A stretch of DNA of 56,569 nucleotides from Burkholderiales bacterium (GTDB lineage: Bacteria; Pseudomonadota; Gammaproteobacteria; Burkholderiales; Burkholderiaceae_C), in assembly GCA_011391155.1 (NCBI GenBank), contig JAABRA010000392.1:1-56569 (forward strand). The letters are read 5' to 3'. The notes under the pieces are model-generated. The model had not been told where the DNA came from, made no database searches, and worked only from the letters and a program-made list of their open reading frames with translations. Positions within the stretch are counted from its first letter, which is position 1, and each line of letters opens with the position of its first letter. Below are positions 1-56,569 of this stretch, piece by piece. Both the position numbers and the translations under genes were made by a program.

Positions 1-1
1 C

Positions 2-733
2 GCCGAGGAGCGCGGGGACATCAAGCCGGGGGACACGCTGATCGAGGCGACCTCGGGCAACACCGGCATTGCGCTGGCCATGGCGGCGGCGATCAAGGGC
101 TACCGCATGGTGCTGATCATGCCGGAGGACCTGTCCATCGAGCGGGCGCAGACCATGAAGGCCTTTGGCGCCGAACTCATCCTGACGCCCAAGAGCGGTG
201 GCATGGAGTCCGCCCGCGATCTGGCCGAGAACATGCAGAAGTCCGGCAAGGGCCGGGTGCTCGACCAGTTCGCCAATGCCGACAACCCGCGCATTCACTA
301 CGAGACCACCGGCCCCGAACTGTGGGAGCAGACCGGCGGGCGCATCACGCATTTCGTCAGCGCCATGGGCACCACCGGCACCATCACCGGGGTGTCGCGG
401 TTCCTGAAGGAAAAGAACCCGGCGGTGCGCATCATCGGCGCGCAGCCCAGTGAGGGTTCGCGCATTCCCGGCATCCGCAAATGGCCGCAGGCCTACCTGC
501 CCAAGATCTACGACCCGCGGGCGGTCGATGAACTGGTGCTGGTGAGCCAGGATGACGCCGAGGAGATGTGTCGCCGGCTGGCGCGCGAGGAAGGCATCTT
601 CGCCGGCATCTCGGCGGCGGGCGCGTGCTGGGTGGCGCAGGAAACTGCAAAAACCGTGGAGAACGCGACCATTGTCTTTATCGTCTGCGACCGGGGTGAC
701 CGCTACCTGTCCACCGGCGTGTTTCCGGCGTGA
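2..733 (+). CDS. cysM: Cysteine synthase B (O-acetylserine sulfhydrylase), 3' part
   Basis: PLP enzyme that makes L-cysteine from O-acetylserine (or O-phosphoserine) and sulfide or thiosulfate in the cytoplasm. The gene runs in from the left edge: the frame is open from base 2, and the Met at base 80 is internal. The N-terminus with the PLP lysine lies outside the window. Visible are the substrate-loop motif EATSGNTGIALAM (bases 50-82), the glycine-rich phosphate-binding stretch SAMGTTGTITG (about base 360) and the C-terminal SAGA and CDRGDRYLSTGVF motifs typical of CysM. The stop is followed by a dispersed repeat and then a NUDIX gene. CysM rather than CysK is preferred because of the IPGIRKWP-type segment and the short C-terminus ending TGVFPA. 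Confidence 0.93.
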   Translation, partial: AEERGDIKPGDTLIEATSGNTGIALAMAAAIKGYRMVLIMPEDLSIERAQTMKAFGAELILTPKSGGMESARDLAENMQKSGKGRVLDQFANADNPRIHYETTGPELWEQTGGRITHFVSAMGTTGTITGVSRFLKEKNPAVRIIGAQPSEGSRIPGIRKWPQAYLPKIYDPRAVDELVLVSQDDAEEMCRRLAREEGIFAGISAAGACWVAQETAKTVENATIVFIVCDRGDRYLSTGVFPA

Positions 734-751
734 TTTTTGAATTTCGTGGAC

Positions 752-810
752 AAAATGGCACTATCCCATCGTGGAATGGTCATTGTTAGCTATAAAAATA
801 GTACTATTTG
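752..810 (+). repeat. Family A dispersed repeat, copy 1 (intergenic)
   Basis: Reads GGCACTATCCCATCGTGGAA then TGGTCATTGTTAGCTATAAA, matching the family consensus except for one base in the CCCAGCGT core. It fills most of the 87-bp gap between cysM and the NUDIX gene, is much richer in A+T than its flanks and ends about 10 bp before the NUDIX start codon, so it may affect transcription or translation of that gene. Confidence 0.85.
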
Positions 811-820
811 AAGCGCCGCC

Positions 821-1348
821 ATGACCCACGCCTTCCGTTATTGCCCCAGTTGCGCGACGCCGCTGGCCCTGATTTCCCAGATGGAAGACGGCGGCGAAAA
901 GGCCCGGCTGCGCTGCCCGGCCTGTGACTACACGCACTGGAACAATCCGACGCCGGTGCTGGCAGCGGTGATCGAATACGACGGAAAAATCCTGCTGGCG
1001 CGCAATGCCGCCTGGCCGGGGCGATTGTTCGCGCTGATCACGGGTTTCATGGAAGCCGGGGAGACGCCCGAGCAGGGCATCACGCGCGAGATCCAGGAGG
1101 AAACCAGTCTCACGGTGCACGCGCTCAAGCTGATCGGCGTCTATGACTTCCAGCGCATGAACCAGATCATCATTGCTTACCATGCAGTGGCCAGCGGTGA
1201 CATTCGCCTGTCGCCCGAACTGGTCGAATACCAGTTGTACGCCCCCGAGAAAGTCAAGTGCTGGCCTGCGGGCACGGGGTACGCGCTGGCCGACTGGTTG
1301 CGCTCGCGCGGCCACGAGCCCAGCTTCATTGAGCCGTTCAAGGCCTGA
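821..1348 (+). CDS. Zinc-ribbon NUDIX hydrolase
   Basis: Cytoplasmic pyrophosphohydrolase of a nucleoside-diphosphate-linked compound; the substrate is not predictable from sequence. The N-terminus has a four-cysteine zinc ribbon (CPSC near residue 8 and CPAC near residue 31), as in NudC-type NADH pyrophosphatases. The NUDIX box follows at about residues 69-91, GFMEAGETPEQGITREIQEE, with the REXXEE core intact; the usual Gly after EE is Thr. At 175 aa it is shorter than NudC (about 260 aa) and lacks the SQPWPFP signature, so it is not called NudC. The ATG at 821 is the first in frame after the repeat. Confidence 0.85.
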   Translation: MTHAFRYCPSCATPLALISQMEDGGEKARLRCPACDYTHWNNPTPVLAAVIEYDGKILLARNAAWPGRLFALITGFMEAGETPEQGITREIQEETSLTVHALKLIGVYDFQRMNQIIIAYHAVASGDIRLSPELVEYQLYAPEKVKCWPAGTGYALADWLRSRGHEPSFIEPFKA

Positions 1349-1381
1349 ATGCAGTAAATTCGCGCATTATCTGGAAACCCC

Positions 1382-1609
1382 ATGAACATCGACAAAGAAA
1401 TCGACACCCGCGGCCTGAACTGCCCCTTGCCCATCCTGAAAGCCAAGAAGGCGCTGAGCGAGATGACCAGTGGCCAGTTGCTGAAGGTGGTGGCAACCGA
1501 TGGCGGCTCCGTGCGTGACTTCCAGGCCTTTGCCCGGCAGACCGCCAACGACCTGGTCGAGCAGACCACCGAAGGCAGTGACTTCATCCACGTGCTGCGC
1601 CGCCGCTAG
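1382..1609 (+). CDS. tusA: TusA/SirA-family sulfur carrier protein
   Basis: 75-aa persulfide carrier. The signature DTRGLNCPLPILKAKKAL holds the CPxP motif with the sulfur-accepting Cys14. The family moves sulfur from cysteine desulfurases to targets such as tRNA 2-thiouridine or molybdenum cofactor assembly. It begins 33 bp after the NUDIX gene and could share its transcript. Length and motif are those of a complete member; which pathway it serves cannot be told here, since TusA paralogues exist. Confidence 0.88.
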   Translation: MNIDKEIDTRGLNCPLPILKAKKALSEMTSGQLLKVVATDGGSVRDFQAFARQTANDLVEQTTEGSDFIHVLRRR

Positions 1610-1648
1610 CCAGCGGGGGGCGACGCCGGTCGACCGGATTGCGTCGGC

Positions 1649-2536
1649 TCAGGGCTTGAGCGCGCGCAGGTATTCGCGGAAGTGGGCGCCGACCTGCGGG
1701 TGCTGCAGGGCGAGTTCGACGGTGGCCTCCAGAAAGCCTTCCTTGCTCCCGCAGTCGTAGCGTTTGCCCTCGTACTGGAAGGCGTACACGGCCTCGTGGG
1801 TCAGCAGGCGGCTGATGGCATCGGTCAACTGGATTTCGCCCCCCACGCCCGTGGGCTGGTTGCGGATCTCCTGAAAGATGCGCGGCGTCAGGATGTAGCG
1901 CCCGGCCACGCCCATGCGCGAGGGCGCTTCTTCCGGCGACGGTTTCTCGACGATTTTTTCCAGTCGGATCAGGTTGCGGCCGGCGGGCTCGCCATCCACG
2001 ATGCCGTAGCGGCGCACCTGGTCCAGCGGCACCTCTTGCACGGCGAGCATGGAGCGGCCCATTTTCTCAAACGCGGCCACCATCTGGCCCAGCACACCGG
2101 GCCCACCGGCGATGCCGGTCATCAAGTCATCGGCCAGCAGCACGGCAAAGGGCTCGTTGCCCACCAGGCGCTCGGCACACAGCACGGCATGCCCCAGTCC
2201 CAGCGATCGCGCCTGGCGCACGTAGCTGCAGATCATGTCGGCCGGCTGCACGGAACGCAGCAGGCTCAACAGTTCGTCCTTGTGGGCGGCGGCCAGTTCA
2301 TGCTCAAGCTCGTAGGCCGTGTCGAAATGGTCTTCGATCGCCCGCTTGCTGCGCCCGGTCACGAACACCATGTGCCGGATGCCGGCGGCATAGGCTTCCT
2401 CCACAGCGTACTGGATCAGCGGCTTGTCCACCACCGGCAGCATTTCCTTGGGCGCGGCCTTGGTGGCGGGCAGAAAGCGGGTTCCCAGGCCGGCGACCGG
2501 GAAAACGGCGGTGTTGATTTTTTGAACGTTGCTCAT
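1649..2536 (-). CDS. galU: UTP-glucose-1-phosphate uridylyltransferase
   Basis: Makes UDP-glucose from UTP and glucose-1-phosphate for surface polysaccharides. The 295-aa product has the nucleotide-binding signature GLGTRFLPATKAAPKEMLP at residues 16-34, the VDKPLIQY sugar-nucleotide segment, and VEKP with GRYILTP further on. The start MSNVQKINTAVFPVAG (ATG at 2536) is chosen because it gives the family's usual N-terminus; an open frame continues upstream but only overlaps ppc out of frame. It lies 65 bp downstream of ppc on the same strand and converges on tusA. A short inverted repeat around CCGGTCGACCGG (1626-1637) lies between the convergent stops. Confidence 0.95.
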   Translation of the reverse strand: MSNVQKINTAVFPVAGLGTRFLPATKAAPKEMLPVVDKPLIQYAVEEAYAAGIRHMVFVTGRSKRAIEDHFDTAYELEHELAAAHKDELLSLLRSVQPADMICSYVRQARSLGLGHAVLCAERLVGNEPFAVLLADDLMTGIAGGPGVLGQMVAAFEKMGRSMLAVQEVPLDQVRRYGIVDGEPAGRNLIRLEKIVEKPSPEEAPSRMGVAGRYILTPRIFQEIRNQPTGVGGEIQLTDAISRLLTHEAVYAFQYEGKRYDCGSKEGFLEATVELALQHPQVGAHFREYLRALKP

Positions 2537-2601
2537 GGCGCCCGAGCATACCGCCTCGCGAACCGCCGGCAGCCGGGTGAATGGCCCCGGCTTGACCGGG
2601 A

Positions 2602-5544
2602 TCAACCGGTGTTGCGCAGACCGGCGGCGATGCCGTTGATGGAGATGTGGATGCCGCGGCGCACGCGCTCGTCGGCCTTGCCCTCGCGGTAACGCCGCAC
2701 CAGTTCGACCTGCAGGTGATGCAGGGGGTCGATGTAGGGAAAGCGGTGGCGCATGGAGCGTGCCAGCGCCGCGTTGCTGGCCAGGCGCTGCTTTTCTCCG
2801 GTGATATGGCCCAGGGCGTCCGCGGTGCGGTGCCATTCGGCTTCAATGGCGGTAAAGACGCGCTTGCGCAGACGCGCATCGGCGACCAGTTCGCTGTAGC
2901 GTGAGGCCAGCGCCAGATCGCTCTTGGCCAGCACCATGTCCATGTTCGACAGCAGGGCACGGAAGAACGGCCACTGGCGGTACATCTTCTGCAGCAAAAC
3001 CAGCGCCTCCTTGCGCGCCGCGGGCGTGGGCTGCTCCAGGAAGGTCTCCACGGCCGATCCGAAGCCGTACCAGCCGGGCAGCGTCAGGCGGCACTGGCCC
3101 CAGCTGAAGCCCCAGGGGATGGCGCGCAAGTCCTCGATCTTGTGCGTGGCCTTGCGCGAGGCCGGGCGCGAGCCGATGTTGAGCTCGGCAATTTCGCGGA
3201 TCGGGGTGGCGCTGAAAAAATAGTCGGTGAAGCCCGGGGTTTCATACACCAGCGCCCGGTAGGCGGCCATGCTGGCCTGCGACAGGGCCATGGCCGCGTC
3301 CAGAAAGGTGGGCGGAGCCGGCTTGGTGGGTTGCAGCAGGGAGGCCTCCAGCGTGGCGGCGACCAGGGTTTCAAGGTTGCGCCGGCCGATCTCGGGGTTG
3401 GCGTACTTGGAACCGATGACCTCGCCCTGTTCGGTCAGGCGGATCTGGCCACGCACAGTGCCGGGCGGCTGGGCCAGGATCGCCTGGTAGCTCGGGCCAC
3501 CGCCACGGCCCACGGTGCCGCCACGGCCGTGGAACATGCGCAGCTGGATGTTGTGGCTGTTGGCCAGTTCATCGAACAGGTCGACCAGCGCGATCTCGGC
3601 GCGGTACAGCTCCCAGTTGCTGGTGAAGATGCCGCCGTCCTTGTTGCTGTCGGAGTAGCCCAGCATAATGTCCTGCTCCGCACCCGAGCGCTGCACCAGT
3701 TTCGCGATGCCGGGCAGTGCGTAGAAGGCGCGCATGATGGGCGCGGCATTGCGCAGGTCTTCGATGGTCTCGAACAGCGGCACGACGATGAGGTCGTTGG
3801 TGGATGCCGCCGCGCCGGGCCGCCCCAGGCACGGCACGGCCCCCTCGGGGGGCAGCGAGGACACGCCAGTGCCGAGCGTGGGGGCCCCATACGCATCCAG
3901 CGTGCCGCGCATCAGCCCCACTTCCTTTTGCAGCAGCAGCACCTCGAGCAGGTCGCTCACGGCTTCGGTGTGGCTGATGATGTAGTGGCGGATGGCCTGG
4001 CGGCCGAAACGCTCCAGCATGAGCTTGGCGGTCTCGAAGATGGCGAGCTCGTCGCGGGTCAGGGCGCCGTACTCGGCACCATGGACCCGAAGCGGCCGCG
4101 CGTCGTTGAGCAACTCCAGCAGCACCGCACGTTTGGCGCCTTCGTCCAGGCTGGCATAGGCCGGCTCGATGCGGGCCGTGGCCAGCAGTTCGGCCACGAC
4201 GGCTTCGTGCTGGTCGGAACTCTGGCGCAGATCGACCGTGGCCAGGTGGAAGCCGAAAACCTCGACAGCACGGATCAGCGGGTGCAGGCGCTGCACCGCC
4301 AGCGGTGCCCCGTGGTGCGTGCGCAGCGAGGCCTCGATCACCTGCAGGTCGGCCAGGAAGGCCTCGGGCCCGGGGTAGGCGTTTTGCGGCGCCACCGCAT
4401 GGCGTGCGGCCTCGCCGCCCGTCAGCGTCTTCAGCGTGGCGGCCAGGCGCGCGTAGATGCCGGTGAGCGCGCGGCGATAGGGCTCGTCCTGGCGATGTTC
4501 GTTGGTGTCGGGCGAGCGTTCAGCCAGCGCCTGCATGGCCGGGGACACGTCGATCAGCATCGCTGACAGCGATAACTCGCCGCCCAGGTAGTGCACCTCG
4601 GTGAGGTAGTGGCGCAGGGCCACGTCGGCCTGGCGGCGCAGCGCGTAGGCCAGCGTTTCCGCGGTGACGTTGGGGTTGCCGTCACGGTCGCCACCGATCC
4701 ATTGCCCCATGCGCAGGAAACTGGCGACCGGCTGGCCGCCGAGTTCGCGTTCGAGTTCCGCGTAGATCTTCGGGATTTCGCGCAGGAAGGTGGACTCGTA
4801 GTAGCTCAGCGCGTTCTCGATCTCGTCGGCCACCGTGAGCTTGGTGAAGCGCAGCAGGCGGGTCTGCCAGAGCTGCATCACGCGGGCACGCAACTGGGCC
4901 TCGTTGCCGGCAAGTTCACGGGGCGTGAGGGCGTCCTTGGCGGCGCTGATCGCGGCTGCAGCGGCGCGCGCGCGAATTTCGTCACGTTCCGTGAGCAATT
5001 TGGCAATATCGCGCTCGGCGTCCAGGATGCTCTTGCGCTGCACTTCGGTGGGGTGGGCGGTGAGCACCGGTGAGACGAAGCTGTGGGCCAGCGTGCCGGC
5101 GATGGTGCGCGGCGTGATGCCGGCCCAGCGCAGGCGCTGCAGCGCGACCTCGATGCTGCCTTCCTGGGTGTTGCCTGCGCGTTCGTGGATGGCACGACGG
5201 CGGATGTGGTGGCGGTCCTCGGCCAGGTTGGCCAGGTGGCTGAAGTAGGTGAAGGCGCGGATCACGCTGACCGCCTGGTCGCCCGACAGGCCCTTGAGCA
5301 GTTTTTTCAGCGCGCGATCCGCCTCGTGATCCGCGTCGCGGCGAAAGGCGACCGACAGCTTGCGGATCTGCTCGATCAGCTCGAACGCCTCGGCACCTTC
5401 CTGCTCGCGGATCACGTCACCCAGGATGCGACCGAGCAGGCGGATATCGTCCACCAGCGGGCGCTCGTTGTCGCGGGGTCGCGCGCCGGGGCGCTTCGGG
5501 GTGGCCGCGCTTTGGGCCGGGGAGGCCGGTTCTGCCGTTTTCAT
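2602..5544 (-). CDS. ppc: Phosphoenolpyruvate carboxylase
   Basis: Anaplerotic carboxylation of PEP to oxaloacetate. Motifs seen in order: [12 protein letters not shown] with catalytic His164, [38 protein letters not shown], the substrate loop [10 protein letters not shown] and the invariant C-terminal RNTG, so the protein is complete. At 980 aa it is longer than most PEPCs partly because residues about 553-578 are an extra segment encoded by a family B repeat, just before the conserved [15 protein letters not shown]. The ATG at 5544 ([10 protein letters not shown]) is preferred over an upstream in-frame start because AGGA lies just ahead of it. Divergent from hemC across about 100 bp. Confidence 0.96.
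3812..3890 (-). repeat. Family B repeat inside ppc
   Basis: On the minus strand it reads GGGGCCCCCACGCTCGGCAC, then CGCTGCCCCCCGAGGGGG and CTGGGGCGGCCCGGCG, the same plan as the copies at 34263-34440 and 36981-37052. It is translated in frame as GAPTLG...[17 protein letters not shown] and adds about 25 residues with no PEPC counterpart. Confidence 0.8.
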
Positions 5545-5645
5545 GGGAATGGGTCCTGGTTTCGTGACGTCGCTCTGACCGGATCTGCAAGCAAGACCCA
5601 TGCTAGCATCGTGGCCCCCCAGCGGATTACCAACGAGTTACGACC

Positions 5646-6560
5646 TTGAGCACTTCCCCCGCACCCCTGGTGATTGCCACCCGTGAAAGCCGCCTGGCGC
5701 TGTGGCAGGCCGAACACGTGAAGGCGCTGCTGGAGGCGCGCGGGCACCGCGTCAGCCTGCTGGGCATGACCACGCTGGGTGACCAGATCCTGGATCGCTC
5801 GTTGAGCAAGGTGGGCGGCAAGGGCCTGTTTGTCAAGGAACTGGAGGTCGCCCTGGAGCAGGGTCGGGCCGACATCGCGGTGCATTCGTTGAAAGACGTG
5901 CCGATGGACCTGCCGGAGGGCTTTGCGCTGGCCTGCGTGATGGAACGCGAAGACCCGCGCGACGCCTGGGTCTCGGCGCAATGTGCATCGCTGGCCGCGT
6001 TGCCAGCCGGCGCGGTGGTCGGAACCTCCAGCCTGCGCCGCACGGTGCTGCTGCGGGCATTGCGGCCCGACCTGAAGATCGAGCCCCTGCGCGGCAACCT
6101 CGACACCCGGCTGCGCAAGCTCGACGAGGGCCAGTATGCGGGCATTGTGCTGGCTGCGGCCGGCTTGAAGCGGCTCGGTCTGGGCGCAAGGATTCGCCAA
6201 CTCTTCGAGCCCGGCGAGATGCTGCCAGCTGCCGGGCAGGGCGCGTTGGGCATCGAAATTCGTGCCGACCGCGCTGACCTGGTGGCCGCGCTGGCGCCGC
6301 TGGCGCACCCGCAGTCCTGGCACGCCGTGACGGCGGAACGCGCTGTCAGCCGCGCCATGGGCGGCAGTTGTTCCATGCCGCTGGCGGCCTTTGCGACGCT
6401 GGAGGGCGGACTGATCCGCCTGAATGCCGCCTGGGGTGACCCCGGGGGCAGCGCGACGCTGGTCACCGCCAGCGCCACGGCGCCCGTGGGCGAGCTCTCC
6501 GGCGCCGCCGCCTTGGGCGAGCAGGTCGCCGCCCAGTTGCGCGCGCAAGGCGCTGGCTGA
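5646..6560 (+). CDS. hemC: Porphobilinogen deaminase (hydroxymethylbilane synthase)
   Basis: Joins four porphobilinogens into hydroxymethylbilane, the third step of tetrapyrrole synthesis. The 304-aa protein shows [16 protein letters not shown] at the N-terminus, the catalytic-Asp region [11 protein letters not shown], the arginine-rich [18 protein letters not shown] and [11 protein letters not shown], where Cys242 carries the dipyrromethane cofactor. The start appears to be TTG at 5646 ([15 protein letters not shown]); the next possible start, a GTG, would cut into the conserved beta strand. First gene of hemC-hemD-hemX-hemY, divergent from ppc. Confidence 0.95.
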
Positions 6561-6607
6561 AGTCGCCAGGCGCAGCGGCCGGTCAAAGCGTGCGGCCTGG
6601 CTCCCTC

Positions 6608-7429
6608 ATGTCTGACCGTTCCACAGCCTCCTCAGGCGGGCCCGTCTCCCGGGTGGTGGTCACGCGCCCGGCCCGTGAAGCCCGGCGATGGGTGGCGCAA
6701 CTGCAGGAGCGCGGGATCGACGCTGTGGCACTGCCGCTGATCGACATCGGCCCGGTGGACGACCGGTATCCCTTGCAAGAGGCGTGGCGACGGCTCGGGG
6801 ACTATGCGGCAGTCATGTTTGTCAGCGCCAATGCGGTGGAACACTTTTTGAAGGAAAAAGAGGTATTACCCAGCGTCAAATGGTGCTGTCCAGCTATCAA
6901 GACAAGAGCTTGGGCGACCGGGCCCGGCACCGCGCAGGCGCTGCTGCAGGCGGGCCTGGCCCGCACCCAGATCGACGCGCCGGGCGACGATGCCCGCCAG
7001 TTTGACTCCGAGGCGCTCTGGGCACGGGTCTGCACCCAGGTGCACCCGGGCCAGCGGGTGCTGATGGTGCGTGGCGGCGATGCGACCGGGCAAGGCGCCG
7101 GACGGGACTGGCTGGCCGATCAGCTGGCCGCCGCGGGGGCTCAGGTGGAGCGCCTGATTGCCTACCGGCGCTTGCCCCCCGCGTTTGCGGGGGATCAGCG
7201 GGCATGGGCGCAGGAGGCGGCCAGCGACGGATCGGTGTGGCTTTTCAGCAGCTCGGAGGCCGTTGGCCACCTGGCGGCGTTGTGTCCCGCGCAGGACTGG
7301 AGTCGGGCCCGGGCCGTGGCCACGCACCCGCGTATCGCCGAGACCGCCCGCCGCCTCGGCTTTGGTGTTGTTTGCGAGTCACGTCCGACGCTGGACGCGG
7401 TGGTGTCGTCGATAAAATCACTCGAATGA
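6608..7429 (+). CDS. hemD: Uroporphyrinogen-III synthase
   Basis: Cyclises hydroxymethylbilane to uroporphyrinogen III. The 273-aa product has the family pattern VVVTRPAREA near the N-terminus, a SANAVEHF segment, TRAWATGPGTAQAL and a later VWLFSSSEAVGHL. Sequence identity in this family is low, and the call rests on these motifs and on the position between hemC and hemX. Residues about 81-100 (KEKEVLPSVKWCCPAIKT) are a translated family A repeat sitting between two normally adjacent conserved stretches. ATG 6608 is chosen over an in-frame GTG at 6590. The stop overlaps the hemX start (ATGA). Confidence 0.92.
   Translation: MSDRSTASSGGPVSRVVVTRPAREARRWVAQLQERGIDAVALPLIDIGPVDDRYPLQEAWRRLGDYAAVMFVSANAVEHFLKEKEVLPSVKWCCPAIKTRAWATGPGTAQALLQAGLARTQIDAPGDDARQFDSEALWARVCTQVHPGQRVLMVRGGDATGQGAGRDWLADQLAAAGAQVERLIAYRRLPPAFAGDQRAWAQEAASDGSVWLFSSSEAVGHLAALCPAQDWSRARAVATHPRIAETARRLGFGVVCESRPTLDAVVSSIKSLE
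6848..6908 (+). repeat. Family A repeat inside hemD
   Basis: Reads TATTACCCAGCGTCAAATGG then TGCTGTCCAGCTATCAAGAC. Forward orientation relative to hemD and translated as LPSVKWCCPAI. The same PSV frame is used by the forward copies in sppA and asnB. Confidence 0.85.
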
Positions 7430-8496
7430 CCCCGGCGCCTACCCCCGATATCCCCGCAGAAGTTGCGGCGTCCGGGGTGGGGGCCGCAGGGGCGATGCCC
7501 GATGGGGCGCGGCCAGCAGCGATTTCCCGGGTGTTGCTGGCCCTTCTGGGGTGCCTGGCGGTGGCAGCGCTGTTGGCCAGCGGTTTGCTGTGGCAGAAGG
7601 TGACGGGCATGCAGGAGCAGCTGGCGCGCCAGAGCGCCGAGGCCGGGGCATCCTCGGTCGAAGCGCGCACGCTGGCCCGGCAGGCGCTGGAGCAAACCCG
7701 GGAGACCGCAGCCCGGCAGGCGCTCTCGGAAGTCAAGCTCAGTGAGGTGTCGCTGCAGCGCACGCAACTTGAAGAGCTCATGCAGAGCCTGTCGCGATCA
7801 CGGGACGAAAACCTGGTGGTCGACATCGAGTCGGCGCTGCGCCTGGCCCAGCAGCAGGCGCAACTCACGGGCAGCGTGGAACCGCTGCTGGCCGCACTCA
7901 AGAGCGCCGAGCAGCGGGTCGGCCGCGCCGGCCAGCCCCGCCTCACGCCGCTTCAACGCGCCATTGGCCGTGATGTCGACCGCATCAAGGCGGCCAGCCT
8001 GGCCGATCTGCCCGGCTTGCTCGTCAAGCTCGACGAAATGGTGCGCCTGGTGGACGAACTGCCCGTGGTGAATGCGGTGCCTGGTGTCATGGGGTCGAAT
8101 CGACCCCCGGCCGCCAGCGATGCCAGGCCCCAGGTCTGGTGGGAGCGTGCGCTGGCGATCCTCGCGCAGGAGACCCGCAAGCTGGTCCGTGTGAGTCGCA
8201 TCGAGCAACCGGAGGCGGCGCTGCTGTCGCCTGAGCAGTCATTCTTCCTGCGGGAGAACCTCAAGCTCAAGCTGCTGAACGCCCGTCTGGGGCTGCTTGC
8301 GCGGCAACTTGAATCCGCGCGTGCGGACCTGGCCGCCGCATCGGCTGCCCTCAACAAGTACTTCGATCCGGGCTCCCGCAAAACCCAGACCGCATCAAGC
8401 TTGCTGCAACAGGTGCAGAGCCAGATGAAGGCCACCGAACTGCCGCGCGTGGATGACACCCTTGCGGCATTGGCCACGGCGGCGGCGGGCCGATGA
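7426..8496 (+). CDS. hemX: HemX-family inner-membrane protein
   Basis: 356-aa protein with a short proline/alanine-rich cytoplasmic N-terminus, one membrane segment (about residues 30-55, VLLALLGCLAVAALLASGLL) and a periplasmic part with long alanine/glutamine/arginine-rich coiled-coil helices, the layout of HemX. It is often annotated as a uroporphyrinogen-III methylase, but no SAM-binding methylase motif is present, so catalysis is not claimed. Its role is probably accessory to tetrapyrrole metabolism, inferred from the hem context. ATG 7426 overlaps the hemD stop; an earlier in-frame start would lie deep inside hemD. Confidence 0.88.
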   Translation: MTPAPTPDIPAEVAASGVGAAGAMPDGARPAAISRVLLALLGCLAVAALLASGLLWQKVTGMQEQLARQSAEAGASSVEARTLARQALEQTRETAARQALSEVKLSEVSLQRTQLEELMQSLSRSRDENLVVDIESALRLAQQQAQLTGSVEPLLAALKSAEQRVGRAGQPRLTPLQRAIGRDVDRIKAASLADLPGLLVKLDEMVRLVDELPVVNAVPGVMGSNRPPAASDARPQVWWERALAILAQETRKLVRVSRIEQPEAALLSPEQSFFLRENLKLKLLNARLGLLARQLESARADLAAASAALNKYFDPGSRKTQTASSLLQQVQSQMKATELPRVDDTLAALATAAAGR

Positions 8497-8579
8497 ACAT
8501 GCGACACCCCGGTAGGCCCCTCGTGCGCCAGCTTGATGGCCGTCGGACCCTGCCCATGGGGCAACCGGCCAGGCACTGA

Positions 8580-9866
8580 ATGCGCGCCGCACTCTGGCTC
8601 CTGGCGCTGTTTGGCGTGGCCGTGGCCCTGGCCCTGTTCGCCGGCAACAACCAGAGCACGATCACCCTGTTCTGGCCGCCTTACCGGATTGACCTGTCCC
8701 TGAATCTGGTGGTGTTGTTGCTGATGGCCACTTTTGTGGCGCTGCACGTGGCCTTGCGGGCCCTGGCGGCACTGTTCGAGATGCCGCGCCAGGCCCGGCG
8801 CTGGCGGGCTCAGCAGAGGGAGCGTGCCACCCACACCGCCTTGCTCGACGCGCTGGGGCACCTGCTGGCGGGGCGTTTCATCCGCGCGAGGAAGGCGGCG
8901 CTGGCGGCGCTCGCGCGTGAAAAGGCACTGAAGACCGGCGGCCAGCGTCTGGCCCACGCCGTGCAGCTGCGGGCCCTGGCGCACCTCGTGGCGGCGGAAA
9001 GCGCCCAGGCCCTGCAGGACAAGGCCAGCCGGGACGAGCACCTCCAGCAGGCACTGACCCACACGGCGAGTCGCAGCACGCCCGCCGTGCAGGAGATTCG
9101 GGAAGGCACGCAATTGCGGGCCGCCCGGTGGGCCCTCGACGAGCGCGACATGCAGGCCTCGCTGGACTGGCTCGATGCCTTGCCGCAAGGGGCGCAGCGC
9201 CGCACGGTGGCGCTGCGCATCAAGCTCAAGGCAGCACGACTGGCGCGGCAGACGCCGGTGGCGCTCGAAACCGCACGCCTGCTGGCCAAGCACCGGGCCT
9301 TCTCGCAGGCGGCGGCGCAAAGCCTGGTGCGTGGGTTGATCGGCGAGATGATCCAGGGCGCGCACGATCTGGCCCAGTTGCAGGGGGTCTGGAATCGTCT
9401 CGACTCCGCCGAGCGCCAGATGCCCGAGATAGCCATTCTGGCCGCCCAGCGATTGATGAGCCTGGGCGCGGAAGGTGCTATGGCGCGCAACTGGCTGCTG
9501 CCGGTGTGGGAGCTGGCGCTGGCCAGGCCTGATGCCCTCACGGAGATACAACGCGTCAAGCTGGTCCGGGTTCTGGAGGTGGGCCTGGTGTCTGGTGACA
9601 CGGTGGCTGATCGGGACTGGCTGGCCCGCATTGAAACTGCGCAGCAGCGCGACGCGCGGGATCCGAACCTGCAGTACCTGGCGGGCAAGGCGTGCATGAA
9701 TCGCCAGCTCTGGGGCAAGGCGCAGCAGCTGCTGGCGCAGGCCGCGACCGGGTTGAAGGATTCCGGGCTGCAGGCCAGCGCCTGGCGCGCACTGGCCGAA
9801 CTGGCCGAGCAGCGGGGGGATCCTGAAGTGGCCGCCCAGGCCTGGAAGAAGGCGGCCCAGGGCTGA
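8580..9866 (+). CDS. hemY: HemY-family haem biosynthesis membrane protein
   Basis: 428-aa inner-membrane protein with two N-terminal membrane segments (about residues 3-22 and 40-62) around the conserved LFAGNNQSTITLFWPPYRIDLSLN region, then a helical TPR-like domain rich in alanine and leucine. This is the proteobacterial HemY family found after hemX, distinct from the protoporphyrinogen oxidase also called HemY. The biochemical role is unproven. The start is firm: an in-frame TGA directly precedes the ATG (TGAATG). An 83-bp gap separates it from hemX. It converges on rne. Confidence 0.9.
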   Translation: MRAALWLLALFGVAVALALFAGNNQSTITLFWPPYRIDLSLNLVVLLLMATFVALHVALRALAALFEMPRQARRWRAQQRERATHTALLDALGHLLAGRFIRARKAALAALAREKALKTGGQRLAHAVQLRALAHLVAAESAQALQDKASRDEHLQQALTHTASRSTPAVQEIREGTQLRAARWALDERDMQASLDWLDALPQGAQRRTVALRIKLKAARLARQTPVALETARLLAKHRAFSQAAAQSLVRGLIGEMIQGAHDLAQLQGVWNRLDSAERQMPEIAILAAQRLMSLGAEGAMARNWLLPVWELALARPDALTEIQRVKLVRVLEVGLVSGDTVADRDWLARIETAQQRDARDPNLQYLAGKACMNRQLWGKAQQLLAQAATGLKDSGLQASAWRALAELAEQRGDPEVAAQAWKKAAQG

Positions 9867-9871
9867 AAGAC

Positions 9872-9900
9872 AAAAAGGCCAGGCGCTTGCGGGCCTGGCC
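9872..9900 (-). terminator. Intrinsic terminator of rne
   Basis: Perfect 8-bp stem GGCCAGGC/GCCTGGCC (9877-9884 and 9893-9900) with an 8-nt loop. On the minus strand the stem is followed by TTTTTG, fitting Rho-independent termination 40 bp past the rne stop. On the plus strand no T-run follows, but the hairpin may still stabilise the hemY end. Confidence 0.8.
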
Positions 9901-9941
9901 TGTGCCTCCGGATCAGCGCGGCCCGGCCGCGCCAGGCCCGG

Positions 9942-12900
9942 TCAGAACGGCAAGCTCAGGTTGCGCAAGTCCTTTTTGGTTTCCACCAGAACCAGCGGGC
10001 CCTCGTCTGCCACCACGATCGGCGCACGTTCGCGTGGCACATGCACCCGGGCCGGTTCGGCCGCAATGGCTGCCTGCACGGCCGCGATCTTGCCAGCGTC
10101 GGAGTTCACCCATTGCAGTCCGGACTGTTCGGCGATCTGGGTCAGTTCGGCCATCGGAAGCTTGAAAGCCACCACCTCGGGCAGCGTCGCCGCCGGAGCC
10201 GTCCGGGCAGCGGCCGGTGCCACGGGCGCCAGGGAGGCGGGCGTCGTGAGCATCTCGGCAACCTGTGGGCTTGCTGCAACCGGTGCCGGTGCGATCACCA
10301 CGGCTTCGTCCGGCTCCGCCGAGGCCGCGGACACCGGGGTGGGGCGGTCGAAGTAAGAGCGTGCAGCGGGCTCGCGCGACTCGCCGGCCGCTTCCGTGGG
10401 GACCGTGCCTGTCGGCGCGGCTGCGCTCTCAGCGCGGCTATCGCCACGGTCGCTGCCACGTTCTCCGTTGCGTTCACGGCGGTCGCGGCCATAGCGGTCG
10501 CGGGACCGGCGTTCCCGGCGCTCTTCGCCTTCGGGGCGGCTGGCGTTATCGGGTGATGCGCCCTCACCGGCCTCGCTGTCGTTGGCAGGCAGCGCCAAGG
10601 CATCGGAGGAGGTATCCAGGGCCTGCGGTGTCGCGGGCCGAGGGCTGGCGTCGGTCGTGTCATCGGGCCGGGCCGCTCCCCCATTTCGCCCTTCGCCGCG
10701 TTCACCGCGCGGGCGGCTGTCACCGCGCTCGCCCCGCTCCCGCCGGCCTTCGCCGCGCTCGCCACGGGGCGGACGGTCCTGGCGTGGCTCGCCGTTTTCG
10801 ACCAGCACCGGCGCTTCTGCACCCATGGCGGGCGCATTGCCGGACATGGCGGGCTGGGTCTCGCGGCGCTCGCGCGAACCGTTGCGCTCACCGCGCTCGG
10901 TACGCTCGGCGCGCGGCGGGCGCTGGTCGCCCTCACGAGACTCGGCGCGGGGCTCTGCGCGACCTTCCCCACGACCTTCCCCGCGGCCTTCACTGCGGCT
11001 GTCCCGTCGCCCGTCCCGGCCGCCGCGGCCTTCACCCGGGCCATCGCCCCGGCGTCCATCGCCCCGGCGTCCGTCGCTCCGGCCATCACCGCGACCTTCG
11101 CTCCTGCGGCCGTCGCGGCGTTCGCCGTCCCGTCCGGTGCGAGCTTCACGCTTTTCGTCCTTCCGCGGCTCGACAGCGGGTAGCGGTACAGCGGCGGGCG
11201 CGGGTGCCGGTGGGGGCGTTGTGCCGAACAGGCCCTTGAGCCAGCCGAAGAAGCCTTTCTCGGCCGGTGCCGGTGCCGGGGTGGGGGCTGTGACCGGCGT
11301 CGGCGCTGCCACCGGCGCCTTCACGGGCTCGGGTCGGGGTGCTGCGACCGGCGCGGGGGCGTCCGGCAGCACGCCCTTGATCACCGGCGTCTGCTTGTTG
11401 GTGGGCTCCTGGGAGCGACGCGTGACTGCGGTGGGGTCTTCCACTTCGTCCGCCATCTTGTAGCTGGCTTCGATATTGTCCAGGCGCGGATCGTCATGCT
11501 TGAGTCGCTCCAGCCGGTAGTTCGGGGTCTCCAGCGTCTTGTTGGGCACCATCAGCACGTTGATGCGCTGCTTGAGTTCGATCTTGGCAATTTCCGGGCG
11601 CTTTTCGTTGAGCAGGAAAGACGCCACATCCACCGGCACCTGGCACAGGACGGAGGCGGTGTTGTCCTTCATGGACTCTTCCTGGATGATGCGCAGGATC
11701 TGCAGCGCCGAACTCTCCGTGTCGCGGATATGGCCGGAGCCGCCGCAGCGCGGGCAGGGGATGGAGGAGCCTTCGCTCAGCGCGGGCTTGAGGCGCTGGC
11801 GGCTCATTTCCATCAGGCCGAACTTGCTGATCGAGCCGAACTGCACGCGGGCGCGGTCCTGGCGCAGGGCATCGCGCAGGCGGTTCTCCACTTCGCGGCG
11901 GTTCTTCGACTCTTCCATGTCGATGAAGTCGATCACGATCAGGCCGCCGAGGTCGCGCAGGCGCATCTGGCGCGCCACTTCGTCAGCGGCTTCCAGGTTG
12001 GTGCGCGTGGCGGTTTCCTCGATGTCGCCGCCCTTGATGGCGCGGGCCGAGTTCACGTCCACGCTGACCAGGGCCTCGGTGTGGTCGATCACGATGGCGC
12101 CGCCGCTGGGCAGCTGCACGGTGCGGGCATAGGCCGATTCGATCTGGTGTTCGATCTGGAAGCGGCTGAACAGCGGCGCGTCGTCGCGGTAGCGCTTAAC
12201 CCGCGCGGCATGCTCGGGCATGACGTGGGCCATGAACTGCTGTGCCTGGTCGTAGATGTCATCGGTGTCGATCAGGATGTCGCCGATGTCGTTGTTGAAG
12301 TAGTCGCGGATGGCGCGGATGACGAGGCTCGATTCCTGGTAAATCAGGAAGGCGCCCTTGCCGCCCTTGGTGGCACCGTCGATGGCGCCCCACAGCTTCA
12401 ATAGGTAGTTCAGGTCCCACTGGAGTTCAGGCGCGCTGCGGCCGATGCCGGCGGTTCGCGCGATGATGGACATGCCGTTGGGATATTCCAGCTGGTCCAT
12501 CGCCTCCTTGAGTTCGGCGCGGTCATCGCCCTCGATGCGCCGGCTGACGCCGCCGCCACGGGGATTGTTGGGCATCAGCACGACGTAGCGGCCCGCCAGC
12601 GAGATGAAGGTGGTCAGTGCCGCGCCCTTGTTGCCGCGTTCTTCCTTTTCAACCTGCACCAGCAGTTCGTCGCCCTCGCGGATCACGTCCTGGATGCGCG
12701 CCTGGCTGACCGACACGCCCTGGGCGAAATACTGCCGCGAGATTTCCTTGAACGGGAGAAAGCCGTGACGGTCCTCGCCGTAGTCTACGAAGCAGGCTTC
12801 AAGACTGGGCTCGACGCGCGTGACGACGGCCTTGTAGATATTGCCCTTGCGCTGTTCGCGCCCTTCAATTTCAATTTCGTAATCGAGCAGCTTCTGCCCG

Positions 12901-12959
12901 TCCACAATCGCCAGCCGGCGTTCTTCCGACTGCGTGGCGTTGATCAGCATCCGTTTCAT
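9942..12959 (-). CDS. rne: Ribonuclease E
   Basis: Endoribonuclease at the heart of the mRNA degradosome, which also matures rRNA and tRNA. The 1005-aa product begins [21 protein letters not shown], followed by the S1 RNA-binding domain (about residues 36-120), the 5'-sensor/RNase H-like regions, the DNase I-like catalytic domain with [13 protein letters not shown] and LIVIDFIDM (catalytic Asp residues), and the zinc link [12 protein letters not shown] near residue 405. Beyond about residue 530 the tail is low complexity: proline/alanine-rich, then a strongly Arg/Gly/Glu/Asp-rich stretch of repeated GRGEGR, GRRGDGR and GERGE units (about residues 600-860), then a conserved C-terminal patch ending [11 protein letters not shown]. 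The tail likely binds RNA and degradosome partners. A 527-bp upstream region could hold an autoregulatory leader. Confidence 0.97.
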
Positions 12960-13486
12960 CGCGGAACCTTTACGTAAACAAAGTACCTGCCCTCGAGGGG
13001 CCTTTGATGCCGAAACTGACGCTGTGAACCGAAGGGAATTGCCGGAGGAGCCTGTGGCAGTGCCGAGTTTTATCTCTGCAGCCGGGGCGTGGGCGCGTGG
13101 AAGGGGGCGAGGGGGGATGGGTGTTGATCAGCTGTGAATAAAACAGCTGCAGGCGCCCGAAGGCGGCCAGTTCGGGTCGAACTCATGCCGTTGGGCGGAG
13201 GCAGAAGCCATCGCCAGAAGGCAGAAATTGACAATATCAACACAAAAGTCTCGCTTCGATCCGTTCGCCAGCGATGCGCTGGCGAACTTGGGTATTCCGT
13301 ATCTGGGTTTCATGGCGCCGGCTCGTCCGGTGGGATTGTGTGCCACTGTCAGCGCGGGCCTCCAGTCTGCAGACAATGCGCATCGGCGGCATCGACCTTC
13401 CAGCGCGGCTGGGCGTGATGGCTGGACTAAACTCCCCGGTTGGGAGCCAACTTCCATTCAAATCAACCACTTACAGCCTGTCGCTA
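12960..13486. other. Divergent leader region between rne and rluC
   Basis: No convincing gene. Short open frames overlap on both strands, but none has a ribosome-binding site or a recognisable product. The region contains a perfect 11-bp inverted repeat at 13263-13287 (GTTCGCCAGCG, 3-nt loop, CGCTGGCGAAC) with no T-run on either side, which would form a stable hairpin in the rne 5' leader. A CAGCTG pair lies at about 13129-13149. No clear sigma-70 promoter could be assigned to either gene. RNase E is known to autoregulate through its 5' UTR in E. coli, so a long structured leader would fit. Confidence 0.5.
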
Positions 13487-14518
13487 GTGAACAAGATTAT
13501 AGGGGCCAACCCGCCGCCGGCAAGCCTTCGGGGGGCAACTCAGGGACAACCCCAAGTCCAGAGCGTGATCGTCGATGAAGAGTCAGGTGGCCAGCGGCTG
13601 GACAATTTCCTGATTCGCCAGCTCAAGGGGGTGCCGAAAACCCATGTCTACCGCATCATCCGCAGCGGTGAGGTGCGGGTCAACAAAGGCCGGGCCTCTG
13701 CGGATTCACGGGTGCAATCGGGGGACGTGGTGCGCCTGCCGCCGGTGCGGACCGCTGACAGTGCGGCACAGAAGATCGAGCGCCCGGCGCCAGGCCGCGA
13801 ATTTCCGCTGTTGCTGGAGGACGAGGCTTTGCTGGCGATCGACAAGCCGGCCGGAGTGGCTGTGCACGGGGGCTCCGGCGTGAGCTTTGGTGTGATCGAA
13901 CAGCTTCGGCAGGCGCGACCCCAGGCCCGGTTCCTAGAACTGGTGCACCGGCTGGACCGTGAAACCAGCGGCATCCTGCTGGTCGCAAAAAAGCGCAGCG
14001 CGCTCAAGCACCTTCAGGAGCAGTTTCGCGAAAGGGAGACCGGAAAGACTTATCTGGCGCTGGTCGCGGGGGACTGGCCCGCCAGCAAGAAGGTCATTGA
14101 CGCCCCGCTGCACAAATACGTGCTGCCGGGCAAGGAAGGCGGTGCCAGCGCCGGCGAACGCCGGGTGAAGGTGGTCGCCAGGGACGATCCGGACGGCATG
14201 CATTCCGTGACCCTGGTCAAGATTCGCCAGCGATTGACGGGTTTCACCCTGCTCGAAGTCACGATCAAGACCGGCCGCACCCACCAGATCCGGGTGCATC
14301 TGGCATCGCAGGGGCACGCCATCGCCGGCGATGACAAATATGGCGACTTCGAACGCAACAAGGCCTTGCAGAAACAGGGCCTGAAGCGCATGTTCCTGCA
14401 TGCCTGGCGGTTACAGTTCAACCATCCGGCCAGTGGCGAACGCATTGAACTGCGCGCCGATCTGCCTCCAGAACTTGAAAATTTTGTCGCCCATGTCACC
14501 CCGCCCCCGCCAGTTTGA
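13487..14518 (+). CDS. rluC: 23S rRNA pseudouridine synthase, RluC type
   Basis: Isomerises uridines of 23S rRNA (955/2504/2580 in E. coli) to pseudouridine. After a variable N-terminus comes an S4 domain (about residues 28-90, QRLDNFLIRQLKGVPKTHVYRIIRSGEVRVNKGR) and the RluA-type catalytic domain with HRLDRETSGILL (Asp157) and TGRTHQIRVHL. The frame is open back to 13274, but sequence before about residue 25 is not conserved. GTG 13487 (MNKIIGANPPPA) is the best start, giving 343 aa; GTG 13565 is the alternative if the AT-rich GATTATAGG near 13495 is a promoter. Divergent from rne, an arrangement common in proteobacteria. Confidence 0.92.
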   Translation: MNKIIGANPPPASLRGATQGQPQVQSVIVDEESGGQRLDNFLIRQLKGVPKTHVYRIIRSGEVRVNKGRASADSRVQSGDVVRLPPVRTADSAAQKIERPAPGREFPLLLEDEALLAIDKPAGVAVHGGSGVSFGVIEQLRQARPQARFLELVHRLDRETSGILLVAKKRSALKHLQEQFRERETGKTYLALVAGDWPASKKVIDAPLHKYVLPGKEGGASAGERRVKVVARDDPDGMHSVTLVKIRQRLTGFTLLEVTIKTGRTHQIRVHLASQGHAIAGDDKYGDFERNKALQKQGLKRMFLHAWRLQFNHPASGERIELRADLPPELENFVAHVTPPPPV

Positions 14519-15158
14519 CCTGATCGCCTTTGACTGGGATGGCACCCTGTTCGATTCGACGGCCATCATCACGCGCAGCATCCAGCGGGCGGTGCAAGAC
14601 GTCGGCGGCACGGTGCCCAGTGCCAAAGATGCCGCCTATGTGATCGGCATGGGGCTGATGCAGGCGCTGGCGCACGCCGCACCCGATGTGCCGAAGGACA
14701 AATATCCCGAACTGGGCGCGCGCTACCGTCACCACTACACCCGGCATCAGAACGACATCAGCTTGTTCGACGGCGTGCTGGCGCTGCTGGCGGATCTGCG
14801 TTCACGCCAGCACTGGCTGGCCGTGGCCACCGGCAAGAGTCGACTCGGACTCAACGAAGCGCTGCAGGCGGTCGAACTTCGGGGCAGCTTTGACGCCTCC
14901 CGAACGGCGGATGAAACCGCCGGCAAGCCGGACCCGCTGATGCTCAAACAATTGATGCGGGAGTTCGGCGTCGAACCCGCGCGCACGCTGATGATCGGCG
15001 ATACCACGCACGATCTGCAGATGGCGCTGAATGCGGGCTGCGCCAGCGTGGGCGTGAGCTACGGCGCGCATGAGCCGGAGGCCTTCCATGCGCTGCATCC
15101 CCGGTTTGTCGGCCATTCAGTGCCGGAACTGCATGACTGGCTGCGGGCCAACGCTTGA
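14493..15158 (+). CDS. HAD-superfamily (subclass IA) phosphatase, Gph-like
   Basis: 221-aa soluble phosphohydrolase. Motif I is DWDGTLFDS (Asp nucleophile near residue 13), motif II ATGKSR, motif III the Lys of AGKPDPLML and motif IV IGDTTHDLQMA. An alpha-helical cap lies between motifs I and II. It is closest in layout to phosphoglycolate or nucleotide phosphatases, but the substrate cannot be set from sequence. ATG 14493 lies 26 bp inside the rluC end, so the two are probably translationally coupled. It is followed by a Rieske gene and sppA in the same direction. Confidence 0.9.
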   Translation: MSPRPRQFDLIAFDWDGTLFDSTAIITRSIQRAVQDVGGTVPSAKDAAYVIGMGLMQALAHAAPDVPKDKYPELGARYRHHYTRHQNDISLFDGVLALLADLRSRQHWLAVATGKSRLGLNEALQAVELRGSFDASRTADETAGKPDPLMLKQLMREFGVEPARTLMIGDTTHDLQMALNAGCASVGVSYGAHEPEAFHALHPRFVGHSVPELHDWLRANA

Positions 15159-15165
15159 CTTGTCC

Positions 15166-15537
15166 GTGACGACACTGGTTTCCCTGTGCAATTCCGGCGA
15201 CCTGATCGATGCCGGCGACGCCGTGCCCTTCGATGTGGTGTACGAGGGGCGATCCTGCCGGGCCTTTGCGATCCGCTTCCAGGGGCGGGTTCATGCCTAC
15301 CTGAACCGCTGCATGCACGTGGCCATGGAAATGGACATGGTGCCCAACCGGTTTTTCGACCACACTGGCCAATGGCTGATCTGCGCCACCCACGGCGCCA
15401 CCTACCGGCCTGACACCGGCGCCTGTGCAGGAGGCCCGTGCCGCGGCGGTCTGATCGCCATTGCCCTGACAGAACAGGAAGGCCGGGTGCACTGGCATAC
15501 TGGGAAAAACCTTTACCCGATTGAATCCCGATCATGA
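15166..15537 (+). CDS. Small Rieske [2Fe-2S] protein
   Basis: 123-aa single-domain Rieske protein. The two iron-sulfur half motifs are C-M-H in LNRCMHVAMEMD and C-A-T-H in WLICATHGATY, with the second half followed by C-A-G-G-P-C-R-G. There is no catalytic oxygenase domain, signal peptide or membrane segment, so it resembles the ferredoxin-type subunits found alone near HAD and sppA genes. The redox partner is unknown. The start is GTG 15166 (TTG 15160 is possible), only 7 bp after the HAD gene stop; the stop overlaps the sppA ATG (ATGA), suggesting coupling. Confidence 0.88.
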   Translation: MTTLVSLCNSGDLIDAGDAVPFDVVYEGRSCRAFAIRFQGRVHAYLNRCMHVAMEMDMVPNRFFDHTGQWLICATHGATYRPDTGACAGGPCRGGLIAIALTEQEGRVHWHTGKNLYPIESRS

Positions 15538-16574
15538 CCGACCCCAATGTCCCTGCCCCACCGAATTCGGATGAAAAAAGGCCTGAACCCAGCGTGGAAC
15601 GGTCATATTCAGCTCCTGATAATGTATTGAAAGACGCGGCCAACCAGGGCTCGGGCTGGGAGCGCTCGACCCTGGAAAAGCTGGCTTTTGCCGCGCTGGA
15701 CGAGCAGCGGGCAGCGCGTCGCTGGCGCAACTTCACGCGTCTGGCCTGGCTGCTGCTTTTTGCGGCCGCGGGCTGGATGCTGTTCAGCCGCAGCACGCCC
15801 AGCGCGGACCCCAGCACGCCGCATACGGCGGTGGTCGAAATCCGGGGCGAGATCGCGTCCGGTGGCGACGCCAGTGCCGAATCGGTGGTGTCGGCGATGC
15901 GGGGCGCGCTGGAAGACAAGGGGTCGCAGGCGCTGGTCCTGCTGATCAGCTCACCCGGGGGCAGTCCGGTGCAGGCGGGCATCATCAACGATGAGATCAC
16001 GCGCCTCAAGGCGCTGCACAAGAAGCCCGTGTATGCTGTGGTCGAGGAGTCCTGCGCTTCAGCCGCTTATTACGTTGCCGCGGCTGCCGACCAGATTTAT
16101 GTGGACAAGGCCAGCATCGTGGGCAGCATCGGGGTCCTGATGGATGGTTTTGGCTTTACCGGGCTCATGGAGAAACTGGGCGTGGAGCGGCGCCTGATGA
16201 CCGCCGGGGCCAACAAGGGCTTCCTCGATCCCTTCAGTCCGCAGACCGAGGCGCAACGCGCCCACGCGCAGACCATGCTGAACCAGATTCATCAGCAATT
16301 CATCGACGTGGTCAAGAAGGGGCGTGGCGCCCGCCTGAAGGAAACCCCCGAGATGTTCAGCGGCCTGTTCTGGACCGGTCAGCAAGCCGTCGAAATGGGT
16401 CTCGCGGACGGGCTGGGCACCCTGGATCAGGTGGCGCGTGACGTGGTCAAGGCCGAAGATATCGTGGACTACACTCGCCGTGAAAACTTGGCCGAGCGGC
16501 TGGCCAAGCGCTTTGGCGCGGCCTTGGGCGAAGGCGGGGTGAATGCGCTGAGGTCAGCGCCCGGGCTTCGTTGA
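15534..16574 (+). CDS. sppA: S49 family signal-peptide peptidase (SppA-like)
   Basis: Membrane-anchored Ser/Lys protease of the short SppA type, which clears signal peptides in the inner membrane. The 346-aa protein has a cytoplasmic N-terminus of about 70 residues, one membrane anchor (about residues 72-90, LAWLLLFAAAGWMLF), the oxyanion region LLISSPGGSP, the serine motif EESCASAAYY (Ser176) and the lysine region ERRLMTAGANKGFLDPF. Residues about 13-34 (EKRPEPSVERSYSAPDNVLK) are a translated family A repeat in the cytoplasmic tail. The start overlaps the stop of the Rieske gene. Confidence 0.93.
   Translation: MTDPNVPAPPNSDEKRPEPSVERSYSAPDNVLKDAANQGSGWERSTLEKLAFAALDEQRAARRWRNFTRLAWLLLFAAAGWMLFSRSTPSADPSTPHTAVVEIRGEIASGGDASAESVVSAMRGALEDKGSQALVLLISSPGGSPVQAGIINDEITRLKALHKKPVYAVVEESCASAAYYVAAAADQIYVDKASIVGSIGVLMDGFGFTGLMEKLGVERRLMTAGANKGFLDPFSPQTEAQRAHAQTMLNQIHQQFIDVVKKGRGARLKETPEMFSGLFWTGQQAVEMGLADGLGTLDQVARDVVKAEDIVDYTRRENLAERLAKRFGAALGEGGVNALRSAPGLR
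15570..15638 (+). repeat. Family A repeat inside sppA
   Basis: Reads GGCCTGAACCCAGCGTGGAA then CGGTCATATTCAGCTCCTGA. It is a divergent copy but keeps CCCAGCGTGGAA, GGTCAT and AGCT at the right spacing. Forward orientation, translated as EPSVERSYSAP, in the same frame as the copies in hemD and asnB. Confidence 0.75.
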
Positions 16575-16620
16575 GCGCATGACGGGGGCCGGCGGGCCAG
16601 GGCTGCGGCTCCTCCGGCGC

Positions 16621-17424
16621 TTATCGTCCGATCGCAAAAACGGCTGGCGTGCTGTTGTCAGGGCCCGCTGTCTGTTGGCGCCAGGTTTTCGCCAGATGGC
16701 TTTGCGTCCGGGCGCCGGAAAGGGTGAGCCCGCTGCTGATCGCCAGCCGGGTGTTGTGCTGCAGGTGCTGCAGCAGCGCCTGCAGCAGTGCGGCGTTGCG
16801 ATACGGCGTTTCGATGAATAGCTGGGTCTGGCCGGTTTTGAGGGCCAGGGACTCGAGTTCACGGATACGGCGCGCGCGCTCCGCCGTGTCGTGCGGCAGG
16901 TACCCGACGAAAGCGAAGTTCTGGCCATTCATCCCGCTGGCGGCCAGGGCCAGCAGCACGGACACCGGACCCGCCAGGGGGAAGACTTGCAGTCCCAGTT
17001 CGTGGGCGGCGCGCACGACCGAACTGCCCGGGTCGGCAATCGCCGGCATGCCAGCTTCACTCACCAGGCCCATGTCGTGGCCGTTCAATGCGGCCGTCAG
17101 CAGGGGCCGGGCGTCAAAGCCCGCGCCTGGAGCGCCGGCATGATCGCCCTTCTTGTGCACCTGGTGCGGCAGTTCGGCGATGGTTTGTGCCTGGAGAGGC
17201 AACGCCAGCGGCACCAGCGCGTCCACGCGCTTGAGGTAGGCGCGCGCGGACTTCGCGTTTTCGCAGATCCAGTGCGTCAGCCGCGCCGCCACGGTCAGCG
17301 TGCCCTGCGGCATGACATCGGTGAGCGGTGCCTGGCTGTCGCAGCCGAAGTCCAGCGGCGCCGGTACCAGGTAGAGCCTGCCGTGGCGCGCGGCGCCGGC
17401 ATAGGGTCGGGATTGGGGGGTCAT
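16621..17424 (-). CDS. Tetrapyrrole-methylase-family SAM methyltransferase (RsmI-related)
   Basis: 267-aa protein of the TP-methylase superfamily. RsmI-like features are GRLYLVPAPLDFG at the N-terminus, a middle segment GLVSEAGMPAIADPGSSVVRAAHELG and PLAGPVSVLLALAASGMNGQNFAFVGYLP, with an IETPYRN motif later. RsmI 2'-O-methylates C1402 of 16S rRNA, but this protein lacks the canonical GTLYVVATPIGNLGD start, so it is more likely a divergent paralogue with an unproven target. Its ATG overlaps the maf stop (ATGA on the minus strand), so the two are co-translated. It converges on sppA. Confidence 0.85.
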   Translation of the reverse strand: MTPQSRPYAGAARHGRLYLVPAPLDFGCDSQAPLTDVMPQGTLTVAARLTHWICENAKSARAYLKRVDALVPLALPLQAQTIAELPHQVHKKGDHAGAPGAGFDARPLLTAALNGHDMGLVSEAGMPAIADPGSSVVRAAHELGLQVFPLAGPVSVLLALAASGMNGQNFAFVGYLPHDTAERARRIRELESLALKTGQTQLFIETPYRNAALLQALLQHLQHNTRLAISSGLTLSGARTQSHLAKTWRQQTAGPDNSTPAVFAIGR

Positions 17425-18044
17425 AGCAGTTTGATGCCGGCGGCGCGGATCATGCGGCAGGTGCGGATCAGTGGCAAACCGACCAGTGCGGTCGGGTCGT
17501 CGCTGTCGATCGCTGCCAGCAGGGCAATGCCAAGCCCTTCGCTCTTGGCCGCGCCGGCGCAGTCGTAGGGCTGTTCGGTGTGCAGATAGTTCTCGATTTC
17601 TGCGTCGCCCAATCCATCCTCGAGGCTTCGAAAGCGCACCCTGACTGGCGCCAGGTCCACCTGCTCGAAGCCGGTGGCAACGCAGACCACCGCCACAGCG
17701 GTCTGAAACACCACGGTCTGGCCACGCATGCGCTGCAATTGCGCCATGGCGCGCGCATGGGTGCCCGGTTTGCCCAACGCCGTGCCATGGAGGTCCGCGA
17801 CCTGGTCCGAGCCGATCACCACAGCCTGCGGATGCAGCCGCGCGACCGCGCGCGCCTTCTCAAGCGCCAGGCGCAATGCCAGTTCACGCGGTAGTTCAGA
17901 AGCGCGGGGGGACTCGTCGACGTCCGGTGAGGCGACCTCAAACGGGATGTGCAGGCGTTCCAGCAGTTCGCGGCGGTACCGCGAGGTTGAACCCAGCACC
18001 AGGGGTCGACCGGGCGGCGAAATTGGGCAAGCAAGGTCAGTCAT
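17421..18044 (-). CDS. maf: Maf-family nucleoside-triphosphate pyrophosphatase (YceF type)
   Basis: House-cleaning NTP pyrophosphatase. The motifs LVLGSTSRYRRELLERL, SPDVDESP, VIGSDQV and GKPG are those of Maf proteins. The EQPYDCAGAAKSEGLGI and DPTALVGLPLI segments match the YceF branch, which prefers m7GTP. At 207 aa it is complete. It lies head to head with yceD, with only 25 bp between the start codons, so their promoters must overlap or lie within coding sequence; the maf-yceD-rpmF-plsX-fab neighbourhood is conserved in proteobacteria. Confidence 0.92.
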   Translation of the reverse strand: MTDLACPISPPGRPLVLGSTSRYRRELLERLHIPFEVASPDVDESPRASELPRELALRLALEKARAVARLHPQAVVIGSDQVADLHGTALGKPGTHARAMAQLQRMRGQTVVFQTAVAVVCVATGFEQVDLAPVRVRFRSLEDGLGDAEIENYLHTEQPYDCAGAAKSEGLGIALLAAIDSDDPTALVGLPLIRTCRMIRAAGIKLL

Positions 18045-18069
18045 CCCTTGATTCTCTTACACTGGCCGG

Positions 18070-18618
18070 ATGAAAAAAGAGTTTGTTGCGAGACGAGTGG
18101 ACGTGAAATTGTTTGCGCAAGCCGGCACATCGCTGTCCGCCGTGGAGACCCTGGCGGATCACGAGCGCCTGGCGCAGGAAGCCCAGGGACCGCTGGACGG
18201 GCTGATGGTGAACTGGTCGGCGCGCGGCGAAATGCGCGCGGGCGCGGATGGCAGCGATGAGATCTGGCTGCACCTTCAGGCGCAGACGCGCCTGCCCTTG
18301 CTGTGTCAGCGTTGCATGGGTCCGGTGGATACCGAGATTCAGGCTGACCGGTGGTTCCGCTTCGCCGCGGACGAGGCGACAGCGGCCGCTCTGGATGAAG
18401 AGGCGGATGAAGATGTGCTGGTGCTCAGCACCGATCTTGACCTTTCGGCGCTCGTGGAGGACGAGTTGCTGTTGGCGCTGCCGCTGGTGCCGCGCCACGA
18501 CCGTTGTCCGGTGGAGGTCAAGCTGGCCGTGGCGGACGCTGATTTCGAAGCAACCTCTGCCGTCAAGGCCAGCCCGTTTGCCGCGCTGGCGAGTTTGCGG
18601 CTGGACAAACCCGGCTAA
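18070..18618 (+). CDS. yceD: YceD/DUF177 family protein
   Basis: 182-aa protein of the DUF177 family, linked in E. coli to 23S rRNA accumulation. The conserved core is LPLLCQRCMGPVDTEI (a CxxC pair near residues 80-83), followed by an acidic stretch and VEDELLLALPLVPRHDRCP. The CxxC and the later Cys could bind metal, though this is not proven. It precedes rpmF, as in most proteobacteria. ATG 18070 matches the family start. Confidence 0.9.
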   Translation: MKKEFVARRVDVKLFAQAGTSLSAVETLADHERLAQEAQGPLDGLMVNWSARGEMRAGADGSDEIWLHLQAQTRLPLLCQRCMGPVDTEIQADRWFRFAADEATAAALDEEADEDVLVLSTDLDLSALVEDELLLALPLVPRHDRCPVEVKLAVADADFEATSAVKASPFAALASLRLDKPG

Positions 18619-18633
18619 GTCGTTGATTTGGGC

Positions 18634-18639
18634 TATAAT
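18634..18639 (+). promoter_or_regulatory. Perfect -10 element upstream of rpmF
   Basis: TATAAT lies 16 bp after the yceD stop within GGCTATAATTTAAGG. The expected -35 zone (about 18611-18616) has no good TTGACA match, so this is a half-supported promoter. It would give rpmF a leader of about 100 nt and drive rpmF and perhaps plsX-fab separately from yceD. Confidence 0.5.
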
Positions 18640-18747
18640 TTAAGGCTTCGCTTGGGATCCTCCCGTGCGTGATAGAGCCACCAACCCGTCAACCTGAGGC
18701 TGCGCCTGCCTGAATCGCGCGGCGTCATTTGCTTTCAAGGAGCCATC

Positions 18748-18930
18748 ATGGCCGTCCAGCAGAACAAGAAGTCACCCTCCAAGCGCGGCATGCACCGCTC
18801 GCACAATGCCTTGAACGTGCCGGGCATCGCGGTGGAGCCCACCACCGGCGAGACGCATCTGCGCCACCACATCAGCCCCAATGGTTTCTACCGCGGCCGT
18901 CAGGTCGTGAAGAGCAAATCCGAAGCCTGA
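18748..18930 (+). CDS. rpmF: 50S ribosomal protein L32
   Basis: 60-aa basic ribosomal protein. [20 protein letters not shown] and the [15 protein letters not shown] tail are characteristic; the zinc cysteines of some L32 proteins are absent, as in other proteobacteria. A good Shine-Dalgarno, AAGGAG, lies at 18737-18742. A terminator-like hairpin separates it from plsX, consistent with L32 being made in large excess over the lipid enzymes. Confidence 0.97.
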
Positions 18931-18945
18931 TTCGGTTTGAGACAC

Positions 18946-18988
18946 AAGGCCCGGCGCTACGGTACTGTAGCCTCGGGCCTTTGTTTTT
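18946..18988 (+). terminator. Terminator or attenuator after rpmF
   Basis: The stem AAGGCCCG (18946-18953) pairs with CGGGCCTT (18974-18981), with an inner GCTAC/GTAGC stem, and is followed by TGTTTTT. It probably ends most rpmF transcripts and lets some continue into plsX. Confidence 0.8.
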
Positions 18989-19036
18989 GATGCATGTTTT
19001 TCAATGTCTCCAGGTGCCATGGTGCCTCTCGAAGCC

Positions 19037-20086
19037 ATGATCACACTGGCCGTTGACTGCATGGGCGGCGACCATGGTCCGACGGTGACGCTCGCTGCCT
19101 GCCGCCGCTTCCTTGATCAGCATCCGGACGCGGAGCTCCTGCTTGTGGGCTTGCCTGGCGCCCTGGCGGCGTTCGAGCACCCGCGTGCCCGCGTCGTTGC
19201 GGCCAGCGAGGTGGTTGCCATGGACGACCCGCTGGAAGTGGCGCTGCGCCGGAAGAAGGATTCTTCGATGCGCGTCGCGATCCAGCAGGTCAAGGAGGGC
19301 GCTGCGCAGGCGGCTCTTTCAGCGGGCAACACGGGCGCGCTGATGGCTATTGCCCGCTACGTGCTCAAGACCCTCGACGGCATTGACCGCCCCGCCATTG
19401 CCACCCAGTTGCCCAATGCCAGGGGTGGCGCGACCACCGTGCTGGATTTGGGTGCCAATGTGGATTGCACAGCAGAGCACCTGCTGCAGTTTGCCGTGAT
19501 GGGGTCGGCTCTGGTGTCGGTGCTCAACAACGACGACAACCCGACCGTCGGACTGCTCAATATTGGTGAAGAGGCGATCAAGGGCAGTGAAATCATCAAA
19601 AAAGCCGGTGAACTGCTTCGATCAGCTGCCAACGCGGGTGATCTGAATTTCTACGGCAACATTGAAGGGAACGACATCTTCAAGGGAACGACCGACATCG
19701 TGGTCTGTGACGGGTTTGTCGGCAACGTGGCGCTCAAGACCTCCGAAGGTCTGGCGACGATGATCGGAGGGTTCCTCAAAGCAGAGTTCTCGCGCAATAT
19801 CTTCACGAAAATAGCGGCGATTTTTGCTTATCCGGTGTTAATTGCGTTTAAAAAGCGGGTTGATCATCGTCGTTATAACGGTGCCGCCCTGCTCGGCTTG
19901 CGCGGACTGGTGTTCAAAAGCCATGGATCAGCGGACGAACTGGCCTTTGGCAGTGCGCTGAACCGGGCGTATGATGCGTCTCGCAACAAATTGCTCGACC
20001 GTGTCCAGGCCCGGATCGCCCACGCCGCGCCGCTCCTGGCGTCGGCAACCCGGTCCGAAGTGGTGGTGACGGCAACCCCTGATTAA
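19037..20086 (+). CDS. plsX: Phosphate acyltransferase PlsX
   Basis: Converts acyl-ACP and phosphate to acyl-phosphate for phospholipid synthesis. The protein begins [15 protein letters not shown], with the later motifs [28 protein letters not shown] and [15 protein letters not shown], and ends with a GLRG...SHGSAD segment. ATG 19037 is chosen because it puts the conserved strand at the N-terminus; ATG 19019 would add six residues. The product is 349 aa. The stop directly abuts the fabH ATG (TAAATG). Confidence 0.95.
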
Positions 20087-21064
20087 ATGAGACGTTATTC
20101 CCGAATTTCCGGTACTGGGAGTTACCTGCCGCCGCGCCGGCTGACGAATGCTGACCTGGTGGCAAAGCTGGCGAAGCACGGCGTTGAAACGTCGGATCAC
20201 TGGATTGTCGAGCGCACCGGCATCCGCGCCCGTCACTTTGCCGCTCCGGGGGTCTTCAGCAGCGACCTGGGCCTTGAAGCCGCCAGGAATGCGCTGACCG
20301 CGGCTGGCGTCGATGCGAAAGACATCGACCTGATCATCGTGGCCACATCGACACCGGACATGGTGTTTCCGTCCACCGCAGCGATTCTCCAGCACAAGTT
20401 GGGCATTGCCGGCTGCCCGGCGTTCGATGTACAGGCCGTTTGCAGCGGATTTGTGTATGCGCTGACGGTGGCAGACGCCATGATCCAGACCGGCACGGCC
20501 AGCAAGGCCCTGGTGGTGGGGACCGAAGTCTTCAGCCGCATTCTCGATTTCAAGGACCGCACGACCTGCGTGCTGTTTGGCGATGGTGCCGGCGCCGTGG
20601 TGCTTGAGGCGTCCAGGGTGCCGGGCATTCTGGCCAGCGATTTGCACGCCGATGGAAAGCATGCCGACATCCTCTGCGTGCCTGGCCACGTTTCGGGCGG
20701 CAAGGCGTCTGGCGATCCCCTGTTGAAGATGGATGGTCAGGCAGTCTTCAAGCTCGCGGTGGGTGTGCTCGAAGACGCGGCGCGTGCCGTGCTGGCCAAG
20801 GCCGGCAAGACCGAGGCCGATATCGACTGGCTGGTGCCACACCAGGCCAACATCCGCATCATGCGAAGCACGGCGAAAAAGCTGAAGTTGCCCATGAGCA
20901 AGGTGGTGGTGACCGTGGATCAGCACGGCAACACCTCTGCGGCATCCATTCCGATGGCCCTTGACAGTGCCGTGCGATCCGGTCACATCAACCGGGGTGA
21001 GACCGTCCTGCTCGAAGGGGTGGGCGGCGGATTTACCTGGGGCGCAATACTCTTGAAAATGTAG
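20087..21064 (+). CDS. fabH: 3-oxoacyl-ACP synthase III
   Basis: Starts fatty-acid synthesis by condensing acetyl-CoA with malonyl-ACP. The catalytic triad is visible: Cys119 in [10 protein letters not shown], His in VPHQANIRI and Asn in [11 protein letters not shown]. The glycine-rich C-terminus [19 protein letters not shown] is typical. At 325 aa it is complete. A reverse family A repeat begins at its stop codon and fills most of the gap to fabD. Confidence 0.97.
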
Positions 21065-21104
21065 CAATAAGTGACCATCTCACGCTGGGAAGGTGCCTGT
21101 TCTG
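21062..21104 (-). repeat. Family A repeat between fabH and fabD
   Basis: On the minus strand it reads GGCACCTTCCCAGCGTGAGA then TGGTCACTTATTGCTAC, matching the consensus over the whole core. The copy starts at the fabH stop codon and supplies most of the 62-bp fabH-fabD spacer. Confidence 0.85.
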
Positions 21105-21126
21105 TCAATATTTTTCCGAAAAAACC

Positions 21127-22077
21127 ATGAAATCCTTTGCTTTTGTCTTTCCGGGTCAAGGCTCGCAGGCTGTGGGCATGCTCGACGCCTGGGGCGATCA
21201 CCCGGCCGTCGTGGAAACCTTGCGGGAAGCCTCGGACGCGCTTGGTGAAGACGTCGGGCAGTTGATCAGGGAGGGCCCCCGGGAGGCCCTGGCGTTGACC
21301 ACCAACACCCAGCCGGTGATGCTGGTGGCGGGTGTCGCTGCTTACCGGGCCTGGCGCGCCGAAAGCGGCGCAGAGCCTGCAGTGGTGGCAGGCCATTCAT
21401 TGGGTGAGTACTCGGCCCTGGTGGCCGCTGGCGCGTTGACACTTGCCCAGGCGGCGCCGCTGGTGCGGTTTCGTGCCGCCGCGATGCAGGAAGCCGTGCC
21501 GGTGGGTGTGGGCGCGATGGCCGCCATCCTGGGAATGGACGCCCTAAACGTGATCGCCGGGTGCGCGCAAGCCCAGGCCAGCTTTGGTGCGGGCAGCGGT
21601 GAAGTTGTGGAAGTCGCCAATTTCAATGACGCCGGCCAGAATGTGATCTCGGGCAGCAAGGCTGCCGTGCAGAAAGCCTGTGAAGTGTTGAAAGCCAATG
21701 GCGCGAAGCGAACCCTGCCTTTGCCGGTCTCTGCACCCTTTCATTCCAGCCTGATGAAGCCGGCCGCCGAAAAGCTGCGCGAGCAACTTGCGGCCGTCAC
21801 GTTTGCAGCGCCCCGGATTCCCGTGATCAACAACATCGACGTACGGGTGGAAATCAGCCCGGATCGCATCCGTGACGCCCTCTACCGGCAGGCGTTTGGT
21901 CCGGTGCGCTGGGTGGAATGCGTCCAGGCCATCAAGGCGCGCGACGTGATGACGGTGATTGAATGCGGGCCGGGCAAGGTGCTCGCCGGTATGGTCAGGC
22001 GAATCGATGCCGAAATGCTGGGGGCCGCCCTGTTTGATCCCGAGACCCTGCTGGAAGTGAAAGGTCTTGTGTCATGA
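21127..22077 (+). CDS. fabD: Malonyl-CoA:ACP transacylase
   Basis: Loads malonyl groups onto ACP. The protein begins with FVFPGQGSQAVGM, then has the nucleophile elbow AGHSLGEYSALVAAG (Ser91), a VANFNDAGQNVISG segment and the catalytic His of PVSAPFHSSLM. The C-terminus holds ECGPGKVLAGMVRRI. 316 aa, complete. The stop overlaps the fabG ATG (ATGA). Confidence 0.97.
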   Translation: MKSFAFVFPGQGSQAVGMLDAWGDHPAVVETLREASDALGEDVGQLIREGPREALALTTNTQPVMLVAGVAAYRAWRAESGAEPAVVAGHSLGEYSALVAAGALTLAQAAPLVRFRAAAMQEAVPVGVGAMAAILGMDALNVIAGCAQAQASFGAGSGEVVEVANFNDAGQNVISGSKAAVQKACEVLKANGAKRTLPLPVSAPFHSSLMKPAAEKLREQLAAVTFAAPRIPVINNIDVRVEISPDRIRDALYRQAFGPVRWVECVQAIKARDVMTVIECGPGKVLAGMVRRIDAEMLGAALFDPETLLEVKGLVS

Positions 22078-22823
22078 GTGAAGTCACATTTGAGGGGCAG
22101 GTCGCCCTGGTGACGGGCGCCTCCCGAGGCATTGGCGCGGCGATTGCCCAGGAACTCGCTGCGCGTGGCCTGAAAGTCATCGGCACCGCGACCACGGACG
22201 ACGGCGCTGCCCGGATCAGCGCTGCGCTGGCGGCGTACCCGGGCTGCCGGGGCGCGAACCTGAACGTGACCGATGCCGCAGCCATCGAAACCACGATCGA
22301 CGGCATCGTGGCCGAGCACGGCGGCTTGCAGGTGCTGGTCAACAATGCCGGCATTACCCGTGACATGCTGGCCATGCGCCTGAAAGACGACGACTGGGAT
22401 GCGGTGCTGGACACCAACCTCAAGGCGGTTTTCCGCATGAGTCGGGCAGTGATTCGTCCCATGATGAAGCAACGCTATGGGCGCATCATCAGCATCACCA
22501 GCGTGGTGGGCGCGTCCGGCAACCCGGGCCAGGCCAACTATGCGGCTGCCAAGGCGGGTGTGGCGGGCATGACCCGAGCCTTGGCGCGTGAACTGGGCAG
22601 CCGGAACATCACGGTCAACTGCGTGGCTCCAGGCTTTATCGAAACCGACATGACTGCCGCCTTGCCCGAGACCCAGCAGAAAGCGTTGTTGACCCAGATT
22701 CCGTTGGGCCATCTGGGTCAGCCTTCCGACATTGCCCATGCCGTGGCCTATCTTGCAAGCCCCCAGGCTGCCTATGTGACGGGGCAGGAACTGCACGTCA
22801 ACGGCGGCATGTACATGGCCTGA
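22074..22823 (+). CDS. fabG: 3-oxoacyl-ACP reductase
   Basis: NADPH-dependent SDR reductase of 3-ketoacyl-ACP. It has the cofactor motif TGASRGIGAAIAQELA, NNAG at about residues 93-96, catalytic Ser in ITSVVGASGN, Tyr156 and Lys160 in NYAAAKAG, and the C-terminal VTGQELHVNGGMYMA. 249 aa. It is translationally coupled to fabD. Confidence 0.97.
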   Translation: MSEVTFEGQVALVTGASRGIGAAIAQELAARGLKVIGTATTDDGAARISAALAAYPGCRGANLNVTDAAAIETTIDGIVAEHGGLQVLVNNAGITRDMLAMRLKDDDWDAVLDTNLKAVFRMSRAVIRPMMKQRYGRIISITSVVGASGNPGQANYAAAKAGVAGMTRALARELGSRNITVNCVAPGFIETDMTAALPETQQKALLTQIPLGHLGQPSDIAHAVAYLASPQAAYVTGQELHVNGGMYMA

Positions 22824-22863
22824 AAGACGGCGAACCGGCGCACAGCATCCGACATTTCCTGGT

Positions 22864-23176
<313 letters not shown>

Positions 23177-23182
23177 TTTGAG

Positions 23183-24427
23183 ATGACCCGTCGCCGCGTT
23201 GTCGTCACGGGTTTGGGATGCATCAGCCCCGTGGGCAATACGGTGGCGGATGCATGGGCCAACGTGCTTGCCGGAAATTCCGGCATCGACCTCATTACCC
23301 GGTTCGACGCCACGAATTTCGCCTGCAAGATCGCCGGCGAGGTGAAGGGCTTCGATCTGGAGTCGTACATGACCGCGAAAGAAGCGCGGGCCATGGATTC
23401 CTTCATTCACTTTGGCATCGCTGCTGCCGCCCAGGCGGTGGCGGATGCCGGTCTGCCGACGGGCGAGGCGCTGAGTGACGAACTGGCGACCCGCATCGGT
23501 TGTGTGATTGGTTCCGGCATCGGTGGCCTGCCGCTGATCGAGGAAACCCATACCGAGCTGACCAACCGCGGTCCGCGCCGCATCACGCCGTTCTTCGTGC
23601 CGGCGTCCATCATCAACATGATTTCCGGTCATGTTTCGATACGGTTTGGTTTCAAGGGCCCGAATCTGGCCATCGTCACCGCCTGCACCACGGGCTTGCA
23701 CTGCATCGGGCAGGCCGGCCGCATGATTGAGTACGGTGATGCCGACGTCATCGTGGCTGGCGGCTCCGAAGCCACGGTGTCGCCGCTGGGCGTCGGAGGG
23801 TTTGCCTCCATGCGTGCGCTGTCCACCCGCAACGATGACCCTAAAACCGCATCCCGGCCCTGGGACCGGGACCGCGATGGCTTTGTGCTGGGCGAGGGCG
23901 CGGGGGTGATGGTCCTGGAGGCCTATGAGCATGCGAAGGCTCGGGGCGCCAGGATTTATGCCGAACTGACCGGTTTTGGCATGAGTGCTGACGCCAGCCA
24001 CATGACGGCACCGAACATGGACGGGCCACGTCGCGCCATGGTGAATGCGTTGCGCAACGCCGGCATCAACGCCGACCAGCTGGATTACCTGAACGCGCAT
24101 GGCACCTCTACGCCGCTGGGCGATATCAACGAAACCAACGCCATCAAGGCTGCGCTGGGCGATCATGCGAAAAAACTGGTCGTCAACTCAACCAAGTCCA
24201 TGACCGGCCACCTTCTGGGGGGAGCTGGCGGTATCGAGAGCATCTTCACCGTGCTGGCGTTGTATCACCAGAAGAGTCCGCCCACCATCAACATCTTCAA
24301 CCAGGATCCGCAGTGTGATCTGGACTACTGCGCCAATACCGCACGGGACCTGAAGATCGACATGGCATTGAAGAACAATTTTGGTTTCGGCGGCACCAAC
24401 GGGTCCCTCGTTTTCAAGCGCATCTGA
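23183..24427 (+). CDS. fabF: 3-oxoacyl-ACP synthase II
   Basis: Elongating ketosynthase of fatty-acid synthesis. Active-site Cys168 lies in [14 protein letters not shown]; the two histidines are in [12 protein letters not shown] and [36 protein letters not shown] at the start and [16 protein letters not shown] at the end show a full-length 414-aa protein. Last gene of the fab block; a 48-bp gap separates it from the small membrane protein ahead of rpoE. Confidence 0.97.
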
Positions 24428-24475
24428 ACCGGACGCAGGCCGCTTTTTGCCGACCTGATCCAGGTTTCCTGCCTT

Positions 24476-24922
24476 ATGCACAGTGCCCCATCGGTCACCT
24501 ACCCGGTGGGGCGCTCCCGTTTTCTCGGTGGTTTGCTGGCGGTCTTCGTCCTGACCGGGGTTGCCGCTGGAGTGATGGTTTGGCAGCGAACGCCCCTGAA
24601 TGGCTGGCAGGTTTTCATTGTCGGGGCGGTGACCTTGCTTGCGGGGCTGGGGGCGGGGTTCTTCTGGCGGACCCTGCCTCAGGGGGATTTGCGCTGGGAC
24701 GGCCATCGCTGGGAAGGCCCTGGTGCAGCAACGCGAACCGCCGGAGTGCACGTTCATCTCGATTTGCAGCGCCATCTGCTAGTGCGTTTGCAGGGAGCGG
24801 GTGATGCCGGCCCATGGCTATGGTTGTCAGCCGCCTCCCGGCCCGAGCGCTGGGATGATTTGCGCCGTGCGGTATATTCCCGCGCCATGACCGATGCGAA
24901 GCAGGATGGCGCGAACCCATGA
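24476..24922 (+). CDS. Small two-helix membrane protein, YgfX-like
   Basis: 148-aa protein with two closely spaced membrane segments (about residues 20-38 and 45-63) followed by a soluble tail of about 80 residues, GDLRWDGHRWEG...VHLDLQRHLLVRL...WLWLSAASRPERWDDLRRAVYSR. This layout, including the final W-x-x-L-R-R-A block, resembles the YgfX/CptA family, but I cannot confirm homology by eye. The stop overlaps the rpoE ATG (ATGA), so it is likely translated together with the sigma factor. Confidence 0.7.
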   Translation: MHSAPSVTYPVGRSRFLGGLLAVFVLTGVAAGVMVWQRTPLNGWQVFIVGAVTLLAGLGAGFFWRTLPQGDLRWDGHRWEGPGAATRTAGVHVHLDLQRHLLVRLQGAGDAGPWLWLSAASRPERWDDLRRAVYSRAMTDAKQDGANP

Positions 24923-25551
24923 CGGATGCCGGTCAGCCCCCTTCCTCGCCACTTGACAACAGTGACCGCCAGCTCGTGGAGCGCGCCGTCGCCGGCGACC
25001 AACGTGCTTTTGAACTTCTGGTCCTCAAATACCAGCGCCGCATCGAGCGTTTGATCGGGCGGATGGTTCGCGATGTGGACCTGGTGGAAGACATCGCGCA
25101 GGAAACCTTTATCCGGGCGTGGCGCGCCTTGCACCAGTTTCGTGGCGACGCCCAGTTTTACACCTGGCTCTACCGGATCGCCGTGAATACCGCCAAGAAG
25201 GCGCTATTGGACTTGAAGCGCAACCCGACGGTCAGGGGCAGCGCGACGGATACCGATGAAGACGATGAAACTTCCCGGCGCGAAAACGAACTAACCACCG
25301 AAGAAACGCCAGAGTCGGTTTATGCCGCCAAGGAGATCGCGGCTGCAGTGAACGCGGCGATGGAGGCATTGCCCGAGGATTTGCGCCAGGCGGTGACGTT
25401 GCGCGAGATCGAAGGGCTGAGCTACGACGAGATATCGGGGTTGATGGATTGTCCGATTGGGACCGTGCGATCCCGGATATTCCGGGCGCGCGAGGCAATT
25501 TCAGCGCGCGTCAGGCCGATGCTGGAGCATCAGGCCGGCAAGCGCTGGTAA
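24919..25551 (+). CDS. rpoE: RNA polymerase sigma factor RpoE (AlgU type)
   Basis: ECF sigma factor for envelope stress. Region 2 is AFELLVLKYQRRIERLIGRMVRD...VEDIAQETFIRAWRALHQFRGDAQFYTWLYRIAVNTAK; region 4 is ALPEDLRQAVTLREIEGLSYDEISGLMDCPIGTVRSRIFRARE. 210 aa, typical. It is followed by its membrane anti-sigma factor rseA, rseB and a DegP-type protease, so the full release pathway except the site-1 and site-2 proteases is here. Confidence 0.96.
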   Translation: MTDAGQPPSSPLDNSDRQLVERAVAGDQRAFELLVLKYQRRIERLIGRMVRDVDLVEDIAQETFIRAWRALHQFRGDAQFYTWLYRIAVNTAKKALLDLKRNPTVRGSATDTDEDDETSRRENELTTEETPESVYAAKEIAAAVNAAMEALPEDLRQAVTLREIEGLSYDEISGLMDCPIGTVRSRIFRAREAISARVRPMLEHQAGKRW

Positions 25552-25580
25552 TCCCCGGCTGGTAATTTCGACACACGGGT

Positions 25581-26258
25581 ATGGAAATGAATGCTGATGA
25601 ACGACTGAAGCAACGTGAGCAGATCTCCGCGTTGGCCGATGGCCAATTGAGCGACCTTGAATGTGCCGCGGCCGTCAAGGTGACTTCGATTGATGATGAT
25701 GCGCGTGCCTGCTGGCAGATGTACCACCTGGTGGGCGACGTGTTGCGATCGGGGGAGCTGGGCGCCTTTGGCCGTGACCGAGACTTTCTTGCCCGACTGA
25801 ACACACGGCTTCAGGCTGAACCTGGTGCGCTCCGGGCTGTCACAGGTATCTTGGATGATCCTGAATCAATAGCATATAAAGACCCTTTGACGCTGGGAAG
25901 CGAGGAAAATCGTCAAGTATTTCCTCCTGCAGCCAATGACAGCAGTTTTCGATGGAAGCTGGTTGCGGGTTTCGCTTCGCTGGCCGCCGTTGCGGCGATC
26001 AGTTGGAGCACCATCGGTTTGTCACCTGGCACATCGGATGGTGCCCTGCTGGCCCGGTCCGGCATTGACGCGGCAGGCTCGCCTGCGCCGGTGCTCCTGG
26101 CCGGTGCATCGCCGGTGCCTGCCGTCGCGCCTGTCTTGATCCGGGACCGCAGGCTGGATGAACTGATGGCGGCGCACCGCCAGTTTGGTGGAAACTCTGC
26201 CTTGCAGAACCCTTCTGGTTTCTTGCGCAACGCCACGTTTGAAGGGCCGTCACGGTAA
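25581..26258 (+). CDS. rseA: Sigma-E anti-sigma factor RseA
   Basis: Inner-membrane protein that holds RpoE through its cytoplasmic N-terminus. ISALADGQLSDLECAA and CWQMYHLVGDVLRS match the RseA N-terminal domain; a membrane segment lies at about residues 121-141 (LVAGFASLAAVAAISW), then a periplasmic tail ends at residue 225. Residues about 94-113 (ESIAYKDPLTLGSEENRQVF), in the linker between the sigma-binding domain and the membrane, are a translated family A repeat in reverse orientation. The ATG is 25581; ATG 25587 is also possible. Confidence 0.92.
   Translation: MEMNADERLKQREQISALADGQLSDLECAAAVKVTSIDDDARACWQMYHLVGDVLRSGELGAFGRDRDFLARLNTRLQAEPGALRAVTGILDDPESIAYKDPLTLGSEENRQVFPPAANDSSFRWKLVAGFASLAAVAAISWSTIGLSPGTSDGALLARSGIDAAGSPAPVLLAGASPVPAVAPVLIRDRRLDELMAAHRQFGGNSALQNPSGFLRNATFEGPSR
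25859..25918 (-). repeat. Family A repeat inside rseA
   Basis: On the minus strand it reads CTTCCCAGCGTCAAAGGGTC then TTTATATGCTATTGATTC. It is translated on the plus strand as DPLTLGS, the same frame as the reverse copies in era (DLPTLGT) and the murJ-like gene (DPSTLGL). Confidence 0.85.
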
Positions 26259-26295
26259 GTGGCGCCTGAAAGCCCGCGTTCCGTTCACTGATTCC

Positions 26296-27348
26296 ATGAA
26301 GCCCGCGAATATTTTCATTCCTCTTGCCCTGGTGCTGTGGCTCGGCGGCAGCCTGCAGACCGCCGTTGCCCAGACCCCGGCCCCAACGGGCCCCGCCGCA
26401 TCGCAGGCGGGCCCGCCCGCCGCCGAGCGTGGCCTGGCTGAATGGCTCATGCGCCTGCACGAAGCACCCCGCAAGCGGGCTTACTCGGGCACTCTGGTGG
26501 TGTCGTCCGATGCAGGCGCCCTGTCGAGCGCACGGATCTGGCACGTTTGCGATGGTGATCAGCAGATGGAGCGCGTTGAAACCTTGACAGGCCCGCCACG
26601 CACGACCTTCCGTCGCAACGACGAAGTGATCACTTTCCTGCCTGAAAGCAGGACTGCGCGCAGTGAAAACCGCGAGTCCCTGGGGCCTTTCCCGAACTTT
26701 CTCAAGACCGGCGAATACGCCCTTCCCGAGTTTTATGGGGTTCGCCTCATCGGCAGCGAACGCGTTGCCGGCTTCGACGCAGATGTCGTGCAGTTCGTTC
26801 CCAGGGACAAGCTGCGTTTCGGCTACCGGATCTGGAGCGAGAAAAAGACCGGGCTGGTGATCAAGCTTCAGACGCTGGATACGGCGGGGCATGTGCTGGA
26901 ACAGGCCGCCTTTTCGGAGTTGCAGCTCGATGCGCCCGTGAAGATGGACCAGTTGGCCCGGATGATGGGACGCACCGGTGGCTACAAGCTCGAAAAGCCG
27001 GACATGGTGAAAACCACACCGGCCGCTGAGGGGTGGTCGATGCGGAACCCGGTTCCCGGCTTCCGGCCCACGAGCTGTTTCAGGCGTCCTGCTCCTGCAG
27101 GGGATGCTGGCGGGGAACCATCCGTGCAATGGGTTTTCTCCGACGGTCTCGCCACGGTATCGCTTTTCGTTGAAGCCTTCGACCGGCGGCGCCATCTTCA
27201 TGACGGCGTGATGGCGATGGGCGCGACGCAGATGCTGACCCGCCAGATCGCCGACAAAGGCCATGGGGCATGGTGGCTTACGGCGGTCGGCGAAGTGCCG
27301 GTTCAGACCCTGCAGGCGTTCGCGCAGAGTCTTGAGCGGCGCCGGTGA
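26296..27348 (+). CDS. rseB: Periplasmic sigma-E regulator RseB (MucB)
   Basis: 350-aa exported protein that shields RseA from cleavage and senses lipids or LPS in the periplasm. A signal peptide (MKPANIFIPLALVLWLGGSL, cleavage probably after VAQ at about residue 26) is followed by the lipoprotein-carrier-like domain (ERGLAEWLMRLHEAPRKRAYSGTLV) and the C-terminal MucB/RseB domain (QWVFSDGLATVSLFVE...GATQMLTRQIADKGHGAWWLTAVGEVP). The open frame extends upstream into rseA, but ATG 26296 gives the signal peptide. Follows rseA by 37 bp. Confidence 0.94.
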   Translation: MKPANIFIPLALVLWLGGSLQTAVAQTPAPTGPAASQAGPPAAERGLAEWLMRLHEAPRKRAYSGTLVVSSDAGALSSARIWHVCDGDQQMERVETLTGPPRTTFRRNDEVITFLPESRTARSENRESLGPFPNFLKTGEYALPEFYGVRLIGSERVAGFDADVVQFVPRDKLRFGYRIWSEKKTGLVIKLQTLDTAGHVLEQAAFSELQLDAPVKMDQLARMMGRTGGYKLEKPDMVKTTPAAEGWSMRNPVPGFRPTSCFRRPAPAGDAGGEPSVQWVFSDGLATVSLFVEAFDRRRHLHDGVMAMGATQMLTRQIADKGHGAWWLTAVGEVPVQTLQAFAQSLERRR

Positions 27349-27421
27349 GCCCCAATCTGCAGCTTCTGGGACGCGGGCGCTACTGTGGCTCCCGTGCCGA
27401 TGATTTGATGGAAGGTTGATG

Positions 27422-28900
27422 ATGTTGAAACTGGAACTGAAATCTTTGCGGCAGCGGGTATTGCCGGGCGTCCTTCTTGCAGCAACGCTGGCCATGCTGG
27501 TCCCTGCTGCACCGGTCGCTGCACAGGCTGGTGCGCTGGTCCGTGGCTTGCCCGATTTCACGGAATTGGTCGAGCAGGTGGGGCCGTCGGTGGTGAACAT
27601 CCGCACCACCGAGAAGGTGCGCGCCAACGGCGGGCCAGGGGGCGGATCCGATGAAGAAATGCAGGAGTTTTTCAGGCGGTTTTTTGGGGTGCCCATTCCC
27701 AACGGGCCCCGCCCTGCGCCGCGTCAGAATCGTCCCCAGGAGGACGAGCAGCCGCGTGGCGTCGGTTCGGGTTTCATCCTGACCGCCGACGGCTTCATCA
27801 TGACCAACGCCCATGTCGTGGACGGGGCGGATGAAGTGATTGTGACCTTGACGGACAAGCGCGAGTTCAAGGCGCGTCTGGTCGGCGCCGACAAGCGCAC
27901 GGATGTGGCCGTCGTCAAGATTGATGCCGCTGGCCTGCCAGCCATCAAGATTGGCGATGTCAACCGCTTGAAGGTGGGCGAATGGGTGATGGCGATTGGT
28001 TCACCGTTTGGCCTGGAAAACTCGGTCACGGCGGGCATCGTCAGCGCCAAGCAGCGCGATACCGGGGACTACCTTCCGTTCATCCAGACCGATGTGGCCA
28101 TCAATCCGGGCAATTCAGGTGGGCCCCTGATCAACATGCGCGGGGAAGTGGTGGGCATCAACAGCCAGATCTATTCGCGTTCGGGGGGCTACATGGGCAT
28201 TTCGTTTGCGATACCGATGGACGAGGCCGTGCGCGTCAGCGAGCAGCTACGTTCCAGTGGCCGGGTGACCCGCGGGCGGATCGGCGTGCAGATTGACCAG
28301 GTCACCAAGGAAGTGGCGGAGTCGATCGGGCTCGGCAAGCCGCAAGGGGCGCTGGTGCGCGGCGTGGAAAGCGGCTCACCGGCTGACAAGGCCGGCGTGG
28401 AGGCCGGCGATATCATCACGCGCTTCGATGGCAAGGTCATCGAGAAGGCATCCGACCTGCCCCGGTTCGTCGGCAACATCAAGCCCGGGACCCGCAGCAC
28501 ATTCACGGTGTTTCGTCGTGGGGCCAACAAGGAGCTGAGCATTGTGATTGGCGAGGTCGAAGCGGAAAAGACCGCGGTTCGCAAACCGGCGGAGCGCGAG
28601 GACAAGCCCAAGCCCAGTGCCGCCGCCCAGTTACTGGGCCTGAGCGTGAGTGAACTGGGAGAGGCCCAGAAAAAGGAGTTGAAAATCAGGGGCGGCGTCA
28701 AAGTGGAAGCCGCGACCGAGAGCGCGGCGCGGGCCGGCCTGCGTGAGGGCGATGTGATCGTGCAGATCGCCAATACGGAAGTCGCCAGTGTGAAGGAGTT
28801 TGATGCGGCGCTCGCCAGGCTCGACAAAAACAAGCCCGTGAGCGTGCTGTTTCGCCGGGGCGAGTGGGCGCAATACGCGTTGATTCGGCCAGCTCGCTGA
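27422..28900 (+). CDS. degP: DegP/MucD-type periplasmic serine protease
   Basis: HtrA-family protease and chaperone. Signal peptide at residues 1-33 ending APVAAQA; trypsin-like domain with His131 (TNAHVV), Asp161 (RTDVAVVKI) and Ser232 (NPGNSGGPLIN); then two PDZ domains (about residues 280-370 and 400-485). 492 aa. GGAAGG at 27410-27415 places the start at ATG 27422 (or 27419). Last gene of the rpoE unit; in related bacteria MucD clears misfolded envelope proteins and dampens the sigma-E response. Confidence 0.95.
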   Translation: MLKLELKSLRQRVLPGVLLAATLAMLVPAAPVAAQAGALVRGLPDFTELVEQVGPSVVNIRTTEKVRANGGPGGGSDEEMQEFFRRFFGVPIPNGPRPAPRQNRPQEDEQPRGVGSGFILTADGFIMTNAHVVDGADEVIVTLTDKREFKARLVGADKRTDVAVVKIDAAGLPAIKIGDVNRLKVGEWVMAIGSPFGLENSVTAGIVSAKQRDTGDYLPFIQTDVAINPGNSGGPLINMRGEVVGINSQIYSRSGGYMGISFAIPMDEAVRVSEQLRSSGRVTRGRIGVQIDQVTKEVAESIGLGKPQGALVRGVESGSPADKAGVEAGDIITRFDGKVIEKASDLPRFVGNIKPGTRSTFTVFRRGANKELSIVIGEVEAEKTAVRKPAEREDKPKPSAAAQLLGLSVSELGEAQKKELKIRGGVKVEAATESAARAGLREGDVIVQIANTEVASVKEFDAALARLDKNKPVSVLFRRGEWAQYALIRPAR

Positions 28901-29049
28901 GTTCTGGCGGCCGCAATGGCCCGGAAAACCCCCTTTCGAGGTCGGGATTGGCGATGTTTTTTGGGGAGCTTATTCCAGAAAGATCGGGTCGACGAAGGAG
29001 TTCGGCTGGGGTCGGCAACTCCTGCCGTTGTTTGCGCTCACTAACTTTT

Positions 29050-29079
29050 CTGACGCCTAATTACTTTATTCGATAGAAT
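29050..29079 (+). promoter_or_regulatory. Candidate sigma-70 promoter upstream of lepA
   Basis: CTGACG (29050-29055) and TAGAAT (29074-29079) are separated by 18 bp in an AT-rich stretch. It could drive lepA-lepB through a long leader or an RNA ending at the terminator near 29375. Confidence 0.4.
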
Positions 29080-29308
29080 CAGGACGCCCTGAAGTCGATT
29101 ACCGGCATATTGAAATTGCAGAAGTCCACGATGCGGAATGTTGATGACACATCCGTCATTGCTCGACCTTTCACCCACACGTTGTCCATAAGATGCACTG
29201 GCAATGCTGTTAATAAGTTGTGAATAACATGTGTGTTGCAAGCCCGCAACGTCGATGCTTTGGTGGCTTCAAGGCTATGCGGCTTGGCCTTTTTGCCTAC
29301 AATGAAGT

Positions 29309-29377
29309 CCCAACTATCGCAGTTGCCTTTGATTGTTGGTTCAGGGCGCGTCAGCTTTCGACGCGCCCTTTTTTTGT
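29309..29377 (+). ncRNA. Candidate small RNA with its own terminator
   Basis: TACAAT at 29298-29303 would start transcription near 29309. The next 66 nt hold a small stem-loop CAACT-ATCGC-AGTTG (29311-29325), a U-rich linker and a strong terminator hairpin followed by seven T. No open frame is present. This is the shape of a bacterial sRNA, or of a lepA leader attenuator. No -35 match was found and no known RNA family was recognised. Confidence 0.4.
29344..29375 (+). terminator. Strong intrinsic terminator upstream of lepA
   Basis: Perfect 9-bp stem GGGCGCGTC/GACGCGCCC (29344-29352 and 29360-29368), 7-nt loop, then seven T (29369-29375). It lies 476 bp past degP and 45 bp before lepA, so it ends something transcribed within this gap or attenuates lepA. 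Confidence 0.88.
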
Positions 29378-29419
29378 CTTTCCGGCTGTTTTAATTCAAT
29401 CACTTGAAACGCATCGTTG

Positions 29420-31227
<1,808 letters not shown>

Positions 31228-31228
<1 letters not shown>

Positions 31229-32193
31229 TGCAGTACCTCACCGCACTGATTCTTTCCGCCTTCGTGGGCTACGCCGGCGCCTGGTACTTCGGCATGCTGG
31301 AAGGCAACTTCGCCTTGCTGCTGTTCCTGGCCACCGTCGTGACTGGTTTGTATTGGGTGGCGGAGCGTTTTTACTTCCTGCCGCGGCGGCAAAAGGCGGC
31401 GGACGCTTTGCAGCTACAGGCAGAACAGCGTCGCGCCGACCTCAGCAAAATGGGGATTGCCCCGGTTGATGGCGATATCGCCGAGGCGAAGCACAGGCTC
31501 ATCATGCAGCCCTGGTGGCTGGACTGGACAGCCGGCCTGTTCCCGGTGATCCTGCTGGTGTTCCTGTTGCGCTCGTTCCTGTTTGAGCCCTTCAAGATTC
31601 CCTCGGGCTCGATGATTCCCACCTTGCTGGTCGGTGACCTGATCCTGGTGAACAAATTCACCTATGGCGTGCGCCTGCCCGTGATCAACGTCAAGGTGAT
31701 CGACGGCAACACGCCCCAGCGCGGTGACGTCATGGTGTTTCGTTACCCGCCCAGGCCCAGCCTGGACTACATCAAGCGCGTGGTCGGCGTGCCGGGCGAC
31801 GAGGTTGCATACCTCAACAAAAAGCTCACCGTCAACGGCCAGTTGGTGCCAACGATGGCTTTGCCGGAGTATTTTGACGAAGACGCCATGCGCTATTTCC
31901 CGCAGTTCGAGGAGGCGTTGGGAGAGAAGAAACATCGGTCGCTGAACGATCCGTCCCGACCGGCGATGATCGCAGGCGCTGATGATTTCCCCAATCGCCA
32001 GAATTGCCGCTACAGTATTGAGGGGGTGGTCTGCAAGGTGCCCGAGGGCCACTATTTCATGATGGGCGACAACCGGGACAATTCGCTGGATTCGCGGTAT
32101 TGGGGCTTCGTACCGGACCGCAATATCGTCGGCAAGGCATTTTTTGTCTGGATGAATTTCGGCAATCTGAAACGCATTGGTTCGTTCAATTGA
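31228..32193 (+). CDS. lepB: Signal peptidase I
   Basis: Inner-membrane protease that removes signal peptides of secreted proteins. Two N-terminal membrane segments (about residues 1-22 and 25-45) and a third at about residues 97-115 precede the catalytic Ser128 in KIPSGSMIPTLLVGD and Lys183 in DYIKRVVGVPGDEV; GDNRDNSLDSRYWGFVP is conserved box E. 321 aa. It is co-translated with lepA, whose stop shares one base with its start codon. Confidence 0.96.
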
Positions 32194-32221
32194 GACGCAT
32201 GCATTTGGAAGGGGAACAGGG

Positions 32222-32581
32222 ATGACCCATGAATTTCGTTCGCGCTCGGGGCAGCGCGGTATTTCCTTTATCGGTTTGCTGTTCGTCGGGATCGTGGTGG
32301 CCTGCACCCTGGTCGTCGCGGCCCAGGTCTTCCCCACCGTCGTGGAATACCAGGCCGTCGTGAAAGCCGTCAACAAGGCCAGTGGGGGCAGCACGGTGCC
32401 GGAGATCAAGGCGATTTTCGACAAGGCGGCCCAGATCGATGACATCAGTTCCATCGCCGGCAAGGACCTTGAAATCACCAAGAACAACGACAAGGTCGTG
32501 GTCGCTTTTGCCTACACCCGGGAGATCCACCTCGCGGGGCCGGCCTATCTGGTCTTGAAGTACAGCGGACGCTCCAAGTAA
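32222..32581 (+). CDS. DUF4845 single-pass membrane protein
   Basis: 119-aa protein with a short basic N-terminus and a type IV pilin-like GQRGISFIGLLFVGIVVACTLVVAAQVFPTVVEYQ segment giving one membrane helix, then a soluble periplasmic tail. This is the DUF4845 family, regularly located between lepB and rnc in betaproteobacteria; function unknown. ATG 32222 follows a purine-rich ribosome-binding site GAAGGGGAA; the open frame further upstream overlaps lepB and is not needed. Confidence 0.85.
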   Translation: MTHEFRSRSGQRGISFIGLLFVGIVVACTLVVAAQVFPTVVEYQAVVKAVNKASGGSTVPEIKAIFDKAAQIDDISSIAGKDLEITKNNDKVVVAFAYTREIHLAGPAYLVLKYSGRSK

Positions 32582-32583
32582 GC

Positions 32584-33267
32584 GTGGAGCCCATTCTTTC
32601 GGCGCTGCAGCAGCGCCTGCAGCACCAGTTTTTGAATCCGCAGTTGCTGACGCTGGCCGTCACGCACCGCAGTTTTTCGGCCGACCACAACGAACGGCTG
32701 GAGTTTCTGGGCGACTCGGTGCTGAACCTCGCGGTGGCCCACCTACTCTACGAGCGCTTGAGTGGATTGCCCGAGGGCGACCTGTCGCGCGTGCGGGCCA
32801 ATCTGGTCAAGCAGGATACCCTGCATGGCCTAGCCTTGAAACTGGATCTGGCGCAGGCCTTGCGGCTTGGCGAAGGCGAAATGCGTTCGGGGGGGCAGAA
32901 GCGTCCGTCGATCCTGGCCGATGCGCTCGAAGCGGTGCTCGGGGCGGTGTACCTTGACGCCGGATACCCGGTGGCCCAGGCGCTGGTGCGCCGGCTGTTC
33001 GAGCCGGTAGAAATCAACGCCACCATGCAGGCCGCCGCCAAGGACCCCAAGACCGAGTTGCAGGAATGGTTGCAGGCGCGCAAGATGCGTGTGCCGGCCT
33101 ACCGCGTCGTGGGCACGATGGGCGCAGCGCACCAGCAGACTTTCGATGTGGAGTGCGAGATTGCCGAAATGGCGCTGTGCCAGCGCGGCATTGGGGGTTC
33201 ACGCCGTGCCGGTGAACAGGCCGCCGCCGCCGCCATGCTGGAGAACCTGAGATCCAAGACCCCATGA
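32584..33267 (+). CDS. rnc: Ribonuclease III
   Basis: Double-strand RNA endonuclease that processes rRNA precursors. The signature [17 protein letters not shown] (about residues 37-53), the [16 protein letters not shown] motif and the C-terminal dsRNA-binding domain ([23 protein letters not shown]...[15 protein letters not shown]) are all present in 227 aa. The start codon is GTG, 2 bp after the DUF4845 stop. The stop overlaps the era start (ATGA), the classic rnc-era coupling. Confidence 0.96.
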
Positions 33268-34259
33268 ATAACGCTACAAACATTGAAGCAAACAATGACC
33301 TTCCGACGTTGGGGACTGACCCAAAAAGCATTGAATCCGGGCTTGCGCAGGAAACGGCGCTCGCGGCGCGGCATTGTGGCCTGATTGCCATCGTCGGCAA
33401 GCCCAACGTCGGCAAATCGACGCTGCTGAACGCTTTGGTGGGGCAGAAGATCAGCATCACCTCGCGCAAGGCGCAGACCACACGCCACCGCATCACCGGC
33501 ATCACCACGCGCGGTGCAACCCAGTTCGTGTTCGTCGATACGCCCGGCTTCCAGACCGTGCACAACACCGCGCTGAACAAGTCGCTCAACAAGACCGTGT
33601 TGGGCGCGGTGGGCGACGTGGACCTGGTGCTGTTCGTGGTCGAGGCGGGCAGCTTTACCCCGGCCGACGAGCGGGTGCTGGCCTTGCTCAAGCCCGGCGT
33701 GCCGGCGCTGCTGATCGCCAACAAGCTCGACACCGTACACCGCCGCTCTGACGTCGCGCCCTGGCTGCAGTCCATGCAGGCGCGTCACCCCTTCGCCGAG
33801 TTCGTGCCGATGTCGGCCAAGAACGCGAAAGATGTCGAGCGTCTCTTCGGCATCTGCGAGAAGTACCTGCCAGAGCAGGACTGGTCCTACGCTGAGGACG
33901 AACTCACCGACCGCAGCGAAAAGTTCCTGGCCAGCGAGATCGTGCGCGAAAAGCTGTTCCGCTTCACCGGCGATGAATTGCCCTACACCTCCACGGTCAT
34001 CATCGACAAGTTCGAGGACGAGATCGGCCGCAACAAGAGCCGCCTGGCGCGCATCGCGGCCACCATCGTGGTCGAGCGCGACAACCACAAGGCCATGATC
34101 ATCGGTGAGAAGGGCGAGCGCCTGAAACGCATCGGCACCGAAGCGCGCCAGGAGCTGGAGCGCCTCATGGACTGCAAGGTGTTCCTGGAGTTGTGGGTGA
34201 AGGTGCGCTCGGGCTGGGCGGATGACGAGGCTCGCGTCCGCTCTTTTGGCTATGAGTGA
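33264..34259 (+). CDS. era: GTPase Era
   Basis: Essential GTPase that binds the 3' end of 16S rRNA during 30S maturation. G1 is [12 protein letters not shown], the switch region contains [13 protein letters not shown]3 DTPGF, G4 NKLD and G5 SAK; the C-terminal KH domain holds [17 protein letters not shown]. At 331 aa it is about 30 residues longer than E. coli Era. The excess is at the N-terminus, where residues about 5-23 ([18 protein letters not shown]) come from a reverse family A repeat. Confidence 0.97.
33274..33330 (-). repeat. Family A repeat at the start of era
   Basis: On the minus strand it reads TTTTTGGGTCAGTCCCCAAC then GTCGGAAGGTCATTGTTTGC, a diverged copy of the consensus. It lies within 10 bp of the era start codon and encodes [11 protein letters not shown], in the same reverse frame as the copies in rseA and the murJ-like gene. 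Confidence 0.75.
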
Positions 34260-34262
34260 CGG

Positions 34263-34440
34263 GGCCCCCACGCTCCCTCACTGCGTGTGGTCGCTGCCCC
34301 CCGGGGGGGCTGGCCTTGCTTGGGGCGGCCCTGCGCTGTGGCCGGTGGCCCCCACGCTCCCTCGCTGCGTGTGGTCGCTGGCCCCGGGGGCTGGCCTTGC
34401 TGGGGGCGGCCCGGCGCTGCGGCCGGTGGCCCCGCCGGTG
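34263..34440 (+). repeat. Tandem pair of family B repeats between era and recO
   Basis: Two near-identical units of 84 and 81 bp (34263-34346 and 34347-34427), each starting GGCCCCCACGCTCCCTC, then TGCGTGTGGTCGCTG, a C-run/G-run centre and CTGGCCTTGCT with GGGGCGGCCC, plus a short third start (GGCCCCGCC). They fill nearly the whole 199-bp gap. An in-frame TGA before the recO GTG shows they are not translated with recO. Confidence 0.85.
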
Positions 34441-34458
34441 GTCAAGTCTCGCTGAGCC

Positions 34459-35238
34459 GTGGTCGCCAAGCGCATCACCGAAGAGCCCGCCTACGTCCTG
34501 CACCGCTACGACTGGAGCGAATCCAGCCTGATCCTGGAGGTTTTCACCCGCCACCATGGCCGCATTGCCCTGGTCGCCAAGGGCGCCAAGCGCCCGAGCT
34601 CCAACTTCCGCCCGGTGCTGCTGCCCTTGCAGCCGCTGCACCTCAACTTCGGTGGTGACGCCGAGATTCGCACGCTCAAGGGCGCGGAATGGGTCGGCGG
34701 GCATGTCATGCCCACGGGCGACGCGCTGATGTCGGGCTATTACCTGAACGAGTTGCTGCTGCGCCTGCTGGCGCGCGACGACCCGCATCCGGGCCTCTTC
34801 GACGCCTATGCCGATGTGGTGCGCGTGCTGGCCGGTCACGGCAGCCCGCAAGCGCTGGCGCCCGGACTGCAGGGCGAGGTGCTGCATGTGGCCTTGCGCG
34901 CATTCGAGTTGCTGCTGCTGCGTGAAATCGGCCTGCTGCCCGTGCTCGATGCCCAGACGCTCACGCTGGAGCCGCTCGACCCCGATGGCCGCTATTGCCT
35001 GGTGCCGGAAGGCGGCCTGCGCGAGGCGCACGATGACGACCGCGCCAGCCTGAACGGTGCGCAATGGGAGCGTCTGCAGGGGGCGCTGGGCGATGGGGCA
35101 GGGTTTACCGCCGTGCTGCGCGCCAGCGGGCCGGTCATGCCGGAACTGCGCAGCCAGCTACGCACCTTGCTGAATTACCATTGCGGGGTCAGCACCTTGC
35201 GCACCCGGCAGATGATGATCGACCTCCAGAACCTGTAA
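34459..35238 (+). CDS. recO: DNA repair protein RecO
   Basis: Helps RecR and RecA load onto SSB-coated single-strand DNA in gap repair. The N-terminal OB fold is seen in [39 protein letters not shown], followed by a helical domain with [28 protein letters not shown] and [18 protein letters not shown]. The zinc cysteines of some RecO proteins are absent, as in many betaproteobacteria. Start GTG 34459; an in-frame TGA lies two codons upstream. 259 aa. It follows era as usual, but is pushed away by the tandem repeat. Confidence 0.94.
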
Positions 35239-35285
35239 ACCGGCGCGCCACCGCCTGACATCGCAAACCATTCACGGCCCACAGC

Positions 35286-36044
35286 ATGACGACAGCCCTC
35301 TCGGTCAACCTCAACAAGGTCGCGCTGGTGCGCAACACGCGCCATCTGGGCATCCCCAGTGTCACCCGCGCGGCGACCCAGTGTCTGCAGGCCGGCGCGC
35401 ACGGCATCACGGTGCACCCGCGGCCCGACGAGCGGCACATCCGCGCGCAGGACGTGTTTGACCTCGCCGCACTGCTGCAGGACTGGCCCGGGCGTGAGTA
35501 CAACATCGAGGGCAACCCGTTCCACAACCTGATGGACTTCGTGCGCCAGGTGCGCCCGCAGCAGGTGACTTTCGTGCCCGACAGCGAGGGCCAGTTCACG
35601 AGCGATCACGGCTGGAATTTCCCCGAAGACGCGGACCGGTTGTTGCCGCTGATCCGCGAATGCCAGGCGCTGGGTGCGCGGGTCAGCCTGTTCATGGACC
35701 CGGTGCCGGCGCAGATGGCGCTGGCCAGGGCCGCCGGGGCCGACCGGGTGGAGCTCTACACCGAGCCCTATGCCGCCGCCTGGGGTCACGCCAGCCTCGC
35801 CGGGCAGTTGCAGCGGTATGCGGCGGCTGCGCAGGCCGCGCTGGATGCGGGCCTGGGCGTCAACGCCGGCCATGACCTGAACCGCGACAACCTGCCCCCC
35901 TTCCTGTGCGCCGTGCCGGGCGTGGCCGAGGTGTCAATTGGCCATGCGCTGATCGCCGATGCGCTGGAGCTGGGCTATGCGGCCACGGTGGCCGCCTACC
36001 TGCGCTGCATCGACGCGGCCTTCCCGCCGGTCCACCCGGCCTGA
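35286..36044 (+). CDS. pdxJ: Pyridoxine 5'-phosphate synthase
   Basis: Last ring-forming step of de novo vitamin B6 synthesis, joining 1-deoxyxylulose-5-phosphate and 3-amino-2-oxopropyl phosphate. A TIM barrel begins [15 protein letters not shown], with [40 protein letters not shown] and the phosphate-binding [11 protein letters not shown] and [12 protein letters not shown] motifs. 252 aa, complete. ATG 35286. It lies between recO and acpS, as in most betaproteobacteria and gammaproteobacteria. Confidence 0.96.
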
Positions 36045-36069
36045 GCCCCGCCTCGCCCCCGGGAAGTCC

Positions 36070-36477
36070 ATGATTTACGGCATCGGAACCGACATCTGCG
36101 ATATTCGCCGCATCCGCGCCAGCCTGGACAAGCATGGTGACCGTTTTGCGTTGAAGATCCTCAGCGAGGGCGAGCTCGCCACCTGGCGCCTGCGCAGTGC
36201 GCGCTGGCCTGAACGCGGCGTGCGTTACCTTGCCACGCGGTTTTCCGCCAAGGAGGCCTTCAGCAAGGCGATTGGCCTGGGGATACGTTCGCCCATGCGC
36301 TGGCGACTGTGCGAGGTGGGCAAGCTGCCGGCCGGGTCTGCGAATGCGGGCAAGCCCGTCATCGTGCTGCACGGTGCGTTGAAGACCTGGTTTGAAGCAC
36401 AGGGGCTCACCGCTTACGTCAGCGTGACCGACGAGAGCGACTATGCGGCCAGTTTCTGTGTGGTGGAGAAGATTTGA
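36070..36477 (+). CDS. acpS: Holo-ACP synthase
   Basis: Transfers 4'-phosphopantetheine from CoA to Ser37 of the ACP encoded at 22940. [15 protein letters not shown] and [17 protein letters not shown] are the two magnesium- and CoA-binding signatures; the C-terminus [20 protein letters not shown] is typical. 135 aa from ATG 36070; the longer open frame upstream is out-of-frame pdxJ. A family A repeat starts directly after the stop. Confidence 0.95.
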
Positions 36478-36535
36478 AGACGTTTTGGCACTATCCCAGC
36501 GTCGGATGGTCACTGTTTGCTATTGATAGGTGATT
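36478..36535 (+). repeat. Family A repeat between acpS and nagZ
   Basis: Reads TTTTGGCACTATCCCAGCGT then CGGATGGTCACTGTTTGCTA and TTGATAGG, the copy closest to the consensus. It begins at the acpS stop and ends 25 bp before the nagZ ATG. Confidence 0.9.
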
Positions 36536-36560
36536 CATTGATTGATTTTCCGGAGTTCCC

Positions 36561-37721
36561 ATGACCCAGCATGCCCCCCTGATTCTCGACATCGCCGGCA
36601 CCCGGCTGACGCCTGCCGACCGCCAGCGCCTGGCCCACCCGCTCACGGGCGGGCTGATCCTGTTCGCGCGCAACTGGGAAAGCCGTGCGCAACTGATGGC
36701 CCTGTGCGCCGACGTCAAGCGCGTGCGGCGCGACCTGCTGATCTGCGTGGACCACGAAGGCGGCCACGTGCAGCGTTTCAAGACCGACGGTTTCACCCAC
36801 CTGCCGCCGATGCGCGCCTTCGGCGAACTGTGGATGCAGGACGGCAAGGGACCGGCGGGCAGCGGCGCCATGAAGGCGACCAACGCCGCCAGCGCCGCCG
36901 GCTATGTGCTGGGGGCGGAATTGCGCGCTTGCGGCGTGGATCTGAGCTTCACGCCGGTGCTCGACCTGGACTACCAGGATGAGGCCCCCACGCAAGCGCA
37001 AGCGCTTGCTGCCCCCCGAGGGGGCGCGGGCGTCTTGGGGCGGCCCGGCGCCTCCCGGAGCAGCGTCATCGGCAGCCGCGCCTTCGCCCGCGACCCGCGC
37101 GTGGTCAGCCTGCTGGCCAAGAGCCTCATGCACGGCCTGCTGCGCGCCGGCATGGCCAACTGCGGCAAACACTTCCCGGGTCACGGCTTCGTCAAGGCCG
37201 ACTCCCATACCGACATCCCGGTGGACCGGCGCAGCCTCAAGGCCATCCTGGCTGACGACGCTGCGCCTTACGGCTGGCTCAATACCACGCTGGACAGCGT
37301 CATGCCCGCTCACGTGATCTACCCGAAGGTGGACACGCGCCCGGCCGGATTTTCCAGCCGATGGCTGAACGACATCCTGCGACATGGGCTCGGTTTTGGC
37401 GGCGCGATCTTCAGCGACGACCTGTCGATGGAAGGCGCGCGCAAGATCGACGGGCAGCCGGTCAGCTACACCCAGGCGGCGGTTGCTGCCCTGGCTGCAG
37501 GCTGCGACATGGTGCTGCTGTGCAACCAGAGCGTGGATGGCGGCCAGGCCGTCGATGAACTGCTCGACGGCCTGGCCGAAGCCCAGCTCAAGGGCGGCTG
37601 GCAGCCGCATGAGGCCAGCGAGCATCGTCGCCAAGCATTGCTTCCCGCTGGCTTGGCAACAGAGTGGGACGACCTGATGTGCTCGCCCGGCTACATCCAC
37701 GCGCTCGGTCTGTTGCCCTGA
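36561..37721 (+). CDS. nagZ: Beta-N-acetylhexosaminidase NagZ
   Basis: Cytoplasmic peptidoglycan-recycling enzyme that releases GlcNAc from GlcNAc-anhydroMur peptides. Glycoside hydrolase family 3 features are GGLILFARNW, VDHEGGHVQRF, KHFPGHGFVKADSHTD (with the catalytic His of the flexible loop) and the nucleophile in IFSDDLSMEGA (Asp286). At 386 aa it is longer than usual (about 340-360) because residues about 141-164 are a translated family B repeat lying between VLDLDY and SSVIGSRAF, which are normally almost adjacent and close to the active site. Whether the enzyme tolerates this is untested. Confidence 0.94.
   Translation: MTQHAPLILDIAGTRLTPADRQRLAHPLTGGLILFARNWESRAQLMALCADVKRVRRDLLICVDHEGGHVQRFKTDGFTHLPPMRAFGELWMQDGKGPAGSGAMKATNAASAAGYVLGAELRACGVDLSFTPVLDLDYQDEAPTQAQALAAPRGGAGVLGRPGASRSSVIGSRAFARDPRVVSLLAKSLMHGLLRAGMANCGKHFPGHGFVKADSHTDIPVDRRSLKAILADDAAPYGWLNTTLDSVMPAHVIYPKVDTRPAGFSSRWLNDILRHGLGFGGAIFSDDLSMEGARKIDGQPVSYTQAAVAALAAGCDMVLLCNQSVDGGQAVDELLDGLAEAQLKGGWQPHEASEHRRQALLPAGLATEWDDLMCSPGYIHALGLLP
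36981..37052 (+). repeat. Family B repeat inside nagZ
   Basis: Reads GAGGCCCCCACGCAAGCGCA, then GCTTGCTGCCCCCCGAGGGG and CTTGGGGCGGCCCGGCG. It is translated in frame as EAPTQAQALAAPRGGAGVLGRPGA. Both ends use the same frame as in ppc (APT at the start, LGRPGA at the end). Confidence 0.8.
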
Positions 37722-37804
37722 GGCTCACGCGACTTGAAAACACACGCAGCGGCCTGCATTTGCATGTTTGCTGAACTTTCGGGGCGTTTCCCGCTCCACG
37801 TTTC

Positions 37805-38119
37805 ATGGTACTGATCACGGATTTCGTCGCCCGCATCGTCTCAATGGCCCTGCGCCTGGTCTTCGGGCTGGCTGCGGTCGTGTTCGCCCTGAGCCTGCTC
37901 TTTGCCGGGCTGCTGGCCGTGGTGTTCATGCTGCTGCGTGCGCTGCTGACGGGTCGCAAGCCGGCCCCGGTCATGGTGTGGCAACGCTACCGCGAGGCTT
38001 CGCGGGCGTCTACGGCCCGCTGGACGAGCCGCGCCGTGGCCGACCCGGCGGCAAAGGGTGTTCGTGCTGTGCCGGCCGACGTGGTGGATGTGACACCCCG
38101 CGACATCCCGCCACGCTGA
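37805..38119 (+). CDS. Small membrane protein of unknown function
   Basis: 104-aa protein not recognised as a known family. Residues about 13-50 form one long or two closely packed hydrophobic helices (ALRLVFGLAAVVFALSLLFA and LLAVVFMLLRALL), followed by a basic, alanine-rich soluble tail ending DVVDVTPRDIPPR. Codon usage matches its neighbours and the frame is well delimited, so it is likely real. It follows nagZ by 83 bp and converges on lysS with 32 bp between the stops. Confidence 0.65.
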   Translation: MVLITDFVARIVSMALRLVFGLAAVVFALSLLFAGLLAVVFMLLRALLTGRKPAPVMVWQRYREASRASTARWTSRAVADPAAKGVRAVPADVVDVTPRDIPPR

Positions 38120-38151
38120 GGGGCCGGCGCGCCTGCGGGCGCTGCCGGAGT

Positions 38152-39711
<1,560 letters not shown>

Positions 39712-39841
39712 GGGGAGCCAAAGGTTGAGGCCCGGCACCAAGGCACCGCGCGGGAGGCATTTCTAGCCGAAACCATGTATTTTAGTTTTTTGCGCCCGCC
39801 CGCCCACGGCAGGGCGATGCCATGACTCGATAATTCACGCC

Positions 39842-41377
39842 ATGTTTCTCAAAGCTGGCGCGCTGTCCCTTGCCCTGCTGCTGGCCAGCCGCTTGCTGGG
39901 TCTGGCGCGCGAGTCGGCGCAAGCGGCGGCGTTCGGCACCTCGGGCCTGGGGGATGTGGCGGTGCTGATGCTTACCTTGCCCGACTGGCTGGCCGGGCTG
40001 CTGGCCAGTGGCGCACTGGCCTACGTGCTGTTGCCGCACTGGTCCAGACAGGCACCGGCCGCGCAGGCCGCCTCGCAGCGCACGGTGGCCTGGGCACTGC
40101 TGGTGCTGGGTGGGACGCTGGGGCTGGCGATCTGGCTGGGCCGGGGGCCGCTCGTTGCCCTGCTGGCGGCGGGGCTGGCGCCGGATTTGCGCGGCCTGGC
40201 CGGCCAGGCGCTGGGCTGGAGCGCGCTGGCGCTGCCGGCCGCGCTGCTGGCGGCCCTGTGGGCCACGCGCCTGCAGCATCAGCGCGACTTCATCGGAATG
40301 TACGCGGCCAATCTAGTGGTCAATGGAGTGCTGGTGCTTGCTTTGTTATTAATAGCAATTAATGACCCATCGACGCTGGGATTGATGCATTTGGGGCTGT
40401 ATTTTCTTCTGGCGATGGGGCTGCGGCTGCTCTGGCTGCTCTGGCGGCAGCGCGCCCGGCCGGCCAGGCCTGCTGGCGGACACTCGCCGGGCGAGGGTGA
40501 GGGTGAGGCCTTTCACCAATCGTCCATGACCACCCCGTCACATCTTCCCGCGCCTCGCGTCTGGCTGTGGGCCGCGCTCTCCGCAGGCTTGCCGCTGGCG
40601 CTGCCGTTTGCGGCGCGCTCGATGGCGTCAAGCGGCGGCGAGGGCGCGCTGGCCACCTTCAACTACGCCTGGAAACTGGTTGAACTCCCACTGATACTGG
40701 CGATCCAGCTGGTGGCCACACTCGCGTTTCCGGCCATCACGCAGGCCTTCGCCCGGGACGCGGGGACTGCCGGACACCCCGGTGCCGACGCCACCCGGGC
40801 GGTGCGCGGTGCTTTCGCACTGGCCTGGACGCTGGCCTGCGCAGCGGCGGCCGGACTGCTGCTGGGCGCGCCGGCCGTCACGCAACTGCTGTTCGGTTGG
40901 GGTCGCATGGGCCCGGAGGCCCTGGCGCGGGTGGCGGCCTGGGGCGCTGCCGGGTCGTGGGGTCTGCTGCCACAGGCGCTGATCGCGGTGGCGCTGACAG
41001 TGCTGGCCACGCAGGGGCGCATGCGCTGGGCGGCGGTAGCCTACGCTCTGGCGCTGGGCGCGCTACTGGCGTCGACGGGCTGGGCCGGCGGCGATGGCGT
41101 GCGGTTGATGGGCGTGCTCAACGCGGTGTTCGTCGTTGTGGCCGTGGTCACGCTGCTGGCGCTGGGCCCGGCGGCCCGGCACTGGCTGCCCGCGCGGGTG
41201 ATGGTCATGACCGGGAGCGCGACAGTGGCGCTGGCGGCGGTTCAGGCGGCCGGCTGGCTGCCGCTTTCAGCCGGGAGCGGTCTTGCATCACTGGTTTTCG
41301 CGATGGCCACGGCGCTGGCCGTGGTCGCGCTGGGCGCACTCGCCGGACCCGATCTGAGGCAGGCGCTGCGGCGATAA
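39842..41377 (+). CDS. murJ: MurJ/MviN-family lipid-linked oligosaccharide flippase
   Basis: 511-aa polytopic inner-membrane protein with about a dozen hydrophobic helices. The N-terminus LSLALLLASRLLGLARESAQAAAFG matches the MurJ helix 1-2 signature, and FNYAWKLVELPLILAIQLVATLAFPAIT matches helix 8. MurJ flips lipid II; placed at the head of a nonulosonic acid cluster rather than next to rpsT, this one may be a paralogue that flips the cluster's lipid-linked glycan. It carries a family A repeat (residues about 167-184) and a low-complexity loop GGHSPGEGEGEAFHQSS (about residues 213-229). Confidence 0.85.
   Translation: MFLKAGALSLALLLASRLLGLARESAQAAAFGTSGLGDVAVLMLTLPDWLAGLLASGALAYVLLPHWSRQAPAAQAASQRTVAWALLVLGGTLGLAIWLGRGPLVALLAAGLAPDLRGLAGQALGWSALALPAALLAALWATRLQHQRDFIGMYAANLVVNGVLVLALLLIAINDPSTLGLMHLGLYFLLAMGLRLLWLLWRQRARPARPAGGHSPGEGEGEAFHQSSMTTPSHLPAPRVWLWAALSAGLPLALPFAARSMASSGGEGALATFNYAWKLVELPLILAIQLVATLAFPAITQAFARDAGTAGHPGADATRAVRGAFALAWTLACAAAAGLLLGAPAVTQLLFGWGRMGPEALARVAAWGAAGSWGLLPQALIAVALTVLATQGRMRWAAVAYALALGALLASTGWAGGDGVRLMGVLNAVFVVVAVVTLLALGPAARHWLPARVMVMTGSATVALAAVQAAGWLPLSAGSGLASLVFAMATALAVVALGALAGPDLRQALRR
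40338..40392 (-). repeat. Family A repeat inside the murJ-like gene
   Basis: On the minus strand it reads ATCAATCCCAGCGTCGATGG then GTCATTAATTGCTATTAATA. It is translated on the plus strand as LLIAINDPSTLGLMH, within or at the edge of a membrane helix, in the same reverse frame as the rseA and era copies. Confidence 0.85.
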
Positions 41378-41389
41378 TCCAGCGCTTGC

Positions 41390-42217
41390 ATGATTGACCT
41401 GATCCAGATCACCAACGACCCCGATCTTGCGCGCCGCTGCGATGCGCTGGAGGGCCTGCGGCTGTTCGTCGATCTGGAGCGCCTCGGCAAGGCCGAGCGC
41501 CAGGCTGGACGCAACACCTTCATCAGCGCCCATCAACTGGACGATGTGGCGCGTATCCGGGCTGTGCTGAAGCGCGCCCGGCTGATGGTGCGCGTGAACC
41601 CGCTGAACCCGGACAGTGCCGTCGAGGTGGATGCCGTGCTGGAACGCGGTGCCGACTGGCTCATGCTGCCCATGTTCACCCGGGCGGACGAAGTGCAGAC
41701 GTTTGCCGCGCTCGTGGCCGGCCGCGCGCCCATCGTCGCTTTGCTGGAGACGGCCGGCGCGCTGGCCACGCTGGACAAATGGATCGCCACGCCCGGCCTG
41801 TGCGAGGTGTTCGTCGGCCTGAACGATCTGCATCTTTCCCTGGGCGACCATTTCATGTTCGAACCGCTGGCGAACGGCCTGGTGGAGCGTGTGGCGGTGG
41901 CCGCCCGACAGCAAGGCCTGCGTTTTGGTTTTGGCGGCATCGCGCGGCTCGATGAAGGATTGCTGCCCGGGCGCGACGTGCTGGCCGAGCACCTGCGGCT
42001 GGGGTCACAGGCGGTGATTTTGTCGCGCACCTTCAATCGACCCGACGAGTCCGGCGCGCCAGCACACCCGTTTGAAGTCGAGGTGGCGGCCCTGCGGCAG
42101 GCCGAGCGCGCGCTGGCGGGGCGTACCCCGGCGCAGGTGGAAATGGACCGCACCCGCATTGGCGGCGTCATCAAGGCCATCGCCAGGTCGATCGGTGTGC
42201 GAACGGAGGCCGCTTGA
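41390..42217 (+). CDS. HpcH/HpaI-family aldolase
   Basis: 275-aa TIM-barrel protein of the class II aldolase/citrate lyase type, which makes or cleaves pyruvate-type aldols with a divalent metal. Visible motifs are LMVRVNPLNPDS, GADWLMLPMFT, ALLETAGALATLDKWI (metal-binding Glu) and GLCEVFVGLNDLHLSLGD (metal-binding Asp). The substrate is unknown. Its stop overlaps the TTG start of the sugar transferase, which ties it to the glycan operon. A role in handling a keto-acid sugar is a guess from context. Confidence 0.85.
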   Translation: MIDLIQITNDPDLARRCDALEGLRLFVDLERLGKAERQAGRNTFISAHQLDDVARIRAVLKRARLMVRVNPLNPDSAVEVDAVLERGADWLMLPMFTRADEVQTFAALVAGRAPIVALLETAGALATLDKWIATPGLCEVFVGLNDLHLSLGDHFMFEPLANGLVERVAVAARQQGLRFGFGGIARLDEGLLPGRDVLAEHLRLGSQAVILSRTFNRPDESGAPAHPFEVEVAALRQAERALAGRTPAQVEMDRTRIGGVIKAIARSIGVRTEAA

Positions 42218-42768
42218 AGCGCGCCATGGACATCACGTTTTCGCTGGCCGCGCTGCTGATTCTGAGTCCCGTGCTGCTGGGCGCCGCACTGGCGATTGCC
42301 CTGGAAAGCGGCCGCCCGGTGTTGTTCCGCCAGACCCGGCTGGGCCTGCACGGCCGTGAATTCGGCATGTTCAAGTTCCGCAGCATGGTGAAGGACGCGG
42401 CGTCCATCGGCCCTTATTTCACGTCGGCCAACGACCCGCGCATTACCCGCGTGGGCCGTTTCATCCGCCGCACGAGCATCGACGAGCTGCCGCAGATCCT
42501 GAATGTCCTGCGCGGCGACATGAGCCTGGTCGGCCCGCGCCCCGACGTGCCGGCGCAGCGTCGCCTCTACCGCGATGCCGACTGGGCCCAGCGCTGCAGC
42601 GTGCGTCCCGGCATCACCGGACTGGCGCAGGCGCTTTACCGCTCCGACTCAAGCGAGGGCCAACGCCTGGAGGCCGACCTGCGCTACACGCGTGAAAGTA
42701 CGGTCTGGCTGGACCTGAAGATCATGGTGTGGACGCTGGGGCGTCTGGCGGGCAAGGGGAGCAACTAG
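42214..42768 (+). CDS. Initiating phosphoglycosyl transferase (PglC/WcaJ-type)
   Basis: 184-aa monotopic membrane enzyme that transfers a phosphosugar from a UDP-sugar to undecaprenyl phosphate. It has the N-terminal re-entrant helix ([22 protein letters not shown]), [56 protein letters not shown] and [10 protein letters not shown]. It has only the catalytic domain, like PglC, which uses UDP-diNAc-bacillosamine; that sugar could be made by the downstream genes. The start is TTG 42214, with GGAGG at 42205 and TTGA overlap with the aldolase; ATG 42226 is the alternative. Confidence 0.9.
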
Positions 42769-42771
42769 GCG

Positions 42772-44583
42772 ATGTGCGGCATCTTCGGATATTGGGATCG
42801 ATCCCGCCAGCCGCTGGAGGAGGGCGCCCTGGGCGCCATGGCGCACGCCCTGGTGCACCGCGGCCCGGACGATGAAGGCATCTGGCACCAGCCCGGGCGC
42901 GGCGTGGCCGTTGGCAACCGGCGCTTGTCGATCATCGACATCGGCGGCGGCCACCAACCCTTCGTCAGCGACGACGGGCGGGTCGCCGTGGTGCAGAACG
43001 GCGAGATCTTCAACTACGTGGAGCTCGCCGCCGAACTGCGTGCGCAAGGCGTTCGGCTCGACACGCATTCGGACACGGAAGTCATCCTGCGCCTGTACGA
43101 GCGCGAGGGCATCGCCTGTCTCAAGCGCCTGAACGGCATGTTCGCCATCGCTATCGACGACGCGCGCGAGGATGCGCTTTATCTGGCGCGCGACCGCATC
43201 GGTGTGAAGCCGCTTTACGTGCTCGACGACGGCCAGCGCGCCCTGTTTGCATCAGAAATCAAGGCTTTTTGGCCTGTTCCCAGCGTCGCCAGGTCTTCAT
43301 CTGCTATCGATCTGGAAGCGATTCACCACTACCTCACGTTCAACTACATCCCGGCTCCCTGGACGGCGTACCAGGGCGTCAAGCATGTGATGCCCGGAAC
43401 CTGGATGAAATTCACACGCGGGACCGCAGTGGAGACCCGGCGCTGGTGGAACCTGGCCGACCAGCGCGAGCAGGACTTCGGGTTTGACGACTGGGCCAAC
43501 GAATTCATGGCCCTGCTGGACGACGCCACGCGCATCCGGCTGCGCGCCGACGTGCCTTTCGGCGCTTTCCTGTCCGGTGGCGTCGATTCGAGCACCATCG
43601 TCGGCCTGATGGCGCGCCATGTGGATCGGCCCGTCAAGACCTTCTGCATTGGCTTCGAAGACCCGCGCTACGACGAATCGGCGTTTGCGCTGCAGGCGGC
43701 GCAGCGCTTCGGCTGCGAGCACACCAGCGAAATCGCCGAACTCAACATGCTCGCACAGTGGCCGCGCGTGCTGCGCCACCTGGACCAGCCGCATGGCGAT
43801 GCCTCCTTCATGCCGACGCTGCGCGTCAGCGAGCTGGCGGCGAAGCAGGTGAAGGTGGTGCTGACCGGAGACGGCGGCGACGAGCTGTTTGCCGGCTACG
43901 ACAAATATGCGGCGTTTTTCGCCCAGCCTGAAGCCGCTTCCCTGTCTGCGGAGCGGTTCCAGCGCCGCTATTTCGACGCGATTTCGCTGTTTTCGCCCCA
44001 GGCCAAGCTGGCGCTGTACCGTCCCGAAGTGCGAAAACGGCTTGAAGGCATCGACAGTTTCACGGCTGCCGCCAAGCCGTGGTTCGACGAGGCGTTGCAC
44101 TTCGACCGGGTCAACCAGGCGCTGTACCTGGACATGCAGCTGCTGTTGAGCGGCAACAACCTGGTCAAGCCCGACCGCATGGGCATGGCCGTGAGCATCG
44201 AGGCGCGCACGCCGTTCCTGGACTGGCGCATGATGGAATTCGCCTTCCGCTCGCGCGGCGTGACCAAGCTGTCGGCGCAGGGCGACAAGAAGCACTGGTT
44301 CAAGCGCGCAGCGGCCCCGCTGATCGGCGAAGACCTGGCGCACCGCAAAAAGCAGATGTTCACCGTGCCGGTGGGCGACTGGTTCCGCCACGGCAGCTAC
44401 GCCTGGCTGCGCGACACCTTGCACGGCAGCGACCTGATCGCGCAGCTGTTCGAGCCTGCCGTCGTGACGTCGATGGTGGAGCGACACCGCACGGGCAACG
44501 CCAACTTCACGCGCGAGTTGCGCGCGCTGGCGGCGCTGGCGCTGTGGGGGCAAGGCGACGCATCCGGATCGACGGGCGCATGA
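42772..44583 (+). CDS. asnB: Asparagine synthetase B-type glutamine amidotransferase
   Basis: 603-aa two-domain enzyme. The N-terminal Ntn glutaminase begins MCGIFGYWD (Cys2 nucleophile), with HRGPDDEG, RRLSIID, NGEIFNYVEL and HSDTEVIL; the C-terminal ATP-dependent synthetase has AFLSGGVDSSTIVGLM and LTGDGGDELFAGYDKY. Such XrtA/EPS-associated or O-antigen AsnB proteins are common in polysaccharide clusters, where they may amidate sugar acids rather than aspartate. Residues about 164-183 (KAFWPVPSVARSSSAIDLEA) are a translated family A repeat near the end of the glutaminase domain. The stop overlaps the next ATG. Confidence 0.93.
   Translation: MCGIFGYWDRSRQPLEEGALGAMAHALVHRGPDDEGIWHQPGRGVAVGNRRLSIIDIGGGHQPFVSDDGRVAVVQNGEIFNYVELAAELRAQGVRLDTHSDTEVILRLYEREGIACLKRLNGMFAIAIDDAREDALYLARDRIGVKPLYVLDDGQRALFASEIKAFWPVPSVARSSSAIDLEAIHHYLTFNYIPAPWTAYQGVKHVMPGTWMKFTRGTAVETRRWWNLADQREQDFGFDDWANEFMALLDDATRIRLRADVPFGAFLSGGVDSSTIVGLMARHVDRPVKTFCIGFEDPRYDESAFALQAAQRFGCEHTSEIAELNMLAQWPRVLRHLDQPHGDASFMPTLRVSELAAKQVKVVLTGDGGDELFAGYDKYAAFFAQPEAASLSAERFQRRYFDAISLFSPQAKLALYRPEVRKRLEGIDSFTAAAKPWFDEALHFDRVNQALYLDMQLLLSGNNLVKPDRMGMAVSIEARTPFLDWRMMEFAFRSRGVTKLSAQGDKKHWFKRAAAPLIGEDLAHRKKQMFTVPVGDWFRHGSYAWLRDTLHGSDLIAQLFEPAVVTSMVERHRTGNANFTRELRALAALALWGQGDASGSTGA
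43261..43318 (+). repeat. Family A repeat inside asnB
   Basis: Reads TTTTTGGCCTGTTCCCAGCG then TCGCCAGGTCTTCATCTGCT and ATCGATC. Translated as FWPVPSVARSSSAID, in the same forward frame as the copies in hemD and sppA. Confidence 0.85.
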
Positions 44584-45779
44584 AAAAGGTCCTGTTTGTC
44601 GCCTACGGCAGTGGCCACATCAAGATGGTGGTGCCGTTGGCCCAGGCTCTGGCCGAGAGCGGCCGGGCGGAACCTGTGGTGCTGGCCTTGACGACGGCAG
44701 CGCCGGTTGCGCGCGCCGCCGGGCTGGCGGTGATCCAGTTCAAGGACTTCGTGACCAGCGGCGATGGCGCGGCCCTGCAACTGGGCGAGCGCCTGATGCA
44801 GGGGCTGGGCGGACAGGTTGACGATCCGCAGGAGACCGCGGCCTATCTGGGCTTGTCCATGGCCGACCTGATCGACGAAGTCGGTGCCGAAAAGGCGGAG
44901 CTGGCCTACCGGCAATTCGGTCGCCAGGCGTTCTTGCCGGTCCGGACCTTGCATCGCATCCTGCGGCAGGTGATGCCCGATCTGGTCGTTTGCACGAATT
45001 CGCCACGGGCGGAACGCGCGGCGGTGCTGGGGGCCCGGCAACTTGGCATTCCGTCGGTCTGCGTGGTGGACCTGTTCGCGATCGACGAGGTGAAGTGGAT
45101 TGGCTCGCCCGACTATGCCGACCAGGTCTGTGTCCTGAACGAATCGGTCCGGCAGTTCCTGCTGGCGGCGGGGCGCTCCGGGGAACAGGTCGTGGTGACC
45201 GGGAATCCCGGCTTCGACGCGCTCAACGCCCCGGCAACGCTGGTGCAAGGGCGCCAGATCCGCGAGGCGCGTGGCTGGCTGAACCGGCGCGTGATCCTGT
45301 GGCCCACGCAGGTCGAGCCGCCTTTTCACCCGTTTGATGGCCGGCCAGGCGACCCCACCCTGCCGGCGCGGGCGCTGGCCGCGGTGATGCAGTGGGTGCT
45401 TGCTCGCACGGACAGCGTGCTGTGCATCCGTCCCCGGGCGGGCGAGGCCTTGCCGATCGTCCCCGCCGACCCGCGCATCGTGTTCACCGGGCAGGACTGG
45501 CCGCTGGCGCCGTTGCTGCATGCCACCGACCTGGTGGTCACCCTCACTTCGACCGTCGGGCTGGAAGGTCATCTGGCCGGCTGCCGGCTTATTCAGGTGC
45601 TGGGCTCCGTCTTCGATGAGGCCATGCCGCTGGCCCGTTATGGCATCGCCGACGCGGCCGTTCCGGTGGAGGCCATCGCCCAGGCGCTGGACAGTTGGGT
45701 TGGCGCCTCGCGCCTGGCCCTGCAGGGGCAGGCGACGGCGACCCGGCAGGTGCTGGCCGTCATGGGCAAATTCCTATAA
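44580..45779 (+). CDS. Putative GT-B-fold glycosyltransferase or epimerase-like protein
   Basis: 399-aa soluble protein. It begins KKVLFVAYGSGHIKMVVPLAQAL, a Rossmann strand with a GSGHI loop as in GT-B glycosyltransferases and CapA/SpsG-like proteins, and has VVCTNSPRAERAAVLGARQLGIPSVCVVD in the middle and LVVTLTSTVGLEGHLAGCRLIQVLG near the C-terminus, the acceptor/donor phosphate region of GT-B enzymes. It could transfer the cluster's nonulosonic acid, but donor and acceptor are not predictable. ATG 44580 overlaps the asnB stop. The final codons contain a TATAAT. Confidence 0.65.
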   Translation: MKKVLFVAYGSGHIKMVVPLAQALAESGRAEPVVLALTTAAPVARAAGLAVIQFKDFVTSGDGAALQLGERLMQGLGGQVDDPQETAAYLGLSMADLIDEVGAEKAELAYRQFGRQAFLPVRTLHRILRQVMPDLVVCTNSPRAERAAVLGARQLGIPSVCVVDLFAIDEVKWIGSPDYADQVCVLNESVRQFLLAAGRSGEQVVVTGNPGFDALNAPATLVQGRQIREARGWLNRRVILWPTQVEPPFHPFDGRPGDPTLPARALAAVMQWVLARTDSVLCIRPRAGEALPIVPADPRIVFTGQDWPLAPLLHATDLVVTLTSTVGLEGHLAGCRLIQVLGSVFDEAMPLARYGIADAAVPVEAIAQALDSWVGASRLALQGQATATRQVLAVMGKFL

Positions 45780-45814
45780 TCCGCAGCTTGGACTTTCCCG
45801 AACGCTGGAAGTCC
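45775..45814 (+). promoter_or_regulatory. -10-like element and leader hairpin before the amidotransferase gene
   Basis: TATAAT at 45775-45780 straddles the preceding stop codon (TTC CTA TAA). Just downstream GGACTT (45790-45795) can pair with AAGTCC (45809-45814). No convincing -35 is seen. It may be an internal promoter with a short leader for the nonulosonate half of the cluster, which follows the only sizeable gap (72 bp) in this stretch. Confidence 0.4.
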
Positions 45815-45851
45815 TCGCCTCCCCCTTGCCACCGTCCTTCCTCAAAGCCGA

Positions 45852-47168
45852 ATGTCACTCATCCCCAACCCTGCTTCCGTTGATTTTTCGGCTTTTGATG
45901 CCAGCGACGACGACGCTCGCGTGATGTACGGCCTGCCGCGGTATGTGCATTTCTGCAAGAAGTGCGTGATCTCCAACCAGCGGCCCAACTCGGCCGTGGA
46001 GTACCAGCACACCAAAGCCAGCAAGAAAGCCACCATTGCCTTCGACGAGGAAGGCGTCTGCGATGCCTGCCGCTTTGCCGAGCAGAAGCACGGCACCATC
46101 AACTGGAAGGACCGGGAAGACCAGCTGGCCGTCCTGTGCGACAAGTTTCGCAGCAAGTCGGGTTACGACTGCCTGCTGCCCGGCTCCGGCGGCAAGGACA
46201 GTTTTTATGCCTCGCACATGCTCAAGACGCGCTTTGGCATGCATCCGCTGACCGTGACCTGGGCGCCCCATGTCTACACGGAATGGGGCTGGAAGAATTT
46301 CCAGTCCTGGCTGCACGCCGGGTTTGACAACTACCTCATGACGCCCAACGGCCGGGTGCACCGGCTGCTGACCCGCCTGGCGGTGGACAACCTGTTTCAC
46401 CCTTTCCAGGCGTTCATGTTCGGCCAGAAATCCCTGGCGCCCAAGATGGCCCTGCTGCACGACATTCCGTTCGTGGTGTATGGCGAAAACGAAGCCGAAT
46501 ATGGCAACCCGATTGGCGACACCAGCAGCGCCCAGCGTGACTGGTCGTATTTCACGTCGGCCAACAAGGCCGAGATCTACCTGGGCGGCACCTCGGTGCA
46601 AAGCCTGTACGACGACTTTGGCCTGGAAGAGCAGGACCTGCTGCCCTATCTGCCGGCCGATCCGGCCCAGATGCAGCGCAAGCAGGTCGAGGTGCATTAC
46701 CTGGGCTACTATCTCAAGTGGCATCCGCAGAGCTGTTACTACTACGCGGTGGAGCATGGCGGCTTTGAGGCGTCGCCCGAGCGCACGCCCGGCACCTACA
46801 GCAAGTACAACAGCATCGACGACCGCATCGACGACTTTCATTACTACACCACCTTTACCAAGTTCGGCATCGGTCGCGCCACGTATGACGCGGCGCAGGA
46901 AATCCGCTCGGGCGACATCAACCGCGACGAGGGCGTGGCGCTGGTGCGGCGCTATGACGGCGAATTCCCGGAGCGTTTCGCCGAGGAAATCTTCCGTTAC
47001 CTGAGCATCCCGGAGAAGGAGTTCGGGCGCGCCAGCAAAATGTTCGAAGCGCCGGTCATGGACCGCGACTACTTCATGCGCCTGGCCGACACCTTCCGTT
47101 CCCCCCACCTCTGGAAGCGCGAGAACGGGCAGTGGAAGCTGCGTCACACCGTGTTTGACGGCGTCTGA
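45852..47168 (+). CDS. N-acetyl sugar amidotransferase (PseA/WbpG family)
   Basis: 438-aa ATP-dependent amidotransferase that, in characterised relatives, converts an N-acetyl group of a sugar to acetamidino using ammonia from HisH/HisF-like partners. Two CxxC pairs (Cys35/Cys38 and Cys70/Cys73) flank the N-terminal region, probably a zinc site. The PP-loop is LPGSGGKDS (Ser112-Ser117), followed by LKTRFGMHPLTVTW, VVYGENEAEYGNP and a long Tyr-rich C-terminal half. The two genes after it encode the HisF- and HisH-like subunits, so a three-protein complex is likely. Whether the substrate is the nonulosonic acid or its precursor is inferred from context. Confidence 0.9.
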   Translation: MSLIPNPASVDFSAFDASDDDARVMYGLPRYVHFCKKCVISNQRPNSAVEYQHTKASKKATIAFDEEGVCDACRFAEQKHGTINWKDREDQLAVLCDKFRSKSGYDCLLPGSGGKDSFYASHMLKTRFGMHPLTVTWAPHVYTEWGWKNFQSWLHAGFDNYLMTPNGRVHRLLTRLAVDNLFHPFQAFMFGQKSLAPKMALLHDIPFVVYGENEAEYGNPIGDTSSAQRDWSYFTSANKAEIYLGGTSVQSLYDDFGLEEQDLLPYLPADPAQMQRKQVEVHYLGYYLKWHPQSCYYYAVEHGGFEASPERTPGTYSKYNSIDDRIDDFHYYTTFTKFGIGRATYDAAQEIRSGDINRDEGVALVRRYDGEFPERFAEEIFRYLSIPEKEFGRASKMFEAPVMDRDYFMRLADTFRSPHLWKRENGQWKLRHTVFDGV

Positions 47169-47178
47169 CCGCGGCGCC

Positions 47179-47934
47179 ATGGCGGGTTTGCGCATCATTC
47201 CCCGGCTCGACATCAAGGGCCCCAACCTGATCAAGGGCATCCGGCTGGAAGGACTGCGCGTGGTCGGCGATCCGCACGCGTTTGCCTTGCGCTACTACGC
47301 GCAGGGTGCGGATGAGCTGGTGTTCATGGACATCGTGGCCAGCCTCTACCAGCGCAACAGCCTGTCGGACATCATCCGGCGCGCGGCCGACCAAATCTAC
47401 ATTCCGATCACCGTGGGCGGCGGCATCCGTTCGCTGGACGATGTGCAGAACATGCTGCGCTCCGGCGCGGACAAGGTTGCCATCAACACCGCAGCCATAG
47501 CGCGGCCAGCCTTGATCGCCGAGGTGGCACGCCGCTTCGGCTCGCAGTGCATGGTGCTGTCGGTGGAAGCCAAACGTACCGGGCCGGGGCGCTGGGAGGC
47601 CTATACCGACAACGGCCGGGAGCACACCGGCCTGGACGTGATTGACTGGATTGCCCAGGCCGTGGAACTCGGGGCGGGAGAAATCCTGCTGACGGCGGTG
47701 GACCAGGAAGGCACGCGCAAAGGGCTGGATATCGAACTGCTGCGTGCTGTCAACGCGCGCGTCAACGTGCCGGTCATCACCAGCGGCGGCTTTGGTGAAC
47801 CGGTGGACCTGGAGCGCGCCAGTGCCGCAGGTGCGTCCGGCGTGGCCATTGCCGATGCCCTGCACTGGGGGCGCATGACGGTGCCCGAGATCAAGCAGCA
47901 GGCGCGGGCGCTGGGCGTGGAGGTGCGACTATGA
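47179..47934 (+). CDS. hisF: HisF-like cyclase subunit, sugar-amidation type
   Basis: 251-aa TIM barrel of the HisF family. RIIPRLDIKGPNLIKGIRLEG aligns with the HisF N-terminus and keeps the first catalytic Asp; GADELVFMDIVAS, ITVGGGIRSLDDV and VPVITSGGFG are also kept. The second catalytic Asp (Asp130 in HisF, usually in an IDA or VDAK motif) appears as Glu in LSVEAKRTG. This points to a specialised HisF2 that passes ammonia to the upstream amidotransferase rather than to histidine synthesis. No other his gene is nearby. ATG 47179; the stop overlaps hisH. Confidence 0.88.
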   Translation: MAGLRIIPRLDIKGPNLIKGIRLEGLRVVGDPHAFALRYYAQGADELVFMDIVASLYQRNSLSDIIRRAADQIYIPITVGGGIRSLDDVQNMLRSGADKVAINTAAIARPALIAEVARRFGSQCMVLSVEAKRTGPGRWEAYTDNGREHTGLDVIDWIAQAVELGAGEILLTAVDQEGTRKGLDIELLRAVNARVNVPVITSGGFGEPVDLERASAAGASGVAIADALHWGRMTVPEIKQQARALGVEVRL

Positions 47935-48581
47935 GCGCCCGTCATGTCACCGTGATCGACTACGGCATCGGCAACCTGCTCAACGTGGTGCGGGCGCTGG
48001 AACATTGCGGTGCCACGGTGCAGGTGGCCGAGCAGGCGACGCAGGTAGGCACCTTGCCGGACCGGCTGGTGCTGCCCGGCGTGGGCGCCTTCGCGGATGC
48101 CATGGCCGAATTGCGCGCGCGGGGCTTTGACGACCTGGTCAGGCGCTATGTCGATACCCGACGCCCGTTTCTGGGCATCTGCGTGGGGGCGCAACTGCTG
48201 TTCGAGGTGGGCGAAGAACATGGCGAGCACGCCGGCCTCGGGTTGATTCCCGGCCGGGTCCAGCCGGTTCCGGCCATCGACCCGGCTGGGCGCTCGCTGC
48301 GTGTGCCGCACATCGGATGGAGCGGCCTGGTGCGTCCGGCCGCGCGTGCGTCCTGGGATGGCACCATCCTGGCGTCGGCGCAACCCGGCGAGGCTGTGTA
48401 CTTTGTGCATTCCTACGCGCCGGTGCCCACGCATGAGGAACACCGGCTGGCCGATACCGATTACCACGGCGTGCGCATTTGCGCGGCTGTGGCGCGCGAC
48501 CACATCTATGGCTGCCAGTTTCATCCCGAGCGCAGCGCCGAGGCCGGGCTGGGCATTCTCGGCCAGTTTCTTTCGCTGTGA
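47931..48581 (+). CDS. hisH: HisH-like glutaminase subunit, sugar-amidation type
   Basis: 216-aa class I glutamine amidotransferase. VTVIDYGIGNLLNVVRALE is the HisH N-terminus, VLPGVGAFADAM the oxyanion region, GICVGAQLLFE holds the nucleophile Cys and YGCQFHPERS the His-Glu pair. It makes ammonia from glutamine. Overlap with the HisF-like gene (ATGA) and placement next to the amidotransferase argue for a dedicated sugar-amidation role (HisH2). Confidence 0.9.
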   Translation: MSARHVTVIDYGIGNLLNVVRALEHCGATVQVAEQATQVGTLPDRLVLPGVGAFADAMAELRARGFDDLVRRYVDTRRPFLGICVGAQLLFEVGEEHGEHAGLGLIPGRVQPVPAIDPAGRSLRVPHIGWSGLVRPAARASWDGTILASAQPGEAVYFVHSYAPVPTHEEHRLADTDYHGVRICAAVARDHIYGCQFHPERSAEAGLGILGQFLSL

Positions 48582-48589
48582 AGGCGCGC

Positions 48590-49297
48590 ATGCCTGTGTT
48601 CCGAACCATCGCCACCATTTGCGCGCGGGGCGGCAGCAAGGGCCTGCCCGGCAAGAACCTCCGCGACTTCGCGGGCAAGCCATTGATCGTCCATTCGATC
48701 GCGCAGGCGCTGGCATGTCCGGACATCAACGCAGTGTACGTGTCCACGGATGACCCGGCGATTGCGGCGGTCGCGCGCGCCGCAGGGGCCGAAGTGCCTT
48801 ATATGCGGCCGGCCGAGCTGGCCAGCGATGCAGCGCCGAAACTGCCGGTGATCGAGCATCTGGTCCGGCATCTGGAACAGCAGGGACAAACCATCGCTCG
48901 CGTGGTGGACTTGCAGCCGACCTCGCCGCTGCGCGATGCCGCTGACATTGCCGCCGCGCTGCGGACGCAGCCTGACGCGGACCTCGTCGTAAGCGTGAAA
49001 GAAGCGGGCGACAACCCGTATTTCAACCTGGTGGAGCCGGGCGAAGACGGCTGGATGCACCTGTGCAAAGGGCAGGGCAGCACCCGCCGGCAGGCGGCCC
49101 CGGCGGTGTATGCGTTGAATGGCTCCATCTATGTCTGGCGGCGCGCGGCGCTGGCCCATGCGGCGGTGCACGGCCTGTGGAGCGTCCACATTGCCACGTT
49201 TGTCATGCCGCGCTGGAAATCCGTCGATATCGACGATCTGGAAGATTTTGAACAGGCGCTCTGGCTCTACCAGCGCCACGCAGGAGATGCACCGTGA
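48590..49297 (+). CDS. CMP-nonulosonic acid cytidylyltransferase (NeuA/LegF-like)
   Basis: 235-aa nucleotidyltransferase that activates an acidic nine-carbon sugar with CTP. ICARGGSKGLPGKNL is the nucleotide-binding loop, followed by FAGKPLIVHSIAQAL, VSTDDPAIA, LQPTSPLRDAADI and WKSVDIDDLEDFEQAL. It has only the synthetase domain, lacking the esterase domain of E. coli NeuA. The exact sugar (sialic, legionaminic or another) is set by context. ATG 48590 follows GAAGG; a GTG at 48578 overlapping the hisH stop is also possible. Confidence 0.9.
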   Translation: MPVFRTIATICARGGSKGLPGKNLRDFAGKPLIVHSIAQALACPDINAVYVSTDDPAIAAVARAAGAEVPYMRPAELASDAAPKLPVIEHLVRHLEQQGQTIARVVDLQPTSPLRDAADIAAALRTQPDADLVVSVKEAGDNPYFNLVEPGEDGWMHLCKGQGSTRRQAAPAVYALNGSIYVWRRAALAHAAVHGLWSVHIATFVMPRWKSVDIDDLEDFEQALWLYQRHAGDAP

Positions 49298-50331
49298 TCA
49301 CCATTGTTCCGCCCGTTTTCGTGATTGCCGAAGCTGGCGTCAACCACAACGGCGACCTGGGTCTGGCGCTGCGCCTGTGCGAGGCCGCGCACTCGGCGGG
49401 TGCCGATGCCGTCAAGTTCCAGACCTTCCGTGCGCAGGACCTGGTGGTGCCTGGCGCGCCAACCGCCGGCTACCAGGCGCGCCAGACCGGCGAGCAGGAC
49501 CAGTTCGCCATGCTCCAGCGGCTGGAACTGTCGGAAGCCCAGCACCGCCAGATCCAGACGCATTGCCATGCCATCGGCATCGAGTTCTTTTCAACCCCGT
49601 TTTCGCTGGAGGCCGTGGACCTGCTTGTCGGTCTGGGTGTCAAACGGCTCAAGCTGTCATCGGGCGAACTCACCCACCGGGCGCTCGTAGAGCACGCCGC
49701 CGCCACGCAGTTGCCGCTGCTGATGTCCACCGGCATGGCCACCATGGCGGAAATCACAGAGGCCGTCGGCTGGGTGCACGCTGCACGCGGGCACCTGCGC
49801 GATGTGGTGGTGCTGCACTGCACCTCGTCCTATCCGGCGCCTGACGAGACCCTGAACCTGCGGGCCATGCGGCAGATGGCCGACCAGCTGGGTGTGGCCA
49901 TCGGTTATTCGGACCACAGCCTGGGCATCGAAGCACCGCTAGCTGCGGTGGCGCTCGGCGCCGGGGTGATTGAAAAGCACCTGACGCTGGATTGCGCCAT
50001 GCCCGGCCCGGACCACAGCGCCTCGCTGGAGCCGGAAGCCTTCGCCCGCATGGTGCAGGGCATTCGCCGGGTGAGCGCCATGCTGGGGGACGGCGTCAAG
50101 GCACCGCGCCCCGATGAGCTGGACACGGCCCGCGTGGCGCGACGCAGTGTTGTGGTCACGCAGGCCATAGCGGCAGGCTCGGTGCTGACGGCAGACATGC
50201 TGGCCTGCCGGCGGCCCGCCACCGGCATCGCGCCGCGCGACCTGCCGCGTCTGGTGGGGCGGCGCGTGCGCCAGGCCATGGCCCCTGGCGCCGTGTTGCA
50301 GTGGGACCAACTCGAAGGCGAAGCCGGTTGA
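49294..50331 (+). CDS. neuB: Nonulosonic acid synthase (NeuB/LegI family)
   Basis: 345-aa PEP-condensing synthase that joins PEP to a six-carbon N-acyl sugar. FVIAEAGVNHNGDLGLALRL, DAVKFQTFRAQDLV, GIEFFSTPFSLEAVDLL, LKLSSGELTH, STGMAT and LHCTSSYPAPDETLNLRAM are the metal- and PEP-binding segments of the barrel; the C-terminal SAF/antifreeze-like domain is about residues 285-345. Family motifs do not separate sialic from legionaminic substrates; the neighbouring 4,6-dehydratase, aminotransferase and acetyltransferase favour a 2,4-diacetamido-trideoxyhexose. GTG start overlapping the previous stop. Confidence 0.92.
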   Translation: MITIVPPVFVIAEAGVNHNGDLGLALRLCEAAHSAGADAVKFQTFRAQDLVVPGAPTAGYQARQTGEQDQFAMLQRLELSEAQHRQIQTHCHAIGIEFFSTPFSLEAVDLLVGLGVKRLKLSSGELTHRALVEHAAATQLPLLMSTGMATMAEITEAVGWVHAARGHLRDVVVLHCTSSYPAPDETLNLRAMRQMADQLGVAIGYSDHSLGIEAPLAAVALGAGVIEKHLTLDCAMPGPDHSASLEPEAFARMVQGIRRVSAMLGDGVKAPRPDELDTARVARRSVVVTQAIAAGSVLTADMLACRRPATGIAPRDLPRLVGRRVRQAMAPGAVLQWDQLEGEAG

Positions 50332-51476
50332 TGACCAGCCCGTCTGTCAGCCGGCGCAAGCTGATCTACCTGAGCGGCACGCGTGCCGACTTCGGCTTGA
50401 TGCAATCCACGCTGCGGCGCCTGGCGTCGGTGCTGGACCTCAGCGTGGCCGTGAGCGGGATGCACCTGGACGCGCGCTACGGCCGCACGGTGGATGAGAT
50501 TCGAGCGGCGGGCTTTCGGGTGTGCGGGGAAATTCCGGTGGACGTGGGCACCCGGACGCCGCAGAGCATGTCGGCGGGCGTCGGGGAATGCCTCATAGGC
50601 GTCACGGATCTGCTGGCGCGGGAGCGCCCCGACCTGTTGCTGCTGCTCGGCGACCGCGGCGAGATGCTGGCGGGTGCGATCGCCGCGCTGCATCTGGGCG
50701 TCGTGTGCGTTCATGTGCATGGGGGTGAGCGCTCGGGCACGGTGGATGAACCGGTACGCCATGCCATCAGCAAACTGTGCAGTTATCACTTGGTGGCCAC
50801 GCTGGAATCGCAGGAACGGCTGCGGCGCATGGGCGAAGCGGCGGAACGCATCTTCGTGACCGGTGCGCCGGGTCTGGACGGGCTCCATGCCGAGGCCGCG
50901 ATGGGTGCGTCGGAATGCCGCGCGGCGCTCGGTCTGCCGCAGCACGGCGCCTTCGCGCTGGTGGTTTTCCATCCGGTGGTGCAGCAGGCCGGCGATGCCT
51001 ACCGGCAGACCGCAGCGTTGTTGCAGGCCGTTTCGGCCGTGAAGCTGCCCGTGCTCTGGCTCGAACCCAATGCGGATGCAGGATCGCTCGATGTCGTGCG
51101 CGCCCTCGATGCGCTGCCGCTGCCGCCCGGCTCTCGCCGCGTGACGCACCTGGCCCGCCCCCTGTTTTGTGCCGTACTGCGCCACTGTGCGGTGATGGTG
51201 GGCAACTCCTCGGCCGGCATCATCGAGGCGGCATCGTTTGGCACCCCGGTGGTCAACGTGGGCGACCGGCAGCGACTGCGCGAACGCAATCCGAATGTGG
51301 TCGATGTGGGCAACGGGGCCGAAGCCATCGCTGTCGCCCTGCAGGCGGCGCTCTCGCAGGGCCGATGGACGTGTGACAATCGATACGGGGATGGTCGTGC
51401 CGGTGAGCGCATCGCGTCCCTGCTGTCGAGCCTGCCGCTGGACGCGTCCATCCTCGAAAAAACCAATACTTACTGA
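50331..51476 (+). CDS. neuC: Hydrolysing UDP-sugar 2-epimerase (NeuC/LegG family)
   Basis: 381-aa GT-B-fold enzyme that epimerises C2 and releases UDP, giving the free ManNAc-type sugar for the synthase. Motifs are KLIYLSGTRADFGLM, VAVSGMHLDARYG, LLLLLGDRGEMLAGAIAALHLGVVCVHVHGGERSGTVDEPVRHAISKL and VMVGNSSAGIIEAASFGTPVVNVGDRQ. Ser/Gly residues of the last motif bind the phosphates. In the legionaminic route the substrate is UDP-diNAc-bacillosamine. ATG 50331 shares one base with the neuB stop. Confidence 0.92.
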   Translation: MTSPSVSRRKLIYLSGTRADFGLMQSTLRRLASVLDLSVAVSGMHLDARYGRTVDEIRAAGFRVCGEIPVDVGTRTPQSMSAGVGECLIGVTDLLARERPDLLLLLGDRGEMLAGAIAALHLGVVCVHVHGGERSGTVDEPVRHAISKLCSYHLVATLESQERLRRMGEAAERIFVTGAPGLDGLHAEAAMGASECRAALGLPQHGAFALVVFHPVVQQAGDAYRQTAALLQAVSAVKLPVLWLEPNADAGSLDVVRALDALPLPPGSRRVTHLARPLFCAVLRHCAVMVGNSSAGIIEAASFGTPVVNVGDRQRLRERNPNVVDVGNGAEAIAVALQAALSQGRWTCDNRYGDGRAGERIASLLSSLPLDASILEKTNTY

Positions 51477-51490
51477 TTGCCCCGACAGCC

Positions 51491-52153
51491 GTGCCTTCGC
51501 CGACCGCCTTGAATCCCCTCGCCGCTGTAGCGGTCGTCCCGGCTTCGCTGCTGCTGTTTGGCGCTGGCGGGCACGCGCGCGTCGTGGCCGACGCGGCGCT
51601 GGCCAGCGCGGCTTGGGGCAGCGTCATCGGCTCTGACCGCGACGCCTCGCGTTGCACCGGCGAACTCGTGCCGGGCGTGCGCTTGTTGCAGGCCGGCGAC
51701 GCAGCGCTGGACAGCATTGCAGGCATTCACATCGCCATCGGCAACAATCCGGCGCGCGAGACAGAGGCCGCCGCGTGGGGCCATGCACGCCTGGCGACCG
51801 TGATCCATCCGGCTGCGACGGTGTCACCGCTCGCCGAGATCGGCGCGGGATGTTTTGTGGCCGCCGGTGCCATCGTGGGACCCGGTGCGCGCGTGGCGAT
51901 GGGCGTGATCGTGAATCATGGCGCGGTTGTGGACCACGACGTGATGCTTGGCGCGTTCTGCCATGTGGCGCCGAACGCCACCCTCGGCGGCGGGGTGCGC
52001 ATCGGGCGGCGCGTGCTGGTGGGCGCCAGCGCGGTGGTGCTGCCTGGCATCACGATTGCCGACGACGTGGTGATCGGCGCTGGCGCCGTGGCGAACGCAC
52101 CACTGCTTGAGGCTGGCACCTATGCCGGTGTTCCGGCCAGGAAAATTCAATGA
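51491..52153 (+). CDS. Left-handed beta-helix acetyltransferase (NeuD/PglD family)
   Basis: 220-aa sugar N- or O-acetyltransferase. A Rossmann-like N-terminus (LLLFGAGGHARVVADAAL) binds the UDP-sugar, followed by hexapeptide repeats forming a beta helix (about residues 95-210). The catalytic His is in NHGAVVDHDVMLGAFCHVAPNATLGGG, and the C-terminal tip AGVPARKI is typical. In a bacillosamine or legionaminic route it would acetylate the 4-amino group made by the next gene's product. GTG start 14 bp after neuC; the stop overlaps the aminotransferase gene. Confidence 0.9.
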   Translation: MPSPTALNPLAAVAVVPASLLLFGAGGHARVVADAALASAAWGSVIGSDRDASRCTGELVPGVRLLQAGDAALDSIAGIHIAIGNNPARETEAAAWGHARLATVIHPAATVSPLAEIGAGCFVAAGAIVGPGARVAMGVIVNHGAVVDHDVMLGAFCHVAPNATLGGGVRIGRRVLVGASAVVLPGITIADDVVIGAGAVANAPLLEAGTYAGVPARKIQ

Positions 52154-53655
52154 ACTCCGCTGATTTCAGGGCCCTGTGCGTGCGGCCCGATTGCACGCTG
52201 CACGATGCGCTGCTGCGCATGGACCAGACCGCGCGCGGCATCCTGCTGGTCCTGCGGGAGGATGGAACGCTGGCGCGCACGCTGACCGATGGCGACCTGC
52301 GGCGGGCCCGTCTGCAGCAACTGGGCGATGACATGGCGGTTTCAGCCCTGCCCGAACAGGTCGCACTCACGGTGGGCGAAGAGGCCACCGCGCCGGCGGT
52401 TCTGGGCCTGATGGATGCGCACCAGATCGATCACGTGCCGGTGGTCGATGGCGCCGGACGCCCCGTCGACCTGGTGCTTCGCCGCGAACTCTCCCAACGG
52501 ATCTGGCTGTCCTCGCCGCACCTGGGCGACGAGGAGGCCGCGTTTGTCGAAAACGCCTTCCAGACCAACTGGATCGCCCCGCTCGGGCCGCATGTGGACG
52601 GGTTCGAGCGCGAACTCGCCGCACACGTCGGTATCGGTCACGCTGCTGCGCTGAGCTCCGGCACCGCCGCGATCCACCTGGGCCTGCTGCTGCTCGGCGT
52701 GAGGCCCGGTGACACGGTGTTCTGCTCCTCGCTGACCTTTGTCGGCAGTTGCAACCCCATTCTTTACTGCGGTGCGCACCCGGTGTTCATCGATTCCGAG
52801 CCGAAAACCTGGAACATGTCGCCCGCGGCGCTGGAGCGTGCCCTCGATTGGTCAAGGCGCGAAGGTCGCCTGCCGCGCTGTGTCATCGTCGTCAACCTGT
52901 ACGGCCAGAGCGCCGACATCGATGCCCTGGCGCCCATCTGCGAACGCTACGGCGTGCCCATCCTCGAGGATGCCGCGGAGTCGCTCGGGGCGCGCTACAA
53001 GGGCCGTTACAGCGGAACCTTCGGCCGCCTGGCGGTGTATTCCTTCAATGGCAACAAGATCATCACCACCTCGGGTGGCGGCATGCTGGTGGCCGATGAT
53101 CCCGATCTGGTCGCGCGTGCGCGCAAGCTGGCGACGCAGGCGCGCGAGCCGGCGCGGCACTATGAGCACGTGGAAGCGGGTTTTAACTACCGCATGAGCA
53201 ACGTGCTGGCGGGCATTGGCCGTGGACAACTGCGCGTGCTGGAGCAGCGGGTGGCCCAGCGCCGCCAGGTGTTTGAGCGCTACCGGGCGGCCTTGTCGGA
53301 TATTCCCCAGTTGCACTGGATGCCCGAGCCGGCGGGCTTCCATTCCACACGCTGGCTGACCTGTTTCACGCTGGACGGGCCAGATGCGTCGCTCAAGTGT
53401 GACCTGATCATGAAGTTCCTGGAGCGCCACGCCATTGAAGCGCGACCCGTCTGGAAGCCGATGCACCTGCAGCCCCTGTTTGGCGCAGCGCCGTATTTTG
53501 CGCATCAGACGGCGGCGGACGTCTCGGCGCGGCTGTTCGATTCCGGAATCTGCCTGCCTTCCGGCTCCAACCTGACGCAGGAGCAGCAGGATCGCGTGAT
53601 TCTCCTGCTGCGCCGTGCGCTGTCGATGGCCGAGGATCGCCGTGCCCTTGCGTAA
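52150..53655 (+). CDS. CBS-domain/DegT-type sugar aminotransferase fusion
   Basis: 501-aa protein. Residues about 1-118 form a CBS pair (VRPDCTLHDALLRMDQTARGILLVL...RTLTDGDLRRARL, then ALTVGEEATAPAVLGLMDAHQIDHVPVVDGAGRPVDLVLR), as found ahead of nucleotidyltransferases in flagellin glycosylation loci. Residues about 120-500 are a PLP aminotransferase of the PglE/EpsN branch: ALSSGTAAIHLGLLLLGVRPGD, FIDSEPKTWNM, LEDAAESLGARY and PLP-binding Lys303 in SFNGNKIITTSGGG. It likely aminates a UDP-4-keto-6-deoxy-GlcNAc. The CBS pair suggests nucleotide control of flux. It overlaps both neighbours. Confidence 0.88.
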   Translation: MNSADFRALCVRPDCTLHDALLRMDQTARGILLVLREDGTLARTLTDGDLRRARLQQLGDDMAVSALPEQVALTVGEEATAPAVLGLMDAHQIDHVPVVDGAGRPVDLVLRRELSQRIWLSSPHLGDEEAAFVENAFQTNWIAPLGPHVDGFERELAAHVGIGHAAALSSGTAAIHLGLLLLGVRPGDTVFCSSLTFVGSCNPILYCGAHPVFIDSEPKTWNMSPAALERALDWSRREGRLPRCVIVVNLYGQSADIDALAPICERYGVPILEDAAESLGARYKGRYSGTFGRLAVYSFNGNKIITTSGGGMLVADDPDLVARARKLATQAREPARHYEHVEAGFNYRMSNVLAGIGRGQLRVLEQRVAQRRQVFERYRAALSDIPQLHWMPEPAGFHSTRWLTCFTLDGPDASLKCDLIMKFLERHAIEARPVWKPMHLQPLFGAAPYFAHQTAADVSARLFDSGICLPSGSNLTQEQQDRVILLLRRALSMAEDRRALA

Positions 53656-55450
53656 GGAGTCCTTGCGCCTTTTGCTGGTGGACATGGCGCTGGTCCTGCT
53701 GGCGTGGTGGGCGGCGTTCTGGCTGCGTTTCAATCTCGACATCCCGCCGGAGTTCGAAACGCTGGCCACGCAGACCGCCGGCTGGGTCGTGCCCTGCTTT
53801 GCGCTGGGCTTGCTGACCGCCAGGGTATACCGGCACGTCTGGAGCTACGTTGGCTTGCCGGAGTTGCGCCAGCTCGGCGCGGGGGTGCTGCTGGGCGGAC
53901 TCATCACCGTGGCGGTGCTGCTGATGCTGCGTTTTCCCAATTTCCCGCGCTCGGTGCTGGTTCTCCACCCCCTGCTGGTCCTGGTGTTTCTGGGGGCGGC
54001 CCGGGCGGGGTGGCGCACTTTTTCCGAACGGTCCACCACGGCGTCGGGGGAACGTCCCCTGCTGATCGTCGGGTCCTTGCAGGATGCGGCTGACGCCTTG
54101 CGCGCGCTCAAGGGTTCCGGGCACTGGCATGCTGCCGGCATTGTTTCGCCGCTGCCGGCGGAGCAGGGGCGGTCCCTGCAGGGCGTCGAGGTGCTGGGCA
54201 GCGTGGCCGATCTGGCTGCCATCACCCGGGCAGCGGGCGTTCAGACCGCCTTGATGGCCATGGCGCCGGGTGCGCCCGGGCGTCGCGACGTGCTGCTGCA
54301 ATCGGCCGAGGCGGGGTTGTCGCTCATGACCTTGCCGCGGGCCGATGAATGGCTGCGGCATGACGGAGCTAGTCCGCGCAAGGTCGAACTCGAAGACCTG
54401 CTCGGCCGTGATCCGGTGGAACTCGACGTCAAAGGGCTTTCGGAACTGCTCTCGGGCCAGACAGTATTGGTCACGGGTGCCGGCGGCTCCATTGGCTCGG
54501 AACTGTGCCGGCAGATCGCGCGTTTTGGGGTCGCGCGCCTGGTTTGCGTGGACGTATCCGAGTACGCGATCTACCAGCTGGAGCAGGAGCTTCGTGCCGC
54601 CCATCCGCAGATGCAGGGCATGTACTACACCGCCAACGTGCGCGAACTGGCCCGGCTGCAGGCCATTGCGATCGCCAACCAACCGTCGGTGGTCTTCCAT
54701 GCGGCCGCCTACAAGCATGTGCCGTTGATGGAAGACCTCAACGAGATCGAGGCCCTGCGCACCAACGTGCTGGGCACGCTGCATGCGGCGCGCGTCGCCG
54801 GGCGCTGCGGTGCGAGGCGCTTCGTGATGATCTCCACCGACAAGGCGGTGAACCCGACCAATGTGATGGGCGCGACCAAGCGCATGGCCGAATTGGTGGT
54901 GCAGGGCGTGGCGGCGGAGTTCCCGGCGACCGAGTATGTGTCCGTGCGCTTTGGCAACGTCCTGGGGTCCAGCGGGTCAGTGGTGCCGCTGTTCACGGCG
55001 CAGATTGCGCGGGGCGGGCCGGTGACGGTGACACACCCGGACATCGTCCGCTACTTCATGACCATCCCCGAGGCGGCGCAACTGGTGCTGCAGGCGGGTC
55101 TGATGGGGCGTTCGGGCCAGATCTTCGTGCTCGACATGGGCGAACCGGTCAAGATCGTGGAGCTGGCGCGTATGCTGATTCGCCTCTCGGGCAAGACCGA
55201 GCAGGACATTCCGATTGCCTTCACCGGCCTGCGGCCCGGCGAGAAGCTCTACGAGGAATTGCTCGCCAACGATGAAACCACCGCGCCCACACCGCACCCC
55301 AAGCTGCGCGTGGCCCGAACCAGCGGCCAGCAGGTGGTCGTGGCGTCCGAGGTGCAGCAGTGGATTGACACCGTCGGGCCGGCTCCCGACCGCACGCTGT
55401 TGCGCAACTGGCTCCGGCAACAGGTGCCGGAGTACAGCTTTAACCGCTAA
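53642..55450 (+). CDS. Membrane NDP-sugar 4,6-dehydratase (PglF/CapD family)
   Basis: 602-aa inner-membrane SDR enzyme that probably turns UDP-GlcNAc into UDP-4-keto-6-deoxy-GlcNAc. Four membrane helices span about residues 9-110, then a first Rossmann domain, then the catalytic domain with VLVTGAGGSIGSELCRQIA (from Gly279), HAAAYKHVPLMEDLN, STDKAVNPTNVMGATKRMAE, SVRFGNVLGSSGSVVPLF and GLRPGEKLYEELL. The usual SDR Tyr is Met409 in M-x-x-x-K (Lys413), a hallmark of PglF-type enzymes. GTG 53642 follows GAGGA and overlaps the aminotransferase gene; last gene of the cluster. Confidence 0.93.
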   Translation: MPLRKESLRLLLVDMALVLLAWWAAFWLRFNLDIPPEFETLATQTAGWVVPCFALGLLTARVYRHVWSYVGLPELRQLGAGVLLGGLITVAVLLMLRFPNFPRSVLVLHPLLVLVFLGAARAGWRTFSERSTTASGERPLLIVGSLQDAADALRALKGSGHWHAAGIVSPLPAEQGRSLQGVEVLGSVADLAAITRAAGVQTALMAMAPGAPGRRDVLLQSAEAGLSLMTLPRADEWLRHDGASPRKVELEDLLGRDPVELDVKGLSELLSGQTVLVTGAGGSIGSELCRQIARFGVARLVCVDVSEYAIYQLEQELRAAHPQMQGMYYTANVRELARLQAIAIANQPSVVFHAAAYKHVPLMEDLNEIEALRTNVLGTLHAARVAGRCGARRFVMISTDKAVNPTNVMGATKRMAELVVQGVAAEFPATEYVSVRFGNVLGSSGSVVPLFTAQIARGGPVTVTHPDIVRYFMTIPEAAQLVLQAGLMGRSGQIFVLDMGEPVKIVELARMLIRLSGKTEQDIPIAFTGLRPGEKLYEELLANDETTAPTPHPKLRVARTSGQQVVVASEVQQWIDTVGPAPDRTLLRNWLRQQVPEYSFNR

Positions 55451-55456
55451 ATTCGA

Positions 55457-55512
55457 ATGATTTTGGCCTTATCCCAGCGTGGAATGGTCGTTGTCAGCTA
55501 TGAATACGGAAG
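55457..55512 (+). repeat. Family A repeat after the glycan cluster
   Basis: Reads TTTTGGCCTTATCCCAGCGT then GGAATGGTCGTTGTCAGCTA and TGAATACG. It lies between the convergent 4,6-dehydratase and efflux-adaptor genes. The rest of this gap (to 55577) shows nothing else and no clear terminator. Confidence 0.88.
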
Positions 55513-55577
55513 TCTTTTGAGGCGATCCATTGCGGAAGATGGTCGCATCAGGCGGTCGGTCCGCTGCGGGAGCCCCT

Positions 55578-56569
55578 TCAGCGCCCGCTCACCGCTTCGA
55601 TCCGCGTGCCGTCCTGGATGCGGTCGTCCGGTTGCACGATTACCGTCTGGCCGGCCTGCAGGCCGTCGAGCACCTGCGCGGCCGTGGCGGAGCGGGCGCC
55701 GACCTTTACACCGGTGCGCCGTGCCGTGGCGCCGACAAGCGCATAGACCGCCCAGCCATCGCCGGCGCGGAACAGGGCGCTTCCCGGCACCTGCAGCACG
55801 TCCTGGTCCTGCCGCAGGATGAACTCCACCTCCACGCGATAGGCGTCGCCGAGCGCGGCCCATCTTTCGCGCGGCGAGGTGAAGTCGAGGATGACGCGGG
55901 TGCGCTGCTCTTCCACGCCCAGAGCCGACACCTTGGTGAAGCCACCGGGTTCGATGCGCGTCACGCTGGCGTCCAGCACGCCGTCGCCGCCCCAGCGCAG
56001 CACGCGGGCCTTCTGGCCGGCAGCCAGCCGCACGGCGTCGGTGGACAGCACCTCGACCTCGATCTCCAGCTGCGCCGGGTCGCCGATGTCCAGCAGGGGC
56101 TGGCCCATGGCCACAGCGGTGCTGCTCTCCACATGCCGCTTGAGCACCCTGCCTGCCACCGGCGCGGTGACCGGCAACACCTTGCCGCGGCCCGCCTGGC
56201 CCTCCTCGGCCAGCGCGGCGCGCGCCACCTGCAGGCGCCGGGCGGCGATCTGTTCGTCCGAGCGGGCGGTGGACAACGCAGCGCTGGCGGTTTCGGCCTG
56301 GGTGCGGGCCTGGTCGAGCTGGGACGCGGTCACCATGCCCTGGGCGCGCAGCTGCTGCATGCGGCCCAGCTCCCCTTTCGCCACCGCCTCGGTGGTCGCG
56401 GCCGCAGCCACGCGCTGGCGCGCGGCGCGCAAGGCGCTCTCGCCGGTGCTGACCTCGGCCAGCGCCTGGTTGCGCGCACGCGGGTCGAGCAGGGCGCTGC
56501 CCCCGGGGTCGATCTCGGCCACCACCTGCCGGGCCAACACGGCATCGCCGGGCTGTAGCCTAATGCGGC
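55578..56569 (-). CDS. RND efflux periplasmic adaptor (HlyD/MFP family), C-terminal part
   Basis: The gene starts beyond the right edge; the frame is open through base 56569 and reads RLQPGDAVLARQVVAEIDPG there. The visible 330 residues hold a lipoyl half motif, a long alpha-helical hairpin (RNQALAEVSTGESALRAARQ...VTASQLDQARTQAETASAAL), the second lipoyl half (VTAPVAGRVLKRHVESSTAVAMGQPLLDIGD), a beta-barrel domain (LEIEVEVLSTDAVRLAAGQKARVL) and the membrane-proximal domain (GVKVGARSATAAQVLDGLQAGQTVIVQP). It bridges an inner-membrane transporter and an outer-membrane channel. Substrate unknown; the partner genes are outside the window. Confidence 0.9.
   Translation of the reverse strand, partial: RIRLQPGDAVLARQVVAEIDPGGSALLDPRARNQALAEVSTGESALRAARQRVAAAATTEAVAKGELGRMQQLRAQGMVTASQLDQARTQAETASAALSTARSDEQIAARRLQVARAALAEEGQAGRGKVLPVTAPVAGRVLKRHVESSTAVAMGQPLLDIGDPAQLEIEVEVLSTDAVRLAAGQKARVLRWGGDGVLDASVTRIEPGGFTKVSALGVEEQRTRVILDFTSPRERWAALGDAYRVEVEFILRQDQDVLQVPGSALFRAGDGWAVYALVGATARRTGVKVGARSATAAQVLDGLQAGQTVIVQPDDRIQDGTRIEAVSGR

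Follow-up and report, generated by a model that had tools for sequence, protein, structure and literature searches.

In Chlamydia the small RNA IhtA represses hctA, which encodes a histone H1-like protein, and ddbA, and its loop 1 pairs with CAUGGCG (-1 to +6) over the AUG (PMC4355289, PMC8343073). In Salmonella the small RNA RaiZ represses hupA (HU-alpha) by pairing at the ribosome-binding site (PMC5391140). Bordetella S17 and the RNAs of Rfam family RF02278 (the 'toxic' sRNAs of Burkholderia) are about 67 nt long, end in a terminator and carry a region that is 100% conserved across the Betaproteobacteria (PMC11722255). Here we describe a short unit directly upstream of lepA, found in a stretch of 56,569 nucleotides of Burkholderiales DNA (the whole of which is called the window), for which an action of the IhtA kind is predicted.

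The promoter-terminator unit upstream of lepA

The first-pass annotation had pointed to a compact unit in a 519-bp gap between degP and lepA and had read it as a possible small RNA or attenuator. Gap and unit were both confirmed, with the degP stop at 28900 and the lepA ATG at 29420, and with the TACAAT box, the stem-loop and the perfect terminator ending in T7 all present at 29298-29375 of the window (Table 1). The U-rich linker that had been described between the two hairpins held up in part, as a linker is present but consists of the 4 nt UUCA, and most of the U-rich stretch belongs to the 3' arm of hairpin 1. No TTGACA-like -35 element was found before the TACAAT box. Among 180 non-redundant loci the promoter reads CTTTTTGCC-TACAAT in the 159 loci of the main group (group 1, consensus CTTTTTGCCTACAAT) and CTTTTGGC-TACAAT in the 21 loci of the second group. 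We infer a 5' end of the RNA at about 29310, 7 nt past the -10 box. The terminator arms AGGGCGCGTC-AGCTTTC-GACGCGCCCT occupy 29343-29369 with all 10 bp of the stem intact, followed by T7 at 29369-29375, and this was the strongest of 11 terminator-like sites within 9 kb; in the window it ends about 45 nt 5' of lepA. Folding of the small RNA gave -29.6 kcal/mol compared to a shuffled mean of -16.1 (z -4.4), and 0 of 200 shuffles equalled it. A small ORF starting from the ATG inside TACAATG was rejected because this start codon precedes the presumed 5' end of the RNA and because both loops vary by 1-2 nt in length between relatives, so that no frame is kept.

Table 1. Features of the unit and its surroundings, in window coordinates.
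Feature	Position	Strand	Basis or remark
Tandem DnaA-box-like sites TTATTCACA and TTATTAACA, 2 bp apart	29208..29227	-	~70-90 bp 5' of the -10 box
Inverted repeat GTTGC-N6-GCAAC	29235..29250		starts 63 bp 5' of the -10 box
-10 box TACAAT of the small-RNA promoter	29298..29303	+	preceded by the conserved spacer CTTTTTGCC (29289-29297)
Small RNA, ~66 nt	29310..29375	+	3' end at the T-tract; 5' end presumed
Hairpin 1, CCAAC-T-ATC / GAT-T-GTTGG, displays the loop	~29310..29339	+	fold; compensatory changes
Invariant loop GCAGTTGCC, putative anti-start-codon seed	29319..29327	+	nine bases in 173/174 distinct elements
Intrinsic terminator, 10-bp stem, 7-nt loop, T7	29343..29375	+	sequence, terminator scan, covariation
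lepA	29420..31228	+	immediately downstream gene in all 219 loci whose contig reaches far enough (219/219 readable loci)

Two further conserved features lie upstream of the promoter. The motif TTWTNCACA was present at the place of the DnaA-box-like sites in 140 of 180 loci (8 expected from shuffles). Of 8 genomes tested, 3 had the exact tandem pattern once, only at this position, and 5 lacked it altogether. The inverted repeat was found at -63 in 133 of the 180 loci as compared to 6-15 of 180 in shuffles. A link to sigma-E stress, suggested earlier from the neighbouring genes, found no support here as the -10 box is of the sigma-70 type and no GAACTT/TCTGA-like pair is visible upstream. The U-rich 3' end of the small RNA is compatible with Hfq.

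Conservation of the element and of its loop

A DNA search of 61 relatives showed that some 20 genera of the family share the block 29286-29480, with 74-84% identity. A covariance model made from 20 copies of the element detected it in 181 of 201 Comamonadaceae genomes (126 of 141 genera), with a single strong copy per genome. Second matches within the same genome scored below 30 bits, were terminator-like or on the reverse strand, and were rejected as extra copies. Together, the family-wide conservation of the DNA block and the covariance-model matches place the element far beyond chance. When 250 genomes across the Burkholderiales were searched, scores above 75 bits were obtained only in Comamonadaceae and all others were at or below 31 bits, and members in other Burkholderiales families were rejected on this basis. 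A pattern scan of named genomes returned Rhodoferax, Ramlibacter, Acidovorax, Polaromonas, Limnohabitans, Hydrogenophaga, Curvibacter, Delftia, Comamonas and others, which are Comamonadaceae; Polaromonas sp. JS666 and Comamonas terrae were among the carriers.

Rfam gave no family above its gathering cut-off in the window. The L20_leader match (21.5 against a cut-off of 58.7) was driven by the terminator, the weak NsiR4 and mmgR matches were also the terminator, and the AsrC match on the other strand was the lepA coding start; all four were rejected. Bordetella S17 differs in locus and sequence and was set aside as the identity of the RNA, and the Betaproteobacterial repeats of PMC3110155 lie at other loci and have other sequences. 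The literature searchable yielded no paper describing this RNA or a leader of lepA. The unit upstream of lepA is real and family-wide, and the small RNA predicted from it is apparently undescribed so far.

The structure was assessed in 87 aligned matches. In this alignment, which was fitted to the structure, 95.8% of pair cells were standard and 10 of 18 pairs showed compensatory (two-sided) changes as compared to 2.6 in shuffles, and sliding the pairing partner as a control collapsed the pairing. A separate MAFFT alignment of 20 copies supports the same helices. TACAAT and the terminator were both conserved in the aligned copies, indicating an independent transcription unit at the sequence level. 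The loop GCAGTTGCC stayed the same throughout the distinct copies with the exception of one C to T change, which can still pair as G-U, and the base that follows it was A in 169 of 174 copies, with AT in most. The stem around the loop changes freely, reading ATCAACTT/AAGTTGAT at locus L129 and CCAACAA/TTGTTGG in the second group. That the loop is fixed while the stem is not suggests that the loop base-pairs with or binds something.

Variants of hairpin 1 were also seen. Two loci (L554 and L561, from genomes G205 and G083) carry the altered loops GTTGTTGCCA and CGGTTGCCCG in an otherwise intact element. In several Comamonadaceae without the loop (L546-L549, L556, L557, L560) the promoter and the GGCGCG terminator are kept and hairpin 1 has other sequences, for example TTGACCGCTGGCG..., and these may be small RNAs with a different seed.

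Complementarity to the starts of chromatin-type genes

The family consensus of the loop, GCAGTTGCCAT, is the complement of ATGGCAACTGC, and the window copy reads GCAGTTGCCTT. Targets were located by pattern searches for TGGCAACTGC, the loop's reverse complement, in 16 Comamonadaceae genomes. When 60 sites in four genomes were read, 2-3 per genome coincided exactly with a start codon (ATG-GCA-ACT-GC); most of the remaining full 10-mer matches fell inside coding regions and probably arose by chance. At the start-codon sites ATGGCAACTGC forms the start codon and codons 2-4 of three chromatin-type genes, which encode unrelated Lys/Ala-rich proteins: a histone-H1-like (HC2-like) protein whose Pfam HC2 match falls short of the curated cut-off, a protein with a SWIB/MDM2 domain (PF02201) and one that is HU-like (PF00216). 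The genome that the window comes from has the SWIB gene (L567) and the H1-like gene (L568), each of which forms a perfect 11-bp match to the window RNA, and such a match was present in 0 of 672 other start regions; two longer 'hits' were the antisense of the RNA gene. The window's own loop ends in TT and pairs with GGCAACTGCGA and not with the U of the AUG. The element thus carries a conserved single-stranded seed complementary to the translation starts of distant mRNAs. Unrestricted duplex energies separated the targets poorly from other starts and were rejected as target evidence as they gave too little contrast to background starts. The target argument therefore rests on exact matches and codon conservation.

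The H1-like proteins (L568-L586) are repetitive and Lys/Ala-rich with a strictly conserved C-terminus, Q/K-T-x-L-N/S-PQAAWPFPT, and their genes share a conserved 5' UTR, GTGCTCTTTG...AAGGAGAAA. In most genomes searched for SWIB genes a second SWIB domain was observed in an open frame of about 1000 aa (frames of about 980-1260 aa, for example L510 and L511).

The target codons were kept in genomes with the RNA and had drifted in many genomes without it. Codon conservation was evaluated in two sets, SWIB genes, which were collected by protein similarity and hence independently of their codons, and every M-A-T-A-K-K start with any codons (MATAKK). Fisher tests, which ignore phylogeny and treat orthologues that are not independent so that significance is overstated, and in which genome G129 was counted as RNA-negative though its lepA region is absent from the assembly, gave 4e-8 for the SWIB start ATGGCAACTGC (30/30 genera with the RNA vs 7/22 genomes without it), 2e-7 for exact MATAKK starts in genomes with the RNA vs RNA-negative relatives of the same family (57/59 vs 8/20) and 7e-16 for the same 57/59 vs other families (15/55). 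The synonymous bases within the pairing region were fixed and the next wobble base past the seed varied (30 G, 27 A, 1 C, 1 T). The other MAT-starting genes near lepA provided one gene only as a control, and codons 5-25 of the MATAKK-starting genes themselves took their place: GCA made up 26 of 121 Ala codons at positions 5-10 and ACT 5 of 55 Thr codons at positions 5-25. The start ATGGCAACTGC was kept without the RNA in four genomes (G027, G098, G142 and G165), suggesting that the target codons may be ancestral or also under another constraint. Many RNA-negative relatives have a promoter and terminator upstream of lepA with another loop or none, and one of them (G163) seems to have lost hairpin 1 recently with the target codons still present.

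Proposed function, rival readings and known systems

The reading that we favor, at a probability of roughly 0.78, is that the unit encodes a trans-acting small RNA of about 66 nt that would block the start codons of chromatin-protein mRNAs. Transcription of the Comamonadaceae-specific RNA would begin at its own sigma-70-type promoter and stop at the intrinsic terminator, and hairpin 1 would present the loop (UC)GCAGUUGCC(AU). The loop is predicted to pair over 11-13 bp with AUG-GCA-ACU-GC(G-A) at the starts of the H1-like (HC2-like), SWIB-domain and HU-like mRNAs, and pairing over the AUG and codons 2-4 would block initiation and repress translation, with some polymerase reading through the terminator into lepA. 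The basis for a small RNA is the conserved promoter, fold and terminator, the invariant loop and its exact complement at the target starts; from sequence we infer the production of the RNA, its pairing in the cell, its repressive effect and the timing of its expression. Of the two original proposals the small RNA is well supported by the promoter, the structure, the conserved loop and the conserved complementary targets, though pairing with the start codons of chromatin-protein mRNAs had not been foreseen as its function. The attenuator was supported in part, by the leader described below.

A terminator does lie between the promoter and lepA, and this arrangement extends beyond the Comamonadaceae. 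In other Burkholderiales families a terminator was present just 5' of lepA in 37 of 66 cases (3.7 in shuffles), and a -10 box, short leader and terminator in 32 of 66 (0.5 in shuffles). This order-wide terminator typically reads AAGGGCAC-loop-GTGCCCTTTTTT and ends 7-20 nt before the ATG (L270-L297, L301-L340). The arrangement amounts to an undescribed and possibly attenuating lepA leader. At two Comamonadaceae loci (L110 and L126) only 0-4 nt separate the end of the T-tract from the lepA ATG, too few to hold a further promoter or a Shine-Dalgarno sequence. Taken with the order-wide leader, this suggests that lepA is probably transcribed through the terminator and that the small RNA probably doubles as the lepA leader terminated early. 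The terminated leader would then have gained its trans-acting loop in the Comamonadaceae. These same observations fit a purely cis-acting leader or attenuator of the lepA-lepB-rnc-era operon, in which polymerase starting at TACAAT would mostly stop at the terminator and hairpin 1 would sense a signal and set read-through into lepA, and so does the constant position directly 5' of lepA. However, synteny alone explains that position, and reading and folding of the leader revealed no antiterminator structure or sensing element, with no alternative pairing visible for the 5' arm of the terminator, though control mediated by a protein or an RNA may still operate. A cis-acting leader also leaves unexplained why the loop is invariant and an exact complement of the gene starts in three chromatin families and why the target codons are fixed in the same genomes, and we consider it unlikely as the whole explanation.

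The codons could instead be kept for efficient translation of abundant Lys/Ala-rich proteins, with the loop binding something else and its match a coincidence. Early codons do tend to be A/T-rich, and the MATAKK starts of other families with the same codons occur without the RNA. In those families, however, codon 3 is ACA vs ACT in 20 vs 21 cases and codon 2 varies among A, T, C and G, in contrast to the near identity seen where the RNA is present, and a chance 10-11-nt match of an invariant loop to the fixed start of three families would be very unlikely, making this explanation quite improbable. Terminators between two transcription units are ordinary, and the region could hold just the terminator of the degP operon and the promoter region of lepA without a functional RNA. 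This we find hardly credible, as a promoter precedes the terminator, the stem of hairpin 1 covaries beneath an invariant loop, and the unit is intact whether degP ends about 30 nt upstream (L019, L022) or several hundred nt upstream as in the window.

The trans-acting small RNA would be near-universal in the Comamonadaceae, a large family of environmental importance, and would come with a ready target list, and the unexplained promoter-terminator leader before lepA across the Burkholderiales may bear on control of the lepA translation factor and its operon. A broader and more doubtful proposal, which we offer tentatively from the sequence pattern, is that an RNA derived from the lepA leader under DnaA-box control sets translation of the H1-like, SWIB and HU-like proteins through a shared 'start-codon barcode', ATGGCAACTGC. 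If true, replication or growth state and ribosome-related expression would be coupled to nucleoid packaging across the Comamonadaceae.

Among known systems, the unit resembles attenuated leader RNAs in its promoter-proximal intrinsic terminator directly before lepA, order-wide, but no antiterminator hairpin, leader peptide or ligand domain was recognised in it and its loop has predicted targets in trans. Unlike S17, which adjoins coq7 and is processed from a longer RNA, it lies upstream of lepA, and the window has no RF02278 match. It would share with RaiZ the action of a trans-acting small RNA directed against translation of a histone-like protein. However, RaiZ is a ProQ-dependent product of 3' UTR processing whose pairing site is in the 5' UTR, whereas the Comamonadaceae RNA has a promoter to itself, is predicted to make contact through its loop at the start of the coding sequence and has predicted targets in three gene families. 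The closest likeness is to IhtA, in the stem-loop predicted to pair over the AUG of an H1-like mRNA, in the rho-independent terminator and in having two or more chromatin-type mRNAs as targets; in keeping with such anti-AUG pairing, the H1-like genes begin with ATGGCAACTGC and the loop is GCAGTTGCCAT in most copies. IhtA has three stem-loops and a 7-nt contact, in contrast to two hairpins and an 11-13-nt match reaching into codons 2-5, and it belongs to another phylum, lies at another position and shows no sequence relation; its repression is proven where that of the Comamonadaceae RNA is predicted. Common ancestry was rejected because the RNA has two hairpins and its strong matches stay within a single bacterial family. 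In our analysis the Comamonadaceae RNA is a small RNA that would work like IhtA and is not a member of the IhtA family. As such it would show, independently and in another phylum, a small RNA silencing histone-like proteins at the start codon, and would suggest that start-codon blocking is a recurrent control of bacterial chromatin.
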